NCBI GenBank assembly: GCA_903871765.1
Contig: CAIQIC010000261.1
Span: 1-33,088 of the forward strand
Length of the DNA stretch: 33,088 nucleotides
Reading direction: 5' to 3'
Source of the DNA: an uncultured Lentisphaerota bacterium
GTDB lineage: Bacteria; Verrucomicrobiota; Kiritimatiellia; CAIQIC01
Part shown: positions 1 to 33,088 of the stretch, piece after piece
Layout: every line of letters starts with the position of its first letter
Position numbering within the stretch: position 1 is the first letter of the stretch
Translations under genes and position numbers: made by a program
The notes under the pieces: model-generated
What the model was told of the DNA's origin: nothing
Seen by the model: the letters and a program-made list of their open reading frames with translations, nothing else
The model's database searches: none

Positions 1-884
1 AGATCCGGGGGCTGGTCGCGCTCGGGCCGCGCGACGCCGGCACGCCCGGCGCCGCCCGCGCGGCCGGCTACCTGCAGGGCCGGCTCCGCGCCCATGGTGT
101 GGACGCGGACGTCGCGGCCTTCCACGACGCCGCGCCGGACGGACCGGCCATCTTCCGGAACGTCATCGGCAAAATCCCGGGCACCGGCGGCGGGCTGATC
201 ATCCTGGGTTCGCACTACGACACGAAGGCCGGCCTCGGGCCGGACTTTCAGGGCGCGAACGACGGCGGCTCCAGCACCGGCGTGCTGCTGGAACTGGCGC
301 GCGTGACGGCGGGCCCTTGGAGGGACGCGCTCCGTCGCGTCCGGGGACACGAGCCCGCGGCAGCTAAACAGCCATCCGGACCCAACGCACTTGCCCTGCC
401 GGACATCTGGTTGGTCTTTTTCGACGGCGAGGAATGCCGCGTGAGCTATGGGCCGAACGACGGCTTTCACGGGAGCCGGCACCTCGCGCGGCAACTGGTG
501 ACGGAGCGCCGCGCGCGGGACGTGCGTGCCATGGTGCTGCTGGACATGGTCGGCCAGCGGAATCTGAACGTCACCATCCCGCGCAATGGCACGCCGGAGT
601 TGGCGGTGAAGGTGCTGGCGGCGGCCGCGCGCGAGAGCGTGCGGACAAAATTCTCGCTCATGTACAACAGCGTGGGCGATGACCACGTGGCGTTTCTCGA
701 CGCCGGCATGCCGGCCGTGGATCTGATTGATTTCCAGTACGGCAGCCTGCCGGGCTTGAACGACTACTGGCACACCGCGGCCGACCGGCTCGACAAACTC
801 AGCCCCGCCAGCCTCCAGGTCGTCGGCAGCGTCATGCTGCGCCTGCTCCACGATCTGGCGGCGGAAGCGGCCGTGCCGCGGTAA
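1..884 (+). CDS. M28 family metallopeptidase / glutaminyl cyclase-like (5' end outside window)
   Basis: The frame is open from the window edge (first full codon at nt 3), so the N-terminus is missing. The first visible residues, with LVALGPR and AARAAGYLQGRL, are a typical early helix of M28 enzymes. The zinc-site pattern follows in order: His and Asp in GSHYDTK, Asp in GANDGGSS, Glu-Glu in FFDGEE, Asp in LLDMVGQ and His in YWHTAAD. This order and the FxDGEE...GSRHLA spacing match M28 aminopeptidases and the related glutaminyl-peptide cyclotransferases; sequence alone does not separate the two. It is probably exported, but the signal region is not visible. One oddity is an extra loop of about 28 residues (nt 310-400) between the LLELARV helix and the strand carrying FFDGEE. 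The loop begins with a copy of a mobile hairpin repeat translated as WRDALRRV. Fold assignment is firm; substrate is unknown. Confidence 0.88.
   Translation, partial: IRGLVALGPRDAGTPGAARAAGYLQGRLRAHGVDADVAAFHDAAPDGPAIFRNVIGKIPGTGGGLIILGSHYDTKAGLGPDFQGANDGGSSTGVLLELARVTAGPWRDALRRVRGHEPAAAKQPSGPNALALPDIWLVFFDGEECRVSYGPNDGFHGSRHLARQLVTERRARDVRAMVLLDMVGQRNLNVTIPRNGTPELAVKVLAAAARESVRTKFSLMYNSVGDDHVAFLDAGMPAVDLIDFQYGSLPGLNDYWHTAADRLDKLSPASLQVVGSVMLRLLHDLAAEAAVPR
319..342. repeat. Hairpin repeat copy inside a coding region
   Basis: A 24-nt unit beginning GGAGGGACGCG, whose palindromic core is GGACGCG/CGCGTCC on a short loop. The identical 24 nt occur at 7223-7246 in an intergenic region. Here the unit is read in frame as part of an extra loop of the M28 peptidase. 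Confidence 0.85.
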
Positions 885-923
885 CCCGCGCGGCGTACCG
901 GGCCTGTTGGCGGGCCCGTCAGG

Positions 924-1289
924 CTAATCGTCGCTATCGTCTATGTGTTTCCGGTTCTTAAGACGCTTCCGGTCCGTGGCGGCCTGGCCCGCGGACGCGG
1001 TCGCTTGGGCAGTCAGGTTGGTGCCGCCGCTGCGCTGGGCCGTCAGGTAGGGCACCACAAGCTGAAGCTCCTGATCGGAGAGCTTGGCTTTCTTTTTCAT
1101 GTGTGCCTGCATCTGGACGGGATCCTTCCTGAGCGCCTTGGCCAGCGAATGGCAGGTGGTGCACTTGCTGGCTACGAGCTTTCGTGCTGCGCTGGTTTGT
1201 TCGGGGGTCAGGCCGGCAGCGGTCAGTAACGCGCCCAGCGCCAGCAGGGCCGCACCTGCGGTTGATGTTTTGAGCATGTGGCTATGCAT
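924..1289 (-). CDS. Small exported c-type cytochrome
   Basis: A protein of 121 residues with an N-terminal signal peptide (hydrophobic stretch at residues 11-26, AGAALLALGALLTAAG). One heme-binding CTTCH motif lies at residues 43-47, with candidate axial methionines at 60 and 64. The helix after it (LSDQELQLVVPYLTAQ) matches the last helix of class I mono-heme cytochromes. I chose the ATG at 1289 because the frame turns hydrophobic directly after it and a GGAG lies 11 nt upstream; the frame stays open further upstream but without signal-like sequence. The C-terminal 30 residues are a polar tail of unknown role. It probably carries electrons in the periplasm. Partner unknown. It shares its strand with the two genes to its right, but the 109-nt gap leaves co-transcription open. 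Confidence 0.8.
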   Translation of the reverse strand: MHSHMLKTSTAGAALLALGALLTAAGLTPEQTSAARKLVASKCTTCHSLAKALRKDPVQMQAHMKKKAKLSDQELQLVVPYLTAQRSGGTNLTAQATASAGQAATDRKRLKNRKHIDDSDD

Positions 1290-1398
1290 AAGGGCGTGTT
1301 CTCCGTTCTGCCCGACAGACCGGGGTGATGGTTCCTGGTCCGCGGGCGGCGGGGAAAATACCATGCGTTCCGCGGTTCGCAAACCCGTTATGGCAGTA

Positions 1399-1848
1399 TC
1401 AAACGTGTTTGCCGCCCGGCAGAAAACGGTGCGTACGCGCCCGGTAGGCGGCATAGTCGGGGAACTGGACCGCGAGGAGCCGCTCTTCCCGCAAGGACTT
1501 GGCGTACAGCACGGTGCCCAGCGTCAGCCACGCCAACAGGCGCAACGGGGCCCACTGGCACAGCAGGCCGCCGAGCGTCAGCAGCAGTACCGCCGTGTAC
1601 ATCGGATGCCGGATCCAACGATAGGGCCCGGTTTGCACGAGATGCGCGCCCGGCTTGAGCTCCGGAACGATACGAAAATTGCCCGGCCGATTCGCCGCCA
1701 CGGCCCACAGCCCCAGCCCGGCGCCGCCCGCCGCGAGCAGCAGGCCCGCGGGCTGCCAGCCAAAAGACCGCCCGGGCACCAGCACGCCGACGGCCAGCAC
1801 GATTTGCGCCGCGACGAACAACCACGATGTTCCGCCGGCCGGCGTCAC
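1399..1848 (-). CDS. Isoprenylcysteine carboxyl methyltransferase-family membrane protein
   Basis: A membrane protein of 149 residues with four or five hydrophobic segments. The signature of the ICMT/phospholipid methyltransferase superfamily is clear: TGPYRWIRHPMYTAVLL near residues 73-89 (SAM and substrate region), then EERLL..FPDYAAYRARTHRFLP at the C-terminus. Bacterial members methylate unknown, probably lipidic or small-molecule, substrates; true protein isoprenylation is not expected here, so the family name should not be read as a function. The start is a GTG preceded by GAGGAG only 3 nt away, so the start is uncertain by a few codons. It ends 109 nt before the cytochrome gene and follows the thioredoxin gene by 36 nt, so thioredoxin-methyltransferase co-transcription is likely. 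Confidence 0.82.
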   Translation of the reverse strand: MTPAGGTSWLFVAAQIVLAVGVLVPGRSFGWQPAGLLLAAGGAGLGLWAVAANRPGNFRIVPELKPGAHLVQTGPYRWIRHPMYTAVLLLTLGGLLCQWAPLRLLAWLTLGTVLYAKSLREERLLAVQFPDYAAYRARTHRFLPGGKHV

Positions 1849-1884
1849 AAGCTCCTCGCACCGCGGCTGGTCCGGCAGACGCGG

Positions 1885-2403
1885 CTAATTGTTGCCGCCC
1901 CCCGCCGGCGGGGTGACCGCCGGGCCTTTTTTCTCATTGCCCTTGGGACGCTGCAGCTTGTCTTTGTCGATCATTTGTTTCAGGTGCTCGACGTAGGCTT
2001 TCGGTCCGCCCTCCTGATAGCCGGTGCGGCCAACCAACTCGCCGTCCGGCGACAGGATGAGGACCGTGGGATACCCCCGGATCCCGTATTTCTTGGCCAG
2101 CTCGGCGTTCTGGTCCTTGAGCTTCTTGGACTGGCTCTTCTGGCGCGGGAAATCCAGCAGAACGCAGACCAGGTTCGTTTTGGCATAGGCTTTGAATTCG
2201 GCCTTGCTGAACACTTCCTTCTCGAGCTTCATGCACCAGCCGCACCAGTCGGACCCGCTGAAATCGAGCAGCAGGTACGAACCGGCCTTGCTGGCGTTGG
2301 TCGTGGCCTTCGCAAAGTCGGTCTCCCAGGTGTTGGCTTCGGCCTGTGCGCCCAGCGTGACCAACCACGCCGTCAGCAATCCCAGCAGCATCGTCTTCTT
2401 CAT
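1885..2403 (-). CDS. Exported thioredoxin-like protein (thioredoxin_7 type)
   Basis: A 172-residue protein with a signal peptide (residues 1-23, cut near AQAEA) and a single thioredoxin fold. The redox motif is WCGWC (Cys54, Cys57) in the context FSGSDWCGWCMKLEKEVF. This is typical of the DUF255/thioredoxin_7-like group rather than of classical cytosolic thioredoxin. The cis-proline strand is visible as IRGYPTVLILSPDG. The tail after residue 150 is low-complexity (GGGNN at the end). The ATG at 2403 is well supported by AAGGAAGG about 5 nt upstream. It is likely to reduce or isomerise periplasmic disulfides, possibly for the heme cysteines of the cytochrome two genes downstream; that link is inferred from proximity only. 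Confidence 0.88.
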   Translation of the reverse strand: MKKTMLLGLLTAWLVTLGAQAEANTWETDFAKATTNASKAGSYLLLDFSGSDWCGWCMKLEKEVFSKAEFKAYAKTNLVCVLLDFPRQKSQSKKLKDQNAELAKKYGIRGYPTVLILSPDGELVGRTGYQEGGPKAYVEHLKQMIDKDKLQRPKGNEKKGPAVTPPAGGGNN

Positions 2404-2814
2404 GACTTCCTTCCTTTCTTGTCTTCCGCCCGCGGGGGAATGATACCGCGGTCGCCTGCCCCGCACAAGCCCGGTCAGGATGGCTTGGCAGGTGGCGGCG
2501 CATGGCACTTCTGCGGGGTGCGTTTTGCTGTACGATGTAGTCGGGCCTGGGGTAGTCTCCACGTCGGAGTCGGTATCGGAATCGAAAGGTGTCGCTGGCG
2601 TTTGGGCCTGAGCGATTGAAAAGTCAGCATCGCAATGCGTCGGTCAACGAGGACTTGCCGAGGTATGGGGCAAAAGTTAGCGATGCCGATTCCGACCCCG
2701 AAAAATGCTGGAACTCCGGGACGCTTGTTGGGAACAAACGTCGGCGCGAATACCCGCAGGCCCACTTTGGCCCACCGGGAAAAATCGTCGCCGGATGTCG
2801 AGGGCCTGTTTCCT
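2404..2814. other. Intergenic region with short repeats
   Basis: No convincing gene. It holds an 18-nt element (2539-2556, AGTCGGGCCTGGGGTAGT) found in exact inverted form at 11992-12009. It also holds a GTCGG/TATCGG-rich tract at 2563-2584, mirrored imperfectly by CGATGCCGATTCCGACCCCG at 2681-2700. Simple CGGAATCGG-type tracts like this are seen between genes in several PVC genomes; their role is unknown. Confidence 0.5.
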
Positions 2815-2967
2815 TCACTCGCGCGTGCCGCCCTGCCAGTTGCTGATCTGCAAGGGCGAGGCGGGCAGGCCCTCTTTGTTGACCAGGTTCGGATGCGCCT
2901 CGTTCCGCCAGCCGAAGCGGACCTGGGTGGGCGAGGCCGCTTCCTTAGCGCCGGTGCTGTCAGGGAT
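2815..2967 (-). pseudogene. C-terminal remnant of a sialate O-acetylesterase
   Basis: About 50 codons ending at a stop at 2815 read like the very end of secreted sialate O-acetylesterases: an immunoglobulin-like strand VRFGWRNEAHPNLV followed by NKEGLPASPL and the terminal NW. Full-length members have about 500-700 residues with an SGNH catalytic domain. None of that remains, because the sequence immediately upstream on this strand is the end of the Old Yellow Enzyme gene, whose stop is 4 nt away. This is therefore a 3' stub left by a deletion or insertion that removed the rest. Confidence comes from the motif NKEGLPASP, recognised by memory rather than by a search. Confidence 0.65.
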
Positions 2968-2971
2968 CGAT

Positions 2972-4075
2972 TTAATCGGCGGAGCCGGCCGGGGTATAAT
3001 CCGTGTAACCCTTTTCCCCGGGCGTGTAGAAGGTGTTGGCATCCGGCGTCGCGAGCGCAAGGCCGGCCTGCAGCCGGCGCGGCAGGTCGGGGTTCGCGAT
3101 GAACGGCCGCCCGAACGCGACGAGATCGCCTTTCCCGGCCGCCAGATCGTTCCCGGCCCGGGCCAGGTCGTAGCCGCCGGACAGGATCACGGCCCCCTTG
3201 AAATGGGAGCGGAGGGCCTGCTTGATTTCCGGCTTCACCGGGGGCGCGCCCATGGCGCTGTGGTCCACGATGTGGATGTAGGCGAGCCCGAGCGCGTTGA
3301 GCGCGTCAGCGAGATGTTCGTAGAGCTGGTCCATGGCCGGGTCGGGCGACATGTCGTTGAACGCGCCGTACGGCGAGAGGCGCAGGCCCACGCGCGCGGC
3401 GCCGATCCCGGAGACGACGCGCGCCGCCACTTCAACGGCGAAGCGCAGACGGTTCGCCACCGCGCCACCCCACGAGTCGATCCGCCGGTTCGCCGCGGTG
3501 TTCAGGAACTGGTCCAGCAGATAGCCATTGGCCCCGTGCAACTCCACGCCGTCGAAGCCGGCTTCCACGGCCCGGGCCGCGGCGTCGCCGAATTCGCCGA
3601 TGGCCTGCCGGATATCGGCTTCGGTCATGGCGGCGGGGACCGGATAAGGCTGCGCGCCCTGCGCATCCGTCCACATGGTGCCCGAGAGTTCCACGGCCGA
3701 TGGCGCCAGGATGCGGGCTCCGGCCGGCATGTTGAGCGGATGACTTACGCGGCCCGTATGCATGAACTGCACAAAGATGCGGCCGCCCTGCCGGTGCACC
3801 GCCTCGGTAACGCGACGCCAGGCGCGGACGTGCTCCTCGCTATAGAGCCCCGGGATGCGCGCGTAGCCGGTGCCGTTGGGCGACGGGGCGGTACCCTCGG
3901 TGATCAGCAGGCCGGCGCTCGCGCGCTGGGCATAGTACGTGACCATCAGTTCCGTCGGCACGTGTGCAGCCGTGGCGCGGCTGCGTGTCATGGGTGCCAT
4001 GACCACGCGGTTGCGGAGTTCCAGGTCACCCAGTTTACAGGGGGTGAACAGCGGATGGGTATCATTTGTTTTCAT
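2972..4075 (-). CDS. Old Yellow Enzyme family alkene reductase (NemA-like)
   Basis: A 367-residue cytosolic flavoenzyme, full length for the family. It is a TIM barrel binding FMN. Visible landmarks are the N-terminal LFTPCKLGDLELRNRVVMAPMTR, the substrate-binding/proton-donor motif HGANGY (His180, Asn183, Tyr185), QFMHTGR, NRRIDSWGG, and the phosphate-binding end LSGGYD followed by FGRPFIANPDL. Family members reduce activated C=C bonds (enones, maleimides, nitro-esters) with NAD(P)H, and often act on reactive electrophiles. The spacing of motifs is closest to the NemA/xenobiotic reductase branch. The ATG at 4075 gives the expected N-terminus. No partner gene is in reach: upstream is 469 nt of repeats, downstream is the esterase stub. 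Confidence 0.93.
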   Translation of the reverse strand: MKTNDTHPLFTPCKLGDLELRNRVVMAPMTRSRATAAHVPTELMVTYYAQRASAGLLITEGTAPSPNGTGYARIPGLYSEEHVRAWRRVTEAVHRQGGRIFVQFMHTGRVSHPLNMPAGARILAPSAVELSGTMWTDAQGAQPYPVPAAMTEADIRQAIGEFGDAAARAVEAGFDGVELHGANGYLLDQFLNTAANRRIDSWGGAVANRLRFAVEVAARVVSGIGAARVGLRLSPYGAFNDMSPDPAMDQLYEHLADALNALGLAYIHIVDHSAMGAPPVKPEIKQALRSHFKGAVILSGGYDLARAGNDLAAGKGDLVAFGRPFIANPDLPRRLQAGLALATPDANTFYTPGEKGYTDYTPAGSAD

Positions 4076-4139
4076 GCCGCTATTATGACCGCAGCGGCGG
4101 GCGAGGCAAGCGCTATGAAATCACATTACAACTTTTTCT

Positions 4140-4233
4140 GGAGCGGAACCGGTAACGGTTCCGGGCGCTGCCGGAACGTTGACACGTTTCGCTCCAGGAA
4201 GAAGACACCGGAATGTTTACACATTCCGCTCCG
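4140..4233. repeat. Cluster of three hairpin repeats (CGGAACGT-type)
   Basis: Three short inverted repeats lie within 94 nt: CGGAACCG/CGGTTCCG (4144-4163), CGGAACGT/ACGTTTCG (4172-4191, one wobble) and CGGAATGT/ACATTCCG (4209-4228). All have 4-nt loops and a GGAGC or GCTCC flank on one side. A fourth copy is at 31267-31290. The differing stems stay complementary. They sit in the leader of the Old Yellow Enzyme gene. Confidence 0.8.
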
Positions 4234-4302
4234 GGGAAGAATCGCTCCAATTCAAAAGATCACATAGCTCGGAAGGTCTGTTGTCGGCATGCAAGCTTCA
4301 TT

Positions 4303-4330
4303 TTTGCGATCCTTGCGTTCTTTGGCGGCA
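4303..4330. repeat. Short direct-repeat tract (TTGCG..TTGCGTTCTTTG)
   Basis: A tract of the type TTTGCGATCCTTGCGTTCTTTGG made of near-repeats of a TTGCG core. A related tract in the opposite orientation lies at 18089-18110. Such tracts are common between genes in PVC genomes; function unknown. Confidence 0.5.
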
Positions 4331-4370
4331 AATCCTCCGACCGCTGTCGCCGCGTTCCGCCGCGGCTTGT

Positions 4371-4398
4371 AATCTGTGTAATCGGTGAAATCTGTGGA
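4371..4398. repeat. Short repeat (AATCTGTGTAATCGGTGAAA type)
   Basis: A tract with three near-copies of an ATCTGTG/ATCGGTG word. The same element, as ATCCGTGTAATCCTGAAATC, is at 9648-9675. Both lie between genes. The nearly identical pattern at two loci argues for a dispersed repeat family. Apart from this, the other repeats and the clusters above, 4076-4544 shows no gene. Confidence 0.55.
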
Positions 4399-4544
4399 CG
4401 ACCTCGCCGACGGCTTGCTGCTCGCCCCGCATTTAGCCTTGGCAACTGAACGACAACAGCATTGACCGCAGAATCATTATTCGCTTTGCATTAGTTGCGT
4501 CTGCGCCGGGCTGCGGCCCAACGCGCGGATCCAGGAGCCGCGCG

Positions 4545-5420
4545 TTACAGCCACAGAGGCGGCGCGCCGGGTGATTCGCGATCCAGCGCGCCGGACCACA
4601 GCAGGGCATCCAGGTCGGCCAGGAGGCGGGGCCGGTCGCGGGGCAGCCGGCCTTCCAGCGGGACGACGTTGGACGAGTGGTTGGCCCGGAACACGGTGTT
4701 GGTCAACGCCAGGCCTTCGATGATCCAGCGCAGCTCCTGCACCACCTGGAATTCTGAAAGCTGTCGGAATTGCCCGGTCCGGACTTCGTCATGCAGTTCC
4801 GTGCCGGGCACCGGCACCACCCGCAACGCGGACAGCAGGCGCGGTTGCATCCGGTTCAGGGCGGCGGCCGTCGCCGCGGCATGCGCGCGGGTGTGCTCGA
4901 CGCCGCCCAGCCCGAGCAGGATCATGACCGACAGGCGCAGGCCGGCTTGCTGCGCCCGGCGCCCGTCCGCCACCATGCTGGCGGCGGTCTCGGCCTTGTG
5001 CACCCGCCGCAGGATCTCCTCGTCGCCGCTTTCCAGGCCCAGGTAGAGGGTGTGCAGCTTGAGCGCCCGCAGGGTACGCAACTGATCGTCGGTCTTGGCG
5101 GCGATGGCGCTGCCCGTGGCGTACAGGTTGACCCGCGCCAAGGCCGGAAAATGTGCCGCCAGGGCGGTCAGGATCTGTTGAAGCTCATCGAAGGGGCGGC
5201 GCAGCACATCGCCGTCCGCCAGGAAGATCCGGCGCGTTGCGGGCGCGTGTCGCGCCTCTGTTGCGATCAACGGCCGGATTTCCGGGGCCTCCAGCCGGCG
5301 GTATTTCATACCCCGGTACATACCGCAGAACGTGCAGCGGTTGTAGGGGCAACCCTGATCCACCTGCAGGATCAGGCTGTCAGCTTCCGCCGGCGGCCGG
5401 AACTGCGGGTTGTTCAACAA
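4545..5420 (-). CDS. Radical SAM protein
   Basis: About 291 residues with a complete radical SAM core. The cluster-binding cysteines are in GCPYNRCTFCGMY (Cys24, 29 and 32, a CX4CX2C spacing known in some COG1032-like groups rather than the usual CX3CX2C). Further barrel motifs are IFLADGDVL, VNLYATGSAI, LYLGLESGDEEILRRV and LSVMILLGLGG. The C-terminal part (RVVPVPGTELHDE... then a helical tail) lacks a TRAM or other named domain. The frame is open to a TTG at 5450 with no ribosome site; I prefer the TTG at 5420, which has AAAAGGAG 6 nt upstream and gives the start MLNNPQFRPPAEADSLILQV. The reaction is unknown. Two broken pieces of a paralogue lie at 12100-12176 and 13333-13490. Confidence 0.88.
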   Translation of the reverse strand: MLNNPQFRPPAEADSLILQVDQGCPYNRCTFCGMYRGMKYRRLEAPEIRPLIATEARHAPATRRIFLADGDVLRRPFDELQQILTALAAHFPALARVNLYATGSAIAAKTDDQLRTLRALKLHTLYLGLESGDEEILRRVHKAETAASMVADGRRAQQAGLRLSVMILLGLGGVEHTRAHAAATAAALNRMQPRLLSALRVVPVPGTELHDEVRTGQFRQLSEFQVVQELRWIIEGLALTNTVFRANHSSNVVPLEGRLPRDRPRLLADLDALLWSGALDRESPGAPPLWL

Positions 5421-5477
5421 TGCAGACTCCTTTTCTTCGGCATGGCGCAAACGATAGCACGTGTCCCGTCCGGTGGA

Positions 5478-5624
5478 CTATTCGTCCCGCGCCTCCCAGA
5501 GATAGCGCTGCGGAAACCGCAGCCGCACGGCGAGGTAGAGGTGCGTGCCGAACAGCAGGATCAGGAGCGGGTAGCCCCGGATGAAGCCGCTGACCTGGTC
5601 AAGCAGTTTTTCAAGCGCCGGCAC
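5478..5624 (-). pseudogene. Truncated N-terminus of an alanine/glycine:cation symporter (AGCS)
   Basis: A 48-residue frame from a GTG at 5624 to a stop at 5478: VPALEKLLDQVSGFIRGYP, then LLILLFGTHLYLAVRLRFPQRYL and a stop six codons later. The short amphipathic helix followed by GxPLLILLxGTHLYL..RLRFPQ is how AGCS (sodium:alanine symporter) proteins begin. Those proteins have about 450-500 residues and ten or more membrane helices, so more than 85 percent is gone. There is no good ribosome site. The sequence downstream runs straight into the radical SAM gene. I read it as a fossil, although a translated one-helix peptide cannot be excluded. Confidence 0.6.
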
Positions 5625-5820
5625 GCACGCGATTATCGCCCCGCCGGCCGGACTGTCAAGCCGCCGCGGGAATTGAATCTGAATCGCAGTTGCATTGAAT
5701 GCGCGGGGAGGATGTGCTAGAAATTCACTCAAGAAGCGGAAGCACCGCCGCAGTCCTTGTGTGGGCCTGCCGGCCCGGACTGCGTCGAAAAAAAATGGCC
5801 AACCAGAGGGAGATCGGAAC

Positions 5821-7158
5821 ATGCAACGACGCGAATTCCTTAAATCGACTTTTGTCACCGGTGTCGGACTGCTCATCCTGCCGGGCGGCGCGCGGGCGGG
5901 GCGCAACAGCCCGGGCAACAAGCTGAACATCGCGCTGATCGGCACTTGGGGCCGGGGGGAGGCGCATTTTGACGCGATCGGCAGCGAGAACGTCGTCGCG
6001 CTCTGCGATGTCAACGAAGACCATCTGGCGTTCGGGGCGAAGCGCTTCCCGGGCGCCAAGACCTACATCGACTGGCGGAAATTGCTCGACGACCACAAGG
6101 CGCTCGGCCTCGACGCCGTCGTCTGTTGCACCGCCGACCACACGCACGCGTTCATCGCCAACTGGGCATTGAACCGCGAGCTGCACGTATATATGGAAAA
6201 GCCGCTGGCCATCAGCGTCGAGGAAGCGCGCGTGGTGCGGGCCAACTGGCTGAAGCGGAAGAACAAGCTTGCCACCCAGGTCGGCATGCAGCGGCACGCC
6301 AACCCGAACTTCAATCGCATCCTCGAACTGATCCGTGACGGCGCGGTCGGCGAACTGCAGGCGGCCTACGCCTGGGGCAACCGCCAGATCCGCCGGCCCG
6401 GCTACCTGCCGGCCGCGGGCGCGCCGCCGGCCAACCTCCACTACGATCTCTGGCTGGGTCCGTCCCCCGACCATCCCTATAACCCCGGCTACTTCTCCGG
6501 CGGCCCGGGCGCAAATTGCCTGCAGTGGAACATGTACTGGGATTTCGGTGCCGGCCAGATCGGCGACATGGGCAGCCACACGATGGATCTGCTCTGGAAC
6601 GCCGTGGATGCCAAGCTGCCGACCTCCGCCGAGGCCAAGGGCGAGAAGTTCAATCCCGATGTCACGCCGGTCGAATGCGAGTCGCATTTCGATCATCCCG
6701 CCAACGATTGGCGCGGGCCCATCCGCGTCCACTGGTATCAGGGTGGCCTGATGCCGAATTCGCCGCCGAATTACGACCTGAACAAAATCGACCACGGCGC
6801 GATGTTCAAGGGCACCAAAGGATTCCTCGTGGCCGGCTTCGACTCGCGCGTTTTGCTGCCGTTGGGCGACAATGCGGACATGACCTACTACAAACCGCGT
6901 CCGCAGGACAAGATGCTGCCGCCCATCGGCGACTTCCAGCAGCAGTGGATTAACGCCTGCAAAAACCCCAGCCTCAAGACGGCCTGCGACTTCGAATACA
7001 GCGGCGACATGATCGAGCAGATGCTGCTGGGGCTGGTGGCCTACCGCGTCGGCAAGAAACTCGAGTATGACGGCGCCACCGGGCGCGTCACCAACGTGGC
7101 CGAAGCCAACGAACTGCTGCGCCACACGTATCGCCCCGGCTGGACCCTCAACGGCTGA
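5821..7158 (+). CDS. Gfo/Idh/MocA family oxidoreductase with Tat-type signal
   Basis: A 445-residue protein beginning [20 protein letters not shown], a twin-arginine-like export signal (RREFLK) ending near GGARAG, so the enzyme probably works in the periplasm. The Rossmann domain follows ([13 protein letters not shown], then VVALCDVNE). The hallmark Glu-Lys-Pro is intact in [10 protein letters not shown] (residues 126-128). The C-terminal alpha/beta domain includes [14 protein letters not shown], which places a metal- or substrate-binding His after Gly-Ser. Family members are NAD(P)-dependent dehydrogenases or glycoside-modifying enzymes acting on sugars and polyols; PVC bacteria carry many exported copies of unknown substrate. 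The start at 5821 has GGGAG 8 nt upstream. It precedes an exported hydrolase and a propeller protein on the same strand, but a repeat-filled 141-nt gap separates it from them. Confidence 0.92.
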
Positions 7159-7171
7159 GAGCAGAACTAAC

Positions 7172-7246
7172 GGCCACGACGGAGCGTGGCCCTCCAAGAA
7201 TTCAGAACCCGATCCGTATTGTGGAGGGACGCGCTCCGTCGCGTCC
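7172..7246. repeat. Facing pair of hairpin repeats with compensated stems
   Basis: Two 24-nt units face each other: 7172-7195 (stem GGCCACG/CGTGGCC) and 7223-7246 (stem GGACGCG/CGCGTCC). Each is followed or preceded by CCTCC/GGAGG, so the pair can also form one long hairpin. Outside the changed stem pairs the units agree when one is reversed. The second unit is identical to 319-342. The pair starts 13 nt after the oxidoreductase stop and could end its transcript. Confidence 0.85.
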
Positions 7247-7299
7247 GCAGGAGTTCTTCAAGACCTCGGGTAGCGCTGGATTTCAGGAGTAAATAAAAC

Positions 7300-8076
7300 A
7301 TGGCTGGATTTGTCATCAGATACGTCCTGGGCATTGCTGGGGCTTTGAGTGTGGCTGCGTTGGCGGGCGCGGAAGAAAAGGCCGTGCACCCCGCCGCCGG
7401 CGCGCCGCAGATCGCGTCAGCTCAACAGCCCGAGCCCGCGCCCGTTTTTATCCGGCCGGCCGGCCGGCCCCGGGATAAGAAGACGGGCTTATTCATTTTT
7501 CTGCACGGCTCGGGCAGCTCGCCCAGGGAATGCGCCCCGGTGCTCCAGCCCCTGGCGGACGCCTGGCAGGTCTCGCTGTTTCTACCCTGCGGCAGCCGGA
7601 AGTGCGGCATCCGGCCGGATGGCGTGGCGGCGTATGACTGGAACCCCGCCCAGGATGTGCCGGAGGTGTTGAAAGCCATCAAGGCGTTGAAAGGCATCCA
7701 CGCCCAGGGCATCTTCCTGATGGGCTTTTCATCCGGCGCCTACATGTGCTACCCGCTGGCCTTCGAGCAGCCCGGCCTGTTCACCGGGGTCATCGTCTTC
7801 AGCGGCGGCTTGCCCGGGGCCTATCGCGACGGCGGCAAGATTCCTGCCGCCGTCCACCACCCGATGCCCTTTTTTCTCGTGCATGGCGCGCAGGACACCG
7901 GCGTGCCCGTGGCCCGCGCGCTGGAGGCCAGGCAGGCGCTGACCGAAAAAGGTTTCCCGGTCTTTCTGAAAGTCTTTCCCGGAAAGCATTTCCTGCCCGA
8001 CAACGTGTTTGACACCATCAAGGAAGCCGTTGATTGGTTCGACCTCCAACGCAAGACCGGCCAGCCTGCATCCTGA
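7300..8076 (+). CDS. Exported alpha/beta hydrolase (phospholipase/carboxylesterase type)
   Basis: A 258-residue protein with a signal peptide (residues 1-24, ending LAGAEE) and an alpha/beta hydrolase domain. The oxyanion region is FLHGSGS. The nucleophile elbow is GFSSG with Ser144. The acid is Asp199 in HGAQDTGVP and the base His230 in FPGKHFLP. Order and spacing fit the PF02230/esterase D-like group, which cleaves carboxylic esters such as acyl or feruloyl groups. AGGAG lies 10 nt before the ATG at 7300. It is followed after 21 nt by the propeller gene, so the two are probably co-transcribed. The natural ester is not evident. Confidence 0.88.
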   Translation: MAGFVIRYVLGIAGALSVAALAGAEEKAVHPAAGAPQIASAQQPEPAPVFIRPAGRPRDKKTGLFIFLHGSGSSPRECAPVLQPLADAWQVSLFLPCGSRKCGIRPDGVAAYDWNPAQDVPEVLKAIKALKGIHAQGIFLMGFSSGAYMCYPLAFEQPGLFTGVIVFSGGLPGAYRDGGKIPAAVHHPMPFFLVHGAQDTGVPVARALEARQALTEKGFPVFLKVFPGKHFLPDNVFDTIKEAVDWFDLQRKTGQPAS

Positions 8077-8097
8077 GCAAGACCCGTGGCGCCCTGC

Positions 8098-9615
8098 ATG
8101 AAACCACCGATCATCCTGGCTGGTCTGTTGCTGTCGGTCTTCTGGATTTGGGCGGCACTGGCAGCGGAGGAGCCGATCCATTGGGGCGGCGGCGCCAGCC
8201 CGAACATGGTGTCCGCGGCGAGGAACCTGCCGGCCGACCCCGGGGCGGTGACGCCGCTGTGGGAAGTGAAGCTCGGCAACATTCAGTATTCCATACCGAC
8301 CATTGACCGCGGTCGCATCTACGTGGGCGCCAATGATGCCGGCGTGGTACGGCCGGGCTATGAGCCTGCCGGCGGCGGCGTGCTGCTGTGCCTCGAGCAG
8401 ACCACGGGCCGGCTGATCTGGCAGATGCCCAGTCCGCGCAACAGGGATGGCGTCAAGCCGCCGTATCACTTCGACCAGTGGCGCTGCGGCTTCTGTTCCG
8501 GCCCCGTGGTGGACGGCGATCGGGTGTACGCGGTCAGCGGCCGGGGCGAGATCCTGTGCCTCGACCGCGACGGGCAAAGTAACGGCAATGACGGGCCCTT
8601 CCATGACGAACTCGACTACTGGGGGATCACCAACACCGTGGATCGGAAGCTGGGCCCGACGGATGGGGACATCATCTGGAAATACAACCTGCTGACCGAA
8701 CTGGACGTCGCGCCGCACGATGTGTGCGGCAGCACCCTGCTGGTGGTCGGCGACCTGCTCTTCGCCTGCACCTCCAACGGCATTGACAGCCAGCATGAAA
8801 AGGTGCCCCGGCCGCTGGCGCCGACGCTGATCGTGCTCGACAAAAAAACCGGCCGGCTGGTGGCGCGGGACGACGAGCGGATCGGTTTGCGGTGCCTGCA
8901 TGGCAACTGGTCATCGCCCCTGGCCGGGCGGATCAACGGCCGGACCCTGATTTTTTTCGGCGGCGGCGACGGGATCCTCTATGCCTTCGAGCTGCCACGG
9001 CCGGCGGCACCGGCGACGGGCGTGCAAATCCTCAAAAAAGTATGGCAGACCGACGTCAATCCGCCGGATTATCGGATGCGCGACGGCCAGCCGGTGCCGT
9101 ATTCGAAATACAACGCGAACTCGCCCGACGGGCCGAGCGAGATCATCGGCACGCCAGTGTTCCAGAACGGCCGGATTTATGTCGCCATCGGCCAGAGCCC
9201 GCTGCATGGCAACGGGCGCGGGTGCCTGTCCTGCCTGGATGCAGCCACCGGGGCGCTGGTCTGGTCGTCCCAACGGCTGGAGCGCAGCTTGGCGACGCCG
9301 GCGGTGGCCGATGGCCTGCTCTACATTCCCGACAGCACCGGCAACCTCCATTGCTTCGATGCGTCCACCGGCGAGCGCTATTGGGTCCATCCGCTGGGCG
9401 GCCCAACCTGGTGCTCCTCGGCCTTCGTGGCCGACGGCAAGGTGTATGTCGGCACGGAGGCCAGCGTGCTCTGGGTGTTGCAGGCCGGCAAGGAAAAGCA
9501 GGTGCTATCACGCACCCGGCTGCCGTCCAAGCCGATCACGCTGACCGCCGCCGACAACGTCCTCTACATTCCGACCCAGCGCAGCCTGCTCGCCGTACCG
9601 GGACAGGCGAACTGA
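8098..9615 (+). CDS. Exported PQQ-type beta-propeller protein
   Basis: About 505 residues with a signal peptide (IILAGLLLSVFWIWAALAA) and repeated propeller blades. Blade signatures are GGVLLCLEQTTGRLIW, RGEILCLDRDG, LIVLDKKTGRLV, LSCLDAATGALVW and LHCFDASTGERYW, the D..TG..xW pattern of the PQQ-like/quinoprotein repeat. There is no cytochrome domain, and I cannot identify the calcium and PQQ ligands of true alcohol dehydrogenases, so it may be a binding or scaffold protein rather than a dehydrogenase. I chose the ATG at 8098 because the signal starts there; a GTG at 8086 is also in frame. Neither has a strong ribosome site, which suggests translation coupled to the hydrolase gene just upstream. 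Confidence 0.9.
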   Translation: MKPPIILAGLLLSVFWIWAALAAEEPIHWGGGASPNMVSAARNLPADPGAVTPLWEVKLGNIQYSIPTIDRGRIYVGANDAGVVRPGYEPAGGGVLLCLEQTTGRLIWQMPSPRNRDGVKPPYHFDQWRCGFCSGPVVDGDRVYAVSGRGEILCLDRDGQSNGNDGPFHDELDYWGITNTVDRKLGPTDGDIIWKYNLLTELDVAPHDVCGSTLLVVGDLLFACTSNGIDSQHEKVPRPLAPTLIVLDKKTGRLVARDDERIGLRCLHGNWSSPLAGRINGRTLIFFGGGDGILYAFELPRPAAPATGVQILKKVWQTDVNPPDYRMRDGQPVPYSKYNANSPDGPSEIIGTPVFQNGRIYVAIGQSPLHGNGRGCLSCLDAATGALVWSSQRLERSLATPAVADGLLYIPDSTGNLHCFDASTGERYWVHPLGGPTWCSSAFVADGKVYVGTEASVLWVLQAGKEKQVLSRTRLPSKPITLTAADNVLYIPTQRSLLAVPGQAN

Positions 9616-9647
9616 AGGCGGCAAGCTGAAAGCGGAACGATCAGACT

Positions 9648-9675
9648 AAAATCCGTGTAATCCTGAAATCCGTGG
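9648..9675. repeat. Short repeat (second copy of the ATCCGTG family)
   Basis: ATCCGTGTAATCCTGAAATC followed by CGTGG, matching the element at 4371-4398 word for word apart from C/T changes. It lies between the convergent propeller and HEAT genes. The rest of 9616-9819 shows nothing I can name. Confidence 0.55.
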
Positions 9676-9819
9676 ACGTAATCGGGGCTTGGCGGAGTGG
9701 CTAGGTCTGGCCGTCTTGTCCGCTGCGCCTCTCAGGTGCGGAAATTCCACACGTGGAACTCACGGACGTAACCGGCGCCGCGCGCGCGGACCGTCTGGCG
9801 CTCGAACGCAGGCGGCGCT

Positions 9820-10566
9820 TCATCCGCAGTTCTTGAGGCCCCGTTCCACAGCGGACCGGACCAGCCGGGAAGGATTGTTTTTCAGGAGCCGTTCATAGAC
9901 GGCACGGGCGTCACGCTTTTGGCCGGCGGCGAGCAGTTGCTCGGCGCAGGCCAGCAGGGCGTCGGCGATCGCTACCTGGGTTCCGGGCGCGGGTTTCGCG
10001 GCCGCGAGGGCCTGGCTCGCCGCCGGCGTGCCGATGTCGCCCAGGGCGCAGGCGGCGGCCCGGGCCACGGCGGCATCCGGGTCGGTCAGCAGGGTACTCA
10101 ACTGCGGGACCGTGCCACTGCGGTCGGCGCCCCGGAAAAATCCGAACACGCCCCCCGCCGGGGTCGCTGCGGCATCGGCGCCGCGGACGCCGAGCGAGGC
10201 GATGATGCCGATCTTGAGCTTACCGCTGACCTTCGGGAGCTGCGCGCAGAGGGCCGCGCCGGCCTCCGGATCCGGGATGCGTTCGAGGGCATAGCGGGCC
10301 ATATGGGAGAGCTGCTCGTTCGGCAGCAGCGCCGCCAAGGCCGGTACTGCCGCAGCAGTACCGACGGTTTTGAGCGCGCGACACACCGCGTCCTTGGCGG
10401 CGCGGGAGGCGGCGCTGTTGAGCGCCGCGATCAGGCGGGCTTCGAGGTCCTTGCGGCCCGCGGCATCGTTGTGGGTCGCCACGATCGCGTCGTCAATCGG
10501 CTGGAGGACTTTGGGATCCATTCCCCAATCGTAGGTTTTCAGTGCTTCAAAGGCTTGGTCTAACAT
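9820..10566 (-). CDS. HEAT-repeat protein
   Basis: A 248-residue, alanine-rich, all-helical protein with no signal peptide. Several HEAT-type helix pairs are visible, for example DAVCRALKTVGTAAAVPALAALL, HMARYALERIPDPEAGAAL and AAVARAAACALGDIGTPAASQAL. The C-terminal segment (LLACAEQLLAAGQKRDARAVYERLL) looks more like a TPR helix pair. HEAT proteins bind other proteins; there is no catalytic motif. The ATG at 10566 has AAGGA 9 nt upstream. It begins 55 nt after an oxidoreductase gene on the same strand. An oxidoreductase followed by a HEAT gene is an arrangement I associate with PVC genomes, so the two probably form an operon. How a cytosolic HEAT protein would serve an exported enzyme is unclear. 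Confidence 0.85.
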   Translation of the reverse strand: MLDQAFEALKTYDWGMDPKVLQPIDDAIVATHNDAAGRKDLEARLIAALNSAASRAAKDAVCRALKTVGTAAAVPALAALLPNEQLSHMARYALERIPDPEAGAALCAQLPKVSGKLKIGIIASLGVRGADAAATPAGGVFGFFRGADRSGTVPQLSTLLTDPDAAVARAAACALGDIGTPAASQALAAAKPAPGTQVAIADALLACAEQLLAAGQKRDARAVYERLLKNNPSRLVRSAVERGLKNCG

Positions 10567-10621
10567 GGCATGATTCCTTTCTAAATAATTTCGGATGGTT
10601 GTTGATCGAACGCCGGCCGCC

Positions 10622-11848
10622 TCACAGTTGCCACGGTTCGCGGCGGGCGCGGTCGAGGAAGCGGTTCGCTTCCGCGTCGCCGATGAACTGTTGTTTCGCC
10701 GCATCCCACTTCAGCGAGCGGCCCAGCGCGTAGGCGATGATCCCGAGGTGGCACACGGCCATGGTATTGACGGCCAGCTCGATGTCGCGGAACGGCCGTT
10801 CGCGCGTTTTGACGCAATGCAGGAAGTCGGCACAGATCCCGCCCTTCGCCTTGTACTGCGGGACCGGTTTCGGCTCACGCTTTTCGCCCGGCGTGCCCTC
10901 GACCTGCATATTACCCCGGCCCGGCTTGTTGTGCGTCAACTCGATGCCGTTGGGGTATTTGTAGGACAGGTATTTTTTATCGCCTTCCACCACATAGTTC
11001 ACTTCCGTCGGCTGCAGTTCCCGCACGTCCACGGCAAACGTGGCGCCGCCGAAATGGTGGGCGCCCCAGTCGGTCATGCCGCCGCCGGAGTAGTCGCTGT
11101 AGGAGCGCCAACTGCCGCCGCTGGTCGAGAAATTGCCGTCGCACCGCTGGGGGTTGTAGGGCGCCCAGGGCGCGGGCCCCAGCCACATGTCCCAGTCCAT
11201 GTCCGCGGGGCAGTTCTCGGCAGGCAGGTTGCAGGGCTGGGAGAGCGGGCCGACTTCGACGTTGATCGTCTTGATCGGGCCCAACTCGCCGCCCCAGCAT
11301 GGGCGGACGATGCCGCGGTAATCCTCGAGGACGCGCTGGCTGCCGCCGGACACCACGCGGCCATAGCGGCGCGCGGCTGCGACGACCAGCGCACCCTCGC
11401 GCAGGGTCCGCGTCTCCGGTTTCTGGCAAAACACGTCCTTGCCGGCGCGGCACGCCTCGACGATCATGATCGCATGCCAATGGTCCGGCGTAGCGATGTG
11501 CACCGCGTCAAGGTCTTTGTGAGCGAGCAGGTCCCGGAAGTCGCCGTAGGCCTTGCAGTCGGTGTTGCCGTAATGCTGGTCCACGTTGCTCTTGGCGCCG
11601 TTGCAGACGTTCTTGCGGACGTCACACACGGCCACGTATTGCACGGCCGGGTTGTTGACGAAGGCGCCGAGGTCGCCCCCGCCCATGTTGCCGATGCCGA
11701 TGCCGCCCATCACGATGCGCTCGCTGGGCGGCGGGGTCGTGGCGTCGCCGCGGGCTGACGACGGAATGATGGTGGGAAAGCCCATGGCGACCGTTGCCAA
11801 GCCGGTGGCTTTCAGGAATGTTCGGCGCGTGGTCTTGTACTCGTTCAT
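10622..11848 (-). CDS. Gfo/Idh/MocA family oxidoreductase with Tat-type signal
   Basis: A 408-residue protein. The start at 11848 gives MNEYKTTRRTFLKATGLATV, a clear twin-arginine signal (TRRTFLK), with AGGA 9 nt upstream; longer starts add nothing signal-like. The Rossmann part is MGGIGIGNMGGG (less canonical than GxGxxG), then VQYVAVCDVR and DAVHIATPDHWHA. The usual Glu-Lys-Pro is Gln-Lys-Pro here (FCQKPETRT, residues 142-144); Lys is kept, and the Glu to Gln variant occurs in some PVC relatives. The C-terminal domain has GGGMTDWGAHHFGGA, where the His pair corresponds to the substrate or metal site. Probable periplasmic sugar-modifying oxidoreductase, substrate unknown. The leader at 11849-12099 has a T10 run at 11961-11970. 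Confidence 0.91.
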   Translation of the reverse strand: MNEYKTTRRTFLKATGLATVAMGFPTIIPSSARGDATTPPPSERIVMGGIGIGNMGGGDLGAFVNNPAVQYVAVCDVRKNVCNGAKSNVDQHYGNTDCKAYGDFRDLLAHKDLDAVHIATPDHWHAIMIVEACRAGKDVFCQKPETRTLREGALVVAAARRYGRVVSGGSQRVLEDYRGIVRPCWGGELGPIKTINVEVGPLSQPCNLPAENCPADMDWDMWLGPAPWAPYNPQRCDGNFSTSGGSWRSYSDYSGGGMTDWGAHHFGGATFAVDVRELQPTEVNYVVEGDKKYLSYKYPNGIELTHNKPGRGNMQVEGTPGEKREPKPVPQYKAKGGICADFLHCVKTRERPFRDIELAVNTMAVCHLGIIAYALGRSLKWDAAKQQFIGDAEANRFLDRARREPWQL

Positions 11849-11991
11849 CAGGATCATCCTTTCTTGTTCAGTGCCTGCATCCCCATGCAGCACGACCGTT
11901 GCGCCCTTCTTATAGCCGGAATGCCCGGCTGGCGCGAACTATAAATACGTCGCCCGCCTGTTTTTTTTTTGGCGCCTGCGGCGGATCAGAA

Positions 11992-12009
11992 ACTACCCCA
12001 GGCCCGACT
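11992..12009. repeat. 18-nt element, inverted copy of 2539-2556
   Basis: ACTACCCCAGGCCCGACT, the exact reverse complement of 2539-2556. Both copies lie in leader regions of - strand genes for exported proteins (the oxidoreductase here and the thioredoxin-like gene there). Could be a shared regulatory site or a dispersed repeat. Confidence 0.5.
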
Positions 12010-12099
12010 TGAGCCGTCGCCCGCGGCGGACGCCGGCAGCGCGGCCGCGGCCAAAACCACCACCAGGCGCGCAAGCCATCGCCAAGAAATATGCTTCAC

Positions 12100-12176
12100 C
12101 TGTACCCGGCTGCTGTCGGCGCCGCCGAGGCCCCAGAGCACCAACACCGACCGGCGCAATCCCGCCGCTTGGACCC
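12100..12176 (-). pseudogene. Fragment of a radical SAM gene (left piece)
   Basis: On the - strand this reads QAAGLRRSVLVLWGLGGADSSRVQ. It lines up with QQAGLRLSVMILLGLGGVEHTRAH of the intact radical SAM protein at 4545-5420. Nothing before or after in this frame matches, so it is a remnant of about 25 codons. The first 56 nt (12121-12176) are about 86 percent identical by hand alignment to 13339-13394, in the same orientation, on the other side of the BspA-type gene. Confidence 0.55.
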
Positions 12177-12412
12177 CCGGATGCCCGCAGACCCTGTCGC
12201 GACTGATGGATGAGCAGTTCAGCGCGCTATACGCCAATGGGCGCGGGGGACCGGCCCGGCGGATGGCGGGGGCGGCAGCGGCAAGGGGACTACCCCTCCC
12301 CCCGCATGGGGATTTATTATGCATCCGATTTATTCTTGTTATTCAAGTCGCCGGGTAGACAATGACACAAATCGCGTGAAAATCAGAGATGGGCCGGAAA
12401 AGCTGGCGGAAC

Positions 12413-13330
12413 ATGAAAAACAAGAAACACGGTGTCGCGTGTTTAAAAACTGCCTGCGCCATGCGGATCCTGCCGCTACTGCTGCTGCTGGCGCTGTCCG
12501 CCGCGGTGCAAGCCGAGGATTATACCTACACGACAAATTCCGATAATACGATCACCATCACGAGCTACACCGGCACCAACGGTGCGGTGACCATCCCCAG
12601 CACGCTCGATGGCCTGCCCGTCACCAGCATCGGGGACGGGGCGTTCTTTAAACGCGCCAACCTGACCAGCGTCACGATCCCCAACAGCGTCACCAGCATC
12701 GGAATATCCGCGTTCTTCATGTGCACCAGCCTGACCAGCGTCACAATCGGCAACAGCGTCACCAGCCTCGGGGATCGGGCGTTCAGCACGTGCAGCAGCC
12801 TGACCAGCATCACAATCGGCAACAGCGTCACCAGCCTCGGGGTGCAGGCGTTCAATCAATGCAGCATCCTGACCAGCGTCACGATCCCCAGCAGCGTCAC
12901 CAGCATCGGGAACCAAGCGTTCTATTTATGCGCCGCCCTGACTGGAGCCTATTTCAAGGGGAACGCCCCCAGCGTTGGTTCGGATGTATTCGTCTTTGAC
13001 AACAATGTAACCGTCTATTACTTGCCGGGAACCACGGGTTGGCCAACACCACCACCAGCGCTCTTTGGCGGTAGGCCGACCGCGCTATGGGCGCTTCCGT
13101 ACCCGCTGATCCTAAACAACGGTCAGGGCTTCGACGTGCAAACCAACGGATTCGCTTTCATCATATCCTGGGCAACAAACATCTCCGTTGTGGTGGAAGC
13201 CTGCACGGACCTAGTCAATCCCGATTGGTCTCCGGTGGCAACCAACACCCTCACCGGCGGCTCGTCCTATTTCAGCGATCCGGACTGGACGAATTACCCC
13301 AGCCGTTTCTACCGCCTCCGTTCGCCGTAA
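12413..13330 (+). CDS. BspA-type leucine-rich repeat surface protein
   Basis: About 305 residues. A signal peptide (MRILPLLLLLALSAAVQAED) sits after a short basic lead; the ATG at 12413 is my choice, with 12461 and 12389 as alternatives. Five 23-residue repeats of the LRR_5/BspA type follow (VTSIGDGAF....LTSVTIPNS), a partial sixth ending in GAYFKGNAPSVGSDVF, and the usual VTVYYLPGTTGW strand. After a linker comes a C-terminal domain ending PSRFYRLRSP. The last 60 residues (ISVVVEACTDLVNPDWSPVATN) resemble a beta-sandwich found at the end of many secreted PVC proteins. BspA-like repeats bind host or matrix proteins in oral bacteria; in free-living PVC bacteria the ligand is unknown. Flanked on both sides by pieces of one radical SAM gene. 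Confidence 0.9.
   Translation: MKNKKHGVACLKTACAMRILPLLLLLALSAAVQAEDYTYTTNSDNTITITSYTGTNGAVTIPSTLDGLPVTSIGDGAFFKRANLTSVTIPNSVTSIGISAFFMCTSLTSVTIGNSVTSLGDRAFSTCSSLTSITIGNSVTSLGVQAFNQCSILTSVTIPSSVTSIGNQAFYLCAALTGAYFKGNAPSVGSDVFVFDNNVTVYYLPGTTGWPTPPPALFGGRPTALWALPYPLILNNGQGFDVQTNGFAFIISWATNISVVVEACTDLVNPDWSPVATNTLTGGSSYFSDPDWTNYPSRFYRLRSP
12620..12964 (+). repeat. 69-bp in-frame tandem repeats
   Basis: Five units start at 12620, 12689, 12758, 12827 and 12896 with GTCACCAGC, exactly 69 bp apart, encoding the 23-residue leucine-rich repeats. The middle units are nearly identical at the DNA level, so unit number could change by slippage or recombination. Confidence 0.9.
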
Positions 13331-13332
13331 AG

Positions 13333-13490
13333 GCCGGCGCCGCCGAGGGCCAGGAGCACCAGCACCGACTGGCGCAACCCCGCCGCCTGGGCCCGGACGG
13401 CCACGGCGACCATGGGCTGCGCCGTCGCCCCCCGGCGGCAGCGCTGCAGGAACTTTTCGTCCCCGGTCTCCAGCCCTGCATGCACGAAAA
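13333..13490 (-). pseudogene. Fragment of a radical SAM gene (right piece)
   Basis: The - strand frame reads VFVHAGLETGDEKFLQRC and then AQAAGLRQSVLVLLALGGAG. It matches the block LYLGLESGDEEILRRV...AQQAGLRLSVMILLGLGG of the intact paralogue at 4545-5420. The cysteine motif and both ends of the protein are absent. It begins directly at the 3' end of the truncated Mut7-C gene and stops 3 nt from the BspA-type stop codon. This piece and the one at 12100 share about 20 residues, so they are two overlapping copies rather than two halves cut cleanly. Confidence 0.7.
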
Positions 13491-13492
13491 CA

Positions 13493-13816
13493 TTAGGGAA
13501 ACAGCGTGGTTTTGCGGGAAGCGCGGTCGCCACCCAAGATGCGTTCCAGCTTGCAACTGAGCCGTGGATAGTGCGCGCCACGCCAGTAGACTTTTCCGCA
13601 GTCACGGCACCGTTGATACTCTTCGTAAGCAAAGCCCACCGACCGGCCATTAATAATGATCAGGTCAACTTCGGTATGCGGTACCCCTAGCGCTTCGATG
13701 GAATCCTTGACGGCCGGATGCGCCGTAAAAATATAAGGGATGTCCCGCTTTCGCTGGTGGCGCGGCAGAAAGTCATTTAATTCCTCGTAAAACCGAAACT
13801 GGGCGCATTGTTCCAT
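13493..13816 (-). CDS. Mut7-C family protein lacking its nuclease core
   Basis: 107 residues. The first 70 match the N-terminal ubiquitin-like domain of Mut7-C proteins (RFYEELNDFLPRHQRKRDI, HPAVKDSIEALGVPHTEVDL, INGRSVGFAY). In the family this is followed by a PIN-like Mut7-C RNase domain of about 80-100 residues with acidic catalytic residues, and then a zinc ribbon. Here the reading frame jumps from GFAY straight to EEYQRCRDCGKVYWRGAHYPRL, the second half of the zinc ribbon. The nuclease domain and the first Cys pair are missing, yet the frame is preserved. The last residues after LERIL run into unrelated sequence. It may be an in-frame deletion relic or a small protein keeping the ubiquitin-like fold. 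No strong ribosome site is seen at 13816. It cannot be an active nuclease. Confidence 0.72.
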   Translation of the reverse strand: MEQCAQFRFYEELNDFLPRHQRKRDIPYIFTAHPAVKDSIEALGVPHTEVDLIIINGRSVGFAYEEYQRCRDCGKVYWRGAHYPRLSCKLERILGGDRASRKTTLFP

Positions 13817-13823
13817 TTCATCT

Positions 13824-14082
13824 TTTTCGCCATGTTACCACAAGCGCCGCATCGAGATCGCGCCGTATAGGACATCCTAGAACGTCGCACTTTCCTGCTT
13901 CCATACGCTGAGCGTCTTTTGAGGCCTGCCGCCGCGTGAGCTTGGCACAACGCGGCCGGGTTGGTTCAAGGTTTCCGGTTTTCCGCCATGTCATCATAAG
14001 GGCCGCGTCGAGATCGCGCCTTACAGGGCAGGCTAGAGCGTCGTTCTTTTCTGCTTTCATACGCAGAGCGCCTTTGGGGGTC
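13824..14082. repeat. Two-copy tandem repeat, about 100 bp every 155 bp
   Basis: Unit one 13824-13925 and unit two 13980-14082 are about three-quarters identical by eye, starting TTTCGCCATG and TTTCCGCCATG and sharing GTCGAGATCGCGCC-like cores. On the - strand they stay open as one frame, giving DALACPVRRDLDAALMMTWRK and DVLGCPIRRDLDAALVVTWRK. I do not recognise the peptide. The - strand frame overlaps the leader of the Mut7-C remnant. The rest of 14083-14309 is probably the promoter region of the fucosidase gene. Confidence 0.7.
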
Positions 14083-14309
14083 GGACGCGTCCCGAGGCCG
14101 CTTTCCGTCGCCGTCCTGATCGAGCCGCCGGGTAACCCCACATGCCGCCGGACCGTTTACACTCCAGTAGAAGCAAGTTTCGTGCCTTGCTCCAGGGCAT
14201 AACGCCCATGCTATCGGTCTTCACTTGGGACCGGACGTATCATCTGACGCTTGGACTCAGGGCTTTGAGTTGATAATGTATGCGGCGGCTGAAATGAAAG
14301 GAATCACAC

Positions 14310-16235
14310 ATGAAGAAATTCGTCGTAGTCGGTTTACTGCTGGCCAGTGCTTGGGCTAGGAGCGAAGACGCGGGGAACTATCCAATTGCCGACGGGCCGT
14401 TCAAGCCCGAGATGGATTCGCTGAAGCAATATCAGTGTCCCGAATGGTTCCGGGACGCCAAGTTCGGCATCTGGGCACACTGGGGACCGCAGTGCGTGCC
14501 GATGGACGGCGACTGGTACGCCCGCGGCATCTACGAGCCGGACAACGGCCATTACAAATATCATCTGGAACACTACGGGCATCCGTCGGAGTTCGGTTAC
14601 AAGGACATCATCCCCTTGTGGAAGGCGGAGAAATGGGATCCTGACCGGCTGATGTCGCTCTACAAGAAAGCCGGGGCGAAGTATTTCGTCAGCATGGGTT
14701 CGCACCACGACAATTTCTTCCTGTGGAACTCGCAGCTCCACAAATGGAACGCGGTCAACATGGGCCCGAAACGCGATGTCGTTGGCGACTGGCAGAAGGC
14801 GGCGACGAAATACGGGCTGAAATTCGGCGTGTCGGAGCACTTGGGCGCCAGCTTCACCTGGTTCCAAAGCAGCCACCGCGCGGACAAGGAAGGGCCGAAG
14901 GCCGGTGTGCCGTACGATGGCGCGGACCCGCAATGGCAGGATCTCTATCATTTCCCGGCCGAGCCGGGCGACACCGGCTGGTACAGCAACAACCCCAAGT
15001 GGCAGCAGCAATGGTACAACGAAATCAAAGAGCTGGTGGACAACTATCATCCCGACCTGCTCTATAGCGATGGCGGCGTGCCGTTCGGCAACGAAGTCGG
15101 GCGCACCATGATCGCCCACCTCTACAACTCCAGTGCCGCCCGCCACGGCGGCAGGGTCGAGGTGGTCTATAACTGCAAACAGAAATCCGAAGGCCGGTGG
15201 GTCGAGGACCTCGAACGCGGCATCATGCCGAAGATCGATCCCTATCAGTGGCAGACCGACACTTCGATAGGCGACTGGTTCTACAATCGCAACTGGAAGT
15301 TCCGCCCCGTGAGTTGGGTGATCCACCTGCTCGTGGACAACGTCAGCAAGAACGGCAACCTGCTGCTGAACGTCGTCCAGCGTCCTGACGGCACACTCGA
15401 TCCCGAAGTCGAGGACATGTTGGCGCAGTTGGCCGTCTGGACCGCCATCCACGGCGAAGCGATCTTTGGCACGCGCCCCTGGCTGGTCTATGGCGAAAGC
15501 GCGGTCAAGATCAAGGGCGGCAATTTCGGCGAAGACTACAAATACAACGCCCGGGAAATCCGCTTCACCACCAAGGGCGCGACGCTCTACGCCATCGCCC
15601 TTGGCTGGCCCGAAGAAGGTAAACTCGTTGTGCGTTCCCTCGCCGAGCCGGCCGGCAAGATCAGCAAAGTCAACCTGCTCGGTTACAAGGGCCCCGTGGA
15701 CTGGCAACAGACCGCCGAGGGCCTCGTCGTCACGGTGCCCGCGCAGAAGGTGTCTGAGTATACCTGCGCCCTAAAAATCACCGGCACCAACCTCAAGCCG
15801 GTTGAGATTCCACAAGTCACGCAAACGCTCCACCCCGACGCCAAAGGCAACTTGACACTCGGGGCCGACGACGCCGAATTACACGGCGACGGGATTAAAA
15901 CGGAAGGCCAAGGCGGCCAACCCAACATCGGCTTCTGGGACAAAGCCGACGAATGGGTTTCGTGGAAAGTGAAATTCGACAAGCCCGGCACTTTCAAGAT
16001 TACCGCCAGTACCGCCTCGACGAATGGCGACATCGAGTTCGTCGTGGAAGCCGCCGGCCAGCAACTCACCGGCAAAGCGCCGCAGACCGACACTTGGTCC
16101 GAATATCGCGAAACCGATGTAGGCCAACTCAAGCTCGAGCAGCCCGGCGACCAGATCATCAAAGTCCGCCCGAAAGACGCCGCGACCTGGAAAGCCATCA
16201 ACCTGCGCTTCGTCAAACTGACGCCCATGCAGTAA
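14310..16235 (+). CDS. GH29 alpha-L-fucosidase with C-terminal carbohydrate-binding domain
   Basis: A 641-residue secreted enzyme (signal peptide MKKFVVVGLLLASAWARSED). Residues 35-390 form the GH29 barrel: WFRDAKFGIWAHWGPQCVP, AKYFVSMGSHHDNFFLWNS (the HHD that binds fucose), FGVSEHLG, and the nucleophile Asp254 in PDLLYSDGG. The second domain (about 400-500) is the family's beta-sandwich (TLYAIALGWP). A third domain (about 515-641) resembles a CBM6/DUF5077-type binding module (ADDAELHGDGI...GFWDKADEWVSWKVKFDKPGTFKI). It would release terminal L-fucose from fucosylated glycans or fucan fragments. AAAGGA precedes the ATG by about 8 nt. The GH16-type gene starts 46 nt downstream, so they probably form a small polysaccharide operon. 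Confidence 0.93.
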   Translation: MKKFVVVGLLLASAWARSEDAGNYPIADGPFKPEMDSLKQYQCPEWFRDAKFGIWAHWGPQCVPMDGDWYARGIYEPDNGHYKYHLEHYGHPSEFGYKDIIPLWKAEKWDPDRLMSLYKKAGAKYFVSMGSHHDNFFLWNSQLHKWNAVNMGPKRDVVGDWQKAATKYGLKFGVSEHLGASFTWFQSSHRADKEGPKAGVPYDGADPQWQDLYHFPAEPGDTGWYSNNPKWQQQWYNEIKELVDNYHPDLLYSDGGVPFGNEVGRTMIAHLYNSSAARHGGRVEVVYNCKQKSEGRWVEDLERGIMPKIDPYQWQTDTSIGDWFYNRNWKFRPVSWVIHLLVDNVSKNGNLLLNVVQRPDGTLDPEVEDMLAQLAVWTAIHGEAIFGTRPWLVYGESAVKIKGGNFGEDYKYNAREIRFTTKGATLYAIALGWPEEGKLVVRSLAEPAGKISKVNLLGYKGPVDWQQTAEGLVVTVPAQKVSEYTCALKITGTNLKPVEIPQVTQTLHPDAKGNLTLGADDAELHGDGIKTEGQGGQPNIGFWDKADEWVSWKVKFDKPGTFKITASTASTNGDIEFVVEAAGQQLTGKAPQTDTWSEYRETDVGQLKLEQPGDQIIKVRPKDAATWKAINLRFVKLTPMQ

Positions 16236-16281
16236 TTTGCTTCTTGACCTGCATGGTTGGCAGGCAGGTATAAACACAAGC

Positions 16282-18024
16282 ATGAAAACAAACGTGAGTT
16301 TCCTGTCTCTCCTGCTTGCCTGCGGAATCGCGCAGTCGCGGGGAGCGACGCCGGTGATGGTGCAGGACTTCGAGAAGGCTTCTCCGCAGCCCAGCGTATG
16401 GGTGGTCAACATCCCGAACGAGAATGCGTCCGTCCAGCTATCAGCCGACCACCCGCACGACGGCAAACAATGCCTGAAACTGCATTACCGCTTCCTCGCG
16501 AAGGGACAATTCCAATACCTCGGGATCCCCAACAAGGTCAATATCCAGGCGCCAGTCCACCGACTGCATTTCTGGCTCTATGGCGACAACTCGAAGTGCG
16601 GGTATGGAGTGCAGGTGGCTGACGCCAGCGGCGAAACGCACCAGTACAGCAAGAATACCGGCCAGGGCGGGCTTATCAATTCTACGGGTTGGAAAGAAGT
16701 CGTCATCGCCCTGGACTCCGGCCATGAGACCTGGGGCGGGGACAAGAATGGAAGGATGGATTACCCCATCACCGGGATCACGTTGACCGTCAGTCAGCCC
16801 ACGGATAACGCGAAATTGTTGGCCGTTGAGAGCGATCTCTATTTCGACGGCCTCAGCGTGGACTCCGAAAAGAGCGTCTATGAGACCCTGGGAAGCCAGG
16901 TGTCCGTGGTCTCGCCGGAATACTGCTCGGAGGTCAAAGGGGACACGGCCGTCATCGTTTCCGCCCCCGGTTACAAGAGCCTGACCGCCAAGTGCTGGAA
17001 GCAAGGGGACGTCCGGGGTTCAGATTCCACCGTCGCCACCGTCGCCCTCGATGCGAAGGGCCACGGCGCGTTCGTCTTTTCCGCCGACCAGTACCCGCAC
17101 GGCCCCGTCACGGTGAGAATCGCGGGCGAGAACGGCGCGCTCAAAGACAATGGCTATCTGCAGCTCTATAACAAGGGCGGCGTTTCCTGGAACGAAGGGA
17201 TGCCCCAAGACCCTCCTCCCGCGGCGGATGGCCTGAGGCTGGTCTTTGCCGATGACTTCACCGGTCCCGTCTCCATTTCCAGCACAGATGCGAAGGCGGC
17301 GTATTACGATCACAAACCACCCAACGGCTGGCAGGACTTCAGCGCGCATACCTTCAGCGGCCACGATGACGCCGGCAAGAACCCGTTTTCGCAGGTGGAC
17401 TCCTATCTGCGGATTCGGGCCAGCGACAAGACCCACAGCTCGGGCCTGATTTCCTCCATGAAGAACGACGCCAGTGGCATCAAGGTCACCGCCCCATGCT
17501 ACTTCGAATGCCGGTTTATAGGCCCGAACGCCATCGGCACATGGCCGGGCTTCTGGCTCATGACCGATTACATGACGGATAACAGGCTTAAAGACAAGAC
17601 GCCGTGCGATGAGTTGGACATCATTGAGGCTTATGGCGGCGAAGGCCCCGGCCATCCCAACGCGGATGATACCTATATGGTGACGCCCCACGCGTGGAAC
17701 CAGGGCGAGCCCGGCAAAGCCATGGAAAAGAGGGCCTACGACGGGTTGCGCAACCCGGTTCGCATGCGCAAGTTCGGCATCCCCTCGACCTGGTTCGAGA
17801 CGTTCCACACTTATGGCTGCAAGATTTCCGAGACCGACACGATCTATTACTGCGACAACATCGAGGTCGGGCGCCACCCGACCTTCCCGCTCTGCAAGCA
17901 ACAGCCGCTCTTCTTCATGATCAATCTGGCCACGGGCGGCGGCTGGCCCGTGGATTTGTCCCGCTACAACGGCCTGGCCGACATGTACATTGATTATGTG
18001 CGGGTGTACGGGAAAGGACCCTGA
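16282..18024 (+). CDS. Secreted GH16-type glycoside hydrolase
   Basis: About 580 residues with signal peptide MKTNVSFLSLLLACGIAQSRG. The N-terminal 200 residues form a CBM11-like jelly roll (VMVQDFEKASPQ...LYFDGLSVD), then an Ig-like linker domain (about 210-310). The C-terminal 270 residues are a GH16 domain with the catalytic signature DELDIIE (Glu444, Asp446, Glu449) and family landmarks GTWPGFWLM and the closing YIDYVRVYG. GH16 enzymes are endo-acting on beta-glucans, agars, carrageenans or porphyran; the motif lacks the extra residue of agarase-type ExDxxxE, which points to the beta-1,3-glucanase branch, although the insertions are unlike standard laminarinases. An earlier ATG (16237) overlaps the fucosidase stop region; 16282 is chosen from the signal peptide. 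Confidence 0.88.
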   Translation: MKTNVSFLSLLLACGIAQSRGATPVMVQDFEKASPQPSVWVVNIPNENASVQLSADHPHDGKQCLKLHYRFLAKGQFQYLGIPNKVNIQAPVHRLHFWLYGDNSKCGYGVQVADASGETHQYSKNTGQGGLINSTGWKEVVIALDSGHETWGGDKNGRMDYPITGITLTVSQPTDNAKLLAVESDLYFDGLSVDSEKSVYETLGSQVSVVSPEYCSEVKGDTAVIVSAPGYKSLTAKCWKQGDVRGSDSTVATVALDAKGHGAFVFSADQYPHGPVTVRIAGENGALKDNGYLQLYNKGGVSWNEGMPQDPPPAADGLRLVFADDFTGPVSISSTDAKAAYYDHKPPNGWQDFSAHTFSGHDDAGKNPFSQVDSYLRIRASDKTHSSGLISSMKNDASGIKVTAPCYFECRFIGPNAIGTWPGFWLMTDYMTDNRLKDKTPCDELDIIEAYGGEGPGHPNADDTYMVTPHAWNQGEPGKAMEKRAYDGLRNPVRMRKFGIPSTWFETFHTYGCKISETDTIYYCDNIEVGRHPTFPLCKQQPLFFMINLATGGGWPVDLSRYNGLADMYIDYVRVYGKGP

Positions 18025-18088
18025 GGCACGCACGGCCTGGCCGCATTACTAAGTTGGAGTGAAAACCGGGCCGTTCACAAAAGTGTAT

Positions 18089-18110
18089 CACGCAAAGGGC
18101 GCAAAGAAGG
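18089..18110. repeat. Short repeat (CGCAAAGGGCGCAAAG)
   Basis: The opposite-strand relative of the TTGCG tract at 4303-4330. It is the only recognisable element in the 272-nt gap between the convergent GH16 and HzsA-related genes. Confidence 0.45.
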
Positions 18111-18296
18111 ACTGGAGGAGCCGATTAAGGTGGCCGGGACGTAATGAGTACCCCCCACAATTATGCCGGGGATCCTGGGCGTTTTAAGCAGCAACGCGCC
18201 CTGGATGATGGGTTGGGCTCTCCCGGGCGCCGATGAATTATTCCAAGGGATGCCCGTGGGCCGTATCGGCTCCGTTGGCTGCAGGTCGCCGGGAGT

Positions 18297-21227
18297 TCAC
18301 TTCCGACCGCTGACCGTGCCGGCTTGTTCGAGGCCGGGCAAGTCCTCGCGCGGAAGTTCTTGCAACATCGCCGTGACCGGTTCGAAGGTTTTCAGAATCA
18401 TCTGGTAATCTGGATCGTCCGTCGAGGCGAAGACGGCTTTGCCACAGGCTTCCGTGCCGCCCACCTGCTTGGCGAGCGGCGCTAGCAGAAAATTATTTAA
18501 CTGCGGATTGGTGATGCGGGTGTAGAATTTGCGTGGAAGGCCTTGCGGGTGGCAGCCGGCGCAACGCGTTGCGGCAATCTTCTTCAGCGTGGCGTCAAGT
18601 TCGAGCGGGAACAGGTGCCGGCATCCCATGGTGTTAGGATAGCTGGAATACGAAGTCGGGTAGTAGGGCACATTGAGATCAATCCACGCCATCACGCGGC
18701 GTCGGCTCGGCCGGTCCATCTGGACACGAGGTTGGCCCTGGGCGTCGGGATGTCCGGCCAAAATCAAACCGGCCAGTTTGCTGGCCGGCGACCCCCACGT
18801 CTTGGGCTGGACCATGAGGATGTTGTACTCCGCGCCATTGATGCTGGAAATCCAACTCGTGTACGGGCTGCGGCCCTCCTCCCCGCTGGAGAGGGCGACG
18901 CCATGCACTTCGGGATGCAGTTCACCCAGCGTACCCTTGCGCGCGAGGATGTCGTAGGAGACATTGAAGAAGTCGGTCATGTCGCCGCTGAGATCGACGC
19001 CCTTGGGTGAGGCGCGCGCATTGTGGCATTGGATGCAGTAACGGTCCAGCACGGGCTGCACGACGGCCCGGTAGCTGAAGCCCTGCCAACCCCATTCGGG
19101 TCGTTGCAGCTCTTGGACGGCGGTGCTCGCGGTCAATCGGCTCCTGGGTGTAGCGTAGTTGCGTTCGGTATGGCAGCCGGTGCAGCTCTGCACTTCGCCC
19201 GGCATCAGGTGCGTGAACGTCCGCATCCGTTGGACGGCGCGCCCGTGCTGGTCGAGCGCCAGGAAGTAGATGGGCACCTCCGCCGGCACTTTGAAGCAGG
19301 CTGAGCCGTCCGTGTTCACCTCGGCATAGCCCCAGACCTTTTTCGGCGCGTACGTCGCGCCGCAGGACACCAGCGGGAACTGAAAACCAAACGCCGAGTT
19401 CGCCGCATAGCCGCTGCAGCCGGGGACTTGTGTGTACAGCGGCACAAACTTGCTCTTCTCGATTTCCTGCACCACGGCGATCTGTTTGATCTCGCCACGC
19501 GGCACGTGAGGTTCGAGCCCCTGATAGACATCGGAGAGGAAAACAGTAGCCCACGACCCCTGCGGTTCGGCCGGCAACACCGACGGAATCACCGGCGGCC
19601 GGACGCGCGGCATCAGTGGCCGCGGGCTGTAGAAGCCCATCCCGCCGTTGGGGCGCAACAACGTGGCCGGGCTGGTGCCGTCGAAATCACGGAGTTGGAG
19701 GGAACCCTGACGCGACACGAGGTAGTGCCGGTCGTCGATGGGGTAGGGCGTTTCGTACGGGCCATCCAAGCCGTTGCCGAAAACGTCGCTCACCCGGAAA
19801 ATGTCCACTTCCGGCGTGACAATGCGAATGGCTTCCTTCGCGTTGGCGCCCCGGCGGACGTCGATGACGCAGATGCCGCCGCGGCGGTCGCCGTTGTGAT
19901 TGGTCGCCAGCGCGAGGACCTTCGTGGTGCCGGGGATGGCGTGGGCTTCCATGAGCGTGCCGGGCGCGAGCATCCGGTTCTTAAAGTACCCGGCCAACCC
20001 GGTGCCGTCGGGATGGATCGTCCACAGGCTCTGAATCGGACACGCCCCGCGGTCCACGTACTCCCACCGGGTGTAGACGATCCGTCCGTCGTTTAACACC
20101 GCCGGCGTGAAATCCATCAAGTAGTTCGACGACAGCCGGCGCTGGCGCGAACCGTCGCGCTCCATGCGATACAGCACGGGTGAGGTTGTCACAAAGCAAT
20201 AGGCATAGGCCGGCTTGCGGTCGGACAGAAACGCAATACCGCCGTCGGGCAGCCAGCAGGCATCCAGATTGTTGTGCGGGCCGTCGGTCAACTGCGTCAG
20301 GGCGGTGCCGTCGATGTTGATCCGGTAAACTTGGTAGTTCTCCTCCGGCACGGTCCGGTCGTGCTCGGTGGTTTGCTCCCAGAGTCCGCGCTGCAACACC
20401 GTACCCCTCCGTTTCCACGAGAACACAACCGCCTTGGCGTCATAGGAAAGATCGCAGTCGATGATTTCGCCCTCCGGCGACGCCACGAGCTCGCGCAGCT
20501 TGCCGCCGCCGGGTCCCGGCGCCCACACATACAAACCGCCGCCGGGCTGGAACCCTTCAGCGTGGTACACGTAAACGTGCGAAAGATGCATCGAGTGGCG
20601 TTTGATGACGAGCAGGTCACGGAAGCCCAACGCACCGCGCGCCAGCGTGTCCGCGAGCGGACTCGTCGGCACGAGCAGTTTGGCGAGCTGTTCGTCCGTA
20701 GGACTCGATGGGTACACGGCAATTTCCGACGCGCCCGGATTATGCGGCCCGTAGGAATTGAGGAACTTCAAGCGGAGCTTCTGCAAGCGCCGCGGGGCGA
20801 TCGCGATGCGTTGCGGCCCGTGCACCATCTGGAAGCTGCCCCTGGCGACCGGCTGCGTGTCGCCGTCACAGTAAACTTCGTAATCCTTCCAGCATTCCGT
20901 GAGGATCTGTGCCGTGCGCCCGAAATAGACCAGCTCCGCCACCGCGATCGGCGCCGGCCATTCGAGCGTAAACTCGGCCTGGTCGCCGGCCGTGGCACGG
21001 TGAATGCACCAGGCCTGCCGGACATCACATTTGCTGTCGGCTTCGGGAACCATGCCGTCGACGGCATAACGTGCCGCGTACTCGTCGCTGAACTCCGACG
21101 ACGCCCAGACCTTGGCCTTCGGTGCGAGATTTTCCGGCAGCGCCGCCATCGAACAGGCCGTGGCTCCAACGAACAACAGGAAAACCAGCGCGTGCTGGAT
21201 CGTCTCTTTCTGCCGGGTGCATTCCAT
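18297..21227 (-). CDS. HzsA-related protein: F5/8-like, PD40 propeller, three CxxCH heme motifs
   Basis: About 976 residues. A signal peptide (HALVFLLFVGATACSMA) is followed by an F5/8 type C-like domain (NLAPKAKVWASSEFSDEYAARYAVDG, to about residue 180). A propeller with PD40/WD40-like blades comes next (YQVYRINIDGTALTQLTDGPHNNLDACWLPDGGIAFLSD, LYRMERDGSRQRRLSS, IYTIHPDGTG-type). The last third holds three CxxCH heme sites: CTGCH near residue 680, CIQCH near 730 and CAGCH near 888. This architecture matches proteins annotated as HzsA-related after the hydrazine synthase alpha subunit, widespread in PVC bacteria that do not perform anammox; none has a proven reaction to my knowledge. There is no DUF1549/DUF1553 partner, the usual neighbour of planctomycetal cytochromes. 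A TTG at 21236 would add three residues. I see no operon partner: the gene is convergent with GH16. Confidence 0.88.
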   Translation of the reverse strand: MECTRQKETIQHALVFLLFVGATACSMAALPENLAPKAKVWASSEFSDEYAARYAVDGMVPEADSKCDVRQAWCIHRATAGDQAEFTLEWPAPIAVAELVYFGRTAQILTECWKDYEVYCDGDTQPVARGSFQMVHGPQRIAIAPRRLQKLRLKFLNSYGPHNPGASEIAVYPSSPTDEQLAKLLVPTSPLADTLARGALGFRDLLVIKRHSMHLSHVYVYHAEGFQPGGGLYVWAPGPGGGKLRELVASPEGEIIDCDLSYDAKAVVFSWKRRGTVLQRGLWEQTTEHDRTVPEENYQVYRINIDGTALTQLTDGPHNNLDACWLPDGGIAFLSDRKPAYAYCFVTTSPVLYRMERDGSRQRRLSSNYLMDFTPAVLNDGRIVYTRWEYVDRGACPIQSLWTIHPDGTGLAGYFKNRMLAPGTLMEAHAIPGTTKVLALATNHNGDRRGGICVIDVRRGANAKEAIRIVTPEVDIFRVSDVFGNGLDGPYETPYPIDDRHYLVSRQGSLQLRDFDGTSPATLLRPNGGMGFYSPRPLMPRVRPPVIPSVLPAEPQGSWATVFLSDVYQGLEPHVPRGEIKQIAVVQEIEKSKFVPLYTQVPGCSGYAANSAFGFQFPLVSCGATYAPKKVWGYAEVNTDGSACFKVPAEVPIYFLALDQHGRAVQRMRTFTHLMPGEVQSCTGCHTERNYATPRSRLTASTAVQELQRPEWGWQGFSYRAVVQPVLDRYCIQCHNARASPKGVDLSGDMTDFFNVSYDILARKGTLGELHPEVHGVALSSGEEGRSPYTSWISSINGAEYNILMVQPKTWGSPASKLAGLILAGHPDAQGQPRVQMDRPSRRRVMAWIDLNVPYYPTSYSSYPNTMGCRHLFPLELDATLKKIAATRCAGCHPQGLPRKFYTRITNPQLNNFLLAPLAKQVGGTEACGKAVFASTDDPDYQMILKTFEPVTAMLQELPREDLPGLEQAGTVSGRK

Positions 21228-21273
21228 TCTGGTCAACGATATTACATCCGCCGGCCCCGCTGGCCAACAGAAT

Positions 21274-21400
21274 TCACCGGATCACGCGGAGTTCCAAGTC
21301 GGAGAAGGTGACGGCCGCGCCCCCGGTGGGGCCGGCGTAGCGATGGGCGCAGAGGGTGAGGCCACCGGACAACGACGGTGCGGCGTCTGCATCTCGCTGG
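21274..21400 (-). pseudogene. C-terminal remnant of a LamG/concanavalin-type domain protein
   Basis: The - strand frame ending at 21274 reads DAAPSLSGGLTLCAHRYAGP then TGGAAVTFSDLELRVIR and stops. A GLxLCAHR strand followed by a FSDLELRVI end is how laminin-G/DUF1080-like sandwich domains close in secreted PVC proteins. Only about 40 codons remain. It butts against the truncated recombinase fragment at about 21440. Recognition is by eye, so moderate confidence. Confidence 0.45.
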
Positions 21401-21450
21401 TGGCGAAGAACAGCGACAGACCTGGCGGCGCGACGGCCCGACCCTCAGAA

Positions 21451-21515
21451 CAGGACTGGTAAGCAGCCCCCAACTGGGCGATTCGTTGGTTCTTGACAGA
21501 ATCGTTGGAATCCAT
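21451..21515 (-). pseudogene. 5' fragment of a tyrosine recombinase gene (copy A)
   Basis: An ATG at 21515 opens the peptide MDSNDSVKNQRIAQLGAAYQ, matching MNSNDSVKAQRIAQFWAAYK of the longer fragment at 22340-22540. After about 25 codons the similarity ends and the frame runs into unrelated sequence. Only the start codon, ribosome site and first helix of the integrase N-terminal domain are left. Together with its leader it forms a 98-nt repeat with copy B. Confidence 0.6.
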
Positions 21516-21548
21516 ACACTTCCGCCATGGTTGGTAGCAGCATATCAG
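21451..21548. repeat. 98-nt direct repeat, copy A (partner 22476-22573)
   Basis: Aligns without gaps to 22476-22573 with about 14 differences by hand count. It covers the integrase start codon, the sequence CTTCCGCCATGGTTGGTAGC upstream of it, and ends at TATCAG in both copies. Beyond both ends the copies diverge abruptly. Confidence 0.85.
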
Positions 21549-21572
21549 GTAGTCGCTCAGAATTGAGGATAT

Positions 21573-21992
21573 ATGACTGTCGATGAAGTATCAATCGGAG
21601 GCACCAAGGCTCGTGTGACCCGTGAAAAGAACGCCATTCACATCCGGATATTGACATTATTTACGGATGAAGCTGCATTGGCGATGACCACCTACCTCGA
21701 CGGGATTCTTGCCGAGACACCGGGTCCCATAACTCGGATATGGGATGCAACCATGCTGCCCACAGAAAGCTTTAAGTTAACAGCACCGGGTATATCGACG
21801 ATAGGAATATGGGGAAAGAAGATATTTCGAGAAAGACCTGGGTCAAAAGCCTATTTCATCGCGCCGAGTGAACTAATCTTTGGACTATCCAGAATGTACC
21901 AAATCTTAACCGACGACGAGGGCGCTGATGTCGAGGTGTTGCATAGTGTCGATGAGCTGCCGACAGAGCTGCGCCAGATGATACGCCCATAA
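21573..21992 (+). CDS. STAS/SpoIIAA-like small protein
   Basis: A 139-residue soluble protein without signal peptide. The pattern fits the STAS-like group: a first strand IHIRILTLFTDEAALAMTTYL, then TRIWDATML (the WD strand), AYFIAPSELIFGLSRMYQIL and a last strand VEVLHSVDELPTELRQM. Relatives with FGxARMxQ...V.VF.D..EA are often labelled hypothetical or STAS/SEC14-like; they are thought to mediate protein interactions. It lacks an obvious phospho-acceptor serine. Base composition is clearly poorer in GC than the carbohydrate genes, like the cassette genes downstream. It lies between the two recombinase fragments. GAGG about 6 nt before the ATG supports the start. No attC follows it, so whether it was a cassette is unproven. 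Confidence 0.65.
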   Translation: MTVDEVSIGGTKARVTREKNAIHIRILTLFTDEAALAMTTYLDGILAETPGPITRIWDATMLPTESFKLTAPGISTIGIWGKKIFRERPGSKAYFIAPSELIFGLSRMYQILTDDEGADVEVLHSVDELPTELRQMIRP

Positions 21993-22000
21993 AACCGAAC

Positions 22001-22339
22001 CGCCAATATCACCGCATTCTGGAACGGCTTCGCAGGGCGGCTGAACGGGATCGCCAAGCCCTTTATGCCGCCATACCCAAGGACTTCAAGGAACGGGTTG
22101 AGGGCGTCACGATACGGTTCGAGGATGTGCCGTCGAAGCAGATGATGGAACAGGGGGTGTCGCCCGAAGCCCTCAGCAACACGGACAGGGAGAGCAAAGA
22201 GGTGGTCATTTTCGTCATGAACCTGTTTGAGCGGCATGGGAAAGCGCCGGGGCAGTTCAAGCGGGAGTTGCGGCGGGCGATGGTGAACGAACTGGCGGAA
22301 TTAGCGGGGTTGGAGGGAGGTTGGGCAGCGGAGGATTGA
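22001..22339 (+). pseudogene. Degenerate zincin_1 (PF06262)-like metallopeptidase without HExxH
   Basis: An open frame with no usable start before a GTG at 22127 reads LYAAIPKDFKERVEGVTI, FEDVPSKQMMEQGVSPEAL, VVIFVMNLFERHGKAPGQF and KRELRRAMVNELAELAGLEG. This tracks the small predicted zinc metallopeptidases of PF06262 across the whole domain, including the acidic linker and the final helix. In that family the last helix carries HExxH (HELGHYLGL). Here it is NELAELAGL, so both zinc ligands are replaced. There is no ATG or ribosome site at the expected beginning, and the frame overlaps the end of the preceding gene. I take it as an inactive relic; a non-catalytic protein started at GTG is possible. 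It ends exactly where the recombinase fragment begins. Confidence 0.55.
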
Positions 22340-22540
22340 CAAAAAGCGTAAGAAAAGCAGGATATCGGCTGCTGAGCGACCCCGCAACTTCTTATCCTGT
22401 TGAAAATAAACGAATTCCTGCACCCAGCGGACGTAGAAAACCGACCGCTGGGGCTGAACCTTGTTGGCCTCAACGCAGGACTTGTAAGCGGCCCAAAACT
22501 GGGCGATCCTTTGGGCCTTGACAGAGTCGTTGGAATTCAT
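22340..22540 (-). pseudogene. 5' fragment of a tyrosine recombinase / integron-type integrase gene (copy B)
   Basis: Starting at the ATG at 22540, 66 residues match the N-terminal SAM-like (core-binding) domain of tyrosine recombinases: FWAAYKSCVEANKVQPQRS, then FYVRWVQEFVYFQQDKKLRGRSAADILLFLRFLS. In integrases this is followed by the catalytic R..HxxR..Y domain; here the frame turns into unrelated residues near 22340 and stops at 22301. It is oriented away from the cassettes, as intI genes are in integrons. GGCGGAAG lies just upstream of the ATG. With no catalytic domain it cannot act. IntI identity is inferred from the attC sites next to it, as the N-terminal domain alone does not separate IntI from XerC/D types. 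Confidence 0.68.
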
Positions 22541-22573
22541 GATCTTCCGCCATGGTTGGTAGCAGCCTATCAG
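22476..22573. repeat. 98-nt direct repeat, copy B (partner 21451-21548)
   Basis: Same orientation and length as copy A, about 86 percent identical by hand. Holds the integrase start region and leader. Confidence 0.85.
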
Positions 22574-22664
22574 AATAGATATAAAGCTGCTAGGCCGTTC
22601 ATCTGATGGTTGCTAGGAGTACGTCCACTGAGCAGGATGTTCGAAATAGAGAAAGGAAATAAGT
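22574..22664 (+). promoter_or_regulatory. Candidate attI / cassette promoter region
   Basis: The region between the divergent integrase start and the first cassette gene, where integrons keep attI and often the cassette promoter. It contains GTTCGAA at 22639-22645, which resembles the right-hand ends of the attC sites that follow (GTTCGAC, GTTCGCC, GTTCGCT). AGAAAGGAAATAAGT supplies the ribosome site of the first cassette gene. Position and the GTT triplet are the only evidence. Confidence 0.4.
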
Positions 22665-22901
22665 ATGGACAAGACGCATGATCGTCGTTTCTTGGGAATG
22701 CTGGGATTTCTAGGATTCCTCGGATTCCTTGGATTCTTAGGCTCTGAGAATTACCAGCATCTGGCCCGATTTGCATGGCTTGCATCTTTCGCTGGTTTCT
22801 CCTGCTTTGTTTTTATTCCGCGACAGGCAGCGAAGATAGATCCGCGGTATCGCTTGGATAGCGTAGCGGACATATTCTCTGCGTTGGCCGGACGCAAGTG
22901 A
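22665..22901 (+). CDS. Cassette gene 1: small membrane protein with GFLGFL repeats
   Basis: 78 residues. After a charged lead (MDKTHDRRFLG) comes a segment made of the tripeptide-like repeat LGFLGFLGFLGF, encoded by near-identical 9-nt DNA units, then NYQHLARFAWLASFAGFSCFVFI, which makes a second hydrophobic helix. The tail is polar (DPRYRLDSVADIFSALAGRK). Similar LGFLGFLGF openings occur in small DUF3796-like membrane proteins, but the similarity may reflect composition only. The start has AAAGGAAAT 8-9 nt upstream. It is the first gene after the candidate attI and is followed after 9 nt by an attC. Function unknown. Confidence 0.72.
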   Translation: MDKTHDRRFLGMLGFLGFLGFLGFLGSENYQHLARFAWLASFAGFSCFVFIPRQAAKIDPRYRLDSVADIFSALAGRK

Positions 22902-22910
22902 CCGATCTTT

Positions 22911-23001
22911 CGAACAAGCCGGCTGCACCGAACGCCGGGATCGGGCCGCGGTTTCATTCTGAGCGTCATTGGCCCGGCGTCGGTGAGCCGGGACGTTCGA
23001 C
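22911..23001 (+). repeat. attC site 1
   Basis: Left end CGAACAAGCCGG, right end GGGACGTTCGAC. Arms CCGGCTgCACCGaACGCCGGG and its complement pair fully except for the two lower-case extra bases on the left arm. A loop of about 33 nt separates the arms. Unpaired left-arm bases are the extrahelical bases that define attC strand choice in integrons. Confidence 0.75.
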
Positions 23002-23055
23002 GGCGCTATTGCGCGAAAGTTTCTAAGAAATGGCTGCGTTGCGTGTTACGTCTAT

Positions 23056-23670
23056 ATGAAAACGATATTCAACATGAAAACTCTTGCTCATTTTCTCGTC
23101 ATCGCCGGCGTGGGTGCCTCCCTGGCAATAGCTCCGGCAGAAGAGCCCAAGGCCGTCCTACGGCAGGTGGAGGAGACCCTAAAGCCGGTCCTGGCTGGTC
23201 TCGCTCCCACGCCAACTGTTGAATATTCGGCGGTGTACAGCGATTGTTTGGTCGTGCAGTATCGACCCCAGAGGTTCATGGTGCACCCACACCGCAGTGG
23301 CTTCTTCGGCGGGTGGAGCACGAATCTGGTTGAGGAAATCGGTCCCAGTGATAGAGGGTTCGTCCTGCGCGTTTTCGCGCCGCAGGGCGAGGTGCAACAA
23401 CCGCCGACACCCCAGACGGTACAAGAGTCTTATTGGTGGACCTTTTTCAACAAAACTTTCATTGCCGGGACGACGAACAAAATCGTCTGGACGTTGTCCT
23501 ATGGCGTTGACACGGACGCGAAGCTGTTGGCGAGCCTGAAGCGGGCGCTGGGGAGTTTGGCCGGAAACAGTACGAAGAACAAGGCCGAACCAGACGGTTC
23601 AGCCAACGGGAGCCAGCCAATTCGCTCAGAGACAAATCGAACGTCATCGGCGGCTGGCTCCCGTCGCTGA
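23056..23670 (+). CDS. Cassette gene 2: secreted protein of unknown function
   Basis: 204 residues. A signal peptide is visible in LAHFLVIAGVGASLAIAPAEE; the start may be 23056 or the ATG at 23074, and neither has a good ribosome site. A compact domain at about residues 30-165 holds VEYSAVYSDCLVVQYRPQRF, HRSGFFGGWSTNLVEEIGPS, GFVLRVFAPQGEVQQP and a last helix KLLASLKRALGSLAG. I do not recognise the family. The final 40 residues are polar and charged, and their codons lie inside attC site 2: the stop at 23668 falls within the right arm. Such read-through into attC is common in cassette genes and suggests this tail is not part of the fold. Confidence 0.68.
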   Translation: MKTIFNMKTLAHFLVIAGVGASLAIAPAEEPKAVLRQVEETLKPVLAGLAPTPTVEYSAVYSDCLVVQYRPQRFMVHPHRSGFFGGWSTNLVEEIGPSDRGFVLRVFAPQGEVQQPPTPQTVQESYWWTFFNKTFIAGTTNKIVWTLSYGVDTDAKLLASLKRALGSLAGNSTKNKAEPDGSANGSQPIRSETNRTSSAAGSRR

Positions 23671-23684
23671 CCTTTGCGTTCGCC
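23584..23684 (+). repeat. attC site 2
   Basis: Left end GCCGAAC, right end GCGTTCGCC. The inner arms ACGGGAGCCAGCC and GGCTGGCTCCCGT pair perfectly. The outer arms GGTtCAGC and GCTGACC pair with one extra left-arm base, and one further extra base lies between the two blocks. The site overlaps the 3' end of cassette gene 2. Confidence 0.68.
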
Positions 23685-23690
23685 TGCAAC

Positions 23691-23987
23691 ATGACCGAAG
23701 CCAAGCAAACGTTCCGGCTCTCTGAACTGCAAAGCGCCCTTGGATGGGTTGTTTTGGTCCAAGTCGTCATCCTTATGCTGACTGCTCTCCTCTTGGATGG
23801 AGGCTACTGTGGTCGGATTTGCGGGTGCGCGATGGGCGGATACTGGCTGATGCTCGGTTGGCTAGCCCTCCGTCGCAGGAATGCGCTCACTGCAACAGAC
23901 GCAGTCCTGATTCGGTATGGATTCATTATTTGGTTGATGATCGCTTTTTTGGTGGAGATGACATTGGAGTATTTCTTACATGTATGA
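23691..23987 (+). CDS. Cassette gene 3: three-helix membrane protein
   Basis: 98 residues with three predicted membrane helices: WVVLVQVVILMLTALLLDG, AMGGYWLMLGWLAL and YGFIIWLMIAFLVEMTLEYF, joined by short loops; RRRN after helix two gives an inside-positive loop. A CGRICGC cysteine cluster sits before helix two. No family recognised. The ATG is only 6 nt from the right end of attC site 2, leaving little room for a ribosome site, so it may depend on upstream translation. attC site 3 begins 4 nt after the stop. Confidence 0.7.
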   Translation: MTEAKQTFRLSELQSALGWVVLVQVVILMLTALLLDGGYCGRICGCAMGGYWLMLGWLALRRRNALTATDAVLIRYGFIIWLMIAFLVEMTLEYFLHV

Positions 23988-23991
23988 ATCG

Positions 23992-24083
23992 GCGAACAAA
24001 CCGGATGCAGTGAACCCCGCGATTGCGTCTCAGTTGCATTTCGGCTACCAGTGGCGCGGGGTCACTGATCCGGAACGTTAGGA
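23992..24083 (+). repeat. attC site 3
   Basis: Left end GCGAACAAACCGG, right end CCGGAACGTTAGGA, the closest of the set to the classical GTTRRRY core. Arms CCGGATgCAGTGAaCCCCGCG and CGCGGGGTCACTGATCCGG pair throughout, again with one G and one A extra on the left arm at the same places as in site 1. The loop is about 33 nt. Confidence 0.82.
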
Positions 24084-24087
24084 CGCT

Positions 24088-24444
24088 ATGTGTAAAATTA
24101 TACTCATCCCTGCTGTGCTTCTGGTTCTTGCCGGTTGTACGGAAAGGGAAAAGCGGTATACGGAGCAAGATGTCAACCGATTCGCCATGGAGAGCTTCGT
24201 GCGCAACAGGAGTTCACACACGCTCCAGAGCGTCGCAGTATTGGAGCAACTTCGGCAAGGATCGGTATCCAACGCGATTGAAAGGATTGAATCACACCTT
24301 GATAAAGACATCGAGCAGTTGCGATTTGTGTTAAAGCAGGCGAACATTTCGGACACCTCTCGCACTCAGGTTCAGGTGGTGCTGTCTAGAGCGGAGGCTT
24401 ACCGAGCTCAGTATCCACGCCCGACGATGGAGCAGAAGAAATGA
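24088..24444 (+). CDS. Cassette gene 4: small lipoprotein
   Basis: 118 residues. A lipoprotein signal MCKIILIPAVLLVLAGC has the lipidated Cys at residue 17 after LVLAG. The rest is helical and charged (QDVNRFAMESFVRNRSSHTL, VSNAIERIESHLDKDIEQLRFVLKQA), compatible with a coiled coil or helical hairpin on the inner face of the outer membrane. No family recognised. It starts 4 nt after attC site 3 and ends 7 nt before attC site 4, the tight packing typical of cassettes. Confidence 0.76.
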   Translation: MCKIILIPAVLLVLAGCTEREKRYTEQDVNRFAMESFVRNRSSHTLQSVAVLEQLRQGSVSNAIERIESHLDKDIEQLRFVLKQANISDTSRTQVQVVLSRAEAYRAQYPRPTMEQKK

Positions 24445-24451
24445 TAAGGCG

Positions 24452-24515
24452 GCCTAACAACGCGCTCAAGCGTGACCGGACGAAGCGCCCGGCCGCTTAG
24501 CGCGAGTCGTTCGCT
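24452..24515 (+). repeat. attC site 4 (short)
   Basis: Left end GCCTAAC fits the classical RYYYAAC core. The arms CGCGCTcAAGC and GCTTAGCGCG pair with one extra left-arm C; the right end is GTTCGCT. Loop about 25 nt with its own GC-rich hairpin. At 64 nt it is close to the shortest attC class. Confidence 0.7.
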
Positions 24516-24535
24516 AACGACGAGAGGATGAAAAG

Positions 24536-24874
24536 ATGACAAAAAGAATTGAACGATTGGCGATCGTCGTGTTGATCCTTTGGGTTGTCAGTTTAATCCC
24601 CAATCCCCTGACAACGATTGTGGCTGCCCGAATGTACGGACACTACGAGTTCCAACAGTTCCACTTTCTGAAATCAGCATTGGCGTCCGCCAGTCTTCTC
24701 CTCTCTTGGGCTGTGAACATTGCGGTTGGCATCTGGCTTTTTCTGGAGGCCAAGCGAGGCCAAAAAACAAAGTGGCTATGGCTCCTCTTTGGCATCGTGT
24801 TCGGTCTCGTAGCCGTCGCGCTGTTTGTTTTGCTCCAAATTCAAGAGGATTTGAAAACCAGTAAACAAGATTGA
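24536..24874 (+). CDS. Cassette gene 5: three-helix membrane protein
   Basis: 112 residues: helix one LAIVVLILWVVSLIPNPLTT, helix two SALASASLLLSWAVNIAVGIWLFL, a KRGQKTKW basic loop, and helix three LWLLFGIVFGLVAVALFVLLQI. The tail is polar (QEDLKTSKQD). The basic loop between helices two and three suggests a cytoplasmic location for it. No family recognised. GAGAGGATGAAAAG provides a ribosome site before the ATG. attC site 5 follows directly. Confidence 0.74.
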   Translation: MTKRIERLAIVVLILWVVSLIPNPLTTIVAARMYGHYEFQQFHFLKSALASASLLLSWAVNIAVGIWLFLEAKRGQKTKWLWLLFGIVFGLVAVALFVLLQIQEDLKTSKQD

Positions 24875-24876
24875 AC

Positions 24877-24940
24877 GGCGAACCAGATTTTTGACCGTGA
24901 CGGCTCACACGTTCGCCGCGGGTCAAAAGCGCCGTTGGCC
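24877..24940 (+). repeat. attC site 5 (short)
   Basis: Left end GGCGAACCAGA, right end GCGCCGTTGGCC. Arms TTTTGACC and GGTCAAAA pair fully, with the outer bases weaker. The loop of about 20 nt contains CACACGTTCGCC. The site is shorter and less perfect than sites 1-3 but lies in the expected place. Confidence 0.58.
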
Positions 24941-24963
24941 ATTTTAGAAGAAAGGAAATATGA

Positions 24964-26004
24964 ATGAACCGAAACATGTTTCTGTGCATGGTTACACTGA
25001 CAATTATGCTCAGCGGTTGCTCAACATACCGGCGAGGAACAGCGCTCACCAACTCACAATGGCTGGAGCTGACTTCGGTTGGCGGCGGGACTGAGAGCCG
25101 GTTGGCGATCAACCATTGGCCGTATGACAAGTATCCGAACCTGCCGGAGATAACCCCAAGATCGAACACGGTGGTGCTGGATGCAGACGGACCGGGGGTG
25201 GTTACAATGTTTCATGTCAGCAAGTACGGTGGAGGCGACCAGGGCGCACTGATTCTGCGGGTTTGGTACGATGGCGAAAACAAGCCCTCAATAGAGATGC
25301 CGTATATGGATTTTCTTGGTGATCCAGAGGCCAAAACAGCATATTTCGCCACCGTGTACTTTTCGCATGTAAAGGAGTCCCACAATCTCCGGTTGCCGAT
25401 GCCGTTTCGCAGGCACATCCACATAGAAGTGAAAAATCCGACGGACAGCAAGTTCAGCGGTTATACGGAAATACAGTGGAAAAAGGTCAAAGCATTACCT
25501 GAAGAAACTGGTTACCTACGCGTGGCCTACCGCACAGGTTCGCCGACCATTCCTGAAGAGATCATTGAAGCCTGCAACATTCAAGGGGCGGGTGTGATTG
25601 TGGCCCACTGGCTACAAGTAGCGGCAGACCATCCAATGGCTAAGAAAAGTGATCTTATCTGTGAAGCTAACCAGGAGATCTACCTGGACGGGAGCAGGGA
25701 ACCGCAGATGGAATATCTTGGCACGGAAGACTGTTACGGTTATTCGTGGGGCATGGCCGGCGGTATTCAATCGGACCATTACGCGGCCATCACGCGTATT
25801 GAAGATTACAAGTCGGGCGGTTTGTTCACCATGTTGCGTTGCCGCGGGATTGACACAATCAGCTTCGATAAAACCTGCCGTTGGGTGATCAATTACCAGA
25901 ATGAATTCTTCTCGGCCCGGGAATTGACAAAACAGCCCCGCCTTCACAACCGGGCTTCTTTCCCCATGCCTTACCGGAGCGCGATTTACTACTACGGCAA
26001 CTAA
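24964..26004 (+). CDS. Cassette gene 6: GH172/DUF2961-family lipoprotein
   Basis: 346 residues with a lipoprotein signal (MVTLTIMLSGC, Cys19). The body matches DUF2961: DGPGVVTMFHVSKYGGGDQ, ALILRVWYDGENKPSIEMPY with MDFLG, LPMPFRRHIHIEV, and near residues 252-262 LGTEDCYGYSWG, the family's GTED motif. Its glutamate is, as far as I recall, part of the active site of characterised GH172 members. Those cleave alpha-fructofuranosyl or alpha-arabinofuranosyl linkages; the substrate here is unknown. Length is near the family minimum. AAAGGAAATATGA precedes the ATG. It begins 24 nt after attC site 5. At over 1 kb it is the largest gene in the array and an uncommon load for a cassette. Confidence 0.85.
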   Translation: MNRNMFLCMVTLTIMLSGCSTYRRGTALTNSQWLELTSVGGGTESRLAINHWPYDKYPNLPEITPRSNTVVLDADGPGVVTMFHVSKYGGGDQGALILRVWYDGENKPSIEMPYMDFLGDPEAKTAYFATVYFSHVKESHNLRLPMPFRRHIHIEVKNPTDSKFSGYTEIQWKKVKALPEETGYLRVAYRTGSPTIPEEIIEACNIQGAGVIVAHWLQVAADHPMAKKSDLICEANQEIYLDGSREPQMEYLGTEDCYGYSWGMAGGIQSDHYAAITRIEDYKSGGLFTMLRCRGIDTISFDKTCRWVINYQNEFFSARELTKQPRLHNRASFPMPYRSAIYYYGN

Positions 26005-26018
26005 CCATAATAAAGATG

Positions 26019-26043
26019 GCCAACAACACCTCGGACGTTAGCG
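26019..26043 (+). repeat. Possible collapsed attC remnant
   Basis: GCCAACAACACC resembles an attC left end (compare GCCTAACAACGCGC), and it is joined directly to TCGGACGTTAGCG, which resembles a right end (compare GGGACGTTCGAC). The stem and loop are missing. It stands where the attC of cassette 6 is expected. Confidence 0.35.
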
Positions 26044-26586
26044 TCGCTGGCCGCGCCGAAACGTCAAGGTGAACATTGACGCCGCAGCCGCCACTGCACA
26101 ACCCGTCGGCCCCGGCCAAGCCGACTTCAAGCACACCGGAGCCAACCGATCAGCAGCGATAAACCGTCAAGCGGAGGGCGGGGATAGTCCCCCCTCCGCT
26201 GCTGCCCCTGCCGTCTAGCGGGCCGCGGGGGACTCCCGCCGTGCCGGGCCGGTCTCCTGTCCGCCGCCCGCAGCCAGCGCCCTGCCAGATCGCACAGGAT
26301 GCCCCACGTTGGGCGATCCGCCTGCCGATCCGCCTCCGGCCTGCCCCCCCCTTTGCACGTCCCACCGCATCCGTATCGCGCCTTGGGCATCATGGATGCG
26401 AAATCCGCCCGCCTACACCCCATGCCCCGGATATACGCACAATCTGACGAAGACCGGCTGCTACCTTTATGCTGCCGGTTCGAGCCTCATTCAGGACGGG
26501 AAGGTAACCGCCAGCAAGGGAAGCAACGGGCAAGGCGTAATGGCGAATAGCCTTGTATTCATTGGTGAAATAGCCGGATTCAAGCG
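26044..26586. other. Intergenic region between cassette array and tRNA-Tyr
   Basis: About 540 nt without a recognisable gene. A short frame reading NIDAAAATAQPVGPGQADFK up to a stop at 26216 and a later frame with GCYLYAAGSSLIQDGKVTAS look like protein-derived debris but match nothing I know. A GC-rich hairpin is noted separately. Confidence 0.4.
26170..26200. repeat. GC-rich hairpin
   Basis: AGCGGAGGG and CCCTCCGCT arms enclose GGGGATAGTCCCC. It is stable on either strand but has no T-run after it, so a terminator role is unsupported. Confidence 0.5.
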
Positions 26587-26672
26587 TGGTGGCGGGGGTA
26601 GGAGTCGAACCTACGAAGGCTTGCGCCGTCAGATTTACAGTCTGATCCGTTTAACCACTTCGGTACCCCGCC
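26587..26672 (-). tRNA. tRNA-Tyr (GUA), CCA encoded
   Basis: On the - strand: acceptor GGCGGGG paired with CCCCGCC, discriminator A, then encoded CCA. D-arm GAAGTGGTTAAACGG, anticodon stem TCAGA/TCTGA with loop CTGTAAA (anticodon GTA), a long variable arm as in bacterial tRNA-Tyr, and T-arm GTAGGTTCGACTCCTAC. All stems pair. Confidence 0.96.
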
Positions 26673-26763
26673 ATGAGGAACAGGTTGCTTCTAGCGCACC
26701 CGGCCGCCGATTTCAAGAAGAGAGATGCCACCAAAAGTGGACAGGGACTGAGGCTGGCACGGC

Positions 26764-28857
26764 TCATTCCTCTGCGAGCGCCAGGATCTGGAACAGATTG
26801 CTATAGTCATCGGTCCAGGGGCGAAACCTGGCGGGCATCTTGGCCGGGCGCATGGGCGCGTCTTTGAAGCTGGGGGCCTCAAACCACGCCTGGTGGGATG
26901 TCACCAGCACCCAGGTGGACGAAGAGTAATAAGACTCCTCGTCGTCTTCAATCTCGTCCTCGATGACCATCGCCTGTTTGCCCAACGCCTGGGCAGCGCC
27001 CAGACACACCGGCTCAAGGTTGAGGTACTTATTCGAAATGTGCAGCGCCAGGATGCCGTTGGGCTTCAAATGGCGGAAGTAAAGTTGGGCGGCCTCGCGC
27101 GTCAGCAAGTGCACGGGGATGGCGTCGCTGGAAAACGCATCGACGGCGAGCAGGTCGTAATGCTGCGTTTCCTGGTGTTCCAGGGTCAGCCGCGCGTCGC
27201 CCATCAGGATTTGTTTATCGGCCCCCGCATGGGCATAAAACGTGAACAGCGTTTGCGCGATCTGCTCCACCAGCGGATTGATTTCGTAGATCCGGAAGAC
27301 GTCGCCGGTACGCCCGTAGTTCGACAGGACGCCCGCGCCCAAGCCGATGATTCCGACGCGTACCGGGCCCTGGGCCTGGATCGCCTGCAGCGCGCGGCCA
27401 ATGCCGGAGTGCTCCCCATAGTACGAGGTCGCGGTGTAGTGCCGCGCCGGGTCGAGCAGTTGGGCGCCGTGGTCAATGGTGCCGTGCGACAAGGTGCGCA
27501 CGGGGTAATTCTCCGTAGGAGCATCGTCACGCACCGCCAGCGGTCCATAGAAGTTGCGGGCTTGGAACAGCAGACCCTGGTGGCTGGCGCGTTCCTGGCG
27601 TGCGGCGTATACGGCCAGCGCTACCACGCCCAGCCCCCAGCCCAACCGCAGCGGCCAGGCGGCGAACTTCGACCATGGCAGACGCCAGATCGCGAGCAGG
27701 GCGAGCACACCGCAAGCGATCAGGCCCAGCGGCAGTTCCAGGTACGTGGTGAAGACGTGGGGCGCGAGCAGGGCCACAAAGATGCCGCCCAAGGCCCCGC
27801 CGAGCGAAACCATCAGATAAAAGAGTGTCAGGTGGCGCGGCGCGGGACGACGACGGGCGAGTTCTCCGTGACACACCATGCAACAGACAAAAAGACCCGC
27901 TGAAAATCCGGGGATCGCCCACTTGATCGAGAGATTTCGCCCGTCGGCATGCAGCATGTAGACCATGCCGCCCAGGGCCACGGCCAGCAACGGGAGGAAC
28001 AACCAGCGCGGGTACAGGCGCTCGCTTTCAAAGGCCATGATGAATGTCGCCAGATACAGCACGAGCGGGATGACCCATAACAGCGGGATCGGCGCGACGT
28101 TTTCGCTCATCTGGTTGGTCACGGAAACCAGCAGCACCGAGGCACACGCGGCGAGGAGCACCCAAAACAAGAGCTGCGCGCCGCCGGGGCGCGCGGACAC
28201 GGTGGCCGCCGTGGAAACATCCGTCGTTGCGGCCGCCACGGGCGCCTGGGCGGGCGCGGCCTCCGGCGCAGAGCCCCGGCTCACCCAGGCGGTGACCACA
28301 CACATCAGCGCAAAGGCGACGTACCCTGCGCTCCAGGCATACGCCTGCCACCGCGAGGCCAGCCGGGGTTCGACGAGAAACGGAAAACTCACCAGCGCGA
28401 GCAGGGAACCGAAATTCGACAGCGCGAAGAGCCGGTAAGGCATGCCCGAGCCGGACCGCCGCACGTACCACGCCTGCAACAATGGGCTGGTCGCCGAGAG
28501 CAGGAAGTAGGGCAGTCCAATGGTCGCGCCGAGGACGGTAAGAATGCGGAAGGTGGGATCGCCCGGGACGGTCGGACGCCACGCAGGTGACGGAAGAATC
28601 GGCAACAGCGCGCAACTGATCAGCAGTAGCGCCACATGGACGATCAGTTGCCAACGCGCCTTCATGAAACGAATGGAAACGTGCGCGTAGGCGTAGCCCG
28701 CCAGCAACACCAGTTGAAAAAACAACAGGCTGGCGCTCCACACGGCAGCGGACCCGCCGAACCAAGGCAAAATGATTTTGGCAATCAGCGGCTGAACCTG
28801 AAACAAAAGGAACGCGCTCAGAAAGATGGTAACGGCGTATAAACCGACCTTGCGCAT
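26764..28857 (-). CDS. Membrane-fused spermidine-synthase-like protein
   Basis: About 697 residues. The first 440 form some twelve membrane helices (LYAVTIFLSAFLLFQVQPLIAKIILPWFGG at the start, a signature of these fusions). The rest is a SAM-binding Rossmann domain: VGIIGLGAGVLSNYGRTGD (glycine loop), FRIYEINPLVEQIA (acidic ribose-binding residue), ILMGDARLTLE, and YDLLAVDAFSSDAIPVHLLT, which corresponds to the catalytic-Asp region of polyamine synthases. Such fused proteins are common in Planctomycetes and Verrucomicrobia. None is proven to make spermidine, and a role in methyl or aminopropyl transfer at the membrane is only a guess. The ATG at 28857 gives the expected N-terminus; an upstream GTG at 28866 is possible. 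The next gene upstream on this strand is the SGNH hydrolase. Confidence 0.9.
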   Translation of the reverse strand: MRKVGLYAVTIFLSAFLLFQVQPLIAKIILPWFGGSAAVWSASLLFFQLVLLAGYAYAHVSIRFMKARWQLIVHVALLLISCALLPILPSPAWRPTVPGDPTFRILTVLGATIGLPYFLLSATSPLLQAWYVRRSGSGMPYRLFALSNFGSLLALVSFPFLVEPRLASRWQAYAWSAGYVAFALMCVVTAWVSRGSAPEAAPAQAPVAAATTDVSTAATVSARPGGAQLLFWVLLAACASVLLVSVTNQMSENVAPIPLLWVIPLVLYLATFIMAFESERLYPRWLFLPLLAVALGGMVYMLHADGRNLSIKWAIPGFSAGLFVCCMVCHGELARRRPAPRHLTLFYLMVSLGGALGGIFVALLAPHVFTTYLELPLGLIACGVLALLAIWRLPWSKFAAWPLRLGWGLGVVALAVYAARQERASHQGLLFQARNFYGPLAVRDDAPTENYPVRTLSHGTIDHGAQLLDPARHYTATSYYGEHSGIGRALQAIQAQGPVRVGIIGLGAGVLSNYGRTGDVFRIYEINPLVEQIAQTLFTFYAHAGADKQILMGDARLTLEHQETQHYDLLAVDAFSSDAIPVHLLTREAAQLYFRHLKPNGILALHISNKYLNLEPVCLGAAQALGKQAMVIEDEIEDDEESYYSSSTWVLVTSHQAWFEAPSFKDAPMRPAKMPARFRPWTDDYSNLFQILALAEE

Positions 28858-28866
28858 ATGACCCAC

Positions 28867-28887
28867 GGCCCGCGACCAGCGCGGGCC
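28867..28887. repeat. Perfect 8-bp-stem hairpin in the leader of the spermidine-synthase-like gene
   Basis: GGCCCGCG and CGCGGGCC around a 5-nt loop, 9 nt or less from the start codons. It could mask the ribosome site on the mRNA; no such role is shown. Confidence 0.5.
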
Positions 28888-28910
28888 TTTCCATCTTGTT
28901 AACGCGGCGT

Positions 28911-29006
28911 CAGACCTGCGAGCCGGGCGATCTCGTCACGAACGCGACGAACCTCGCCGGCGCATCCGCTCCCGCCCGGTTCTATCGCGTCCGGCTGGCG
29001 CCGTAG
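28911..29006 (+). pseudogene. C-terminal stub of a secreted protein
   Basis: The frame ends DLVTNATNLAGASAPARFYR then VRLAP and a stop. It resembles the end of the BspA-type protein (PSRFYRLRSP) and a common closing strand of secreted PVC proteins. No start codon and no upstream coding sequence remain. Confidence 0.4.
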
Positions 29007-29082
29007 CCAATGACCGCCGGGGTGACGCTGCATCGCCGGATCGTGGTCTCCATGGCCCAACGGCCGTGCGGATGGTGGTCGG

Positions 29083-29871
29083 CTACTTCGCCTGCGCGAG
29101 ACTGCGGTCCGGAACGCCCAGCGCGCGGAGTACGCCGGCCGCCATCACGGCGTCGCCGAGCGGCTGCATGTGCACGCCATCCCCCGTGAGCCAGTTGCCC
29201 TGCACGCCCGCCGGCTTGTGTTTCAGGGCTTCAAGAAACATGCCGTGCAGGTCGGCCAGCCCGCATTTCTTCGCTTGCGCGATCGCCTTCATCGCTTCCA
29301 CGTACTGGACCAGGCGTTGGTTGCCCTCCGCCGCCGGGTCCTCCTGGATGAGCGTCGGAGTGAGAAGAATGACTTTGATGCCCTTGGCCTGGGCCATAGC
29401 CACCATCTTCGCCACGTTTTCCTTGTACGCCTTGAGCACCTGCGCGTCATGCGGCGCGTTCAGCCGGTGCCACACGTCGTTGATGCCGATGCTGAGAGTG
29501 ACGACGGCCGGCTTGCGATCCACCACGTCCCGCTGAAACCGTCCGACCAGATCCTCGGCCTTCTGGCCGCCAATGCCCGCATTGATGATCTTGGGAAGTT
29601 GCAGGGCGGGATAAAGACCGGCCAGCGCGGCATCAATGTCGCGGAGATAACCGCCGCCCGCCGTGATGGAATCCCCGATCGCCACGATGCCGTTGCCCTT
29701 TTGGAGCAGGAGTTTGCCGGGAGTCTCCCTGGCCGGCTTGCCGACCCACGGGAGCACCTTGGCGATGAGGTTTTCCTTGGCCGGCGCGGGCGCATTCGCG
29801 GCGCGCAGGCCGAGCGCGGCAGCGCACAACAGGGCGGTGGTCAGGGCCAGACGGCTGAGAGGCTTTGGCAT
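29083..29871 (-). CDS. Exported SGNH/GDSL hydrolase
   Basis: 262 residues with a signal peptide (LALTTALLCAAALGLRAANA). The SGNH blocks are complete: GDSITAGGG with Ser68 (block I), INAGIGGQKAEDL with the oxyanion Gly (block II), SIGINDVW with Asn131 (block III), and DGVHMQPLG with Asp231 and His234 (block V). Fold members in PVC bacteria are mostly carbohydrate or acyl esterases, often removing acetyl groups from glycans; the exact substrate is not readable. The ATG at 29871 has GAAGGAG 6 nt upstream. It is monocistronic and divergent from the zinc-ribbon/EIIA gene. Confidence 0.92.
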   Translation of the reverse strand: MPKPLSRLALTTALLCAAALGLRAANAPAPAKENLIAKVLPWVGKPARETPGKLLLQKGNGIVAIGDSITAGGGYLRDIDAALAGLYPALQLPKIINAGIGGQKAEDLVGRFQRDVVDRKPAVVTLSIGINDVWHRLNAPHDAQVLKAYKENVAKMVAMAQAKGIKVILLTPTLIQEDPAAEGNQRLVQYVEAMKAIAQAKKCGLADLHGMFLEALKHKPAGVQGNWLTGDGVHMQPLGDAVMAAGVLRALGVPDRSLAQAK

Positions 29872-30052
29872 GACAGACTCCTTCTTTGTTAGCGACGTTG
29901 CAATATTGCCGGATGAGAGCCTGGAAGGCAAGCCGGGAAGAGGCGGGAAGTCCGTCTATCAGCTATTGCATTCTTTCCAAGAAGTGCTATAAAAATAAAA
30001 TATTTTCAATGGTCATCGTCCAGCATGCGAATTGTTCAAAGAAGGAAAATTG

Positions 30053-30937
30053 ATGAATTTGCCCGACGAAACAGCACCCACCATCAAGAAACCATCCATG
30101 CATAAAACCATTAATGACCTGGTGCAACTCCAGGAATTACTGGCGGCGCGCGCGCAGCAGGTCGCGTCCATGCCGGATGCCCGGTTGACGCAGCTCGAAG
30201 CGGCGATCAAAACGCTGTTTCAATCGCTGCCGCCGGACATCGCGCTGCGCTTCAAGCGCATCGAGGCGCGCAACCCGCTGGCCATCGTGCCGATCGCCAA
30301 CGGCATCTGTTCCGCCTGCGGCATGGCGCTGCCGGTCAGTCTCGTGCATGTCATCCACGCGGCCGAAAACCTCCATCAGTGCCCCAACTGTGCCCGGCTG
30401 CTCTACTACCGCGAAACCTATGCGCGGCGCATCCATAAACCGCCGGCCAAACGCGGCGAAACGCCCAAGGCGAACATCGAACGGTTTTCCTCAGCGGAGC
30501 TGATGATCCCGCAACTGGTCTCCAGCGGGCGCGACGAGGTGATCCGGGAGCTGTGCATGAAGCTGGAGGTCGAAGGTTTCGTGGACAACGGCAACCAGCT
30601 CTTCGAGCAGGCGCTCAAGCGCGAGGCCATCGTCAGCACGGCGGTCGAGCACTCGCTCGCCTTTCCGCACGTCCGCGGCGTTGAGGGCGGCGGTTTGATC
30701 CTGGCCCTGGGCTTGCATCCCAAGGGCCTCAAGTTCGGCGGCCCGTCGCGCCTGCTGACGAAAATCATTTTCTTCATGGTCATTCCCACGGCCGCCAGCG
30801 CCTTTTATCTCAAGCTGCTGGCGGGCCTGACGCGGACCTTCGAGAAAGAGGAGAACCGCAAGAAGCTGCTCGAAGCCGACACGCCCGAAAAGCTCTGGAA
30901 GACCCTGGTCAAGTTGACCAAGACCACGATTGTGTAA
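30053..30937 (+). CDS. Zinc-ribbon (CdsZ/DUF164-like) fused to PTS EIIA domain
   Basis: 294 residues. Residues 15-75 are helical and probably coiled coil (NDLVQLQELLAARAQQ, ARLTQLEAAIKTL). Residues 80-120 form a C4 zinc ribbon: ICSACGMALP (Cys86, Cys89) and HQCPNCARLLYY (Cys110, Cys113), as in the C-terminal ribbon of DUF164 proteins. Residues 145-294 form a PTS EIIA type-2 domain (fructose/PtsN class) with the phosphorylated His206 in EHSLAFPHVRG preceded by His200. There is no EIIB or EIIC domain, so it is more likely regulatory, as PtsN is, than transporting. Start: ATG at 30053 with AGAAGGAAAA upstream, not the TTG at 30032. No PTS gene is near. Domain calls are firm; the combined function is unknown. 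Confidence 0.87.
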   Translation: MNLPDETAPTIKKPSMHKTINDLVQLQELLAARAQQVASMPDARLTQLEAAIKTLFQSLPPDIALRFKRIEARNPLAIVPIANGICSACGMALPVSLVHVIHAAENLHQCPNCARLLYYRETYARRIHKPPAKRGETPKANIERFSSAELMIPQLVSSGRDEVIRELCMKLEVEGFVDNGNQLFEQALKREAIVSTAVEHSLAFPHVRGVEGGGLILALGLHPKGLKFGGPSRLLTKIIFFMVIPTAASAFYLKLLAGLTRTFEKEENRKKLLEADTPEKLWKTLVKLTKTTIV

Positions 30938-31150
30938 CGCTGCCATGCCGCCGACCGGAAATCCGGCTGCGCGCTGCTGCTGGCGCTGTTGTTCTTCACG
31001 GCCACGCCGGCGTTCTTCAGCTACTATGTGGATTACAACCGGGTGTTCATGGACGTCTACGTCCTGCTGGCGCTCAGCCTCGCCTTTACGCCCTGGCGCC
31101 GGCTGACGCAGGGCGTGCTGGCGCTGGCCGGTTGCGCCGGCGGCGCCTAG
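30938..31150 (+). pseudogene. Fragment of a membrane protein
   Basis: In the frame right after the preceding stop: SGCALLLALLFFTATPAFFS, then YYVDYNRVFMDVYVLLALSL and AFTPWRRLTQGVLALAGCAG, ending at a stop at 31148. Three hydrophobic stretches look like real membrane helices, and codon third positions are GC-rich. No start codon fits. Probably the last part of a lost membrane protein gene. Confidence 0.5.
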
Positions 31151-31173
31151 GGCTGCACAAGTGCTTCTTGTGG

Positions 31174-31193
31174 GCGGGACATCCTTGTCCCGC
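31174..31193. repeat. Hairpin repeat GCGGGACA-TCCT-TGTCCCGC
   Basis: A perfect 8-bp stem with a TCCT loop. This sequence class is dispersed in PVC genomes. It stands in the convergent gap between the EIIA-fusion remnant and the serine acetyltransferase gene, where it may act as a bidirectional terminator. Confidence 0.7.
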
Positions 31194-31266
31194 GTCTTTC
31201 TTTGGGCGCCCGCATCATCCGTCCGAGCTTGCTGACGCCCGAGGGCAGGGGATCATTTCCTTCTGC

Positions 31267-31290
31267 GGAGCGGAACGTATAAACGTTCCG
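31267..31290. repeat. Hairpin repeat CGGAACGT-ATAA-ACGTTCCG
   Basis: A fourth member of the family at 4140-4233, with the same GGAG flank and a perfect 8-bp stem. It lies 11 nt beyond the stop of the serine acetyltransferase gene, so it could end that transcript. Confidence 0.8.
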
Positions 31291-31300
31291 GCCGGACTCG

Positions 31301-32272
31301 TTACCCTTTTTTCCCGCGCCGGGGTTTGACCCGCAGTTCCGGATGTTCACCAGTGACGAAGCTGTTGGGCGGCACGCTGTCCATCAGGAACACGTTGCCG
31401 CCGATCGTCGAGCCGCGGCCGATGACGGTGTCGCCGCCCAGGATCGTGGCGTTGGAATAGATCACGACGTTGTCCTCCACCGTCGGATGGCGCTGGATGT
31501 GCTTGATCGGATGGCCGTGCTTGTCCAGCGGGAAGCTCTTGGCGCCAAGCGTCACGCCTTGGTAGAGCTTCACGCGGTTGCCGATGTGCGCCGTTTCGCC
31601 GATCACCACGCCCGTGCCGTGATCAATGAAGAAACCGTGGCCGATCTGTGCGCCCGGGTTGATGTCCACGCCCGTCTGCGCGTGCGTCCACTCGCTCATG
31701 ATCCGGGGCACGATGGGCACCGCCAGCCGGTACAACTCGTGGGCCAGCCGGTGCGACGCGATGGCCAGCAGGCCGGGGTACGCGAGCTGCACCTCGGCGT
31801 AGGTCAGCGCCGCCGGGTCGCCCTCGTAGGCCGCGCGCACGTCCTCGATCAGCATGGCGCGCACCTGCGGCAGCCGGGCATAGAAGGCATTCATCACGCG
31901 GACCGCCTCCCGCCGCGCATCGCCGCGCCGCGCCTGGCACTCGCTCCGCGCCGCCGCGCCCAGCCAGCGGAACGGCACGGCCCGCTCGATCTCCGGCCGC
32001 AGCAGCCGCCAGGTTTCGCTCAGCCGCCGCACCAGGAAAATGCCCAGCTCGTCCGCCGTCACGGGACCGGCCGACATCTTGCCGGGGAAAAGAATATCAA
32101 TCAGCGTGCGCAGCGCCTCGATGATCGGCGTCGGATTCGGATAATTGGTCAGCAGGCTCTCCGGGCGGTCGCCGTCCCGGGTGGCAAACAGCGGCAGCAA
32201 CGCCTGCGCCGTCCGGCACAGGCTGTATTCCATGTTGCTTGCCAGGCAGGCTGCTGGTTTTTTCTTTTTCAT
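31301..32272 (-). CDS. cysE: Serine O-acetyltransferase
   Basis: 323 residues. The long helical N-terminal domain (to about residue 185, with AEVQLAYPGLLAIASHRLAHELY) is followed by a left-handed beta-helix of hexapeptide repeats: GVDINPGAQIGHGFFIDHG, TGVVIGETAHIGNRVKLYQG and VTLGAKSFPLDKHGHPIKHI with the catalytic His in FIDHGTG. This is the first step of cysteine synthesis: acetyl-CoA plus L-serine gives O-acetylserine. Length and the RHPTVEDNVVIYSNATILGG insert mark the long EpsC-like type rather than the shorter enterobacterial CysE. The C-terminus (ELRVKPRRGKKG) lacks the usual Ile that binds CysK, so regulation by CysK may be absent. GGGGAG precedes the ATG by 6 nt. Upstream is the end of a secretion operon. 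Confidence 0.93.
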   Translation of the reverse strand: MKKKKPAACLASNMEYSLCRTAQALLPLFATRDGDRPESLLTNYPNPTPIIEALRTLIDILFPGKMSAGPVTADELGIFLVRRLSETWRLLRPEIERAVPFRWLGAAARSECQARRGDARREAVRVMNAFYARLPQVRAMLIEDVRAAYEGDPAALTYAEVQLAYPGLLAIASHRLAHELYRLAVPIVPRIMSEWTHAQTGVDINPGAQIGHGFFIDHGTGVVIGETAHIGNRVKLYQGVTLGAKSFPLDKHGHPIKHIQRHPTVEDNVVIYSNATILGGDTVIGRGSTIGGNVFLMDSVPPNSFVTGEHPELRVKPRRGKKG

Positions 32273-32301
32273 CGCGTGCTCCCCTCAAACCCGTGGGAAA
32301 T

Positions 32302-32361
32302 TTACTCCTCCCGCCGCCCTTTTCCAAGCTTTCGGCCGTGCAGGTATTTGATCGTCTTCAT
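32302..32361 (-). CDS. Tiny ORF or truncated gene start after gspM-like gene
   Basis: ATG at 32361, one nt after the stop of the GspM-like gene, gives MKTIKYLHGRKLGKGRREE and a stop. The tight spacing and operon-like position suggest the start of a further secretion gene cut short; a genuine 19-residue peptide is possible. Confidence 0.3.
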   Translation of the reverse strand: MKTIKYLHGRKLGKGRREE

Positions 32362-32362
32362 G

Positions 32363-33007
32363 CTAGGGCACGGCGGCGGGGCTGGACGTGGGCGACGCCG
32401 GGGCCGCCGGGAGCGGGACCACCGGCGTTGCGGGCGCCGGCGCGGCAGGTGCCGCGGCATCCTTTTTTTCCAGCGCCTCGAACACGAGCGTCGCGCGGCC
32501 GATGCCGGCGGCGTCCGTCGCGGCGAGGTCAAACTCCGCCAGCCGCCAGGGTGGGCGGCCGCGCTCGGCGGAGGCCAGCAGGGCGGTGAGCTCCGCCAAG
32601 CGAATCGTTTCCAGCTTCACTTCCGCCCGGCGCAGGGTCCACCCTGCAGCGGCAGGGACGGATTCGCGCAAGCGGAGGGCGTGCGTCCCGCTGGGCACGT
32701 ACTTCGCGACGAGCTCCGCCAGGGACGCCGGCTGGCGGGTGCGTAATTGCTCGAATTGTTGCACGGCCTGTTGCTCGCTTCGCCAGCCGGCTTCCAGCCG
32801 CCGCAGGGTGGCCACATCGGCGGCGCGGCGCTGGATGCGGTACAGGTCGGCGGACAGGGTGGCGAGCGAATGGGCCGAGAACAGCAAACCGACCGCCAGC
32901 GCCGCCAGGGCGGCGCCCGCCAGCCAGCGGAAAGGATCCGGCGCCGGCGCGGGCGGTACGGCTTCGGGCCCGGGCGCCAGGGAAGGATTGCGGCCGGGTG
33001 CGCTCAT
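32363..33007 (-). CDS. GspM/PilO-like type II secretion or type IV pilus protein
   Basis: 214 residues: a proline-rich cytoplasmic lead, one membrane helix (LAGAALAALAVGLLFSAHSL, about residues 29-48), a coiled-coil neck (YRIQRRAADVATLRRLEAGW), and a ferredoxin-like periplasmic domain (WTLRRAEVKLETIRLAELTA then LLASAERGRPPWRLAEFDL). A low-complexity Ala/Pro tail follows. This is the layout of GspM and PilO, which link the inner-membrane platform to the assembly ATPase through GspL/PilN. Assignment between the two is not possible here. Its ATG overlaps the stop of the upstream gene (ATGA), so it is translationally coupled to it. Substrate or pilus type unknown. Confidence 0.72.
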   Translation of the reverse strand: MSAPGRNPSLAPGPEAVPPAPAPDPFRWLAGAALAALAVGLLFSAHSLATLSADLYRIQRRAADVATLRRLEAGWRSEQQAVQQFEQLRTRQPASLAELVAKYVPSGTHALRLRESVPAAAGWTLRRAEVKLETIRLAELTALLASAERGRPPWRLAEFDLAATDAAGIGRATLVFEALEKKDAAAPAAPAPATPVVPLPAAPASPTSSPAAVP

Positions 33008-33088
33008 GGCTTGCGGCTCCCTTGCAGGGTAAAGCGGATGATTTCATCGGCCCCCGCTTCTTCGCGGGACAGCTCGACGGTATAGCCG
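33004..33088 (-). CDS. C-terminal end of an upstream gene, probably PilN/GspL-like (truncated by window)
   Basis: The last 27 codons read YTVELSREEAGADEIIRFTL then QGSRKP and a stop that overlaps the ATG of the GspM-like gene. The pattern fits the closing beta-strand of PilN/GspL-type proteins, which are the usual neighbour of GspM/PilO. Only the tail is visible. Confidence 0.5.
   Translation of the reverse strand, partial: GYTVELSREEAGADEIIRFTLQGSRKP

Follow-up and report, generated by a model that had tools for sequence, protein, structure and literature searches.

Clusters of at least two attC sites lying close together, without a neighbouring integron integrase gene (intI), are classed as CALIN elements under the IntegronFinder definition (PMC9024848; PMC8618304) and have been proposed to be degraded integrons (PMC9024848). 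In Xanthomonas, the chromosomal integrons have repeatedly undergone loss or truncation of intI while the array was kept, and more CALINs are found elsewhere in the genome (PMC12444791). A chromosomal integron is also known from Lentisphaera araneosa, where it is listed with regard to the integrase and its regulation (PMC3108266). The locus described here belongs to a draft metagenome-assembled genome (MAG) of an uncultured Lentisphaerota bacterium (3.9 Mb in 573 contigs, 82% complete), and the window that we analysed is the whole of one of its contigs (C261, CAIQIC010000261.1; 33,088 nucleotides).

With four strong and two weaker attC sites, and with only a 68-codon stub as its neighbouring intI, the locus is by definition a CALIN and most likely a degraded integron; an intact intI beside the array, which marks a complete integron, was not found. 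It differs from CALIN elements in that the intI stub and a candidate attachment site (attI) are still visible and tell the route by which it originated, and in that a second contig of the genome (C138) keeps the same module. It resembles the Xanthomonas integrons in its lost or truncated intI, its retained array and the presence of other attC arrays in the genome, but it lies in a different phylum, its integrase belongs to a long type that carries an additional SAM-like domain at the N-terminus, and its genome is a MAG. L. araneosa likewise provides an integron in the Lentisphaerae, whereas the present locus is without an integrase. The class 1 integrons of plasmids have the same attC architecture, and their sites can be aligned with, and are recovered by, the same model. 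In contrast to them, the present locus is chromosomal, has no recognised resistance genes, belongs to the long integrase type and often has an R' of the form GTTCGxx rather than GTTRRRY. Since CALINs, intI loss in Xanthomonas and the Lentisphaera integron were already known, the structure is a sound further example of a kind that is not new.

A simple scan for AAC and GTT combined with a fold gave many false matches in GC-rich genes and was dropped, and a covariance model (R1) was therefore built from 18 attC sites, with 16 base pairs. No sequence of the window entered the model, which was trained on sites of relatives, of plasmid-borne class 1 integrons and of a different contig of this genome. 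In the alignment 85% of the cells pair, and in 12 of the 16 pairs both partners have changed. When the window was searched with filters off, R1 gave four clear matches of 25.6-40.4 bits, all on the + strand, within 1.6 kb and inside the interval in which the first-pass annotation had placed an integron-like cassette array. These are attC1 (22909-23001; 33.6 bits), attC2 (23584-23684; 28.6 bits), attC3 (23991-24083; 25.6 bits) and attC4 (24452-24515; 40.4 bits, E 9.6e-9). All four fold as attC sites do, with R''/R' cores and extrahelical bases, and folding of their bottom strands as DNA gave z scores of -5.0 (-4.97), -4.7, -3.0 (-2.99) and -2.9, respectively. The best R1 score in a negative control of 80 non-integron loci (345 kb) was 13.6 bits. 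A non-array match in the GC-rich flank of the window (10605-10670, - strand) reached 17.1 bits and was taken as background.

Two further sites on the + strand are weaker. By score alone attC5 (24877-24940; 15.8 bits) is at the level of this background, and its bottom strand folds no better than shuffled sequences (z about 0). The second, attC6 (26018-26081; 16.4 bits, z -2.5, more exactly -2.47), ends the array and has lost the GTT of its right core, which reads ATTGACG. Of the class 1 attC sites held outside the training set as a positive control, two scored 44.1 and 34.3 bits and one only 18.9 bits. A genuine but divergent site may thus have a low score, and attC5 and attC6 therefore need evidence other than the score. 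For attC6, a span of 53 bp (26020-26072) is 90.6% identical to the terminal attC of a one-cassette array in another genome of the same family (G003). At first attC6 was taken for a 33-nt site with an internal deletion, but its homologues in G003 and in a further genome (G122) show that it has its full length and that its right core is mutated. The inverted repeats seen at first reading are thus attC-type hairpins, and the unpaired bases on their left arms were confirmed, but they number six and not five, the one at 26018-26081 having gone uncounted. The single-strand folding that had been suggested as a check agreed for attC1-4 and attC6 but not for attC5.

An integron cassette was once a circle, and its start (GTTxxxx) should therefore pair with the R'' of its own attC, which may lie as much as a kilobase farther downstream, and not with the core that it faces in the array. 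In the window, the six cassettes match in this way at 4, 3, 4, 3, 3 and 4 of the four outer bases (21/24), whereas the cores facing each other in place match at only 11 of 20. The five cassettes of C138 each match at 4/4, giving 20/20. Random re-pairing of both arrays never reached the observed 41/44 in 200,000 trials; for the window alone 2 of 720 re-pairings reach the observed count, which is modest, so that the strong figure needs C138. In both arrays the start of the first cassette was placed knowing the expected match, and without those two the counts are 17/20 in the window and 16/16 in C138. The boundary of cassette 1 was chosen partly for its match, and the same CAGGATGTT context marks the boundary in C138. 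In cassette 6 the start (GTTGGCC) and the R'' (GGCCAAC) lie 1.1 kb apart and match perfectly, and the R'' of attC5 agrees with the start of its own cassette at three of the four outer bases. Such complementarity between own start and own R'' is the signature of circular cassettes and supports the sites at 24877 and 26018 despite their low scores. The window holds a real array of six integron gene cassettes.

The six same-strand genes described earlier are all present, one to each cassette. Cassette 1 (22640-22995) encodes a DUF3796-like membrane protein (ORF 22665-22901; Pfam PF12676, 27.2 bits, over the cut-off), cassette 2 (22996-23678) a secreted protein whose ORF runs into attC2 (23056-23670), cassette 3 (23679-24077) a small membrane protein (23691-23987), cassette 4 (24078-24509) a lipoprotein-like product (24088-24444), cassette 5 (24510-24934) another small membrane protein (24536-24874) and cassette 6 (24935-26074) a lipoprotein-like DUF2961 protein (24964-26004; PF11175, 111.7 bits), all on the + strand. 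A PADLOC search of the cassette proteins detected no defence family. The interval first assigned to the array and recombinase gene, 22476-26043, needs adjustment at both ends, as the recombinase stub ends at 22540 and the array near 26081.

A congener (G001) lacks homologues of cassettes 2, 5 and 6, as do almost all of 240 genomes of the class, and the DUF2961 cassette had no relative in the genome-collection search. The homologue of cassette 2 in G047 and those of cassette 5 in G086, G017 and G212 have an attC directly 3' of the gene (25.8-63.9 bits), and these gene families thus appear again, as cassettes with an attC tail, in other families of the class. The attC2 site is 94% identical, over almost exactly the attC length, to a site in G122 (L121:454-555) that lies behind a different gene. 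Near-identical attC hairpins (91%) are likewise attached to different genes on C138 (L010:9919-9984) and at another locus (L088:440-504). Neither a miss by the attC model nor a fixed gene order in relatives, the two outcomes named at the outset as speaking against an integron, was found, and the integron/CALIN reading is upheld by the model matches, the complementarity at the cassette boundaries and the patchy distribution of the cassettes.

The gene previously called a truncated tyrosine recombinase is indeed a stub on the opposite strand (22337-22540, -), made up of the first 68 residues of ORF 22301-22540 (-). Over these residues the stub shares 44-47% identity with the N-terminal ends of ~450-aa proteins found in three genomes of the class (47% in G058); these proteins possess a second, canonical SAM-like domain and a catalytic part (Pfam SAM_4 in two stretches). 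On TIGR02249, which has a cut-off of 265, the sister integrase of G096 reaches 476.7 bits; the stub is therefore intI and derives from the extra N-terminal SAM-like domain. Most full-length integron integrases of the class are 425-523 aa long, with an N-terminal extension of ~100-170 aa (L111-L113, L115, L042, L043, L048, L058), and in the one integrase tested the extension holds a second SAM-like core-binding domain. The integrase of a Thiodictyon plasmid is also long (454 aa). A full-text literature search returned no description of such an N-terminal extension.

Next to the stub lies the candidate attI (22541-22645, +), with a probable insertion point G^TTCGAA at 22639 and a core that matches the R'' of attC1. 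The segment 22363-22615 is 77% identical to positions 7453-7706 of C138, the shared stretch reaching from codon ~59 past the start codon and into the attI region. A shorter copy of the stub-attI module spans 21402-21560. It comprises an intI remnant of the same type (21402-21515, -; first ~38 codons, 59% identity over 37 aa to the 22337-22540 stub) and an attI-like segment with a degenerate core (21516-21572, +), recognised by alignment with the second copy and C138; at the DNA level 21443-21548 and 22468-22573 are 84% identical. In all three stub copies TTGACA stands at the same place within the opening codons of intI and is directed towards the array, with a -10 that is good on C138 and in the shorter copy and poor in the one adjoining the array. 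These motifs suggest a promoter in the 5' end of intI that would express the first cassettes. Between the two attI copies, a 139-aa ORF (21573-21992, +) with no Pfam match, and with no attC found after it, is possibly a remnant cassette. The adjacent 21992-22339 encodes a fragment resembling a zincin-like metallopeptidase, with its start missing (PF06262, 15.9 bits, below the cut-off).

A TIGR02249 search of the genome gave no match on C261 but detected a nearly complete intI on C446 (372.8 bits), whose N-terminus is cut by the contig end; a C-terminal integrase fragment is present on C292. The absence of an integrase claimed by the first-pass annotation therefore holds for the locus, with its 68-codon stub, but not for the genome. 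The search for more attC sites that it had called for gave at least 25 of at least 20 bits (R1) on 15 contigs, a lower bound, as 150 of 3517 candidates were scored. Four of these are in the window and five on C138, and the others are mostly single and often near contig ends. On C138 the stub-attI module stands ahead of five perfect cassettes. A sixth, cut by the contig end (L010:9983-10049), recurs on C532 (L092:128-194) with an identity of 66/67 bp that starts exactly at the T after G^TT, and its left neighbour on C532 is different and is not an attC. This is one cassette caught at two places, and the C532 copy is a possible attG-type insertion. C532 also shares with the window a 48-bp repeat (90% identity), found just outside the array (26273-26320) and, mutually inverted, near the C532 attC (L092:828-875).

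The dispersal of attC sites over 15 contigs, together with a cassette on C532 that starts exactly at the TT of G^TT beside something other than an attC, would also fit an array built by off-target (attG-type) insertion, with IntI acting in trans at a locus that never had its own integrase. This account is already disfavoured by the intI stub, which lies in the canonical divergent orientation and adjoins an attI segment common to C138, and we regard it as improbable. It might also be argued that the cell has a complete integron and that intI is missing only because the stub was wrongly assembled onto unrelated DNA, since arrays break MAG assemblies and the intI of C446 is itself cut at its N-terminus by a contig end. 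However, the stretch that the stub shares with C138 stops at almost the same point (codon ~59-68) on two separate contigs, and the same-family genome G003 has a pseudogenised copy, a frameshifted intI remnant of the same kind next to its one-cassette array with an attC6-like end, which makes an assembly error highly improbable. An ordinary operon with terminator hairpins between its small genes, as their tight packing on one strand might suggest, is already refuted by hairpins that match an independent attC model with extrahelical bases and core sites, by their own-cassette complementarity and by the clean negative control, and terminator-like sites are few (3 found vs 6.5 expected).

The surroundings of the array agree with two other points made at first reading. 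The GC content is 0.50-0.56 over about 21.0-26.0 kb compared with 0.60-0.70 across most of the flanks, as had been noted. The proposed PVC-type chromosome is supported by the right-flank gene (26764-28866, -), which shares 77-80% identity with its counterparts in two genomes of the same family, one deposited as 'uncultured Lentisphaerae bacterium' (CAITZM010000116.1); this also argues against mis-binning of the contig. Homology to these two genomes stops with that gene, and no empty site was found in them. Adjoining the array is a heme-protein-like gene (18297-21236, -) for a 979-aa protein with a match to the hydrazine synthase alpha middle domain (PF18582, 76.8 bits) and a CXXCH motif match below the cut-off. 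Further to the left, 12619-12942 is a tandem repeat with a 69-bp step and copies ~78% alike. An Rfam search of the window returned tRNA only.

We consider it very likely that the locus is a chromosomal integron in which the array has outlived the integrase. Circular cassettes would have been inserted one by one at the G^TT of the candidate attI (22639) by an integron integrase recognising the folded bottom strand of attC. A later deletion or rearrangement would then have taken the adjacent intI except for its first 68 codons, leaving the stub, attI and six cassettes. We infer this order, with intI deleted after the array was built; the rearrangement itself cannot be reconstructed from a draft MAG in 573 contigs. 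The cassettes would now be immobile except through an integrase working in trans, such as the enzyme of C446. Of the sites, attC1-4 should still be substrates, whereas attC5 is weak and attC6 has lost its right core. It is conceivable, though rather doubtful, that the integron system of this group works mainly in trans, such that the long integrases, in which the core-binding domain is duplicated, serve several intI-less stub-attI arrays and scattered single cassettes across one chromosome, and that the stub and attI are kept in several copies for the cassette promoter.

The locus extends the well-documented decay of integrons to an uncultured lineage related to the Lentisphaerae. Its genome can be used to ask whether arrays without intI stay mobile in trans and how one attC hairpin comes to lie behind unrelated genes, as with attC2 and its 94% identical counterpart in G122. 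The long integrases of the class, with their two SAM-like domains, deserve attention in their own right.
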